Part shown: positions 1 to 64,000 of the stretch, in pieces | Layout of the letters: every line of letters begins with the position of its first letter | Numbering within the stretch: position 1 is the first letter of the stretch | Assembly (NCBI RefSeq): GCF_949628265.1 | Contig: NC_088786.1 | Location: 9,052,001 to 9,116,000 of the forward strand | Length of the DNA stretch: 64,000 nt | DNA from: Cloeon dipterum | Lineage: Eukaryota > Arthropoda > Insecta > Ephemeroptera > Baetidae | Direction: 5' to 3' | Made by a program: the position numbers and the translations under genes | Notes under the pieces: generated by a model | What the model saw: only the letters and a program-made list of their open reading frames with translations | Database searches by the model: none | Told to the model about the DNA's origin: nothing

Positions 1-1915
1 ATCTGATTTTAAGGCAACAAAAGGGCACCAAAACCCTGCACCCATGCGAAAAGCGAGATTTGTTTCCATCTCTCATCTCGCTGGATGCTGCATGCAGTCG
101 GTAGAGAGAGAATAAATCTTGTCAGCGGCAGCAGTTTAATGAGCAGCCTCCATTGTGTCGAGTTACCTACACAGAAACGAGAGAGTTTTGCTGCCGTGTG
201 TGTGTGTTAAAGGGTAACACCCTCTTCATCCCTTGTTTTCCTGCTGCTCTCAGTGAAAACATCCCTCTCTGGCTCCGGTATATCATTACAGAGGACGGAC
301 GATCAAGAGTTTTATTGCTGTGAAATCATTCCATCAACGTCGGTTTAGTTTACCAACACGCGCCCGCCGACTGCAATTAATGTGAATCATGCGATGGCGC
401 AACTCTCTCGCTTGTTCCCGGAATAAAATAATGCACTCCATTAACTAGCAACTTTGCACACCCTTGTGCAAAAGCACGAGTGGTGCGCGTGTAGTTTGAC
501 TTGAAGTTAACTTCATCGACACACGACACCGTTGATAACTTGAACGGTGGGGGATATGCAACCTGTGCAGCATCTGTGTACAGATTTTGCCTAAATATTC
601 TTCTTAGCGCACACGCTTATTGTTTGGATTTTTTTTTTGCTTGGAATAAAAATGAATCTAGAAAAATTTAAAGTGGATACAGGGTAACAATTGAAAATTG
701 TTTGAATTGTCGGATGTAAAAAGCAGTAATTAAGTTGATCGATAAACAATTTGTTCTACAATTTGCTATGTATAAAATCGACCTTGCCAAAAAAAAAATT
801 AAATTTTCTCCAAAATTTATAGCGCTTTTGACCACATTTTCTTGGCAGATTTCTATTCTTTTCATCAAGATCTATTCAACAGTGTATGACAATTTTTGGG
901 GAAACTCCTTGTTTTAAAATAAAATCAGATTTAAAGTATGGAGACTATATGTCCTTAACAAATGCATGCAAAGTTTGCAGCCACTTTTCTAAAAAATTTA
1001 CAGTGCTCCTTAGGTCAATTTTGGCTTCAACTGAATCCTAACGGATGAGTTCATGTACTGACAACAAGAATTATCCAGGCTTTTGCAGTTTCAAATAATC
1101 CTCTTTGATATGGATTGATACAGGACAACAATTATTGAAATTAATTTGAATTGTTCACTACAATTTAGCAGATGTTTGTATTGTTAATTTCAATGATTAA
1201 TTCAACGTCTACGTCAGTCCAATTTACTTAAGTTTAAAAACATTGATTGGGAAAAGGTCCACAAAGGTTGCGTCTCAAAATAATACAATTAACAGTAGTT
1301 TTTCTAGCAGGAAATTAAAATGTTAAGAAATCGTTTATTATTTTGAGAGATAATCGAAATTATATACTATCTGGAATGATAGGCATTTCTAAATTGTTAA
1401 AAAAAACAGCTATGGGAAAAACCAGAGAGACAGATGTTTTGTGATGCCGCCGAAAATAGCAAGAGTGGCATTTCATTACCGACATTAATATATGAAATTA
1501 ATGACACGTAGCACGAGATCGCGGAATTAAAGCAGACGGCCGGGTGTCCAAAGTGGCACAGAGCCGCTGTCAGTGCGGATTTGAATCACACGCGACCGAA
1601 GCTATTAACACAATGCGGGTTGCAGTGCAAAAAAGAAAAGCACGGGGATGGCAGCTCACTCGCTCGCTCACTGGGCTGCGAATATTGCTAGTGCGAAATG
1701 GAAACGCGGCGGCGGCGGCAACGGCGGCGAGTAAATCTTTGCGGTCGTGCGACCGCAATCCTCTGGCTGTCCATATATTAAAGCGGGCGGCGGAACGGAG
1801 CTCGTTGCGCTGACGACGATCTCTGCCTCTGCTAGCGAGCGAGAGAGTGTATTATAACATGCGAGCGAGTGTGTAGCTCAAGCCTCATCTCTCTCTCCCT
1901 CTCGTTTTTTTGCAG
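1..1915. other. Non-coding, probably intron of the FSTL4/5-like gene
   Basis: No exon with supported splice sites was found here. The first recognisable exon begins at 1916 after a pyrimidine-rich acceptor, so this stretch is probably intron. It holds a short (GCG)n run near 1707-1730, GAGCGA-type repeats near 1835-1870 and generally AT-rich sequence. The small open frames at 1544-1813 lie in the GCG-rich patch and have no family resemblance. Confidence 0.5.
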
Positions 1916-4900
1916 GAGTACGTGTGCGGTGACAAGGGAGTCAACTGCAGCTGGGGTCACGCGATAAATGTGGACAACCGCTATGTGTTCGTCACCCAGC
2001 CGCTCAGAGACAGAGTGCTTGTCATAAGCAAGATCCAAATGGTCGTCGTTGATGTGAGTGAAAATGAAATAGAAAAATATATTTGCTTGTCTCCCTCTAT
2101 TCCTTTGTTGTTTTGCGAACAATTTACTGACCTAAAAATACAATCTGTTCCTGTGATCTGTTTTTCATCACCTTTTTTAGTCTACACCTGTCAATATCAA
2201 CCACTCTGTAAGCATTTGGGAGATATTTTTTACAGTTAAAAATATAATATTGCAGTTTTTATCAGAACCTAAAGTACCACGTTGAAATGAGCGAATTTTT
2301 TCTCTGTGATTTCACCTCCCTACTATCTTATATTAAGCTTTAAAAATAAAATAATACATCCTCCAGAAACCAATTTGTTGGAAACCAACTTAATTTTTTC
2401 TGTCTAAAGAATCAGTAATCATTTCTAAAAGAAAAACTGCATAATCTAAAATTTCTAAAAAAATGCATTGGTTTGAATTTAACTTCCTTATTTGCAATAA
2501 TTATTCTTAATCAGTTTCTTGCTGGTTTTTGCAACGCTGAAATTTGTGTGCAGGTCGTGGTAACGGACAAGTACCCGGTGGATCTGCACTATGTGCCACA
2601 TCTGGACCAGGTCTGGGTTCTCAACTGGCGCTCGCTTGACCCTAATGAGGGCGTGCGCACCATCCAGGTCATCAGGGACGCGTCGCAGAAGAAGAAGCAC
2701 CACACCGTGCACCCCGAGCCCATCGACGGGCAGTTCGATCTGGTCAAGGGACTCTTCATTCCGCCCAGCCAGGTACGATATCAATCTCAATTTGCTGTCG
2801 ATAGAGAATTGAGGAATGAAAGGATGCACTACGTGAGACTGACTGGGCAAAAACAAAATTAACTTCGTAATTGTGTGTAATATAGATTGATGACTATTGG
2901 CAAGAAGGAACTTCATAGAGCATTTTTAACTTCGCAAAGCCGAAATTATATAAAAAAAAATATTTTTCCCCGCAATAAAATGAATAGGACCTCATTTTCT
3001 CAAACCGAAAGAGGTTGAACTTAAGGCTTTTTAATCAGGAAAAATCAATTCTGTAACGTGCCATTTAATTTCTTTAGCTATTGAAAACCTAAATTAGTAT
3101 TTTTCCCATTTGAAAATTGTGTTTTAGAATCGACAAAAAATTTTAAAACTTGGATCTAAATAATAAAAAATGTAATTATTTACATTTAATATCGCTGTAA
3201 ATTATCAAATATTTTCTAATTGAAAAATTTCATACGCCCTAATTTTCTTAGTCCAATAAATTGGCCCTCAATTGAACCACAGCAACCTAAAACTGTCTCC
3301 TTTTAGAATAGTAACTCTCTAGAATCTCTAGCATTCCAATTCAACTTGATTTTTCTTTATGTCTACGCAACAACTATATCTGGACAAAATAATAGTCTTT
3401 CCACGCGTTAAAACAAACATTTCACTCTGCTTTTGTGGCTAAGCTAAACGAGTGCAATTCATCACTGCCACATACACGACAGTTTTGCACCTTCCGTGCA
3501 GTCACACGTGTGGTCTTTACTGCTTTTGCCGTGAACTCTATCTCCCTCTCACACACACGACGAGCCCTTTTGCTTCCTTGGCCGCGCGACGAGTGCGCGG
3601 CTGCTCGTGCTTTCCTTTCCTTGACGAGGGTTTGAAGCAGCCCCTTTTGCATGTTTTGCGCGCGGCAGTGAAATTTGTCTTTTCCTGCCCGGGGACAAGG
3701 CGCGCGCAAAGTGGCAAATAACTCTAACCAGAGCCCGCCTTTGATGTCGCACAGGATATTCGGCACAACTTCAAGTACGGCTATGTGACTCACACCGACC
3801 AGCGGGGCATGTACAAGCTCGACCTGGCCAACATGAGGTACACCAGATCCATCGACCTGAACCCCTACAACTGCGTGCCCGCCCACGTCGACTTTTCTGC
3901 ACTTTGTAAGCATTTCATATACTCTACTCTAACAATATAATATCTCCTTACACAATGGCAGAGCAAACATGAATGTCCTTGAAGTATGCTTCAAAACATT
4001 TCTTGTTGCACATTGAAGGCGTAATTGACCCGGTTTGCAAAGGAAAATAGGAGTAAACAGGCTGCAAATATAGACTGCTTTTCTAACAAACATACTTAAA
4101 GAGCTTTTATTCCCGGAAAGCGTGGCTTTTGGCAATTTTGCGCATTTTACCAAGACAGGGGAATTTTTATAAAAGACATAAACAAAATAATCAATTAAAG
4201 TGCCACTCATTTCAGATATAAATCTAATTTTTAAATTCTGAGTTAGAAAAAATTTAAAGCTCACTGTCTTATTTAGCGCTAAAAATATTTGTTTTTGCAG
4301 ATGGTTTCGTCGTTGTTTCATGCAAAGAACCAATTTCTGGAAGACCAAACGGGCAAATGTTGGTGGATTACCTAACCGACTCAGTGATCAGCTTCAAGAG
4401 CGAACTGCCAGGACAACCGAAGGTCTCGCCTGACAGCAGGGTTGTCGTCACCTTGGACAGGGCGCCGGAAGGTGTTACATTGGTCGTTCAAGAAATCACT
4501 GGTAAATTTTGATTTAGATAGGTAATGAAAAATAAATAATTTTTCCTGCAGAGAATGGTCTTCAGTTCCTGTTTGATGTGAAGACCACGCTGAACATCAG
4601 TGACATCGCGTTTTACCCTTCAAGAACGACGCACGGCTATGATTTGTACGCCAGTGCAACGGACAAGGAGGACTTGCTTTTCCTCAATCTTGTTACTGGT
4701 AATTATTGCAATTCCTGAGGTTATTTCAGGTTTTAAATTTATTTAATTATTAAATAAGTACATATATAGGTCAAGATAAATTGTTTTCTATAATATATCT
4801 TCAGTTTCAAGATACAAAAAGCAAAAGAAATTAACTGCTGTTGATTATATGGTTGCAATTCAGAGCTGTAATTAATTGAGATATAAACCACGTTTATATT

Positions 4901-5616
4901 ATTATATTTGTTTATTTTCATCTAAGTCAATATACATGTAAAATGCAATGTCAGGTTATATACAGATGAAAAAGGGCTACAAAGCTAGCGAAAAATCGAT
5001 AAAACAGACCGTAGTCGTCGCGATGCGCCCGTTCGAATTATAATTTATATAATTATAATTTATATATAATTTATTTATTCTGATTTATTTTGACATAAAA
5101 TGGAAATTCTGACTTTTAGAAACCGAGATTTGGTGGTGCCAATGGTAGCAAATAATTTTTTGTCTGCACTGCGACATTCTAACAATTTTTTTCTAAATTA
5201 AAATTTTAAAGTTTGATATTTAATTAGTCACATTTCATGACCTGAGAATTTTATATTTTGCCTGTTACCGTCATTTAAAAACGAAATCAATCGATCAGAA
5301 TTCCCAGTAATAATAATTTACTATTTAATTAAACGCAAACCGCTGTATTTGTTTATATTAAAATAAGATATTTTGGATTGTTACAGGCAAGGTGGAGATG
5401 ATTACGGGCGTGGGGCACGCGATGGAGGCGTCGCTGGCGCAGTGGGGCAACACCAACCGTCCGATCGTGTCGTCAGGGGTGTTCGGCCACTTCATGGTCA
5501 GCCCGGCGAACGAGGCGTTGTTCGTGGTCAACGGTGAGACGAGGACCGTCAACTGTGAAATCGGCGGCCTCGTGCATCCGCGCTCGGTCGTCTGGGTCAC
5601 CATGCAGCTGCAGTAA
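1916..5616 (+). CDS. Follistatin-related protein 4/5-like, C-terminal part (partial, 5' exons outside window)
   Basis: Six exons join in frame: 1916-2053, 2554-2772, 3755-3905, 4301-4501, 4552-4698 and 5387-5616, giving 361 residues and a TAA stop. The predicted protein matches the C-terminal beta-propeller-like region of vertebrate FSTL4/FSTL5. Recognisable parts are YVFVTQP..RVLVI, DLHYVPHLDQVWVLNWRS, a CVPAH strand, LVDYLTDSV, a late WG...RPIV..GVFGHF segment and the terminal VVWV strand. In the family this region follows an N-terminal signal peptide, Kazal, EF-hand and Ig domains, which would lie upstream of the window. The product is expected to be a secreted glycoprotein of poorly known function. 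All introns are GT-AG and phases agree across the six exons. The family assignment is secure; FSTL4 against FSTL5 cannot be told apart in an insect. Confidence 0.87.
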
Positions 5617-5926
5617 AAAATTCAAAGACACTCAAGTGCAGTGCCCACGAACTTCTCATCGTCCTCACACACTACACAAAGAAACAAACGACTGCTGAGT
5701 GCTGATTAATACGGATGAAAAAATGTTTTGATCGTTTTAAAAAGCAGCAGTGTACATAAATAGATGGCTGGTCAAGAGAATTCCCGCGATTCAAGCTTGT
5801 TTTGATGACCAATAATCCATATCCATCGTGTGCCGGTTTGTTAGGATCAGCCATTGCCTTATGTTCTTGAAGCTTGCGTCGGGGGGTGTTTAGATTTTTC
5901 CTAGATGAATGAGTCCTGCTATTATA

Positions 5927-5932
5927 AATAAA
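5927..5932 (+). terminator. Polyadenylation signal of the FSTL4/5-like gene
   Basis: AATAAA about 310 bp after the stop codon, followed by GT-rich sequence. It is the first canonical hexamer downstream. A second AATAAA lies near 6492 and could be an alternative. Confidence 0.5.
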
Positions 5933-7254
5933 AGTCGAACAAATGTGTGCGGAGAATAATTATCGTTTACGAGGTGAAGAGAACATAATATATATGATAT
6001 TTTTTCAAATTTGCCTTGTGTTGATTACCAACACTAAATGAATACCACGGGAAAAGAATTTATATAAAACGAGTAAATAGCTGAGAGATTAATTCATAAA
6101 ATATTATATAAAAATTAACAACACTGCAGCAGCTACGATATTAAAATCTATAGCTAGGCGAAAACTGAGCTGAAAGAATAATCAGTGTTTCATCCTCCTA
6201 TCCGCATATCTCTATTAACTGTCAGAAAGAAACATATGAGAGATGACCAGCAGGTATTTTAACGAACTTGGGAAAATGATCTGATTGATTTCCATAACAT
6301 TTAATTTGGATTTTTGGAGTTTTAATTATAATGGATATGTAATAAAAATGGATAAACTAAAAGTTGTTGACGTAGGTGGTTAACGCTGTATTTAAAATGG
6401 TTACATATATATATGATTTTAAAAAGTGTGCGAGTGAGAGCTGTGTTTCGAGTCAAAAGACTTTTGTATGTAAATAATGATGTAATTGTAATAATAAAAA
6501 GTGTCACTGCTCTGTAAAGATTCAATTTTTATTTTACTAAATCACATCATTAAATGACTGATCCTGAGAGATGGTGAAATTATTTCTTTTTAACTTGCTT
6601 TAATAATTACAATACTTTTCCTTTATCTGCAAATTTCACTTAAAAAAAAGATACGTGGAAATTATAATTTTAGAAAAAAAACACATTATGCGCACAAGAC
6701 GGAGAAGAATTTTTTTTCAATCAAAATGCGGGAAAATAATGATATGTTCATATTAATTTGTGTGAAAAAGCCAGGTGCCCAGTGAAAAATTAACAATTAA
6801 ATTATTAACAGCATTATTTTCGCCTATTTGTTATTGCTCTGTGCTTGCTGATCATTTAAAAAAAATTGTTTTGCATTTGTACCGCTTAACGCCTATCAAT
6901 TTATCATCCACGACCTCAATCCACATTTATCACGTAGTAACCATCGCACATTGACTCATGATTTATTCTCCAATTCAAGATCTCGTCTGCCTTTAAGTTG
7001 CAAACTCATGGTTTGAGATTGGCCGCCATACTCTGCTTCTGTACCCCAAAAGAGTCAGAGATTTAAAAAAAATGTAGGCAGCTAGGGACCAGTAGTTAAA
7101 ACTCCATAGAATAAACCTTACAAACCTCAAGTGGAAATTTCCTATCCAGAAATTATTATACTTTTGTAAGCTTATGGATTAATTAAAATTAGAGGCTACG
7201 ACGGTCGAGATCTCGTAAATGAGGGTCATTACTGATAAGTTTTGTATCGATTGC
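5933..7254. other. Intergenic, AT-rich
   Basis: No supported exon on either strand. The stretch is strongly AT-rich with short A and T runs. It separates the 3' UTR of the FSTL-like gene from the lectin promoter. Confidence 0.6.
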
Positions 7255-7263
7255 TATATAAAG
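7255..7263 (+). promoter_or_regulatory. TATA box of the C-type lectin gene
   Basis: TATATAAAG lies about 30-35 bp before a TTCAGC initiator-like sequence (A at 7290) and 52 bp before the chosen ATG. Spacing fits an arthropod TATA-Inr core promoter, giving a very short 5' UTR. Confidence 0.6.
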
Positions 7264-7314
7264 CAAAAATGATGAGTGCTCTCTTGTTCAGCTTTCTTCG
7301 AGTTCAGCTGCGGC

Positions 7315-8568
7315 ATGGACTCAAAAAGCATATTTTTGCTTGCAGTGCTGACTTTCAGCCCCAGCATTTCCCAGCCTGCACTGACAACTAAACGACCAGG
7401 TGACATCAACAAAACGTTTGGATTCAATCAGGTATTTATTTTTAAACCGATTTTATCCTTTTAAAGTAAAAGCCAATTTATGCTGTTGATTAATAATTTA
7501 ATATAATTTTAATCCGATTTCTTCTAGGACATCCCCACCGAGTATTTCCAGGGGCAGCAAACCCCAAACCATTTAGAGTATGTTATATTTCCAGTTTGTT
7601 TTAATTTACATTTTTGTTTAAAAGAAAATCACACATTTACAGTCAACGTGTGTTGACTGCTTCGCTATGCAATAAACGAGTGGAGGTCATGGAAGAAAAA
7701 CTGAAAGGCGTATCGGCGCAGATGAGCCAAAACAAAATGTTTTATGAATATCAAATCAAGACTATTCGTGAGAGTGGAGAACTGCACAACCAAATGTGTG
7801 ATCAGAGGTGAAATAATATGTAATTATAAGATATTCCCAATTGCTCTAACTTTTGCTGTTTGCAGGGTTCAATTAGCGAGCCAACAGTGTATCATAAGCA
7901 GCACAGAATCCACTAATAAGAAAAGTGAGCAATAATGCATTTGAAAAGTTTTTGCTATAGTATGTGGCAGGAACAATATCGGTTGAAAAAAACTAATATT
8001 GCATATTAATAAATTCCTGGCTTTCAGATGGTCCTGTTGACGCGGGAATTACTGCAAAGTTATTATCATCTTTTCCACGTTCAAAGTACTACGTCAGCAC
8101 AGAGAGGGTATATTTGAACTTAACATAAAATTATTTTGATCATAAAACTAATTGATTTATTTTTAGTTGAGCTGGCATTTAGCAGGCAAGTTTTGCAAGT
8201 TGAACGGTATGGAGTTGGCAAGTATCGAAACAGAAGCCGAAAATAATGCACTCTTTGCAGTTACTAGTGAGTTTAATTTGTTGAATTTAGCTCGCAGATA
8301 AATTTAATAACGAATAAAATATTGTTTTGTAGGAAATGATACTGGATCTTTTTGGATTTCTGGCACAGATTTTGGGTCAGAAGGCAAGTTTTATTGGGCT
8401 GGAACTGGAAAAGATGTTGAAGATTTCACTAATTTTGGCGACGGAGAGCCAAATAATGACAAAGGAAACGAAAATTGTCTCGAACTTTTCACACACGAAT
8501 CTGCTCTTTATTGGAATGATAATTTTTGCGAGGGTCAAAACCAATTTATTTGTGAGCTTACCTCTTAG
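7315..8568 (+). CDS. Secreted C-type lectin with coiled-coil neck
   Basis: Seven exons (7315-7431, 7528-7577, 7643-7807, 7866-7924, 8028-8107, 8167-8266, 8333-8568) give 268 residues. Residues 1-20 form a signal peptide. Residues about 68-105 are charged and heptad-like (EVMEEKLKGVSAQMSQNK...), suggesting an oligomerising coiled coil. From about residue 150 there is a C-type lectin domain: a WHLAGKFC helix, MELASIETEAEN, FWISGTDFG, EPN at 229-231, a conserved Cys at 239, WND at 251-253, and the closing FC...QFICE. EPN with WND is the classic calcium-site pair for mannose-type sugars. The product should be a secreted calcium-dependent sugar-binding protein, possibly for microbial recognition; that role is inferred from the family. 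The ATG at 7315 is chosen because it starts the signal peptide downstream of a TATA box. Confidence 0.92.
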
Positions 8569-8624
8569 TCTTTAAGAGATGCCTGTGAAAAATGAGGCTG
8601 ATTGCTGTAATTTTAATCTCGAAG

Positions 8625-8630
8625 AATAAA
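8625..8630 (+). terminator. Polyadenylation signal of the lectin gene
   Basis: AATAAA 57 bp after the lectin stop codon. Confidence 0.6.
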
Positions 8631-8925
8631 TTTAAAAAATCAACCTATTTCACGTCGATGAATTTCATTTAAAATTATTTCAAATCATTTTGTAGTATCC
8701 TATATTAATTTAGTTTTTATTAAAAGTTTTTGAAATTTGTAACAAAATTCAAAACAATTCGTCACACAGCTCACCACAAAACGTACACTTGCAAATTTTC
8801 ATTGCTTCGCAATGAGACGCGTATGATTAAAGCAAAAAACTAGTGATGTTCATGACAACATTATCTTCAGGAGTTCAGGATTGAGTGAGTGCTTTTTTTA
8901 AAAACCTTAAACGAACAAGGACAAA
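8631..8925. other. Short convergent intergenic gap
   Basis: This separates the convergent lectin (+) and carboxylesterase (-) genes. It includes TTTATT near 8716-8721, which reads AATAAA on the minus strand and could serve the esterase. Confidence 0.45.
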
Positions 8926-11734
<2,809 letters not shown>

Positions 11735-13083
11735 ACCGGAAAATCAAGACAACCTTCCGCATTAGAATAAAATATGCTGTTTGTCGAAGAAATCACTTGA
11801 AAACTGCAGTTGCTCTCGTGCGCCGCACGCGCTCATTCAGTTCTCATGGGTGGGGACGAAGAAACTGACATTTTTTATTTATGTCAAGTCCCCTCTTTGC
11901 TCTTAGATAACGAGCCGACCCTCCTTATATTGCAGCCGGAAGCTTTTTAGAGGCTTGCTATTTATTACTCTTTAAGCGTAGGAAAGTTTCGTCAATTTGT
12001 TTATTTTTAGACTAGAACACCTATGATAAAATGTGGCGAGTTGCAAACTTGTGGTTCAAGTTTTATAAATAACTTTCCACTAAGGAATTTAATTAAAGAA
12101 TTTTAAATAAGTTTTTTCTTTAATGTCCATCTTATTTGTATAAAATTTGTATTTATGGGACCATGAATTTTGAGTTAAATATTGTGGGCTTTTAATCGTT
12201 TTGGGACCATTAAATTAGCATGAATTTTGCAATTTTAAAAGCCTTGAACCATTCAAATCAAAATGCGAATAATGCTTATTAAAGCAAATAGTGCAAAAAA
12301 TAGGAAAACAGCAGAATCTCGTAAAATCCAAAAATAAAAGATAAATAGAAATCTCTCATCTCTCATTAACCATTTTTTTTTAATTTTCTGAAAAGTTTTT
12401 GAAAATATGGAAAGTTGGCTTCATTGCAACCCAGTTATTTGTGTTTTTATTTATTTATTTATGTATTTATTGTATTCTCAAATGGAACAAATATTCTAAG
12501 GAAGAATTACAGTTTTTCTTAAAAACCTTAATAAAGCCACTTATTGCCTCAAGCACAAAGTGTATTACACTCCAAAAATGCCATATATTTTTTCAGATTT
12601 ATTTCCTTTCATGATTTTCTCTATGACTTAAATACTGTCGTTCAATACCAACAGAGGCTGTGAATTTTTTGAAAATTATATGAAAATCGGCAAAATTTGT
12701 TTTCTACGGATTTTTGCTTTATTGATTGGCCTTTTAACATTTTGAACGGTTTCGAGAAACTAATAGTTATGGTTCATATTACTTAAAATTCAATGATGCG
12801 TGCTCATGTCGCTGAAACGCTCAGAAAAAAATGTTGTCCGTCTAAATTTTTAAACCGAGCAATAATTCATCAAAACAAGTTGTGCAATACGTCTTAGGCG
12901 CATCAATAAAAGTCATAAACCACCTCGACATTTGCGCCAAAATGGATATTAAGAATGTTCGATCGATGGCACTGTCAGAGGTTTACTAATGATAATGGCA
13001 CGTTGCTCAATTCAGGAGGGTGGTGTCCCTTTAGTCGCCTGACGGCCAACTTTTGTCTATTCTTTGCTATTCACACCGTCAAA
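11735..13083. promoter_or_regulatory. Bidirectional intergenic region between carboxylesterase and gustatory receptor
   Basis: The esterase (-) and the receptor (+) start head-to-head from the two sides of this 1.35-kb stretch, so both promoters should be here. I see no clear TATA box for either gene. A short (TTTA)n microsatellite lies at about 12446-12472. An in-frame ATG at 12955 could extend the receptor, but the sequence before 13084 does not look like coding sequence of that family. Confidence 0.4.
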
Positions 13084-15852
13084 ATGGACCTTCCACAGCA
13101 CCGGAGCCGAGGAAATGTTGGCTTTTCGGAGCAGACCGACGCCTACTTGCGCAGAATTTTAATGGATCGCGTCTACGAAAATGATGACGTCCTCTTCACA
13201 AAAACTTTCAAACCACCAAAAGAAGGAGACAACATTTCTTCGGGACTTAAAGCGCCTCAAGTATGAAATTTTTTGTTGTTGCTGCTCATTTCAACTGTTT
13301 GTATTCAGGAAACTTTTTACAAGGACGACATTCCTTCCTTGACAGAAGCCAACCGACCCTTTTACACTTTGCTACGTGCGCTGGGTTGCGTACCATACAG
13401 CTTAAATGCCAGGGGCGACGTAAATGCGAACGTATAAATTCGTTAACTTGATTATCCAGACATTGCACCTACTAATTGGATCAACTTCATTGCAGAAACT
13501 GATCGTGGTCTACTCAATTGCTTTCTACAGCTTAATCGTGTACATCGTTTATCAGGAAGTTCCGGCTAGACTCAACTTTTCAGGTTTAATTTTTAAATTT
13601 TAGAATTGGCAGAAACCACTGTATGCTATTAGTTCGCCAGAAAAGATAGTTTAAATTAAATAGATAATAATTTAATGTTAACAAATTTTGGTTTAATTTA
13701 ATTTTGTCAGTAGAATCACCAAAAATGTTTTATCTCCATATATTTTTGAGTTGTATTTTGGACTAATGACTATTTTAAAAGTTGGAATTGCTAACAAAAA
13801 TAGTTGTTCTGAGGTAAAACAACTGAATATACAAGAAAAATGAGAATAAAGCGAAATTTATGAGTTAGGGATAAATAATATGTCATTAAATATATATTAT
13901 ATCTTATCTTTGCTCTAAACTTTGATTTTAAGGGCCTTCGTGTTTGTTCCAGTGTGAACAAACATAGCTCGAAAGAGAAAAATTAAGAATTCGTTAGAAA
14001 TTTCAAATATTTTTATATTTTGGGTGACTTGTTGGTTTTGGTTTCCCATCCTTGCAGGCCTGGACACAGCGGTCGACAATGCGAGGACGCTTTTTAGCTA
14101 CGCAAAAGTCGCTCTCGTCCCATTTATCATCTGGCTCCCGTTTCGTCGTGTCAGCAAGTTTTTCAAAGCAACTTTTAAGTTTCACGTAATTTATTTGTTC
14201 TAATTTTTTCCTTATTGCTCAATTTTCATGAAATTATTTAGTCCAATTATTATCGAATGACGGGCGAAGTAATTGTTCTGGAGTGGGAAAAAATTACACC
14301 ATACATAGCGGTTGGAATTCCAGTTTTCAGTGCGTGCATTGCTCTGTATTCGTACCTGAGGTAATTATATTACGATTCACAAGCAGATTAAATACAATAA
14401 TACATTTTAGCTTGCATCATGTCATTCGCATGAATATTCTGACTGGCTTCCTCATCTGGTCGACCTATACCGTGACTATAGGCATGGATTTTATGTGGTG
14501 CACACCGCTCATGGTTTTGGGCAAAACGGCTGAGGTTCTCATCACCACCCTGAAAAAAAAATTTGCCACGTATGCCTTAATTTAATTTTATATTATATTT
14601 GCTTTAAAAATCTTTTGATTTGCTGACAAGAGTACAATTTGTTCCTTTAAACACTTTAAATTTCTAATTTTATCTCAGCGTGGAAAAAGACTCGGCAATG
14701 CAGGAATATCTGGTGCGCGAATACCGCGCCCTGTGGCTTGACCTTTCGAAGGCACTGCAGTGCAACAACGACGTCAGCACCATGACCTTCACTTACCACG
14801 CCCTCCACGTGTTTCTGATGCTCACGATGAATCTGTACGGCCTGCTGAATGGACTGCGACTGCCCTGGTCAACCGATCAAAATTTGAGACTCATCGGCAC
14901 AATCGTGTACTTAGTGGAGCTTTGGTTGATGGCCAATGCAGCCCACTACTGCACCACCAAGGTGAAAACTGCTTGTCAATATTTATAAATGCTACTTGGA
15001 ATTTTGTTTCTTGCAAAAAAACAATAAAATACAAGAAAATTTTCAACACCAAAATATTAAAAAAATGGCTACGTACACTATAAGAGTCTCTTCTTTATTG
15101 TCATATACTTTTGAGTTATAATTCCAATTTTATAATGGAATTTTGGAATATATACTTTTCAGATGTTACATGGAAAATTAAATTTTTCAAGATTAAAAAA
15201 TGTCTTAATCCATCTTGAGATTAAATTTTACTGTTCATCCTTTTTATTTTTCTAAATTCTGAGTATATATTACAATACAAAATCCTTTTGTGGCTTTTAT
15301 AGTAACGTCGACGTTTTCAAAACCAAGTGAAGTATCAGTTTACAAAAAATAATGTTAGAAATTTAACACCTGGTTATTCCAGTTTGAAGACATCCAGTGG
15401 GATCCGTTCTTCCTAATCCCGTCCATTGACACTCCGGAGGCAGTGCGACGAGAGGTTGGAAAGTCTTTCTTTAACTAATTGCGTCCCCTAGTTGGCTCGT
15501 TAATATTAAATTACCGAGTGACGAGAAACCAATACATTATAATGTTTTCACTTTCAGATGTCCACTTTTTTGGACGTGGCCGTGGCCGCGCCGCATGTCG
15601 TTGACATCGGCGGCTTCGTCTGCATCAATCGCAGTTGGCTGACCAATGTAATATAACGCCGCGCCCACGTCCGACTAAATTTTCGAACCTGCTTTATCTT
15701 TTTTGCAGATGCTGGGCAATTTGCTGAGCAGTCTGATCATCTTGCTTCAGTTCAGGGTGCAGCAGAGCGACGAACCAGCTGTTACGACGACAACCGCTGG
15801 ACAAGTCGATAACACGACGGCTTCGACCGTTGCACCTAGTGCATCGAATTAA
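13084..15852 (+). CDS. Gustatory receptor (7TM_7 family)
   Basis: Ten exons (13084-13260, 13309-13419, 13496-13583, 14058-14185, 14242-14360, 14411-14569, 14679-14961, 15383-15454, 15558-15647, 15709-15852) give 456 residues. The protein has several hydrophobic segments spaced as in insect Gr proteins. It ends with the family signature: GGFVCINRSW, then a last helix with SSLIILLQF in the position of TYxxxxxQF. This would be a ligand-gated cation channel subunit in the dendrite membrane of taste neurons, with the N-terminus inside and C-terminus outside. After QF the protein continues for 29 residues rich in Thr/Ser, with an NTT glycosylation site, which is unusual. No ligand can be assigned. 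The ATG at 13084 gives a typical short cytoplasmic N-terminus. Confidence 0.82.
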
Positions 15853-16893
<1,041 letters not shown>

Positions 16894-17802
16894 GCACGAC
16901 TTAATGAACAGTGTCGTCGCATAAATCTTATTATGCTAATTTATTGCCAGCGATTTATTTTTTTTGTTGAAAACGCATTTTGACGCAGAAGCAAGAAAAT
17001 AAGGTGTTACCATTGCCAATAGTCTCCGTTTCATTACTTCTCTGTTAATATGCCGAAAACTGGTTTCCAAAAATAAAAGTGAAATCTTGTCTGTCTCCTG
17101 AGTCTATTTATAGCCCTCCTCGGATGTTTATAAAAAAACTGTCGCCCTTTTAAACGTGAAAGTGAATATACGGTCGAGTTTAATAAAGTGTAAATTTGAG
17201 CTCGTCTCACCAGGTGTTTAATGTAATTACTGTTATGACGAAAAGCACTTAATAAGTATGATGTAGAGCTCATAAATATCAAAAATTAATATTATCGCGT
17301 GCTGACTTCATTTAAGTCCGCAGTTTATTATATCTTTAACGAGCCAATATATATCGCGTTTAAAATCAAAGCAATCAATTTTGATCAATATTACAGCTTA
17401 CTTAACCAAATGGCAGGCTTAAACTGCTTTACAAAACGTGCGCATCATCTTTGAAGTTTTTTTCTGCAATTACCAGTACGCACTCTCAGACGCTTGGTTG
17501 TGGACCCCACGCGCAGTCACGTCCGCACCGAAATAACATCGATATACGTATTCGACTGAGCTAATTCATTTAGCACCGGCCGCAGTGCTGAAACGTGGAT
17601 TGACCTCAATTCGGCGACACGGTGCCTCCTGCTGCGCGTTTTCAACGCCACAATATTGAACCAAAACGTAGACCACTGGCACCGATAATGGCCCGATTGG
17701 TGCTTTGTGGTATCAATTTTCTTATCTCGAGGCACCCTTTGCCCCTGATGTTTGACAATGATTTTGAGAACAAATTTAGCGCAGTTTTCTATGTGTTACA
17801 AC
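16894..17802. other. Intergenic, upstream of tRNA-Thr
   Basis: No supported gene. AT-rich, with small open frames at 17034-17282 and 17517-17825 that match nothing I recognise. Confidence 0.5.
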
Positions 17803-17876
17803 GGCGCCGTGGCTTAGTTGGTTAAAGCGCCTGTCTAGTAAACAGGAGATCGTGAGTTCGAATCTCGCCGGTGCCT
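17803..17876 (+). tRNA. tRNA-Thr (anticodon AGU)
   Basis: A 74-base cloverleaf. The acceptor arm GGCGCCG pairs with CGGTGCC (with G-U wobble) followed by discriminator T. The D-arm holds box A TGGCTTAGTTGG. The anticodon stem CCTGT/ACAGG closes the loop CTAGTAA, anticodon AGT. The T-arm GTGAG-TTCGAAT-CTCGC holds box B. There is no intron. The encoded A34 would be read as inosine, decoding ACU, ACC and ACA. Confidence 0.96.
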
Positions 17877-17888
17877 GGTCAATTGACC

Positions 17889-17893
17889 TTTTT
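17889..17893 (+). terminator. RNA polymerase III terminator of tRNA-Thr
   Basis: A run of five T begins 13 bases after the tRNA end, as expected for Pol III termination. Confidence 0.6.
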
Positions 17894-20010
17894 AGTTCAA
17901 ATTGTGAGATTGAGTTTTTGGAACGTGATTTTTTGACAGCGAGGGTGATAATAACGTTATTGAATTTAATTTAAAATAAATGGTGGCGAAATTCTAATAA
18001 GCTAACACTCGTATTTGGGGTGTAGGGAAGGGGCTGCTATAATAATTTTTAGAATTTCACCAATGTGCCCTATTAAATATCCTTTATTTTATCCACTTTT
18101 TTACCAAAAGTATAGAATTAGTCAAATTATCGAAATTATGTCTAGAAAATTTTACTAATTTAAATAGATTTAAATTTCAGGCGGTGCAAAAGTCAATTTT
18201 TATAATGATATTATGTAAAAAGAAACTGGCAAGTTTATGCAAATTCCTCGTAGTTGAATTTTCAAATAATCAGAAAAAAATGTTGAATAAACACATTGCC
18301 TAATGAAGAAAATTATCCAGTAAATTAATTAAAAGTAATAAATTTCTTGATATTTTTAACAAGCGATGCAAAAGTTAACATTAGAGGTCTCACAATCAGC
18401 CCCTCTCGCTGCGCTAGTTGGCAAATTTTGGGTTAAGTGCGGTAAAATGCCAGCCGACACGTGACTTTAGCTAATCTTAGTCACGCCAGCCGCAGGTCAA
18501 AATGTTGAAAACTCAAAAACTGCCACATAACAATTTGACTCCAGCCCGAAGAGCCTATGAGCTTAATTAATCTCACTTTTTAAAGTTTTTCAGCCGCACC
18601 AGTTGCTAAGCCACCGGCAACAATTCTTAGCCACTGCCGCCGAGCCAGAATTTGGCTGCAGCTGATTCGACAAAAGCCGCCACCTAACACTACGTGGCTG
18701 AAACTCCCCCTCTATATTGTTTCAGTTATAAAGCTAAAAAAAGTATAAATTTTTACCAAAAAGCGAGCATATATTGAGATAAATGTTCTACAAAAGTGCA
18801 TATCAAATGGTCTCTTAAGCACTAATTCAGGAAAATCTGCATTATAAAAGGTTCAGATTTTTTATATATTCAGAAAAAAAATCTCCAAGACGTTGTGTTC
18901 GTTTTGGTTCTACTTAATCAATTTTCTGCAGTCTGTGATGCCCACACTCTTATCTTATTATCATCTATGCTTGAAGTTAAATCCAACCGTTTTCAACTCC
19001 TTTATATAGTAAAAATAAAAGACTAAACTTTTAAGAACTCGGACTGATTGATTTCTAGTGCAAAAAGGACTTCTGTGAAAGCGATAAGGAATTCCTCGCA
19101 AACTGTCGTTTTTACTGTTTACGAGACTGAACTTGTTTAATCCACTGTTTTGCACTCTCACCAAAACAAATACTCGCATTTGGAGTAAGTGCAAGTACAT
19201 GGTGAGGCTTGGCTTGTTAACCCTAATATGTAAACGTGTTTAATGCCCTACGCATGGAGAGTGCCGTAAATCAATCAACACAGCGATAAGTTCATCGATA
19301 CGGCGCATAATTAACTCGAGAAAGCCAATGATCTATGCGTTTGAATGGAATACTTCTTTCGGAAAATATATTAGCCACTTACGGCAGACCGCAGTAGAGG
19401 ATATTTTCTTCATGGTCCACTCGCTCCGCACGCTTATTGTGGGAGACATTTGCATACTAAAACTAGCAAGAAAGTCTTATTGATTCGTATGATTTACACA
19501 TTAAGATAGATATTTCACACCTCGAATAAAATAAATGACGACCAGGATGCACAAAATGTGGTGCACGCAACCTAATTAATAATCATCACAAGACTAACAA
19601 GTGATATGGAAGTTTCAAACGGTCACGATTGTTGAGAGTAATCCTCAAATGCAAACAGGTTCCGCACTTTTGCGCGACAGCTTATAAAAACCTTTATTTA
19701 CTTGAGCCTCTTATAAGGCTGATCGGAATAAAAAAGAAATTGCGATCGCGTAAGCGAGCGTCTGCGATTGGCTAGATTTTAGTGCCCATTCCGTGCTCTT
19801 CGGCCCTCCCAATATTTGCTTACTCATTTGACCAGAGTAATTTTGGGGATCAGAGAAGAAAGTGTTGCGTCGTTTATTATTCAAGCAGGGCTACTCTACT
19901 TGTTTTCCAATGGCTGTTCCACGTTTAGTCCATTTCCAGCTTGCGAAGGTGGGGTCGTGGGAGATCAAATCTCACTAACCACCAGACGAGCCACCACTTC
20001 CATGAGCTCA
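17894..20010. other. Intergenic, upstream of the Pro/Ala/Thr-rich gene
   Basis: No supported gene. A GC-richer patch at 18395-18715 contains many short CAGCC/AGCCAC/GCCGCC words, and 19280-19310 contains CGATAAG and ATCGAT words. These may be regulatory for the downstream gene, but no specific factor can be assigned. Confidence 0.35.
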
Positions 20011-20018
20011 TATAAATA
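20011..20018 (+). promoter_or_regulatory. TATA box of the Pro/Ala/Thr-rich gene
   Basis: TATAAATA lies about 28 bp before TTCACTTG (initiator-like, near 20039) and 59 bp before the ATG at 20070. The spacing makes a short 5' UTR. Confidence 0.65.
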
Positions 20019-20069
20019 GGAAGGAATCGCTTGATAATTCACTTGCACTTTACCCAAGTAGCCGACAAC

Positions 20070-22039
20070 ATGGAGCAACGGCGCAACAACATTAAGGTTA
20101 GACAAACAGCTTTTCTATCGATTCTGAGTACTTTCTTCGTCTTTTCATTTTTTCAGTATTCAAATCAAGTAGCTCAAATTACAAATTATTATTTCAGTCA
20201 TAATAATTCTAAGAGCGTTGCTATTTAACATGGCAATTTGAATTATTTATTGAGTACATCTTTATGAATGAACTTTAAGATCTTTTAACTCATATTTGTC
20301 TGATACTTGAGAATCCTGAATTCAAGGTTGGATGATATCTCCGATAACTTCAAATTTGCTTTGAAAGTCAATAATCAGGAGAACAATAATAATAATATAG
20401 CATCGATTTTTTAATATACTGGTAATGTACTGGTATTCATAAACTAAAAAAATGAGAGGAATAACCATTTTTTAATATTTCCAGGTGACATTCGCTCTCC
20501 TTTTCCTCTTCATCTCACCAAGCTGGTCATTTTTCCTTCCCTTCAACACCGAACCTGCTGCCAGGATTATCGTGCGAAAGCAACACCTCCTGCAGTATCC
20601 CAGTAGCAGGAGGTACGTCCTGACGCAAAACCTGCAGCATGACCAGTTCCTCGGGTTTTCTCCTTCTTTGAAATCCCAGGGAGGATTCATCCCTTACTAC
20701 TCCACTAATGGACAAGTCGTTTTGAACGAGGTCCAACCTGCGGCTCTTCCCGCCGCTCTCCCTGCCTTCCCGGCTGCTCCTGCACTTCCGACTCTTCCCG
20801 CCGCTCCTGCATTGCCGGCTCTGCCTGTCCTCCCAGTCGTCACCGAGGCCCCCACCACCCTGCCACCGCCACCACCAACGACGACCGCTGCTCCGGTCAC
20901 CACCGCCGCCCCCACAACAACCCCTGAGCCAACTACCACCACTGCTGCTCCCCCACCACCGGCTCCCGAGACTCCTGCCCCTGAAATTCCAGCTCCCGCT
21001 CCTCCGGCACCTGAAGTTCCCGTCGCCGCTCCAGCGCCTGTTGCTGTTGCCGCTCCTGCTCCTCAGATCGTGACCATCCAGCCCAGCCAGGGCTTCCCTC
21101 AGGGCATCATCGCCGTCCAGCCCATCATCACTCATGGTGGCTTCCTGAATTTGGGCTCCCACGGACAGGCTGCTGCGTTCCCCGCTCAGGGACTGGCCAA
21201 CAACGCCGCTCTGAGCTTCCTGCAGTCTCTCCTCGGACAGCACCTGCCGGCTGCTGCGCCCGCTGCTCCTGCCCCCGCTGAGCCCGAAGCTCCTGCTGCC
21301 CCCGAACCCGTAGCTACCGAAGCCCCCGTCATGGTGATCGTGACCGAGGCCCCCACTACCACCGCCGCCCCGACGACTCCTGCCCCGCCCGTTCCCGCGC
21401 CTGCTCCCGCTCGCCCTGAGATTACGTTTGTCGTCATTCCGGCTCCCCAGCCTGCCCCCGTGGCTCCCGCTTACTTGCCTCCCGCGAACCAAGCCCCGGC
21501 TCCTGCACAAACCATTCCCCAGGGACTCTTCCCGCAGGGATGGAACTTCGGCCAGAATGCCGGACAGCCTTCCGTGTCCGACAATGATAAATTCCTGATC
21601 AATGTTCCCGAGTTCAACCAGCCGAAATCCGAAGCCACCCCCGGCGATGATGGTGCCGAGAGCAATTACAAAGTGGTCGTCAACCACAACTCAGGAGCCG
21701 ATGCTTCCATCAGATCGTCTTTCTCGAGCTTCAGACCCCATCACATCAAGAGCGCGCAACCTGCCGCTGTCCACAATTATGTATATGGCCAGAAATTCCA
21801 GCACGAGCAGCCGTTGGTCGGAAGTCAAGCCACCGTAAGTTGATATACATTTTAGTAAATTTATGCAAACTGCTCGGCATGCCTGTTATGCATGCTGCGT
21901 TCAGCGCAAGGCAAGAGTCAAAATTAACGCACAATTTTATTTTTATTTCCAGGGTCCTGCTGGCCACTATGATTTTGGATACGCCTCCAACAACCATTAC
22001 GTCGCGCAGGGCAGGAAATACAGAAGAGAGAGCAGCTAA
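20070..22039 (+). CDS. Secreted proline/alanine/threonine-rich protein (mucin- or cuticle-like)
   Basis: Three exons (20070-20096, 20485-21834, 21953-22039) give 487 residues. Exon 1 codes only MEQRRNNIK; the hydrophobic core of the signal peptide (VTFALLFLF..) begins in exon 2. A split just before the signal peptide is common in insect cuticle genes. Residues about 85-350 are low-complexity: AAPALP repeats, PPPP, and two TEAPTT-started Thr/Pro blocks likely to be O-glycosylated. A short hydrophobic, Gln/His-containing stretch interrupts them. The C-terminal third is more ordered and ends YDFGYASNNHYVAQG and a basic tail. No chitin-binding RR consensus is evident. I infer a structural extracellular protein of cuticle or a mucous layer; the exact family is unknown. 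GC-rich codon use here contrasts with the AT-rich flanks. Confidence 0.82.
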
Positions 22040-22174
22040 ATGAGATTCGTTTTTATTCTGAAATTGCTCATTCATCAACCAAAGCTCAATTTTCTGCAGC
22101 CAAACAGTTAACATCATTGTAAATAATGCCCATATTGTGCCACATTAAAACCTCATAGCCTTACGTTTTACATC

Positions 22175-22180
22175 AATAAA
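22175..22180 (+). terminator. Polyadenylation signal of the Pro/Ala/Thr-rich gene
   Basis: AATAAA 135 bp after the stop codon, inside the 221-bp gap to the convergent lipase gene. Confidence 0.6.
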
Positions 22181-22260
22181 AAGGAAATTAAAATAATCGA
22201 GATTTTAGTTAAATTTAAACCCTGATGAAAATTATATCAAATATTTCAACTTTAAATGAA

Positions 22261-24743
22261 TTAACCAGTCACGTTTCTCGGCAAATAGTTCCTCCCATAA
22301 ACATGATCGCGGCCCAAGGCGTAAGGTGGCTGTGACCCCGAATCCAGGAAGAATTGTCCATGTTTCCTAAAATAAACATTGAATGTATTATCAAGTATTT
22401 GCGGAGAAAGTTTCGGCGAATTACCTCGGTTCAGCGAACTCGCCCATCAAGGCTATGCTGTCGGTTGACCAGTCGCAAAGACCTGCTCGATAAGCGATCC
22501 AGCTTCTACATTCTTTTCCCCAAAAGCCACTCTCACTGTCAATCGATTCCGCATAAATGATAGGCGCTCTGGCGTGCGAACAGCTCGCCGTGTCTACTGA
22601 ATTAAATCAAAATTTACTGCTGTCAATTAGGTAACGATTCGAACCATAAACTTCTGGTCCCGCGCATCCAGGTTGAACCGTGCCTCCGTTGACGTAAAAG
22701 TCTACGTGACCATTGGGCCCGAGTTTGCCTGCAATCAATTTCAACGTTGATGTATAAAACTGTTATCTCTTTTGCACGCAGACCTTTATTTCCGGCGTTT
22801 GTGTGGATAACGTCAACGAAGTGCGCGTCGCTTCTGTCCAAGACGGTGTCTCTGCTGAGAGTCGCAAAAAGTGGCATAGCTGGATCAAGTCCTAAAATAA
22901 TTAATGTCACAGTGATTTAATTAGAATTTGACTAGAGGTTTACATGTAATTATCATCTCTGACTTGAACTGTCGTCAATCATATATTAAATTTTATACAA
23001 AATGATACACCAATTTCTTAAAATTTAAAATAATGTGGAAACTGAAGATATTAGTTTTGAAGCCTATAAAGCATATGACAGTCGTACAAATGGTTTTCAA
23101 TTAGTAAAAATCGTGAATATAATCCAGGGCATTTTTATAAATTAATTTTTATAATATTCAAATTTAGAATTTTACTGTGTGATTTAAATATTTATTTGAA
23201 CAAGCTGCATTTTTTTGCCTACTGATTTACAAAACCAGAAATTAAATCTTGAACAATTGAAGGAACTTATATTACCTGTGATTCTCCTCAGTTTTCCAAC
23301 TTTGTTGTTTCGGAGATACTTTGCCACTTGGCCAGTCACCTGGGCACCAAGGCTGAATCCAATCAAGTGAATTGATTTGAACGGCACATTGTAGTTTTTC
23401 ACCAGCACCTCGATCAAATGAGCCGTGCATTTTCCCGCAGCCTCAACGTTTGAAGTAGCTTGAATGTAGCAGGGTGACTGGGCCAGTTTTCCCCAGTCGA
23501 CGGTAATAACATTGTACTCGCCGTGCTTCAGCAAAGCTGTCGAATCGACAATAGATTAAGCAATATTTTATTTATATTCTTTTGACTCACCGGGTCTGAT
23601 TTCCGGATTTGGTGCATAGTCTTTGTTGCCGGTGTACCCGTGGATTAGAAACTTGAATGGCGTATCTTTTGCGAAAGGTGCTTTTCTCAAATTATAGTCG
23701 TCAAGAGTTAATTCATATGGATCTTCGGGATTTTCTCTTTAAAAAAGTCGAATTAAATGAAAAATTAATACTGTGTTTAGTGCGAATTACGTAAAACAAA
23801 CCTGGTGTACAAATAAAATGAAATGTTTTCATTTGGGCACTCCAAATCTGTGACAAAACAATCTCTCAAGTCTCTATTTTCAAGGAAATTCTCAGTATCG
23901 TCTTCAGGGAAGTTTTCCACATTTTCCCCATCTGCTGGTGAAGAGAATTAAAAAATAAGTTTATTAGCCTCTCCAGATAGCATTAATAAAACCGCTAAAT
24001 ACGATTCGATAAAACGTGTCCACCAGACGTTTTTCTCGGTAATCCATTGATAAGCTAATGGAATTCTGTTGTTATCAACCGTGTCTTTTACTTCCCTTTT
24101 TTGTGTAAGCAATAGCTGTCACTGATTATAAACATACACATCATTCAACATAACAAACGAGCCATAAGCATGTGCAATTGAACAGCTAGGTGTCAGTTTT
24201 GCGAAACTGAATGTTGTTTGAAGAGTTGTTTATTGACCTGTAAGATCTGATATCTGTAACTGCATGCTAGCTACTTATTTATATATTGTTGTTTATTCTT
24301 GCTAGAGTTCTTAAGGAATTTTTTCCTAAAATTTCAAGCTTGAAATTATTATTTTCAAATAGTTAAACGGGAAGAGTTTCTTCATGAAAATTATTCTACC
24401 GATCAAGTTTTTAATCCATAACTTCCTATAGAGAAAAAATGGGAATTTCTCCTTCATTTTAATATTAAAATTAATAAAATGGTACCTTCCATAATGTATT
24501 TCTCTGAAAGGTGTGAAACATAATATGTTAAAAATTCAGTATACGAGTATAACTCACAATATGATCTCGAAATGTCACTTTCGCGAGACAGCTTACAACA
24601 ACTGTAGAAACACACAACAAAAAATAAATCGTTTCCTTACCCAAGTGCTGGGGTATTGCGTGTATTCGACTCGATATGAAGACGAAGGCAAGGATCACAG
24701 AAGACACCGTCCTCAGATAAGAGTAATTTACTGCCGTAGCCAT
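22261..24743 (-). CDS. Pancreatic-type lipase, copy 1 (secreted)
   Basis: Eight exons on minus (24743-24641, 23931-23802, 23736-23591, 23536-23276, 22891-22784, 22728-22645, 22593-22425, 22366-22261) give 368 residues. The signal peptide lies in exon 1 (SSVILAFVFISS). FLIHGYTGN is the conserved strand before the oxyanion region. The nucleophile elbow GFSLGA contains Ser188, GLDPA contains Asp216, and CSHARA contains His284, so the triad of the alpha/beta-hydrolase lipase family is intact. Substrate could be triacylglycerol or phospholipid; insect members of this group do both. Compared with its neighbour at 25473-28585 it has one extra intron (22729-22783) inside an otherwise length-identical region. 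It runs convergent to the Pro-rich gene. Confidence 0.92.
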
Positions 24744-24824
24744 TGAGATATACCGAGTAATTGCCTCGGAGACCGCCAGAGAAACAATAAATAATATAAA
24801 GCTTTGGCACCCACCCACAATACA

Positions 24825-24831
24825 TTTTATA
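24825..24831 (-). promoter_or_regulatory. Possible TATA box of lipase copy 1
   Basis: On the minus strand this reads TATAAAA, about 82 bp before the ATG. The distance allows a short 5' UTR. No strong initiator was identified, so support is moderate. Confidence 0.4.
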
Positions 24832-25472
24832 TTTTTCCTCCACTCTCACTCAACTGCACGATTTCGAGCGACAATTAGTAAAATTATCAGCAACCTCATT
24901 CTTCCGAGCGAAAATGGTAGACATGCTCAGAATTATTAATCGAATAAAACTTTCAAGCATGACCTACAATTAATTTCGCTCTTTGTGTTTCTATTTGCAA
25001 TTAATTAGTGTCAACTCGAGTAATAATTTTATCTTTTAATTATACATGCCTAATCATATTGGATCATATTTGGATAAAATATTCCAAATTTTTAGCTCCT
25101 CGCATCTTTATATATCGATCTGTAAAAATGCTCTCAAGGTCAAGGTCCTTTAATTTCAGTTAATTTCTTGAAATGACGATTATAGCTGAACGTTTTTTAT
25201 ATTAATACGTTCAAGCAATCTAGTTTTTTAGGGAAAATTTCTTAATTGATTGACACGAAGCAATTTTTATCTTTTCAAAGTTTGGAAACTAGAATGAAAT
25301 TAGGTTTGGTGAATGATAAGATTATAGATTTATTACAAAACATTTTTATATAAAAATCAATCAAAAATATGTGTGTGCAGAATGATTCACCTACTATACT
25401 TTGTACATTTTCATTCTTTAAAATCTAAAAATGCATTTGAATCAAATTAAATAAAAAATACTGCATGAATAT
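24832..25472. other. Intergenic between the two lipases
   Basis: AT-rich, no supported exon. TTTATT at 25329-25334 reads AATAAA on minus, about 140 bp past the stop of lipase copy 2, and is a plausible polyadenylation signal for it. Confidence 0.5.
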
Positions 25473-28400
25473 TCATTCGTCTGCCATTTGATACGGCTCC
25501 TTAGCGTGCGTTCTCAAGAAGAAGTTGCCGGTCATGCTGAAAAGCAATCAAATCAGAATTGGAAGCGAAAATAACAGCAAACAGAAATTCACCTCTCAGA
25601 GCGGTCCGGCAGCTCATGGCTGCCCATAAAGATGCTGGATGATTCGGGACAGTTTTCTAGTTCATAGGCGTGCCATGACATGCAAGACTCGGCTTTGAAG
25701 CCATTATCAGTCAAGAGTGCTTCTGCGAAGTAGTAGTAGGCCCTCCTGTGACTGCACACAGCTGAAAATACAAATTAAATATTAGAAAGGGAACAAATTA
25801 CAATGACAAAATTTGCTTGGATGTGTATTAAAGTGTTTCTGCGTGGAACAAATTTCTTTCTGACCAACTTTACATGACTGATTGACTCTCTTTTTTTAAT
25901 TATTTGTGACCGATTTGTCCTCTAGGCTATTTTTAATTACCGACAAAATCCATGAAGCAGCCAGGCTGAGGCCACGAGCCACCGTTTGGGAAGAAATCAA
26001 CCTTTCCAATAGGGTCTAAGTAGCCCAAATATCCTCCAGAGGTGTGCACAACCTCAACATAATCAGCATCTGTCACGTCCAGTCTTTCGTCTAGTGGAGA
26101 TCCACCGTAGAGAACGCTAGCTGGGTCCAGACCTGAAATCAAATGTAGCCAAATTATTTGTTCTGCCAATTGATGCAAAATGATGGAACAAAAATTGTGA
26201 ATTTAAGATAAGTTAATACTTATTATGTTGCATTTTTTGCTCTTTTTTTGCTCCGAGGACCGGGAAGTTTTTTTTGCTCTTTTTATCCCTGTCCTCTCGG
26301 ACCGGGCCCACTGAAGGGCCAGTTTAACGCTTAAAATTAATTTTACTTAGATTTCATCATTTACCAATGACTATATTTATTGTATTTTAAAAAGTTTACA
26401 CAGTAAAATTAGAACGATTTAATTTCAACCATTTTTTAAACGATGTAACTTAATATAACCATGACAAACTTTGCCAGTAACATGATTTTGTACTCTAAAA
26501 ATTTGGCAACATCTAAAATTGTTAGAAAATTTACTCTTTTTAAATAGATTTTGTATGTACAAATTTATATATTTATAAATGTATAAATTTATATAATAAC
26601 AGAACATTTAAATTAATATATAAATAACTTTTATTTTTATAAAATTATTTTTTTTATTTTAATATAATTTATATTTTTAGTTAAATGATGTAATTTAAAT
26701 ATAAATATGGTTGTATAAAACTTTTAACACAAAAATTAAATTGTTTTTGATAAATAAATAATTTGGCTAGGCTCAGTTTGTGTTCAATTAAATCATTAAC
26801 ATTTGTTGACTTATTTTATCTACTTAATGGAATTATAGGTTTGACTCATTATACTAACAATATTAAGATATCAATAATTAATGAAATGCTGAAGAATGGA
26901 AAATGAAATTTTGTCTGGATTGCATGTGTCTATAAAATGAAGCCCTTACCTGTGATCCTGGGCAACTTCTGGCCGGTGAGCGACGCAATTTTGGCTCCAG
27001 CAATGCCAGCTACGTGGGAGCCAAGGCTGAATCCAACTATATGAAAATCACGGACGTTCGCGTTGCTCGAGTTGACCAGATGCTCAATGAGATACGCAAC
27101 CCGCCTGCCGACGTAGCGCGTGTTGCCGACGGCAGCCTTGTACCAGGGGGTTCCCGCCAACTGCGACCAGTCGACCAGAAACACGTTCGCGTCTTCCTTG
27201 GTGAGAAAGGCTGCATATACAAAGGAAAAATTAAATCTTTTGGACAGGGGAGAGAGAAATTGTTATACCCTCTTTCAAAATAGGATACATAAGGGATGTT
27301 TGGACACCATCGCCGAAGCCGTGGATTAGGAACTTTGTCGGCCGACTCGATTTAAAGAATTTAAAGGATGGCTTGCACGATTTTTTGAAGTATGCTCGCT
27401 CTGGCTCATCAGGATTGTCTCTAGAATAAAATCAAATTTCATTAAGAAATTCATCTGATCCGAGAATTGAAAATGAAAAAATATATGCACAAGTTTGAAG
27501 TATTCATTTATAGAATTTAATCTTTGTGAATTTTTACACGGGAAATTAAATTTAATAACAGAACACAACAAGCAAGTTTTTTGTCATATTTCACCCATAC
27601 CCGCCCATTACTAAATCATTCCGTGTAAAGCAAGAAAATGTTACAACTTGTTTACAAGAAATTTTCCGAAAATAATTGCTAAAGGGGAGAGCGGTAGAAA
27701 TTTTTAATTCTAGCAAATAAAGTTAAATTTAGCCACTCTCATCTTCTTGAAGCTATAGTTTAATTTCACATATAAAATCGTTAATGATAACAATGTACAA
27801 TGCATTTAGACAGTTTTTCAGCTTGTCTCAATGTTGCTCATATTCAAATAATTAGACGAAAACGATTCAAAGTTTTGAAATATTTAGAAAGTTGTACGTT
27901 TAGTCAGCTAGCATAAATCTCCTCTTGTATTATTTAAATTGAGTGCTGAGTCAAACACGTCCTCTTTTTTTGAGTGTGATCAAATCATGAATAAATTTAC
28001 TCCGTAACATGCCTCAAATATAATTGAAGCTGTGTGAGCTTTCTAAATATTTCGATAATAAGTTCCGGGCCAACATCACGGAAAATTTACTGGTCCCTTT
28101 TTGGTCTTGTACCTGCTATACAAGAAAAATTCAACGTCGGTGGGCCTCATGTATCTCAAGGCATCGTCCATCGCCGGAGGCGGCGACAGAACGGCCAGGT
28201 GGACCTCTCCGTTGGCGCCAGGCATCAGCATCCACTCAACTCCTTCACCAGGACTCGCCTGTATCGTGGAAATTGCTTCCTCGACCTCATTGTCCGTCTC
28301 ATCTTCCTCCGCTCCGGCAGGTTCTAGCACCGGCGGAATTATTTCAATCCCTGGCCGCGCAAAAACTACGAAAATTCAAAATAAAAAAGTAAATAAATAA

Positions 28401-28585
28401 AAATATTAACACGTGGCTATGCTGAAGGTGTGTTCGATAAATTCTATATAATTATTTCTAAACCACTGATATTAATTTTAATGGCTAGAAATTGTAGAGC
28501 AAGGTGAAGGGCAAGTTCAGCAAAAATTTGGCTTACCTTGCACCGCGAAGTGGACGAGGAGGGCAGCTGGCAAAAGGTGGTGCAT
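25473..28585 (-). CDS. Pancreatic-type lipase, copy 2 (secreted)
   Basis: Seven exons on minus (28585-28537, 28365-28113, 27420-27269, 27210-26950, 26132-25941, 25761-25593, 25536-25473) give 379 residues. Exon 1 codes a signal peptide (MHHLLPAALLVHFAVQG). Exon 2 adds a Pro/Glu-rich N-terminal segment with EEDETDNEVEE that copy 1 lacks. FLIHGFGDG precedes the nucleophile elbow GFSLGS with Ser213; Asp241 is in GLDPA and His307 in CSHRRA. The triad is complete. Exons for the catalytic core have the same lengths as in copy 1 (261 and 169 nt; 192 nt against 108+84), which shows a tandem paralog pair. The intron 26133-26949 is AT-rich and contains a small patch near 26240-26320 with two ggaccggg words. 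Confidence 0.92.
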
Positions 28586-29553
28586 GCTGGCCGCGCACTG
28601 TCGCCTCAACAGAGATGGACTGGCGCGGGTGTGAGTTGCTTCCGCGATTTATGTCACTGTTGTCCTTACTTTTATCATAATTATGCACGCGATTGCCGAT
28701 CCACATTAAAATAACAGGATCCGCATGAAAAGCAAAGCGCGACTGCCCGCACAGCCTTTGCGACTCCAAGTGCGTGAGGAAAATAAATTTCAACTTTTTG
28801 GGACAAGGTTGTTGATTTTGATAAAAATCAGGTAAATTCAACACCATTATTACTGCATTTGTTATCAAACGGAGCGACGCGTCTACAATATTTGCGCGGC
28901 GTTTCTCGACGTGTGGCTGACACAATGTTTGTTTTATGTCTGACAACTCTTCTCGTGCAGTGTCAGGAAGAACATCGTTTGATTCACGGCTCTCATTGCT
29001 GCCGATAAGCGGCTCAATTATATCTGACTATGAAGGATTGGATGTGGCGTTTCCGCGCTTCCCGCGCCGACATTATCACCGCCGCGATGAAGGAGCGTTG
29101 ACCATTTAAGCCGCAGATAGCACACGGCTAGTTACAATAAATATCTCCGTTTGAATTATTTATGGCAGCCGCAGTGAATAATACGGCTGATATTCAAAAC
29201 GGGTCGGTTTCCGGAATTTCAAATTGCGTTTAAAATTTTCAACACGTGGCATTTGGCTTTCTGAACAATTTGTATATTTATTTTAAAGCTCTGATAAAAC
29301 GTCGTTTACGATTGAAAATCCCTGACAGATATATAAACTCAATAAATTACAAATGTAACAGGCTCCTTAAACTTATAAATTAATTATCTACAGGCGTAAA
29401 TATTCACAGCTTGTTGTTCTTTGCTTGACGCACGCACTCACAATTAAATTGTAAAACCATGGTTCCCAAGTTTGGTGTAATCCACTGATTTTTATCAGCA
29501 CGCAATTGTTTTAAGTCTCTCACTTGTTGTGTCCGAGATTTTGAGCAGCCTCC
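28586..29553. other. Intergenic, 5' flank of lipase copy 2 and 3' flank of protease gene A
   Basis: No supported exon. The minus-strand frame at 28533-28946 merely overlaps the first lipase exon in another reading frame. Confidence 0.5.
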
Positions 29554-32500
29554 TCATCTGACGCACTGGCAAGAGTCGCGCATGTTCCGCTTCACCCAGT
29601 CCAAGTACCTGGACACTCGGGTGTACACACCCGGATACCCTGGCCGTCCACATCCTACTCCCCAGGACACGATTCCTGAAGACAAATACCAATTAGTGTT
29701 GGATCAGATAACTGCTTAATTGGGAAAGAATTACGCGTTTAGTATTTTCAACCATCTTTCCGTAGTTTATTGCTGTATTACATACAAAATATTTAAATGA
29801 GCGCAAACTGTGGAATTTCAGGTAATTTAAACAAAAGTCAAAATCGATTTTGCTCGATTAAAACAACCTTTTATTCTGAGATACCAACTAAATAATTTCA
29901 ACTGCCCAAATATTAAATAAAATGCAAATTAGAATTAGGAAAGCACTAATTATTAATAAGACAAGTAAGGTTAGAAAATAACTGAGCATAATTAATTAAA
30001 ACTTATTTGACATAAAAATAAAAACTATAATTTTGCTGTCATTTAATTAAAAATTACGTGCAATATCTGCATTAAGCAATCTTTTTTTACAAAATATTAA
30101 GCTAAAACGCGCAGATATCGGATTAATTTTACATTTAGCTAACAGACAGCACCGCCGTCATTTGAATCCAGTCCTGTTTTATGCACCACTGAGCGTGAAA
30201 AGATTAAATTTTAATTAATATAAATAACGAAAGAAACCATTCAAAGTCCTTATACTATATTATGATGACTTTTTTTTAAGTAATAACAAAAATTCGTCTT
30301 ATTTAGATTACTATATAGACAATAAAACTAGACCTGAAGTCAACGTGGAAGTGTCCAAAGCCTGCCAATAAACCATCACCATCGCACCGACAGTTAAATT
30401 AAAAGTCAAAAAGAATAGCTCACCTTGGACCTCGTATTTCGCTCCGTTTTGCACTAGCAATGGACCACCACTGTCTCCCTGTAGACGGTAATAATTAATA
30501 TAAAGCTTATCAGCTGGAACGCAGCAATTTTACCTGGCACGAGTCTTTGTTGGTGGAGCCAGCACAGAGCATGTAGGAGCTGATTCTTGTGGGCCGGTAC
30601 TGCATCTTGCGGCATTCGGTCAGTGATAGAATGGGCACCTCAACTTCCATCACGTGTGAGGGGATGCTTCCGCCCTCTGAAGTGCGGCCCCAGCCCACGA
30701 CTGTGCCAGTTTTTGCAGGCGGATCGGCAACTATATAAATATAAAAAGCATATGTCCAGCAGAAAAATCTAACAAATTTTTTAAAATTAAATAAATCATT
30801 TTCTTCTGTTTAAAAATATTTCAGTTTGAAACCAATAACATTTTAAGGCTTGATACATGTTAGTGGAAGATTGTCTCACGAGAAAATCATGTTTATTTTA
30901 TATTCAGCTTGTTTTTTTTAGCTCGAAATTAGCATTCAAATGAAAAATTGGAGGCTTCGTCAAGAAACACTTACTTTCCCTTCAACATTTAATATCAGCA
31001 TTTCACATAATAACGCAGTGCTCAATGTCTCTTTTGCCTCGTTTCTCTGCTTCATTTTTTGAGGACTCTCGCGATAACCCGTTATCAACCACATTGCCGA
31101 GAAAGTGTGTGTCGTACCTGAAGAGGGGAGGCAGACAGGTCGCACCTGTTTGCTGAAGGTGACGGGTCGGCGCAGCTTGAGGAGGGCAATGTCGTGGTTG
31201 TAGTTGGTGCCGTCGAAGTTCTTGTGCCTGATAATGGCGGAGACCGCACGCATCACGGCTGGAGCCTCAGAAGTGGAGAACTGGTCATGGTCGCCGAGCA
31301 CCACCTTGAACTTGGACCGCTTCAACCTGAGAAAGAAATCAAAATTTTTTGTATTATATTTTTAAAATGTGTAATTTGGGTTGATTTGGCTTGCCTTCTG
31401 ACGCAGTGGGCGGCGGTTAGGACGTAGTCCGAGTTCAGGAGCGAGCCGCCGCAGTGGTACTGGCCGTCGTAGACGAGTCTCGCCACCCAGGGATAGCGGT
31501 GGATTCCGGTGATCTGACCCCCGACTATCCGCGTTTCTTGATTGATCACTCCGCAATCTACAAATTAGGTTGAATTTTCTCATGACAGAGAGTAAAATCC
31601 AGGATTTAATTTTTTTTAAAGGATTTTTAAATGAAGCTTTTTTCCAAATTTACTCGCAAGAGAATTTATATATTTAATACTACAACAGCATGACATTTTT
31701 AAGATTATCAACAACAAAAATTATAAAAATTATTCTTTCATCTGCAATTTTAAAATTTTATGTAAGCCTTTAATTTAGTTTAATTTCGCTTTAGTTAACA
31801 GATATTTAGAATTTCAACATATATCCGAATGGTTAGAATTAATTAATTCTTTAGATCAATTCAAAATTTAGTTTTGATGAATATAATTAATTACATTTTT
31901 GGGTCACAGGTCAAATCAAAAGTGTCCTTTTCGCTTTGTGCCCTTTTTATCATTTTGTTTCCAAAACAAATACAGCAAAAGTAATGTTGCAATAGTTGAT
32001 CCAGTTAGTTATATATAGAATTCGAAATGACTTACTGCAAGTGCAGTTTCTAAACAAGTCAGTTTCCTCCTCCTCGTCATCATCGTCTTCGTCGACTACG
32101 GCGTTAGCGACCGAGGCAGCGTTGGTAAAAAGGCTCAAGAAGTCGTTGAAAAACAGTCTCCCTGACCTATTCACCTGAAATGGAAAATTGCAGCACGCGT
32201 TAGTCACCAAAATTGGTGCGTATATCTTTTTCTCTTTCGGTTTCTCAGCCTTACAAGCTCGAGACGAAATAATTATAGGAAGACTTAATTGTACGCACGC
32301 AGCAGTGCTAAAAAGTGTGCCCAACCAAAATTTCTCCTCGCAGGTTAAGGCGGATACGTCTCTTTAAAGGTTTTTCCTCTGCTAGTCGATGTAGGTTTGA
32401 ATAAAATTTCACTCTCTAATAACTTGTGCTTTCAACAAGCCGACGGCGCAAGCAGAGTTATGCATCATTTGGTATTGGTTACAATACACGAGGTTTTGCA

Positions 32501-33573
32501 AAATGACAACGAAAAATGCGGCCACAGAAACTGTATATTTTTCTTCTTCTCGTTTTATTTACGTTTTGCTTTGACGCGCTTCTCGCAAGTGTTTGCTTAT
32601 TTTCCACGCAAGATTTTGCGCTCAGTGGGCATGAAAACATTGAGGTCACTGCGGTGCGATTGGCATAATAAATAAACGAGAGGTTCGATAGCATTTCACT
32701 TTGAAAATCGTCATAAAACGAAACGAGAATGTGTGTACCCAAGCTATTCATTTACAGCAGGCAGAAAGAAAGAAAGAAACCTGACGGCTAATTTGCTGCG
32801 CATTGTTTTCTCCCTCGTAAATAATTTGATTTGATCTACTTTTGCGTTGATGATACGGTATGTGCTTTGGAGCGATGCAATTCCATTTATCATACTCACA
32901 ATCAAAAACGATGCACTCGAACAGGTGAACGCAATTATCTTCTAATTGCATCTGGTTAAATTAATGGGTACGAGATGATTTTAATCCACTCTCGTTGCAT
33001 TCGTGCATCGCCAGTGGCTAGATGGAAAGGCTAAATTTTATATTGAGTGCTCTCTCTCGAGAGAGAAAAATGCATGGTGATTACAATTTTATAGCACTTT
33101 AAACTCATAAAAGTGTTTTGGCTAAATTGTTTTACAATTTTTAAGGTGCTAAACTAATCTCAATTTTACACATAACTCTGGAATTTATGGTGACCATTTT
33201 AAATTTACAAAACTAATTAAATAGTATAAAATTAAAAACGCGTTAAATATTAATTAATGCAATTAAGATTTCAGTTTTCTGCCAAGCGTGAAATATAAAG
33301 GTGGTTTGATTTGATATATATTCTAACCAATATTTTTTAAATGTGAAAATTTACAATCTGCAGATATTTTTTCCTTTGCTACCGATATCCCATTCCTACC
33401 TTATTATCTTGTGACTTGACGGAGTGTCGGCCGGCGATGAAGAGCGATTTGTCGCCGCTCCGCCAGTTTTCATTGACTAGTCCAGTGAGCACCAAGTCCT
33501 GTTGCACCATAAACGTAAGCACAAACACAAGCACGCACAGGAGGCAAAAGGTGTTGCTCTGCTTTGGAGCCAT
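29554..33573 (-). CDS. Trypsin-like S1 serine protease A
   Basis: Seven exons on minus (33573-33400, 32174-32036, 31557-31395, 31326-31118, 30730-30534, 30478-30424, 29675-29554) give 352 residues. A signal-anchor-like hydrophobic stretch follows MAPKQSN. A pro-region with a strongly acidic run ([12 protein letters not shown]) leads to CTCNCG. Activation is expected after Arg114 before IVGG (mature residues 115-352). The TAAHC, HDIALL and GDSGGP motifs supply the triad. Asp in NKDSCQGDSGG corresponds to Asp189, so specificity should be for Arg/Lys. The chain ends DSCQCVR. The third intron (31327-31394, 68 bp) uses a GC donor, fixed by homology with the paralogs. The intron 32175-33399 is long and AT-rich. 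It probably acts in gut or haemolymph; tissue is unknown. Confidence 0.92.
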
Positions 33574-34351
33574 TTCTCGACGAATGCTGCCTCGTGGTGA
33601 GTTCCATGCATAAATAATAATTTCTACTTTCTTCTGGCAGCGCGCAGAGGAGGGAAGCAAACGGAGCCCAGGCGAGCGGAGTGCCGACTGACTGCGCGAA
33701 ACCAACTCTCACTCGCACTCTCAATATTCTTTCTCTCTCTCCTGATCTCTTCTTCTCTCCGCGTGCATCCAGCTCATTAGCATCAGCTGGCTGACCAATG
33801 AGGGGAGAATTTTATATGGGTCACAATATCATGTTGCAGATTTCCTCATTTGCCATCGCTAAGGTATTAATCATCCCTAATGATTTCCCGTTCGAGCAAT
33901 AAACGGATTAGCCGGCTTTCTCTGCTAATTCTCCGTGTTCTAGGAATTTTTCGACCGCGTAATCGGCGAATTTGGCTGTCACAGCCGCAGCAGCTGCGGT
34001 ACCGCGAGGCGAAATGCTCTCTGTCCTTGGCAGTAGAAAGCATTGACCTTGTTCCCTCATTATTACCTCGACCAAGAGCAGGCCTCGCGAGCTCACGCTT
34101 TATTGTTTCTCACATTCTCTGCGCGGTGCGAAATCACCCAGATCTGCAGCAGCCGTTTAAATAACGTGTGTCGTGTCTATAAAGCAGGACTGTGAAATCG
34201 AGTGGAAACAATTACGCAACCCGCCTGACAAAGCCGACCGCTCATCATGAGCTAATCAGAAATGCGTGTGCTTTGTGCCTCGATCGAAGGTAAAAGTGGG
34301 CCCGACAATGAGTGTGGTTACCAGACGCAAGTCGATTGTATTCTCATAATT
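33574..34351. other. Intergenic, upstream of protease A and 3' flank of protease B
   Basis: On minus, TATAAAA at 33810-33816 could be a TATA box for protease A, about 240 bp before its ATG. The stretch has CT-rich sequence near 33728-33765 but no exon. Confidence 0.4.
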
Positions 34352-34499
34352 GGCTGCTTGCCCAACAAACGCATTCAAAGGTGCAAATTTGCCTAAGCTG
34401 CGGCATTTCTCTTTCTTTGACACACACAGCTGGTGCGCGTGTGTGTTTGCAAATGATGTAGGACACAGCTCGATAGACAAAAATTCCCACTGCGTCGGC

Positions 34500-34505
34500 T
34501 TTATT
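34500..34505 (-). terminator. Polyadenylation signal of protease B
   Basis: TTTATT on plus reads AATAAA on minus, about 30 bp after the stop codon. The same signal occurs in block 2 at 40519. Confidence 0.6.
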
Positions 34506-34533
34506 TATTTCTTTCATTATTTTATTATTTCGT

Positions 34534-37500
34534 TCATGTACACATACAGGTGTTGGACATTTTAGACTTCAGCCAGCCCATGTACTGGGAAACTCTTGTG
34601 TAAATGCCAGGATAGCCTTCGCGGCCGCAGCCAATGCCCCAAGAAACGACGCCTGTGAAACGAGAGCAGATCGGAATCAATCTATTTTATGAATAGTAAT
34701 TCACGCGAGCTTACCGTGAACTTCGTGCTTCCCAGTCTGCGAGTTTTGCACGATAAGTGGGCCGCCGCTGTCACCCTAAAATCAAATCATGAAAGTTCAG
34801 TTCATGTCTATAGACATAATGTATTATATCCTCGAGATGCAATATTTAAAATAAGATTGTTTAATAGCACCAGTCTAGGTTATACTACATATTACAGCAA
34901 CTTTAAAACTTATCGTACGTTCCATTTTGGTAAAATTAATTTAAGCACCAGCTGATAGTTTGTCTGGATTGGCTGGACTTGAAATTTTATCAGATAAACA
35001 TATTTTTCAAAAGAAAAATAGGAATAACATATTAATTTCAAATTTGAATCAAATGCTTAAAATGGGTACACTGAAAAATTAGTTTTTTTAGACTTAAAAT
35101 GTTAGGTCATCCATTATATTCTTAAACCTTTTTAGAAACATGTGTGAACATTGCAATAAAAAAAGTCCAAAATAGACTAAATCCGAATTTTGAGTCAAAC
35201 CCAAACTGTAGATAAATGTTTGCTTTGATTTTAAATTTTGATTCCTTCTCAGGTTATTAATATTTTCGCTCTGGAAATATTTAAATCATTACAACCCTAG
35301 TTCCCCCCCCCCAACTTAACGAAAAACTCTACATGTATGTCTAGCAAAGTGATGCAAAAAATTTTATTTTATTTCAATTGAGGTTCCCCCCCCCCAAAAA
35401 AAATAAAATCATGCACCCAGAAGACATTTTGTTATGAACGAAAGCTGACGCTGCATAAATTTCAATTGAATATAATTTCACCTGGCAAGAGTCCTTATTG
35501 ACATCACCAGCGCACAGCATGTCATCAGTGATCCTGGAGGGCCTGAGCTTCATGCTCCTGCACTGCTGCTGCGACAAAATCGGGATCTCGACCTTCAGAA
35601 TCTTTCCGGAGCCCTTGCCCTTCTCGACCACCCTGCCCCATCCGGCGATCTGGCCGCTTCTCGCGGGTGGGTCTTTCATTGCTATGGACGTGACTCTTTG
35701 TTGACACTTTCTCCGGCGACGTGTGTTAATAATTGTCAATCACTTACCCGAGCCTGGCAAACACGCCGCCCTCACGCCGACGCTGAATTTGACGGGTTTG
35801 CTCAGCTTCAACAGAGCAATGTCGTTCGTGTAGTTGTCCCCGTTGTACCTTTCGTGGATGGTAACTGCTGACACCGCACTCATGAGGGTATGGATCGTTT
35901 CCCGGGTCGTTGTTTGGTCGTGGTCGCCAATCACAACTTGGACTTGCTCTTTCCTACGGCTGGATAGCGAATTCCAAATGAGTATAAGCGAGGCCGTTTC
36001 CTCAAAATTTGCTATTTGTTCTCCCTCAAAACAATTAACGATTAGATTTTAAACCTTTTTTGCTTAACTCTTTAAAATTTCCTTTTCGTTAAAACCATTT
36101 TAAGTGCATTAATTCAAGTTTGCTATGAAATCTTTCTAACTTTGGTAACATTCCATATTTGCTTTTGCCTCTCATAATTTTAACATTTCATTTCATGACA
36201 ATGAGACACGCATAGGTCAAAGCTTCATCCTTCGATTGGAACTTTTTACGTTAGCTTTTTTATACGTGTCAATAATTGTATGATATCATCACTTTCTCGT
36301 AGATTTAAAAAAAACACTAAAAATAAATTAAACTATGGAATGCATTATTTTGCGACAACGTGAAGGAAAAATTAGCATCAATTATTGATGTCGTCACAAT
36401 TTGCTTTTTGTATAGCTGCTTTCTTCGTTAATTTTTTAAATGGTAAGAGAATTCCTCCTTCCAGAAAATCAGATTTTTTATCAGTACTTTCCTGTGGTTT
36501 GATTTAAAATTAAAAAAACCAAAGCCCAAAATTTAATTTCAATTTTTCCTCAACGCCCATGTATTTTAGGCAAAGCTTACCTAACCACGCAGTGAGCAGC
36601 AGTCAGTACATATTCGTTGTTTATCAGAGCACCACCGCAAAAAGTGTGACCTTGCACTGCCATCCTAACAACCCACGGAAATTCGTGTAGCCGTGCTTCC
36701 TTCCCGCCGATGATGGGTTGCGGTCCCAGAGTATCTGCAGCCTTAAAAGCGTCGTGCTTCACACCGCATTCTGCAATTGAAGTTCAGTGAAATTTTATTT
36801 CTGCTTCCTTTTTTTACTGGTTAACGTACCGCAGGAACACTGCGGCTTTTTAACTGGAAAGATCGGCTTTGAGTCTGGCTTCGAGATCGGTTTCCAATTA
36901 TTGATGAGAATGGAATTTTGGTTTGGCCTGCTGTCCACTGACAGTGAGGTGAATGGTTTTTTGGTTGTTTTCTTGTTGAACCAGCTCGCCAAAAGTTGGG
37001 TGGGTTTTTTGGTGGCCGGCCGCAAGATCGGTTTTGATGTGACAATGCTGTTGTAGCTATAGTAGCGACCCGGAAAGGGCACGTTGTTTCTTGCGTGCCA
37101 ATCCCTTGAGTGGACCAATTGGTTGTCGGAACGCTCAGGTTGCTAGAGAAATAATTTTGAGTTAAATATTGACTCTAACAAGGAGGTTTGAAGAGCATGA
37201 TTTCGAGAACGCTATAGGTTTCTTATGCAAAAATATAATTTTGCATCAAGTAAAATTTAATAAATTAACATTAAAATATATTATTGATGGAAGCCCGAAA
37301 TGTTGGCGTTGTCAATTTTTCTGAATACAACTTTAGAATTTTTTAGTTTTTTTTAATGAATATTAACCTTCTAACTTATTTAAAAAAAATAAATAAAAAA
37401 TAAACCTTATTCGATTAATTGTATTATTATTTCACTTTTTTAATCAACAAATTATTATGTATCCATTCAGTTTTTAGTTTTGTTATTATATACCTTTTGT

Positions 37501-38184
37501 ATTTTATGATATTTAACATATAGGATTTTAATAATTTATTGTATAAAAAATTTCCAAACTTTAACTTTAGAATTCTTTCAGTGCAAAATAGTTGGTGATC
37601 TTTGTTATGCAACAACTTTTCAAATTTTGTATATCACTAGAAAATGTATTCATTCCATTTCAGACTCAAAATTATCAAAAAAGGCTACTTTAATTTTAAT
37701 TATCACCTTCCTCTTTCTTCTTGTTAATTAAATGTTTAAGAATTTCTATTTAGGAAAATATGAATAATATGAACATATTGAAAAATCCTCCACAGCTTTA
37801 AAAAAAACTGCTCAATATATGAATTTTTATGGTATTACACTGATTTCTAAACGCGTTATTTAAAAACAGTTCTGGACTATGAAAAGTATATGGTTAAAAC
37901 TTTAACGATCCCCTGACGTTTTAAAGCCCAAAAAACAGTCCCTATATAGTGAAGAAGTTTTGGAGTTTTTAATTCCCCTTTTTAAAATGTAAAAATGTGA
38001 AAAATCTAGAATTTAAAAAAAATGGTGAAAATTTTCATACCTCAATGCCATGATCTGTGATGATTCCAGGTTGATGGTCTTTAAAGTACCTAGTTCCAAT
38101 ACTGGATGGACTGAAAATTCTCAGTCCCGAGCTTAGGTTGAGGCAAGCGAAAAGAAAACCGTACTTAAATAGTGATAGATGCAT
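34534..38184 (-). CDS. Trypsin-like S1 serine protease B (duplicate copy 1)
   Basis: Seven exons on minus (38184-38041, 37142-36830, 36770-36581, 35959-35748, 35681-35482, 34775-34715, 34652-34534) give 412 residues. Exon 1 has a signal peptide ([15 protein letters not shown]). Exon 2 codes a 104-residue basic, Lys/Pro-rich pro-region ending QCSC, giving CSCECG with the next exon. The protease domain begins IIGG at residue 172, but the residue before it is Pro (GPQP), not Arg/Lys. TAAHC, NDIALL and GDSGGP are intact, and the Asp in NKDSCQ predicts trypsin-type specificity. The chain ends NTCMCT. The intact elbow suggests an active enzyme if it can be cleaved. Exon 5 could start at CCATAG or a few bases upstream; both keep frame. 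Confidence 0.92.
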
Positions 38185-38620
38185 TTTTATCAGCTCCTAA
38201 AGTGAAAATGCAAACAATTTTCCACGCGATGCCGCTTTTATTCTGTTAGCCACACTCTTCCCGGATTTCAAACCACAAATAAACAGTCACAGTTAGAGTT
38301 TAAAACAATATAATTTGTGCCACGTCACTTGACCACTCCAGGGAAATAACCCAGAGTGCCCTGAATAGATACAATGAAAACGTCTTATTCGCACTGTTTT
38401 AATGCAATCTGGGTCGCAATTTTCTGGAAAACCCCGGTGTAATTCAAAGAAAGAAACAACTCTAGTTTCGCATATAAAATTTTATTAAAATTTTTTAGTT
38501 ATAAATTAAATAATATCATTCTATGACTCTTTCAAAAACCAGTGCTGACATGCAGGAAGCGCCTATAACACATTAACACTATCGCTATAAGAATAAAATA
38601 ATTTTAATTTGTCCTCTGAC
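38185..38620. other. 5' flank of protease B, duplicated sequence
   Basis: This holds the presumed promoter. AATAAAAG-like sequence on minus near 38235 is conserved as AATAAATG in block 2 and may be a weak TATA element. No exon. Confidence 0.35.
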
Positions 38621-38725
38621 TTATTCCGTGGAGAAACACGAGTCGAGCGTGTTGCTCTTGATCCACCCTTGCGTACACACCGGGGTTCTTTGGTCTGGCA
38701 TATCCCTCACCCCAAGAAACCACAC
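38621..38725 (-). pseudogene. Orphan, decayed copy of the last exon of protease D
   Basis: This matches exon 7 of protease D (45162-45041) but is 105 bp instead of 122 bp because 17 bp are missing. The loss shifts the frame after GVYARV and removes the conserved NRYLTWIK part. GEGCARP has become GEGYARP, and the last Cys of the CFC end has become Ser. No other exon of that gene lies near it. It is a leftover of the segmental duplication and probably not functional. Confidence 0.9.
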
Positions 38726-38819
38726 CTGCGGAAAAGAAATTTAAAAAATTTTCAAGTAGAATACTGGTAAAAATATTAAATATAGGTCGTTATTTCCTGA
38801 ACACGTAATAAAAAAAAAA

Positions 38820-39023
38820 TCGGGTGTCGACCCAATTTCGGCGAGAAAGGTTCCCACGGGCTCTGATTCAAGATTAGTTCCGCGAAGATCGTCTGCTGCG
38901 AAAGACGTAAGCGGCGCGAAAGAGCCAGCCTGCTGAGTTATGTGCTCCTGGCAGCCGCGATCATTGATCGAGTCAAAATAACGTCACTCGGCCGTCTTTT
39001 TGCCTACGCAACACCACATCATC
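38820..39023. promoter_or_regulatory. Conserved GC-richer element, copy 1
   Basis: About 200 bp differ from 45234-45440 at only a handful of positions, while neighbouring intron sequence has drifted with indels. It contains the inverted repeat CGATCA-T-TGATCG and a GTGACGTT CRE-like word (minus strand). In block 2 the element lies in the last intron of protease D. Enhancer or non-coding RNA roles are possible; neither is proven. Confidence 0.4.
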
Positions 39024-39035
39024 GTTTAAATTTTA

Positions 39036-39527
39036 ATATATAATGAAGTGATAGGAAGCACAGATTTACCCATATCATTTTGGACAGTAAATCTTTTTTT
39101 ATTTCGGCGTTAGTGGTCCCTAAAATTGAACAATACTTAATTCTAGGCTTAGATTTTTGGCTTATAACTGGACTTATTCCTGACGTGAAGAAAAGGCACT
39201 ATTGGCATATTTTGTGTGCGGGTGAAAAATGCTACCAGCCAAAAGAAGCAGCAGTAGTCTTTTGTTATGAACCGGCAACAGTATTTTTTTCATTTTCTCA
39301 AATTGTCGCTGGTTTCATTTTCTTTTTCACCCAGAAATGTGAACTTTGTGTTGTATGAATTGACGAATCGGATAGCCGCAGCAAACCCTTGAACCCTCAT
39401 TTAATTAAATTCTGTACAAGAAATGAGTTGCGTTACCTTTTGCTTATTTAAGGTTAGAATTTTAATAAAAAGGCTGGCATCCTTTATTTCTAACGAAATA
39501 ATTTGAATAATGACATTTGGCCATCAC
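39036..39527. other. Spacer between duplication blocks
   Basis: No match to either block and no supported exon. The open frame 39080-39358 has no family resemblance. Confidence 0.55.
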
Positions 39528-39594
39528 AGGCTGCTTGCCCAACAATATATTCAAATGTGCTAATTTGCCTAAGCTGTGGCATTTCTCTTTCTTT

Positions 39595-40433
39595 TGTTTG
39601 CGCAAAGAGAAGGAAAAAGAATTCAAAGACTCGCTTAAATTCCAAAAAGTAGCTCCAAGACATTTCCTAGATGCTTCAGCTCGCTCCTCCTCTCTCCGCA
39701 AGTGGGTTCTCCAAATGCCAAAAAAAGAAATTCCAATAATTCCCCCAGAACAATAATTCCAAAAATGACAAGGGTGCAAAAATTCAGACCCGCAGACATT
39801 AACGAAATGAACTTTATTTAATGCTAATTCCGCGCTCACAAGAAAATTAGACATAATATTCCCAAGGATTTGCATTTAGCCGAAACTGCCTCCTAAAAAA
39901 TATCGCTGACCATAAACCCCAAGTCCGCTCTGCCACGCCAAATAACTCAGTGACGATCCCTAACTTGCTGCCGAAAACCCTTCCTAATGGTCCTCAGCGT
40001 GGCCCTGCGGCGGATGTCCTCGGCTAGCCTGCGCGCGCCCTCCAAAAAGAGACTCCTACCTTACCGAACGTGCAGAATGATCCTGGCCTGTCCTCACAGA
40101 ACGCAATATCAGTAACTAGTTAGGTCAAGACACTTGAACTCTTACTTGGTATGCACGCGGACCACGTTTCTCCTCTTTCCACCTTCTGACCGGGGTTTTA
40201 TACGGTCATCTCTCCTCCATGCGTCAGGCTCCTCCTCGTTCCCGGTCCAACTCCTTCTGGCGCTTAGTATCAGTCAGGAGGGTAGCTTTTCCTCCCTATG
40301 GTAAAACAAAGTTATGCCCCAATAACCTTCAAGCCCCCAGCAATGACATCCATCTAAAACTCCCTCTAATTTGGTGGCTCCTCTCTTCGCGGCGAGCTCC
40401 TCCTTCAAGCGCCCATGCCCTTGATCCTCACCA
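39595..40433 (-). mobile_element. Probable solo LTR inserted in duplication block 2
   Basis: Block 1 reads CTCTTTCTTTGACACAC without a break; block 2 is split at this point by 839 bp. The insert begins TG and ends CA and is flanked by CTTT on both sides, the pattern of an LTR with a 4-bp target duplication. Read on minus, it has TATAAAA (40196-40202) and then AATAAA (39813-39818) in the order expected for an LTR promoter and polyadenylation signal. It has no coding sequence. The LTR superfamily is not recognised. Confidence 0.62.
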
Positions 40434-40518
40434 CTTTGACACACACAGCTGGTGCGCGTGAGTGTTTGCAAATGATGTAGGACACAGGTCGATAGACAAA
40501 AATTCCCACTGCATCGAC

Positions 40519-40524
40519 TTTATT
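40519..40524 (-). terminator. Polyadenylation signal of protease C
   Basis: TTTATT on plus reads AATAAA on minus, 29 bp past the stop, as in protease B. Confidence 0.6.
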
Positions 40525-40552
40525 TATTTCTTTCATTATTTTATTATTTCGT

Positions 40553-43500
40553 TCATGTACACATACAGGTGTTGGACATTTTAGACTTGAGCCAGCCCCT
40601 GTACTGGGAAACTCTTGTGTAAATGCCAGGATAGCCTTCGCGGCCGCAGCCAATGCCCCAAGAAACGACGCCTGTGAAACGAGAGCAGATAGGAATCAGT
40701 CTATTTTATGAATAGTAATTCACGCGAGCTTACCGTGAACTTCGTGCTTCCCAGTCTGCGAGTTTTGCACGATAAGTGGGCCGCCGCTGTCATCCTAAAA
40801 TCAAATAACTAAAGTTAATTTAGTGTCTATTATAGCGTCAAGATGCAATAATTAAAATAAGATTGTTAAATAGCATTAGTCTCGTTTTTACCACATAATA
40901 CAGCAAATTTAAAACTCATCGTATGTTCCATTTTAATCTAACAAATTCAAGCACCAGCCGATTGTTTGTCTGGATTGACTGGACTTAAAATTTTATCACA
41001 TTAACATATTTTTAAAACGAAAATAGGAATAATAATTAATTAATTTCAAATTTGAATAAAATAAATAAAGTATCATATTATTGTATTGCTTCAAAATGCT
41101 TTGATGGGCAAACTAAAAAAATGAGTTTATTTAGACTTAAAATGCTAGGTTGATTGTTATCTCAAAGCCCTTTAAAATCACGCATTAACATAACAATAAA
41201 AAAATTGAAATTCAAAATAGACTAAATCTGAATTTTGAGCCAAATCCAAGCACCCCCAAACTGTAGATGTTTGTTTTGATTTTAAATATTTATTTCCTCT
41301 CATGTCATTAATATTTTCACTCGGGAAATATTTAAAATACTAGTTTTTCCACCCTCCAAATCCAGTTTTTCAACTTAGTGAAAAACTCTACATGTATGTC
41401 TAGCAAAGTGATGCAAAAAATTTATATTTTATTTCAATTGAGGTTCCCCCCCCCCCAAAAAAAAAATAATAAAATCATGCACCCAGAAGACATTTTGTTA
41501 AGAACGAAAGCTGACGCTGCATAAATTTCAATTGAATATCATTTCACCCGGCAAGAGTCCTTATTGACTTCACCAGCGCACAGCATGTCATCAGTGATCA
41601 TGGAGGGTCTGAGCTTCATGCTCCTGCACTGCTGCTGCGACAAAATCGGGATCTCGACCTTCAGAATCTTTTCAGAGCCCTTGCCCTTCTCGCCCACCCT
41701 GCCCCATCCGGCAATCTGGCCGCTTCTCGCGGGTGGGTCTTTCATTGCTATGGACGTGACCTTTGTTGACACTTTCTCCGGCGACGTGTGTTAATAATTG
41801 TCAATCACTTACCCGAGCCTGGCAAACACGCCGCCCTCACGCCGACGCTGAATTTGACGGGTTTACTCAGCTTCAACAGAGCAATGTCGTTCGTGTGGTT
41901 CTCCGCGTTGTACCTTTCGTGGATGGTAATTGCTGACACCGCTCTCATGAGGGTATGGATCGTTTCCCGGGTCGTTGTTTGGTCGTGGTCGCCGATCACA
42001 ACTTGGACTTGCTCTTTCATACGACTGGATATAGAATTATAGATGAGTTTAAGCGAGGCCGTTTCCTCAAAATTTGCGATTATAAAAAATCTTTACACTT
42101 TCTCAATACAATAACAGTTTAACCTTTTTTGCTTAATTCTTTAAAATTTCCTTCTGATTAAAACATTATTAAGTGAATTAATAACTAATTCAAGTTTGCT
42201 AGGACATGTTTCAAATTTTGGTAACACTATTATTTCAACTTCGTGTACATAGGTCAATATTTCATAATTGGATTAGAAATTTTTTACGTGAGCTTTTCAT
42301 ATGCATTAATCACTTCCTTGTAGATTTTATAATATATTGAATAAATTGAAACACTGAAAAAATAAAGTATTACAGAAGGCAACAAATATGAAGGAAAATC
42401 AGCATTAATTTGAAGACGTTACAATTATGCTTTTTTAATAATTTTTTGTAATTTTTCATGTTAGGAGAATTTACCTATTCATTTGATGCGATTTTTTATT
42501 AATACTTTCCCGTGGTTTGACTTAAAATTAAAAAAATGCAACAAAAAAGCCCAAAATATAATTTGAATTTTTCTTTAACGCCCAGGTATTTTAGGCAAAA
42601 CTTACCTAACCACGCAGTGAGCAGCAGTCAGGACATACTCGTTGTTTATCAGAGCACCACCACAAAAAGTGTGACCTTGCTCTGCCATCCTAACAACCCA
42701 CGGAAATTCGTGCAGCAGTGCTTCCTTCCCGCCGATGATGGGTTGCGGTCCCAGAGGATCTGCAGCCTTGAAAGCGTCGTGCTTCACACCGCATTCTGCA
42801 ATTGAAGTTCAGTGAAATTTTATTTCTGCTTCCTTTTTTACTTAAGATATGGTATATAATCGTACCACAGGAACACTGCGGCTTTTTGAATGGAAAGATC
42901 GGCTTTGAATTCGGCTTCGAGATCGTTTTCCAATTATTGATGACAATGTCATTTTGGTTTGGCCGGCTGACTACTGACGTTGAGGAGAATGGTTTTTTGG
43001 TTGTTTTCTTGTTGAACCAGCTCGCCAAAAGTTGGGTGGGTTTTTTGGTGGCCGGCCGCAAGATCGGTTTTGATGTGACAATGCTGTTGTAGCTATAGTA
43101 GCGATCCGGAAAGGGCACGTTATTTCTTGCGTGCCAATCCCTTGAGTGGACCAATTGGTTGTTGGAATGCTCAGGTTGCTAGAGAAATAATTTTGAGTTA
43201 AATATTGACTCTAACAAGGAGGTTTTAAGAGCATGATTTCGAGAACGCTATAGGTTTCTTATGCAAAAAAATGCATCAAGCAATATTTAATAAATTAACA
43301 TTAAAACTAATTATTGATAGATATCGACGAAGGCACGCGAGGTTGTCCATTTGTCTGAATATAATTTTACAATATTTTGGTTTTTTAATGAAAATTTACG
43401 TTTTTGATTTATTTTATAAATAATAAATATAAAAATATCAACCTTATTTGATTAAATGTGTCAAAATTTCACTTTATTTTTTATTCAACAAATTATTATA

Positions 43501-44641
43501 AATCAATTTAATTTTAGTTTTGTTATCAAATACTTATATTGTATTGTATGTTTCATTGAAAGATACTTAACTTTTTGGATTTCAATAATTTATTGTTTTA
43601 GAGTCCATACTTTTACTTTAAAATTCTTTCAGTGCAATATGGTTGGTGATCTTTACTGTCCCACAACTTTTCAAAATAGATTTTTGTATCACTAGAAAAT
43701 GTATTAATTCCATTTCAGACTCAAAATGATCAAAAAATGCTACTTTAATTTTAAATATCACTTCGTCTTTCTCCTTATGTAAATTAAATGTTTAAGAATT
43801 TCGATTTGGGAAAATATGCGTATAATTTATTATGGCTTTTCGATAGGAAGACAGGAAATCAAACAAACCTGAAACGTTAAAAATAAATCATTAAATAGAA
43901 ATGTGGCGAATGTCAATTGTATCAATGTTCTAGCAAAGAGCGAAAGAACTTCCTATATGATTAAGCATGATGATTAATCGTTTAATTTGAAACAGATTGT
44001 AGTTCTGACTTATATATATTTTTTTCTTTAGTTAAAATACGTCTAAAAATATGAACTAATGTAGCTGAATAAATTCAACATCAACATCCTATTTCTCCAC
44101 CAAAATGCATAAAAATTCTTGAAAAATGCAGCTAAACTGACTTAATTTACTCTTAGAAATTAAAATTTTATGCTCTCTCCAGCTAAATTTACAGAATATA
44201 ATTTTTAAGAAATTCCATTACAGTTAAAAAATGTGCTCAATGTTGAATTTTTAACTGATTTTTATGGTATTACACTGATTTCTAGACGCATTATTTAAAA
44301 ACAGTTCTGGACTATGAAAATTATGTGATTTCAATTTTAACGATCCCCTCTGACGTTTTAAAGCCAAAAAACAGTAGACCGCCTAAAATTCACAGCCCCT
44401 ATATAGTGAAGAAGTTTTGGAGTTTTTAATTCCCCTTTTTAAAATGCAGAAAAGTGAAAAATCTAGAATTAAAAAAAAATGATTTAAAATTTCATACCTC
44501 AATGCCATGATCTGTGATGATTCCAGGTTGATGGTCTTTAAAGTACCTAGTTCCAATACTGGATGGACTGAAAATTCTCAGTCCCGAGCTTAGGTAGAAG
44601 CAAGCGAAAAGAAAACCGTACTTAAATAGTGATAGATGCAT
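40553..44641 (-). CDS. S1 serine protease C (duplicate copy 2) with altered active-site loop
   Basis: Seven exons on minus (44641-44498, 43178-42866, 42795-42606, 42024-41813, 41747-41548, 40794-40734, 40671-40553) give 412 residues, every exon the same length as in protease B. Signal peptide, Lys/Pro-rich pro-region and CSCECG are kept, as is Pro before IIGG. TAAHC, NDIALL and Ser195 are present. However, the sequence around the nucleophile reads DSCR-DDSGGP instead of DSCQ-GDSGGP: Gln192 to Arg (CAG to CGG) and Gly193 to Asp (GGT to GAT). Gly193 supplies an oxyanion-hole NH, so activity is probably reduced or changed. The donor of the preceding intron is now CGG|GTGAAA, still usable. It may be an inactive homolog, an inhibitor-resistant variant, or an early pseudogene. 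Confidence 0.9.
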
Positions 44642-45040
44642 TTTTATCAGCTCCTAAAGTGAAAATGCAAACAATTTTCCACGCGATGCCGCATTTATTC
44701 TGTTAGCCACACTCCTCCCGGATTTCAAACCACAAATAAACAGTCACATTTAGAGTTTAAAACAATATAATTTGAGCCACGCTACTTGACCACTCCAGGG
44801 AAATAACGTCTTATTTGCACTCTTTTAATACAATCTGGGTATATATTAATTTTCTGGGAAACCCCGGTGTAATTCAAGGAAAGAAACAACTCTCGTTTCA
44901 CATAAAAAATTTTATTAAAAACATTTAATTTTATAAATTAAATAATATCATTATATGACTCTTTCAAAAACCAGTGCTGACAGGAAGCGCCTTTAACACA
45001 TTAATCGCTAAGAATAAATTAATTTGAATTTTTCTCTGAC
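44642..45040. other. Between protease C start and protease D stop
   Basis: This duplicated sequence has the presumed promoter of protease C and the 3' UTR of protease D. TTTATT at 44911-44916 reads AATAAA on minus, about 125 bp past the protease D stop. Confidence 0.45.
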
Positions 45041-48000
45041 TTATTCCGTGCAGAAACACGAGTCAGGCGTGTTGCTCTTGATCCAAGTCAGGTACCTGTT
45101 CACCCTTGCGTACACACCGGGGTTCTTTGGTCTGGCACATCCCTCACCCCAAGAAACCACACCTGCGGAAAAAAATTTAAGTGATATTATGGTCAAAGTA
45201 TTGGTCGTTATTTGCTGGACACATAATTAAAAAAATCGGGTGTCGACCCAATTTTAGCGAGGAAAATTCCCACGGGCTCTGATTCAAAATTAGTTCCGCG
45301 AAGATCGTCTGCTGCGAAAGACGTAAGCGGCGCGAAAGAGCCAGCCTGCCGAGTTATGTGCTCCTGGCAGTCGCGATCATTGATCGAGTCAAAATAACGT
45401 CACTCGGCCGTCTTTTTGCCTACGCAACGCCGCCACATCATCATTAAAATTTTGCCCGCCAACCCAACACCTCCTGTCACTATCATTTTTATACAAATTT
45501 TAAAATTTAAATTTAATTTGAATCTCAAAATTAATAAACTATTCAAATGGGGATAAATTTCCTGTGCTTTTTGAACAATTTGTTTTGCCTCAGACCGAAT
45601 TTTGAAATCAAATTGTGTAGCTAACCGCGCCCAGAATTGCAGAATTCGAATTAAGAAAAATAATAAATTAATTAACTAATTTATTTTCAAACATATAGTC
45701 GTTTGAAAAATGCGGTTCCTAATTTTGAAACTTGCTGCAAGAGCTTGGTGTGTTGGCGGCCTATACTGAGTGAAAATTGTTATTGTTTTGAATCGCGACT
45801 GACTATCTACGGTTTTGTGCTGCCCTGATAGATTTTCTGAACCTGCTGACTCTCGTGGCGAACACTCCCACCCAAAGAATGGAGAGAGACGGAGACTGTG
45901 CACGTGTCGCGCATCAAATATACACGGGGAGAGGTTAGTTAGAGCGCAGTAGTGCCGGTCTCCGATTGAAGGTGGTGGTACTGTACGCTGCTGGTGCTCG
46001 CCAATATCAAATATCAAAACTCCTAGCAAGCCAAACTGGAGTACTTGTTTTCTTAAAAGATGTATTATTGTTTAATTGGGGTTAAAAAATTAGTTTAAAT
46101 TATAATTTTTTCTTGCGTTGTGGAAAATTTAACTTGGAGGAATGATATTATTTTTTGTCTTGGTAGGTGACGCGTAAAAAGCAAGTGGCCTTTGGCACCC
46201 ACTTTGCACATTGAACTTGATCATCCATGAGAGAGCGAGACAAACTAAATATAGCTCCGTCACACTCAAATCTTTGATAAAAAGCGTCAACTTTGGCTTG
46301 GGCCCCGCTACGTTTGTCTGCGCTCCTGGCACAGACGACGCCTCGATGTTGAGCCTTAGACGCCCATACCGATTTTGCGCACCGCGCTGCCCGATTGGGC
46401 TTGGCTGTTCGACGAGCGTTCCCACCCAACTCTGGTGCCCCGTTCTCCAGCCGGCTGGCAGCACTCGCCGGTGAGGCTATTCTCTGCCAAATCGGTTTTT
46501 CCGGACTCGAATTGGGCCAAGAACAATTTTTATTAGGGAAACAATCACTTCCATGCAAATGTGCTCAACAAAAGCAATTCAATTATATTTGGTTTCGGGT
46601 TGGTTTCCTTGAGCAATTATTTATTATTGACTTCTAAAAATTTGGCAATCAAATTTTGATTGACTCTGTTAAAAATGACAAGATATATTTGGTTATGTAG
46701 TTTTAACTTAAAATTATTGAATTAGATTTTTTTGAAATATAACTGACAACTATTTGGAATCAAAAATATAGAAGAATTATTCTCTCGTTTCTGATTGATA
46801 TAAATATTTTAAAAATTCTAAGCCCAATTCTTTTACCACTAAAATTTAATTTATATCCACTATAATATTATGAAATCGGGGAGATTGAAGATTGAATGTT
46901 TGGCAGCTTATGGTTGGTTTTGGCTCCGGAGAAGGTTTAGATGATAATAAGTGTGGTTCTAATTACGTAAATCGTGCTAATTTGGTAACTAAAAGTAAAT
47001 GAGACGAGCAGAGAAGCCCAGATCGTTTAAATTAGTCTCCAAAAGGTAAAAAAGTAAAATATTTTCTTACCGACGATTTGGTAAACAGACTCGTTCTTCA
47101 CAACCATAGGGCCACCACTGTCTCCCTGCAATTTCAAAGATTTCAAATTATGAATAAATCAGTTCTACAGAAAATGAATTTGAATATACCTGGCAAGAGT
47201 CCTTTCCTCCTTCAGGAAGTCCGGCGCAGATCATATTTTCGGTGATTTGGCTGGTTCCGTAGAATCCGGAGCACTTTGTATTGGACATGATTGGCACGGT
47301 GACTTCCCTGAGGACGGGCGATGTAGGACGGTTCTCGGCAGTCTTGCCCCAGCCAGTGACTAAAGCGTTTTCATTTGTGTATCGTTTGCCTGTTAAACGA
47401 AAAAATGAAATATGATGCACTGAAAATTATTTTCTCCTAAAGGTATACGGACCAGGAGTTGGCAGGCAGGCGGGGTAGAGGTCACCCTTGATCGGCACCT
47501 CCTTGTCCATCCTGAGCAGGGCAATATCGTTGTTGAAGGTGTTTGGGTTGTATTTGTTGTGGTAGATGATTTTGGAGACGCTTCGGTCGATCGGTTTGGT
47601 TTCTGAGGAGGTGTCGCGGTTGTGCTCCATCAGTCTGATTCCCATGCGATTGGCGGTAAATCTGCAAATTTTAAATTAAAAATATATATTTGCGATTTGT
47701 TTTCGAAAGAGAAAGTTTCAGAGAAAAAATATTGCTTTAATTATTATTGATAAAGAGCCCTTCAAATAGTTTTAAAGTTAGTCCAATGTTGTTCATTTTG
47801 CTTAATATGTATGTATTAAAATTTATAAAGAGATGAAATTCAACATATTCAACAAACGGTCAAAGATTTAATAAAAAGATTGTTTGCATTCACGTCTGGA
47901 AAAACATCAATTTTGAAATCTTCCTCTCTTCCCCATGTTAAAAAACCAATCTTTTTTAATAAAATTTAAACTAATTTTAAAGAGTCAGTTTAATTTACCC

Positions 48001-50905
48001 TTTGACGCAGTGAGCTGCCGTGAGGATGTATCTCTTGTTGATCAAGGTTCCTCCGCAGTAGAACCGGCCGTCGTAGTTCAAAACCGCCATCCAGGAGTAC
48101 ATATTGACTTTGGTTTCCTGGCCACCAACGATCCTGAGGGTTTTGGCCACGCCGCATTCTGTAAGCAAAAGAAATACGGTTGATTTATAACGCAATGAAA
48201 GAAAAAAACACTCTACCAGACAGCACGGGGAGAAAGTACGCCGCGCGACATTGAATATTTATTACATGTTTTAATGGAAAAGGATTGTGCTGCTCCTCTC
48301 TTTCTTCGTGTTTTCACATTTTTTCATAATAACAATGCGGGCGCGAGTAAATCCCTTGATCGGGCAAGGACAACGGCACTCTTGTTTTCACAAGAGAATT
48401 ATAAAAGCTGCATCAGAAAGGATTTAAAGGATGCTGCTTTGGCTGGCTTTTCTTGATCAAAATAGTTACGTTGGAAGAGTTTATTTATTTTTTTCATAAT
48501 CTCACTTTCAACTTTCGAACGTTATTCACTTTCGTCGCGGCCGCGTGCATAATTAATCATGGAAACGAGAGCTGAAGAATTTTGCACGCGACACAAGAGG
48601 CACGTGAAAGAGCGAGTGCCGATATTTGCGTAGCCCAGTTGACGGCGCTAATTACTCTCTTTTTCCGCAACGCATGAAAATTCACAAACTCACTGCAATC
48701 GCAAGTAGGAAAGTTGACAGCCGGGCCGGTCGTCTCCACGTCCTCTACGGACACCCCAGCGCTGTCGGGGTTTGTGCCGCTGCCGACGGTGGTTCCAGAC
48801 GTGCTGCCGGAGCCGCTGAAAATCCAGTTCCACAAGTTGGAGAGGATTCCTTTGTCGTCCCTGCTGATGCCAGTCGCGTTCTTGATCGAGATGAAGTCAC
48901 TGATGTCCCTCACGCTGTAGTGCATCAGCACCCACGACTGCAAACAAAAAATTACATGTTTTCATTGGAAAATTTTAAAAACATTTTGTAGATTTGAACC
49001 TCAAATTGAAATATTTGAAAGCAATTTTTCTTAATAAATTTGGCAGTGATATTGTTTTAATCACTAGATTAATTTAAAACCTATGGAATTTTAGTTTTAA
49101 CTTTATTGAAGATCAGCAAATCCTTAAAAATTGAAGGTTTGCAAAATACATCGTAATCTACTGTTTTTTTTTTACCACAAACCCATTCAGCAGTAAACTT
49201 AAAATCCTGATTTTTCACTTAAACTCATAACATTTTCGCTGATTTTCGGTGTCTTGATGTCTAAAAATTAAATTGATATATTGCTTCAAATAAATTTACG
49301 GCAAGAAAAATTATCTATATACAATTTTTAAACACTTTTGTCTTGCAAAATCATCGTATGCTCCCTAAAATTTTGATAGTTTAATATTGTTGCTGTTTGT
49401 TTTAACTACTTTGATTTGCACGCTGCTAATTGCATTAGCGGCGACAAAAGCAAAAGAAAGTGCATGGAGCGACATAAGCGTCTCCTTCCTTCGATTTGCT
49501 AGCTGGCAAGGTAATTATATTGCACCGCAAAAGCAGGTCAATCTGCATGTAAATGGAATGCTTGCAAGCGGAGCTAAAATGTCCCATCGGTGGTGATAGT
49601 TAGTTAGTTAATGCCAGTGAAGCACTGCTGACAGCCTCTCTCAGGAGCCTCGCGCCGCAACTTTTATTATTAGCACCGCGCAAATGCACAAGGTACAGTT
49701 TTTCAATCACTTTTGCGCCACTTTTCACTCTTATCAGCAGATATCTGCCGCGATATTCTTTCTCCTGTTGCGCCAGACGACATTTCACATATCCACACGG
49801 TGCGCCCTTGAATTCGAAACATTGCTGACTGAGTAATATTTACACACACGCGTGTGTGTGCACGAGTTGTATTGAAATGTCAGATGGAAACTGAAAGCGG
49901 TGCGGGATTCCCTCAAGGTCTACTGATCTCCACGCGAGTGCCATCTTTTTCCTGCTCCAAAAAAGTTGAAATATATGCTGCCGCAGCGAGAGAAATTCAT
50001 GCTATTGCCCTGATTTGGAACACGTTTCGTTGGTTTGCTTTCATATGAACTTGATCAACCATTTCGCAATCTGAATCTAATATTAATAAAATCAATATTG
50101 ATACAAAAATATTTACTAGGAAAGAAATCAATGATGTTTAAAAGGCCCCCTAATGATGCCCCTTTACGAATTTTTTTAAATAAAAAAATTTTTTGAAAAT
50201 AATTTTGAGTAAGTTTTGCTTGTTGGAATTTAATAATTGGCTATTACCGAGAATCGAACTCCAAAAAGCGTTTTCAAACTTCAAAAGTTCACCAATATTG
50301 GGGGACTATGTACTATAAGTAAAATATTTCTCATAAATCTATTTTATATCAAAAGGTTTCAATTCAAATAGGAAAAATGATCTGCAATAAAGCTAGTTCT
50401 GCCCACTTTTTTCTATCTCACAATTAGACTTCTAAAATATTCGAAACAAATCGAATTTAAATAAGTCGAAATAACTAGTTTCGAAATCCAAATCTAATTT
50501 CTGTAAAATTTGGTACTTGATATTGTATGCAAATGCCATGGCTAATCAACTGTTACACGCGTTCTTGAATCGAACAATACCCGCGTACAACTATGACATG
50601 CGCGTGTTTACAATAAAACATACAATGTAAACTCAAGGCCCGCCAACCAACTTTGCAGCAAATGTGAAACATCCCAAAATTCAACCTGAATTAGTGAGAA
50701 AAATCCAGGGAAAACCAAATTTTCTGGACCCGAAAATATTATGAAAAAAGGAATAATTCAGGAAAATGTTACTTACAGGAATTTCCGCCTCGGAGTTGAA
50801 CATGGGCTGCAAGTTATGCGATCCTTGCGGCAGCACAGGCGAGGTGCGTGCGTGCACCTGCACGAGCAGCAGGACCGCGAGTGACCAAAAAGCGAGAGGT
50901 ACCAT
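45041..50905 (-). CDS. Trypsin-like S1 serine protease D
   Basis: Seven exons on minus (50905-50777, 48937-48694, 48158-47999, 47661-47453, 47389-47190, 47125-47071, 45162-45041) give 372 residues. Exon 1 has a clear signal peptide ([19 protein letters not shown]). The pro-region is Ser/Gly/Thr-rich, followed by CDCKCG. Activation is expected after Arg133 before IVGG (mature residues 134-372). TAAHC, NDIALL and GDSGGP are present. Asp in GGKDSCQ predicts cleavage after Arg/Lys. The chain ends DSCFCTE. The last intron (45163-47070) contains the far edge of the duplication, so only its final exon was copied into block 1. The donor after exon 4 is G|GTCCGT, chosen because it keeps phase 1 like the paralogs. 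The intron 48938-50776 holds only AT-rich sequence and a CG/CA palindrome. Confidence 0.92.
45234..45440. promoter_or_regulatory. Conserved GC-richer intronic element, copy 2
   Basis: Located in the last intron of protease D and nearly identical to 38820-39023, including the CGATCA-T-TGATCG inverted repeat. The element lies just inside the duplication edge. Confidence 0.4.
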
Positions 50906-50960
50906 GGTGGTGAGATGAAAATCGGTTGTCGAATGTGCCAGTTTGGCGGCGAGTTACGCA

Positions 50961-50966
50961 TTTATA
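50961..50966 (-). promoter_or_regulatory. TATA box of protease D
   Basis: On minus this reads TATAAA, about 56 bp before the ATG. A (CAG)n/(CGG)n-rich stretch lies just upstream at 50980-51020. Confidence 0.6.
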
Positions 50967-53712
50967 CGACGGCAGCGGCGGGTAATCAGCAGCAGCAGCG
51001 TCGGCGGCGGCGGCGGTGGCTCTTCTGCCCTGCTGCCGGGTCAAGGGTTTGACCGTGACGATTTTCACGGCACCGCGAACGGCAAGCATCCACCCCCGCC
51101 ACCGCTCCCGCCGCCTGCCGCGACTCGCAGCGGCCGAATTCGCGCATCACCGCCGCAATATTTCAATCTTTTGCTATCGTTGACGGCCGCTAATTGCGTT
51201 AGTTTGTGCAGCACATGTATGCGAAGCAATGCAGGTGAAGGTGGACTTTTCACGTGCGCTCGGAATTTGAGTAGAAAAATAATCAGCGGCCGCCCGCATT
51301 ATTGGCAACTCCACCGATTTATTGCAGCCTATAAACATAATTCTCTACTTTTCCCATGTGCGCCGCGCTTTTTTTGTATAACGCACACACGAGCGAGCCT
51401 CCGGTGTTCTTCTCTCTTGGTCTCATTAATTAATCAATCGATCGGCGGCAATGTCACGCGTGCTGCATGATGAAACTGTGCACGCGCAACCGGAGACATG
51501 AATGACTGCGAATCCCTGCTTTCAGGAGGAAATCGCTACACTTCGCAGTAAACCTTGAAAGATATGGATTTTCTTAGCTAATGATTGTTGTTTCATAGTA
51601 AATAACACACTTTCCCTTGGACAGAATTTATGGACTTCGGAATTTTAGTCGATTTTCGTCAGCCAAATTGATTTCACCGAAATAAACATTTTGGTTGGTT
51701 TTTCAAAAAGGATGATATAGATTTAAGTTATTGATTTTAACTATTTGGTTGTTTATTAAACGATACAATTTAGAACATTGCGTCACATTGAAATTCAATA
51801 CAATTTTACCAGCTAGACTAACCCTCATGAATTATAAAAATTATTACACAAGGTTACAAAAAGCCAAAATGCTTAGTTTCACAAACTTTGCACATTATTT
51901 TTCTTACACAAATTTCAAGATTTTCGACAAGAAATGTGATTTTTATTGCCATTATAGCTATTTAAATCAAATTTGAAAGCGATCACATTTCCCGGAAATT
52001 TCAAGCAATACAAACCACTTTTATTTTATAAATTGTTCGAGCATTTCACAATTTCATTGATTAGAAATTACAATGAGGAAAGATTCTACAGAAATGAATA
52101 AGTTTTTTCACTTAAAATTTTCAGTTAATTTAGCTGTTGTTTGCTGCCCATGCACTAGTTGATCGACTGAAATTCCCAGCTCTATTGACTTCCAAAGAAC
52201 AAGTTTGTTGTGTTGAAATCTGATATTTAATAGCCAGCTGAAAAAAAAATATTAATGGAAATCTGCATTTGATAGCCGCTATCTAATTAGATCAATTGAC
52301 TTTCATATCCCCTAAACAGGTCACAGCTTTTGTAAGAACAATTTGGTTTTGTTTGTTTTCATTCTATAAAATTGGTTGTTTACACTCTCACCAATTCTGT
52401 CGCTCCAAATTGTAGGATTGTTTATCTCCGCAGTGATTTTTTTATCTCATTTGTTAACATGCCTTAGTTTAGAATCAGACTTTCATCGCCATAAAATTAA
52501 ACGAGATGCTTTATTTATAATAGATCTGCACCCTTTTTCAATGGAAGGCAAGCTATGAAATCTAAATCAACGATTTGAGAGGAATAAAATTTTAAATAAA
52601 TAGCTCGCAGCTGTTCCGGCCTCGCAGGCCTCATCAGCATTAATTTACCTCCGAATCAAAATTCACACCGCATTATATAGCTGCGGAGAAGTTTGAATCA
52701 GCAATCGATCGACTGTCGAAAACGTTAGGCTTTACTCTCATCACTGAGCACAAATTGAAAATATATAGGAAACGAGTGACGAGATCTTGTCAACCCCGCC
52801 ATTGTTATTAAATCCTCCATCAGGCAAAAAATCACGAGCTCAAAATGTCATCCTTAAATTTTTAATCAAAAGTACAAGAGCGTGGTTTTTAACTATTATT
52901 TTACTTCTAAAAATTTCCTGAGTAAAATTCGCACCGAGACGAGCAATTTCGTTGTTTAAAATTTCATAAAATTACCAGGGTTTATTTATTTCCTTTGATT
53001 TTAAATAATTTTAAAATTGTCAAATTTATTTTAAGCCGAATTTTCCTTCTAAAATAAGCATTAGTGTGTCGAGGACAATTGCTGGGCATCAATTGCAAAA
53101 ATCTCGATATGCATTTATCAGAGAATAAGTCACATTTCACAAATGAACTTGAAATTATTTGACAAAGGAGATTAAAACTAAATGCCATGCGGTAACCTTG
53201 CCACTCCTGCCGAACAAATGACTAATAGCTTCGTGTGTGACACCCAACCGATTTCGGCTGTTGAAAAAAAAAAACACAGTCAATTCCTCCATTATTGCGG
53301 CGTTGGTGATCGACGCGGGCCTGTTCGTGTCAAAGAGTCATTTGTTCAAAGCCAAATAGTGCGAAATTTCGGCCGTCATTTGATGCGAAGCTGGTCCCCT
53401 CTTCGGCAGGCACACGTCTCCTTGCTCGAGGGCGCCCAATCGCGTCGCGCCGCCTTATCTTTTTCCTCAAAAGCGAGGTGCAACCTACACAGCAATTATA
53501 CGCACGCTGCATGGTGGTGCATTTTGCTATACCAATCTATTTTGTTGTCCCTGACCAGAGTCGTGACCCATTTGAGAGTGCGGAACATCTGTAATTACTC
53601 ATTGGCGCTCAATCGGCTGGCTGGTTGGCTGGCTGCTTGGTAGCCGATCAAACCAACGGCGGCGACAATTTATACACATTCATCCTCAGTGTCAAGGTGC
53701 ATCCCACCTGCG
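50967..53712. other. Intergenic between divergent proteases D and E
   Basis: No supported exon. A GC-rich part (50967-51480) contains CGG and CAG triplet runs next to the promoter of D. The remainder is AT-rich. Several frames of 60-175 codons here lack any family match and are compositional. Confidence 0.5.
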
Positions 53713-53720
53713 TATATATA
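53713..53720 (+). promoter_or_regulatory. TATA box of protease E
   Basis: TATATATA lies about 30 bp before a consensus arthropod initiator ATCAGTT at 53744-53750. The 5' UTR would be about 105 bp. Confidence 0.75.
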
Positions 53721-53743
53721 GTCTCTCGGCACCGGTGGTGTAC

Positions 53744-53750
53744 ATCAGTT
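53744..53750 (+). promoter_or_regulatory. Initiator (Inr) of protease E
   Basis: ATCAGTT matches the arthropod TCAGT initiator at the right distance from the TATA box. Confidence 0.6.
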
Positions 53751-53851
53751 CCATTGCATCTTGCAACTCGCAACAACAGTACGCTCTGAGTGCTCCGATT
53801 CTCTCTCATCGCTTCCGACTTTTAGTTTTTTCACCCAAAAACCTACGCAAC

Positions 53852-56580
53852 ATGCAGGATTTTCTCGGCTACTGCAGCTTTTTGCTTCTGCTTTCTCTCA
53901 CCCTGGTGCAAAGTGCACCTCAACTGAAGCAGGTCGAGGTGAGTAAATTTCGTTTTCCGTTTTCCTTTTTTGTCTCGATCCCGTGCTAATTGACTTTCGC
54001 TCTCGTTTCGCCGCCGGCGCGTGCTTCGAAGTAATTCCATTTCACATAGATGAGGGCTTTGATTTATTTTGAAATTCTTTGTTCCCATAATAACAGAAAT
54101 TTTCAAACATTCTTTTGGGTTTCCTCTAAATTTCCTTGGCCCAAAGTCTGATGTTTTTCCTCGGATTATGATTCACGATCCACGCCTTTATGTAATCCCT
54201 TCTTAGAAAGTTCACGTCAATTACTTAACTGCGATGAGAGTGAATTTTATCCTATAATTTCTCCTTCGAATTTTCCCGGCTAAAACCGGATTAGAATTTA
54301 ACACCTAGTGGGCATTAACTGATGTCTGTTGTGTGTCATGTGTTCGTACAGGCCTACTACGACGACTATGATGCAACCACGTCGGCTCCTGATTGTGACT
54401 GCGGTGCGTTTTCTAATTATTAACGTGATAGTTGTTATTAATTACCAGCGCTTCACGCCAGCCGCGATTTTTCCATCACTTTGCTCTCGCTTTAATCAAA
54501 CCTAATAATGCCACAAACTCTTGATAACAGCTGAACCGTTTTTTTTTATTTTCAGTCTAACTAGTGCGATATATATTTGCTTTTTATTAAGCAAATAATA
54601 TATAAATAATTGTGGAATTACTTCCAGTAAATGCCGTAGAGAAAATGTAAGATAAAATTTGTGTTGATACCGAAGTAAAAAATAATTATTTTAAAACTTA
54701 ACTTTCTCCTCAATATTGATTGAAAGTATTGGAAAGGAACATCTTCAACATCTTATCGACCGTTAAATTCGCTTAAAATTACTAAATCAAGTTTGTCATT
54801 TTTTATAAATTAATCTTAAAATAAATTCAATAAATTTTAGTCATTTATCACAGTTAAATTTGTATTAAAAATAAACTAACCATTTTATTTAAAAAAAAAT
54901 TAATTTATTAAAAAATTAATTGAATGCAGTATTAAACATATAATATAGGTGCAAAGAAAAAATCATCAATTCTAATTTTATGATTTAGTTTGTGGAGTTC
55001 CTAACCCGAAAACTCGTGTTGTCGGCGGCAACGTGACAATGCCGAACGAGTTCCCGTGGGTCGTGGCCCTCGAGAGGAGGAATAAATTCTACTGCGGTGC
55101 CACCCTGATCTCGAGCAAACACGTGCTGACAGCCGCTCACTGCATCGACGGGTGAGAGCTGTCGAATTTACGCACCTTGGACCCCTGCTCATTCAATTAT
55201 TTGCAAATAATAATGTCGCAGTTTCAACACCCGAGAAATCAAGGTTTACATGGGCGTGCACAACAGACTTGCCATGAACTCGGAGACGACGCTGGTGAGG
55301 AAAATCAAAAAGGCGGTAGTGCACCCCAAGTTCGACATCTTCTCATTTGACAATGACATTGCCATGCTGCACCTGAACGAGGAGGTCGAATTCACTCAGA
55401 TTATCAAGCCCGCATGTCTGCCTACGCAAGGTGAGCATTGTTTGTTTGTGCGCCGCTAGTGACGACTTTGACAATAATTCAGCAATTCGGCATTGAATAG
55501 CGCAGATAATAACGCTAATTTATTGAATCACGCCCAATGTTAATCGTCTTTTAAACGCGCCGTCGCTGATTCACTCTTCCTTTTGTCTGAATTATGTTTT
55601 GTGTCTATATATGTGGGCAGCTTCAAGGGAAATTGATTGCAAGTAAAATGCTTCGGCCTTACCAATTCCACGAACGCTATCTCTTTAAAGTGGACGCATT
55701 TTAAAACAATATTTGAGTTAATTGTCACTTTAGGCGAGGGGAAACGCCACGTTTGTGTTTGTTATCGAGAAAACTTCCACTTTCCTAGAATCAGGCGTGT
55801 TTTCCTGCGCATCAAGCAATTGCAGAACGCTTTTAAGTTGCCACGTTTTCATTAGGTAGCATTTTTTTATTTTCTCTGAAATCAACAAAGAAGGTTTCTT
55901 TGAAATGCTGATTAAATTTATCTTCGCCCTCATTTTCGCTCACATATAGTTAATACACTTTTGATACAAACCAATTGTCAAGTCCATTTTCTCATTTGAA
56001 AGGAAAAACATCTGAAATTTTGTTTCAATTTGAATTTTTAGCCCGGTCCGACTACAGCGGTTACAACGGCATCGTCGCCGGCTGGGGTCGTCTTGGAGAG
56101 AAGAAGTCCACTGCCATCGAGCTGATGAAGGTTGACGTGCCCATGATGACCATGGAGCAGTGCAGAAAGTCTGGCTACGGCGAGACCCGCATCACCGACA
56201 ACATGATCTGCGCTGGATACACCGAGGGCAAGAAGGACGCTTGCCAGGTAAGTTCTTTTTGATGTGTCTAGTATTTCGTGAGTAATTAAATTCAATTTTA
56301 TTAAAAACTGTGAATAACCCGATATATGAATTTAAAGGGTGACAGCGGTGGCCCCATGCACATTAACATCGCTGCCGGAGTGACCGAGCTCATTGGTAAT
56401 TTCTGCACTCTTTTCCATGAGATTAAAATTACTAAATCTTTTTTTAAATCAGGAATCGTTTCCTGGGGTCGCGGATGTGCCCGTCCCAACTTCCCTGGTG
56501 TGTACACCAACGTTGCCACCTATTTGGACTGGATCAACAACCAGATGACGTCCGACGAGTGCGTCTGCAAACGGCCGTAA
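53852..56580 (+). CDS. Trypsin-like S1 serine protease E
   Basis: Seven exons (53852-53938, 54352-54403, 54989-55151, 55222-55430, 56042-56247, 56338-56395, 56453-56580) give 300 residues. A signal peptide ends near QSAP. The pro-region is short and acidic ([10 protein letters not shown]), leading to CDCVCG. Activation is expected after Arg56 before VVGG. TAAHC, NDIAML and GDSGGP supply the triad, and Asp in KKDACQ predicts trypsin-like specificity. The chain ends ECVCKRP. Intron positions and phases equal those of proteases A-D although the gene is on the other strand, so an inversion accompanied the expansion. Its pro-region is the shortest in the cluster. Confidence 0.94.
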
Positions 56581-56738
56581 AACTGGAGCAAATCAAAATA
56601 TCAAATTATCCTGAGCGATAAACCAAAGACCTAGCTGTATCTTAATTTATTTCAAGCTAATTTATTCACCTTAAAGGTGTTCACGGTGCGATAATTTGTA
56701 CAATAACTATATTTATGGTTGAAACCGATTTCTATAGA

Positions 56739-56744
56739 AATAAA
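56739..56744 (+). terminator. Polyadenylation signal of protease E
   Basis: AATAAA about 160 bp after the stop codon. Confidence 0.65.
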
Positions 56745-57855
56745 ATATATTTCAATTTAACTTTAGTCGTATTTTAATCATTTCTGAACTTGAACCCTTT
56801 TGCATTTTTTATTAATAGAGAAAATCTAACTGATTGTGACCGGATCTTTTACTAAAGACAATAGAAAATCATAGCCGAGGAAATAAAAATTTCTGAACAT
56901 TTTGAAATTGTTAAATCTAAAAGCGAATTGGATTAATTTATAAATTAAAAATGTTCCTAAAATTTACACAAAAACCGACTAGTTTGGACCAAAAGCCCAG
57001 TAACAGTTACCACGTGCAAGAAAATTACTATTGTTTCTAAAAATTATCGTTAATTGTGACGAATAAATTTTAAGAATTTTGAGCTTTGGTAAATTGAAAA
57101 CAATTGGCTTTTTATTTGTGGCAAGTATTTTCTTGTACTTATTATATAAAGGCTACTCCCACAAGAAAAATTTAATTTAATTTACAATTTTTCTACTTGT
57201 TTGCCTTCCATACCTGATATTTGATTTGTAAAATCAGGTAGAGTTAAATTCACACCGTATGATATTTTATTATTAACGGAGTCAAATACTTTTCTTGTCA
57301 AGCCATTAATTTTTGTTCTGGTCGTTTAAAATTTGAATAAAATTGTATTTTTATAGGAAAAGATTGAGATATTTATTATACTTTATTTCATATTAATTAC
57401 ATAGGTGAAATTTTCAAGTAGGTTAGTCTTCCTGCAAAGCAGTTGAATCGTGCGGGTTGCGTAACTCTCACATCACAGGCTTAATAAATATAATCATGCA
57501 AAATTATTTTATCAAAATTAATTAATTCGATAATTCAATAGCTTCTTGTAATTCCTGCCAAATTTCGCGATAAATCTTAAACTGTAACGAACGGATCGTC
57601 AACAACAACAACACGGGGAAATTCAACTACATTATTACGCACCCCATTTAAGTGGTCACCGACCCCGGCCAAGATTCGCGTGTTGACGTGCAGATGGCGG
57701 TGGCTCCGTTCAAAACAATGCATTACAAATGCGGAGCGAACGTATTCACGTAGTGAGTGAGGTAACGGGTTTGTGCGAGTGAGTGCGTTTGTTTTGGACT
57801 GCCAGCTGAAGGCTGAAATCGTGCTAAAGAGTGATCGTGCCGTCGGCGCCGGACG
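56745..57855. other. Intergenic, includes RUFY distal promoter region
   Basis: AT-rich up to about 57550, then rising GC content toward the first RUFY exon. No TATA box is evident, as is common for housekeeping genes. Confidence 0.45.
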
Positions 57856-60800
57856 ATGTCGGACGGGGTGAATGAGTCGAGCGGCAGTTCGATGTCGCTG
57901 TCGACGTCCAGCTCGTCGCTGCTATCGCCGACCGTGGCCAGGGAAGAGTGGTGGCTGTCGTTCAATGGGCGCAGGGGCGTAACCTCACGTGAGTCAGTCA
58001 CTCGGTCGACGGCCCTTTTTTCAATTACATATTCACCCCCTCTGCACCCTCACACGCCCCACAGACGCAGCCGGACGAGGGCCCAGCGAGATGCGAACCT
58101 CCGAGTCGTCCGATAGTCTGCATGCGCGATTCGGTTCTGGCCTACTTAATGTCGTAAATTGGTCGCATGCTTTGACATCTGTTTGATTTCCCCTGCCTGA
58201 ATGTAATTGCATAATTATTTTTTGTCTCGTATTTTAGCACTTTCGAATCCAGCTGGAATTAGCGCTGGCGTTTAATTGTTGATTCGATTCTTTTAAGGTC
58301 ACCACAGAAAGGAAACGAATGAAATTTTTACTATAGTTAACTTAAATATGAACATTAAAAATTAATTTTGGTTAGGCGTAGGATGATTCATTAAGTTTGA
58401 ACTCAGTCAATCTCATGAGAATTTCACTCCTCCTCCCCCAGTTGTTATTTTAAGTATACTCTTAGATAAAGTCTCGGAGGAAAAGATTTGTTAAGTAAAC
58501 GTGGTTTTCCTCTGTTCGTCGGTGGATGATTACCAATTTCTAGCTCAAGAATTGCAGTAAATTATTTAAAAAAAAATTGTTTGAAAGCCATATTATAGCA
58601 GTTCCTTTAGGTTTTTAGACTTTCCTATTGGGTACCGGGTTTGTGAATTTTGCAATGCACTGAAATGCGCCACTGATTTTTGAGCTGAATACAGCTGAAA
58701 ACCCCACTATTTTTTGCATTTTCCCGATTTTTTCCGAACTTGACCATTTAAAAGACAGAGTGTGAAAAATGAAGGTAAATTTAAATGTTTCCTTTTTTCA
58801 GTGGCAGTAAAATTGATATTTTTTTAATTCATATTTTGGTCTTTCAACATTTAAAATCTGCTATAAAAGTACGTAATTCAGTAAAAAATTGCGAAATGGT
58901 GTTAATTCAGAATAAAAAAACTGTTTTGCGATGCAGTAGCATTGGCATTTTGGCTGCACCCTCTCCTCATATTCATTTATCCCAAATTTTCGGTACTGAG
59001 ACAGTATTTCCAGCTATCTGATGATCTGGTGCCACGATAAAAATGCTACTGACAAATTCTAGACAGATGTTGAAACTTAATTCCATAAAATAATTAAAAT
59101 GTCAGAACAATTTTTTTTTTTATTTTAAAGGCATGCAATTGCATCCTGTATTGAAATGACCATTATATTTATTACCCGTTTAGATGGTTTCCTTCTCAAA
59201 AGCCGAAGGTTAATAATCGATTCAGCTATTTCAATTTAGTAAATAAAACAACTCTCTAGAGCTCCTCAGAAAGCCTGAAATTTTTATGCTGCTCCAATTT
59301 TTCCATAGTTCCAATTCACAAAAATATTTCATAAAATCATTAAACCATTTTTATTTATTATGATACATATAAAATTGACAATCATGAGAGTTGTTCCTGC
59401 TGACGACTTGTACACAGAGAGCAAAGATTTTTTTCACACAATTGCAAATATATTTGAAAAACTATTAACTTGTCTGCCAGTATTTTGAGAAGAATGTAAT
59501 AATAACTCTAAATGGTTTTTTCGATAGTTTAAAAAATGCCATTTCGTCCAAATTTATATATCGAGGATAATTTTTTTAATTCCAAATTGACAATTCCTGA
59601 AGTTTTAAGTTTCATAAAAGATATTACAATCCTACAAAATAATAATAAAATAAACAGCCTGGAGTTTTCCTCATTTTTGCCTTCAGCTGTGTGAATTATA
59701 TTTTTCTCCATTATTTCATATATTAAGCGATAAAACCCTAGCTCTTGAAAATGTGTAGCGGGTTCTCGCTGAGAGAGCCAAAAAATAAACTTTAACTTAA
59801 CCGACTATTATTATTTTTTTTTTTAATTTCTCGATAGGAACAATTTTTATTCATATGATTTTTAACAATGGGTTAATGTTTGAACAATTTTTTGCATTTT
59901 TTTCTAATACGTGAATGATTCAAAATTCCAAACCGAAAAAAACTTAAAAATAGCAATTCTTCTACAAAATAAAAAAAAAAATTGGTAACTTATCGTTATT
60001 TAAAAAAAAATAATGCATTTTATGGAATGTGTTCAGTAGTGCCATTTTTCAAACTAAAAATTACCAAGAGTGATATCGGAAAATAAAAATCCGTCATTGT
60101 CTGACGGAGCAGGAGGTGCCCGACAGTGAGACACAGGGTTGCCGGGGGGTGGTTGTGGCCCGGCCGAGTTTGCGGGTCGGCCGTGCGCAGCGCCGCGATC
60201 CGCGATTGGAAAATCAATAAGACGTCGCTCGTCGAGCGAAACAAACCGCCGCACTTTGACATTACTCTGGCCGGTCGCAATGGTGGGCTCGGAGATCGCG
60301 GGCGCCCAGGACACCATTTACTTGTGTAACTTCCGCGTGTCCGTCGACGGCGAGTGGCTGTGTCTGAAGGAACTGCAGGACGTCGAGTTCTCGAGCAACC
60401 CCGGACACCTCTCCCCGACCAGTCCCACGATCGACCACCCCGCACTCCTCGGTATAACTCGCCACCCCCGATTCCGTGATTCCGCCCTCCTACGACGCAG
60501 ATTTTCTTATTTGAATTTTACGGAATTTTCGCGATTTTCTTAGTTATTGACGAAATCGATGACGTTCTGCAGGGAAGTCTTGCAAAGTCGTCTCGGTCTG
60601 GTGTGTTTTTTTCTTGAAAGGGGTGGAGTTTCTTGCATGTTTATATACGGAAAGTGGCTACGTGCAGGGGGAACATAACCCTTGCTATAGGTGATTGATA
60701 CATTTTTTACACATACTATTACGTCGTGCTATATATACACAATGAGACTCTTTCACATCATGGCACTTGCAGTTTTACTCTTTCTGCATACACAAAATAT

Positions 60801-63390
60801 GTTTACCTTGAATTCTATTTAAAAATGGCACTGACTGACGTGAGTAAAGGGGAAAATCCCAAGCAAAAATTTGTCTCTTTTGCTGTTTGGAAAATGATAC
60901 CAAAATAGTTTCTGTCAACAATATTTGTTAAAGAAATTGTATGCCTTTTCTAATATCCTTACAAGGGAACCCTGGATCCGTACCACTGTTACATGCTAAT
61001 ATTTTCCTCAAATGTATTCTGTTCACTTAAATTATATTTACATGAACCACCAGTCCAAAGTGTACAAACCTCGAATATAATGTTAGATTTAAAATTTTTA
61101 CTGAACACTTTCTTCTAATTTCATGACAGTCTACAAAAAATTAGAAAAAAAGAGCGGCAAATACCCAGGGTTCCCTAGCTAATCAATCAAGTGTTCTTCA
61201 TTTTAATTTCACGATGTAATATTTTAAGACAAAAGGAAAACCACGCAAGTCTACAAGATTTTTTTTATCATTTTTTAAATTTGCAGGAGATGGCTATTTT
61301 GAAAATTTTAATATTTATATCTATATATATTCTCATACGATCCAAATTTAAAATTGCTTGACATCTAGAAATTTCCGGGAAAAATTGCGTAGCAAATCTG
61401 AATTTTTCGCAACAACAAATTCTACAATAGCAGAGACGGTCTTAGAAAACCCTCTTATAATTTTGTCAGTATTCTCATATTTTTATCGTAAAAAAATCGT
61501 TTCCTTTCGCGTGGCTGACCAGGCGGTGTGTGTTTCAGCTCGCGACCCAGCAGCTGTCGAGCGCAGCAATCTGGTCAACATCTCGAAACTCGTAGTCAAA
61601 GAGCTGATCGAAACGTCGCTAAAACATGGTCGAATGCTGGATTCGGACCACATGCCACTGCAGCACTTTTTCATTGTGCTTGAGCATGTGATGAGACACG
61701 GTCTCAAGCCAAAAAAGGTGAACGCCGTCCGTCCAACCGCGTCCGTGTCGCATTGCTCATTTTACACTTCCCAACAGGGCCTGCTGGGACCGAAAAAAGA
61801 GTTGTGGGATGTCTTGCAGATGGTCGAGCGGTACAATGCAGAGGCTGCTGACATCACGGCCAGCGTCAGAGACCTGCCCGTCCGGTAATTATTATTGTGA
61901 TGCTCCCAATCAGTCGCGTCACAAAATATACAATAAACAAGCACTGCACTTGACGACCTCTCTCACTGCTGTTGTTTACGTACATGATCGATTGTATTTG
62001 TTTGGTTTCATTCTAAATCACTTAGAAACCTAAATCGCTTCCAATTTTAAACTTAAATTAAAATAGCCTCTCAAATTTCTGCTGTACGATTTTTGAAATT
62101 ACAATTTTCCTGACGTTAATTATGAAGCGAAAATTTAAAAATTAACCATTTCATCTGCAGCTATGGAAAATAACCTTTTTAATATTTTCGAGCAAATCAA
62201 AGCATTGTCTTGCTCTATTATAGTCTATTTTTTCAAAGTTTTACGTTTAAATTTCTCACAAATTACAATCAAATGTTAAAAATCTTATATCATTTTGGCC
62301 ACCCCATGCAAGTGCTTTAAGAAAAATTTACAATTTTTGTTACTTGGAATAACATCATTTTATAAATCTCCAGGACTCATATGGGCCGCGCGAGGGCCTG
62401 GCTGCGATTGGCGCTGATGCAGAAAAAGCTGGCCGACTATGTGAAAGTGCTGATTGACCATCGGGACGGGATGATGCCCGACTTTTATGAGCTGGAGGCT
62501 CTGATGATGAGCGAGGAGTCGGTCGTAATCATGGGTCTGCTCGTCGGTCTCAACGTGATTGACTGCAATTTGTGTCTCAAGGCATGACCAGTTTTCCTCA
62601 ATCAGTCACGGAATTAATTTTGCATTCGAAATAGGGTGAAGACCTCGACAGCCAACAGGGCGTGATCGATTTTTCACTCTATTTGAGAAGTCCGGGCCAA
62701 AGTGGCGAGGCGCCAAATGAGGAGGGAGATCTAGACAACATGAGCACGGTCCTAGACCAGAAAAATTACATTGAGGAACTCAACAGGCATCTAAAGTAAT
62801 ACATTTCCCCCCAATTCGGTTGAGTGGTTATCTAACTGTTGGATTTAGCGCAACAGTGACAAACCTGCAAGCCAAAGTTGAAGCGCTGACCACGACAAAC
62901 GCACTGATGAAAGAGGATCTCATGATCGCGCGGAACAGTCTGAAAAGTATGCAAGAGGAGAATGAGGCGTTGCGTCGGGAAATAAACACGGAAAATCCAC
63001 ACGGACACAAATCAAAAGACGAGGTAGAAATTTTAATCCGTTTTTCCTGGCTGGTTCTGACAGTTTTAAATAAGGTTTGCAGTGCAGCTGAAAGATCTGT
63101 CAAAAGAATAACCCTCCAGGAAATGGAAGATATAAAGAAACAGTTGGAACAGGAACGAAACAGAAGAATCGAGGTCGAGAAGGAATTTGAAATCCAGGTT
63201 TGATGTCGGGGATGTTCTTTTTCTTGGTCATTAAATTGATCAAATTTAGACAAGCATCAAGGCAGAAATGGAAGTGGCTATGAAACTGTTGGAAAAAGAC
63301 ATTCACGAAAAGCAGGATACGGTTATCTCATTGCGGCGACAATTGGATGATATCAAATTTATCAATCTGGAAATGTACAAGAAACTTGAG
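57856..63390 (+). CDS. RUFY (RUN and FYVE domain-containing protein), 5' part; 3' end outside window
   Basis: Exons: 57856-57988 (1a) or 60280-60451 (1b), then 61539-61717, 61778-61884, 62374-62581, 62635-62795, 62849-63023, 63120-63197, 63250-63390. The 1b form codes 407 residues so far. Exon 1b has the vertebrate-like [21 protein letters not shown]. The RUN domain runs from [16 protein letters not shown] through [48 protein letters not shown] and [17 protein letters not shown]. From about residue 275 a long coiled coil begins. The C-terminal FYVE zinc finger expected for RUFY is beyond the window. RUFY proteins are effectors of small GTPases on endosomes and lysosomes. One intron has a GC donor (62582-62634) and one (63024-63119) is a stop-free multiple of three. 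Confidence 0.92.
60280..60451 (+). CDS. RUFY alternative first coding exon 1b
   Basis: It starts [10 protein letters not shown] and ends phase 1 at a GT donor, the same phase as exon 1a, so both can join 61539. It carries the segment conserved in vertebrate RUFY proteins, while exon 1a codes a Ser-rich start ([12 protein letters not shown]). GC-rich sequence upstream (60130-60280) could be a second, TATA-less promoter. Confidence 0.75.
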
Positions 63391-64000
63391 GTACGTATCA
63401 GGCCAACAGGTTTGTCGCAATTAACACGATTCTGCACCTGTTGCACATGATACACTTATTGGTGTCAGAATTGTTTGTCGATCACTGTACAGCATGTCAA
63501 ACACAATCTTCCTTCTCTCACTCGCGGCCACCACTTCACAACTGCAAAATTTATTCTTACCAACCCTCCGTAATGGTGTCTTCCTCCTTCTCACATTTTT
63601 TCGCAAGCAAAACTCTGCTACTTTTCATTTATATGCTTTGTTAATTTTTTAGATTTTCTTTTACAGGAAAAAATACCAAAAATTAAGTAGATCTTGAAAA
63701 ACTCATCAAAAATGTCTTTAATCCTAACTAAAAATGAGTTAACAATTGTTACATTCGTTAGGAAATTCCAATCCGAGGGTCACCAAAACGACTTTTTAAA
63801 ATCAATATTTTGTTAGTTTTTTGAGAAATTATTGATGGGATAATAAAGAAGAAAATGACCAGTAAAATTTTCAATCTAGCATCATTTCTAAGAACTTAGA
63901 AATAACTTTATGAATACAAAAACTAGTAATCCCCCTGTCAAGTACATAAAAAGGGCAATTTTATTTCTATCTAGACGAAATTTGGTATGCAGATTCTCTT
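63391..64000 (+). other. RUFY intron, cut by the window end
   Basis: It starts with donor GTACGT after KKLE. No further exon is recognisable before the window ends. Confidence 0.6.

Follow-up and report, generated by a model that had tools for sequence, protein, structure and literature searches.

The tandem-duplicated serine protease gene that we refer to as copy C encodes Arg192 and Asp193 next to an intact catalytic serine, at positions at which its sister gene, copy B, encodes Gln and Gly. We tentatively favor the reading that copy C is a functional S1A protease, the substrate cleft of which has been remodeled since the split from B, and which has a narrow specificity. In the window, i.e., the whole stretch of 64,000 nucleotides analyzed, the two genes and the two codons are located as follows.

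40553 to 44641, minus strand: copy C, serine protease gene encoding 412 amino acids (gene model, splice sites)
44641-44498, 43178-42866, 42795-42606, and 42024-41813, minus strand: exons 1 to 4 of copy C (gene model)
41747-41548, 40794-40734, and 40671-40553, minus strand: exons 5 to 7 of copy C (gene model)
34534 to 38184, minus strand: copy B, sister gene of C with seven exons (gene model)
38184-38041, 37142-36830, 36770-36581, and 35959-35748, minus strand: exons 1 to 4 of copy B (gene model)
35681-35482, 34775-34715, and 34652-34534, minus strand: exons 5 to 7 of copy B (gene model)
41548 to 41550, minus strand: codon 192 of copy C, CGG (Arg); in copy B, CAG (Gln) at 35484-35482
40792 to 40794, minus strand: codon 193 of copy C, GAT (Asp); in copy B, GGT (Gly) at 34775-34773

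A preliminary description of this DNA stated that all seven exons keep frame and length in C, and the gene models bear this out. Exon lengths are equal in B and C (144, 313, 190, 212, 200, 61, and, to the stop codon, 119 nucleotides), all six introns have GT...AG ends in both genes, and both frames are open over 412 residues. The products share a layout in which a hydrophobic N-terminus is followed by a long pro-region rich in proline and basic residues, the motif CSCECGVK, and the catalytic domain. By eye, the hydrophobic stretch looks like a signal peptide, and C is probably secreted. The PF00089 profile scores the catalytic domain at 214.5 bits in C and 223.3 bits in B (cut-off 20.6). Pfam matches to the two proteins comprise only Trypsin, DUF1986, and a sub-threshold Trypsin_2, with no clip domain model among them (E value of 0.001). 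His57, Asp102, Ser195, and Asp189 are present in both proteins (motifs TAAHC, NDIALL, KDSC, and DSGGP), and G216 and G226 are also retained in C. Judged by the profile, the catalytic triad, and Asp189, B and C are trypsin-like serine proteases of the chymotrypsin family (S1A). Insect serine protease homologs (SPHs) are recognized by the loss of a triad residue, and the triad of C is intact; with its bulky residue at 193 and its intact triad, C resembles the Gly193-substituted S1 proteases of the mesotrypsin type.

The interval from 40734 to 41747, singled out in the preliminary description, corresponds to exons 5 and 6 of copy C. Codon 192 ends exon 5, codon 193 opens exon 6, and a phase-0 intron lies between them; both gene models give DSCR-DDSGGP for C and DSCQ-GDSGGP for B, as that description had read them. 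Its statement that each exon has one base change is correct for codons 192 and 193 but not for exon 5 overall, in which 8 of 200 bases differ; in exon 6, the two copies differ at 1 of 61 bases. By eye, we saw no alternative splice sites that would avoid Arg192 and Asp193, and the GT and AG of intron 5 are equally placed in B and C. The backbone NH of Gly193 contributes to the oxyanion hole, and an Asp at this position retains the backbone NH while adding bulk and charge on the S1'-S2' side.

B and C are part of a cluster of trypsin-type genes at 29-57 kb, with A, B, C, and D on the minus strand and E on the plus strand (a slash precedes residue 16).

29557 to 31557, minus strand: gene A, paralog with R/IVGG, Q192, and G193 (catalytic part, joined by eye)
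45044 to 48158, minus strand: gene D, next paralog, with R/IVGG, Q192, and G193 (catalytic part, joined by eye)
54988 to 56577, plus strand: gene E, further paralog, with R/VVGG, Q192, and G193 (catalytic part, joined by eye)
38596 to 38741, minus strand: stretch beside copy B containing a relic of gene D's final exon (17 bases missing)

Because A, D, and E keep Gln192 and Gly193, with the oxyanion-hole Gly193 also found in B, Arg192 and Asp193 are derived in C, and on this comparison both changes arose in copy C. Gene A is 54% identical to B (133/247). In the relic of the gene D exon, Tyr and Ser replace Cys of gene D; the presence of this decayed exon beside B argues for block-wise tandem duplication, and neither copy is therefore the "original" by position. 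The possibility that C is a haplotype of B was rejected based on this relic and the divergence of the long introns (see below). A dispersed repeat lies just downstream of copy C (39640-40430), and the corresponding place beside B is without it; this repeat has 42 matches in the genome counting itself, some of which are paired at distances of 1.6-8 kb.

The position of the changes in the catalytic domain points to more than the two codons. To describe the cleft, we used a list of segments based on the known S1 subsites that covers 74 of 241 residues and was fixed post hoc; residue numbering between anchors is approximate, so that each residue has two labels, either of which was accepted. With gene A as an outgroup, we polarized 16 differences (15 in the catalytic domain and one in the pro-segment). 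Five of them were assigned to C and two to B, and the remaining nine, eight of which are in the catalytic domain, could be placed on neither branch. The five changes assigned to C, at about 96, 99, 175, 192, and 193, are all inside the cleft list (binomial probability of 0.004 against the share of 0.33 among A-B variable sites, with small n and a post hoc list), while the two assigned to B (about 83-93) are outside it. The difference between five changes on one branch and two on the other is not significant ((5-2)^2/7 = 1.3, calculated by hand). Of all the catalytic-domain positions at which B and C differ (15), 9 are inside the list, with a hypergeometric probability of 0.015 and, against the A-B variable-site share, a binomial probability of 0.027, both subject to the list being post hoc. 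We regard this clustering as a pointer and not as proof. Because all five changes assigned to C are in the cleft list, we favor a remodeled protease of narrow specificity over a generic loss of function, and the changes at about 96, 99, and 175 suggest that the entire substrate cleft was altered.

For such a protease, we infer activity, specificity, inhibitor behavior, and secretion from its sequence. The loop of the oxyanion hole and the S1'-S2' side would be affected by Gln192Arg and Gly193Asp, S2/S4 by Tyr99His and Gly96Ala, and the S3/S4 rim by Arg175Met. The two residues at 192 and 193 would probably give C a different or weaker activity. Generic tryptic substrates would be expected to be cut far less, prime-side preference to be altered, and canonical inhibitors to fit worse; with the S1 pocket residue Asp189 and the triad remaining, C would cleave few natural substrates, or one. 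C carries Arg143 (numbered by anchor) alongside Arg192, and in chymase, the basic residues Arg143 and Lys192 set a preference for acidic P2' residues, according to PMC3686865.

A possible alternative, which we nevertheless doubt, is that C is a pseudoprotease that acts by binding, as a decoy, scaffold, or cofactor, its catalysis having been removed by the side chain and charge of Asp193 next to Asp194 and the oxyanion hole. C would then be like the insect SPHs, with a triad kept merely through recent common descent. The conservation of Gly193 is in agreement with this possibility. In the genome (190 Mb, 10 contigs; pattern counts set against a reversed control), GGN codons precede those for DSGGP at 66 + 48 = 114 places, proteases or not, compared to 3 + 1 in the reversed controls, i.e., about 4 expected. 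Places with other codons (74, plus those listed among 107) were matched by eye to the trypsin matches listed, using exact DSGGP motifs only; among these matches, three such places are inside trypsin exons, i.e., C, which alone among the trypsin-type exons compared has Asp193, and two with Ala193. Gly193 therefore appears to be nearly invariant in the trypsin-type genes of this genome. The two Ala193 genes (L077, C1:30305579, and L078, C4:4996449) have an intact DSGGP. The Asp193 pattern occurs at 8 places genome-wide, compared to 6 in the reversed control, and 4 of the 8 encode DDSGGP; the three of these that are not C were rejected as Asp193 proteases because they are outside protease reading frames. 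In a PDB peptide search with part of C exons 5-7, the best 5 of 76 matches had Gly193. Literature searches for Asp193 proteases, for Gly193 in clotting factors, and for insect protease homologs gave nothing usable, and a search for Gly193Glu gave no match containing that word. A study of factor XI Gly193Glu (Schmidt 2004) is among the references of PMC2967472.

Also in agreement with a pseudoprotease, the basic residue before Ile16 is already gone in B and C, and it may be that an Asp carboxylate so close to the oxyanion hole just eliminates catalysis. Against it, the triad, D189, G216, and G226 are all retained in C. Moreover, Gly193Asp alone does not imply inactivity: mouse KLK13, the prorenin-converting enzyme of the glandular kallikrein family, has this residue and is stated to be active in PMC2967472. 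KLK13 is, like C, an S1A protease from a clustered gene family and, unlike C, a mammalian kallikrein; the comparison with C covers residue 193 and the family setting. KLK10, with Gly193Ser, did not cleave synthetic substrates in a study cited in PMC2967472; it resembles C as a paralog in which Gly193 is replaced and the triad kept, and differs from it in having Ser. It is already known that Gly193 can be replaced, also by Asp, in duplicated S1 genes that retain the triad, and C is a new instance of this.

We consider it unlikely that C is redundant with B and in an early stage of relaxed decay, with the changes at 192 and 193 being ordinary substitutions that precede the loss of the frame. Over 412 codons, B and C have 19 synonymous and 31 non-synonymous differences, and 31 residues differ. 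The ratio of dN (0.033) to dS (0.073), which the preliminary description had proposed to compute, is 0.45 and thus below 1; for the catalytic domain, dN is 0.027, dS 0.071, and the ratio 0.39. These values are pairwise point estimates and cover the branches of B and C together. A ratio near 0.45 is not indicative of strong constraint, and one change hit the usually conserved Gly193, both of which fit relaxed decay. By contrast, the 1,239 coding bases have no disabled splice site, stop codon, or indel while the long introns have diverged by 19%, and the changes that map to C do not scatter over the fold. With the triad, Asp189, and the reading frame preserved and a dN/dS of about 0.45, simple decay is unlikely, and the argument made against it in the preliminary description holds.

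The divergence between the two genes forms a mosaic across 34415-45439. In the long introns (1, 3, and 5), 403 of 2,132 aligned bases are different (19%) and there are many gaps, compared to 9 of 186 bases (5%) in the short introns (2, 4, and 6), 4 of 116 (3%) in the 3' flank, and about 1-6% in the exons; from exon 6 through the 3' flank, there are 9 differences in 361 bases, among them Gly193Asp. This pattern suggests that gene conversion homogenized parts of the B/C pair and kept them alike, and if so, Gly193Asp would be a late, or a retained, change. Alternatively, the long AT-rich introns may change faster or align more poorly.

It seems improbable to us that C is a mesotrypsin-like protease that resists inhibitors, with bulky charged residues at 192 and 193 that block the canonical inhibitor loops but still allow small substrates to be cleaved. 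Human mesotrypsin (trypsin-3) has Arg193, and Gly193Arg in human trypsin-1 conferred mesotrypsin-like inhibitor resistance, as stated in PMC8609519. Like C, mesotrypsin is a trypsin paralog in which a bulky, charged residue has taken the place of Gly193; however, its residue is Arg and its resistance is demonstrated, whereas the charge in C is opposite, and the S2-S4 residues of C have also changed, which is unneeded for resistance alone. Viper venom serine proteases (rhinocerases and TSV-PA) have Val, Thr, Ala, or Phe at 193, and PMC3123349 suggests that a bulky residue there lowers inhibitor sensitivity and substrate interaction; they resemble C as family members with Gly193 replaced and differ from it in having uncharged residues and a venom function. 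From such precedents, the suggestion in the preliminary description that C is either weakened or inhibitor-resistant is a reasonable one.

Finally, we give hardly any credence to assembly or consensus errors at codons 192 and 193, as the changes are two transitions separated by a 753-base intron, and C has 48 further coding differences from B with no frameshift.

A functional protease with a remodeled cleft would also have to be activated, and here B and C share a feature that the preliminary description overlooked, i.e., a Pro before Ile16.

42740 to 42766, minus strand: insertion of nine residues, AADPLGPQP, with Pro before Ile16, in copy C (gene model, alignment)
36715 to 36741, minus strand: insertion of nine residues, AADTLGPQP, with Pro before Ile16, in copy B (gene model, alignment)

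The insertion sits between the place of the basic cleavage residue of the paralogs and Ile16 and reads GPQP/IIGG; the alignment places a Lys of B and C at the Arg position of the paralogs, followed by the insertion and IIGG. An Arg or Lys before Ile16, usual for trypsin-type activation though not universal, is thus absent in B and C, while Arg precedes Ile16 or Val16 in A, D, and E. For other activation sites, 58 stretches were picked from the trypsin matches listed, of which 53 were readable by eye. At these 53 sites, residue 15 is Arg or Lys in 37 and another residue in 16 (8 Gln, 3 His, 2 Phe, and one each of Tyr, Asn, and Ser), and none of the 53 has Pro. Compared to A, D, E, and the 53 readable sites, the Pro and the nine-residue insertion are confined to the B/C pair, and together with Asp193 they appear to be an unusual combination within this genome. 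Counting a short Pro-Ile-x-Gly-Gly pattern was too unspecific to be of use (323 places compared to 217 in the reversed control). The eight trypsin-type sites with Gln before Ile16 are L088, L097, L098, L099, L113, L116, L118, and L126, and a GQFPWQ-like segment follows in most of them.

A cut by a trypsin-like enzyme after the Lys would leave nine extra residues ahead of Ile16, which would then be unable to form its usual salt bridge with Asp194. Because Pro precedes Ile16, ordinary trypsin-type cleavage would be unable to free Ile16 in B or C, and even B may therefore not be a normal protease; its status as an ordinary active protease is uncertain. Judged from these residues, the B/C pair must need a different activating enzyme or never attain the ordinary active form. 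If B and C are switched on at all, an unusual mechanism would be required, and the Pro with the nine-residue insertion may mean that there is no active form whatever, which speaks against a functional C. Two X-Pro dipeptides, Gly-Pro and Gln-Pro, form the end of the insertion, immediately before Ile16, so that trimming by a dipeptidyl peptidase is conceivable, although this is a guess. Dipeptidases trim some other zymogens. It is a long shot that B and C left trypsin-type activation for DPP4-like trimming (...L/GP/QP/IIGG) after an upstream cut, and that selection then made C a single-substrate protease with Arg192-Asp193 and a new S2-S4 surface. Human alpha-tryptase is likewise the product of a duplication that retains the triad but has an altered cleavage residue in its propeptide and an Asp in its active-site cleft; this Asp is at about 216, whereas that of C is at 193. 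The literature searched, PMC4471246 included, did not confirm these details.

The B/C pair is a natural test of how far S1 proteases tolerate a departure from Gly193, and also of the way in which a protease is activated when Pro precedes its Ile16.
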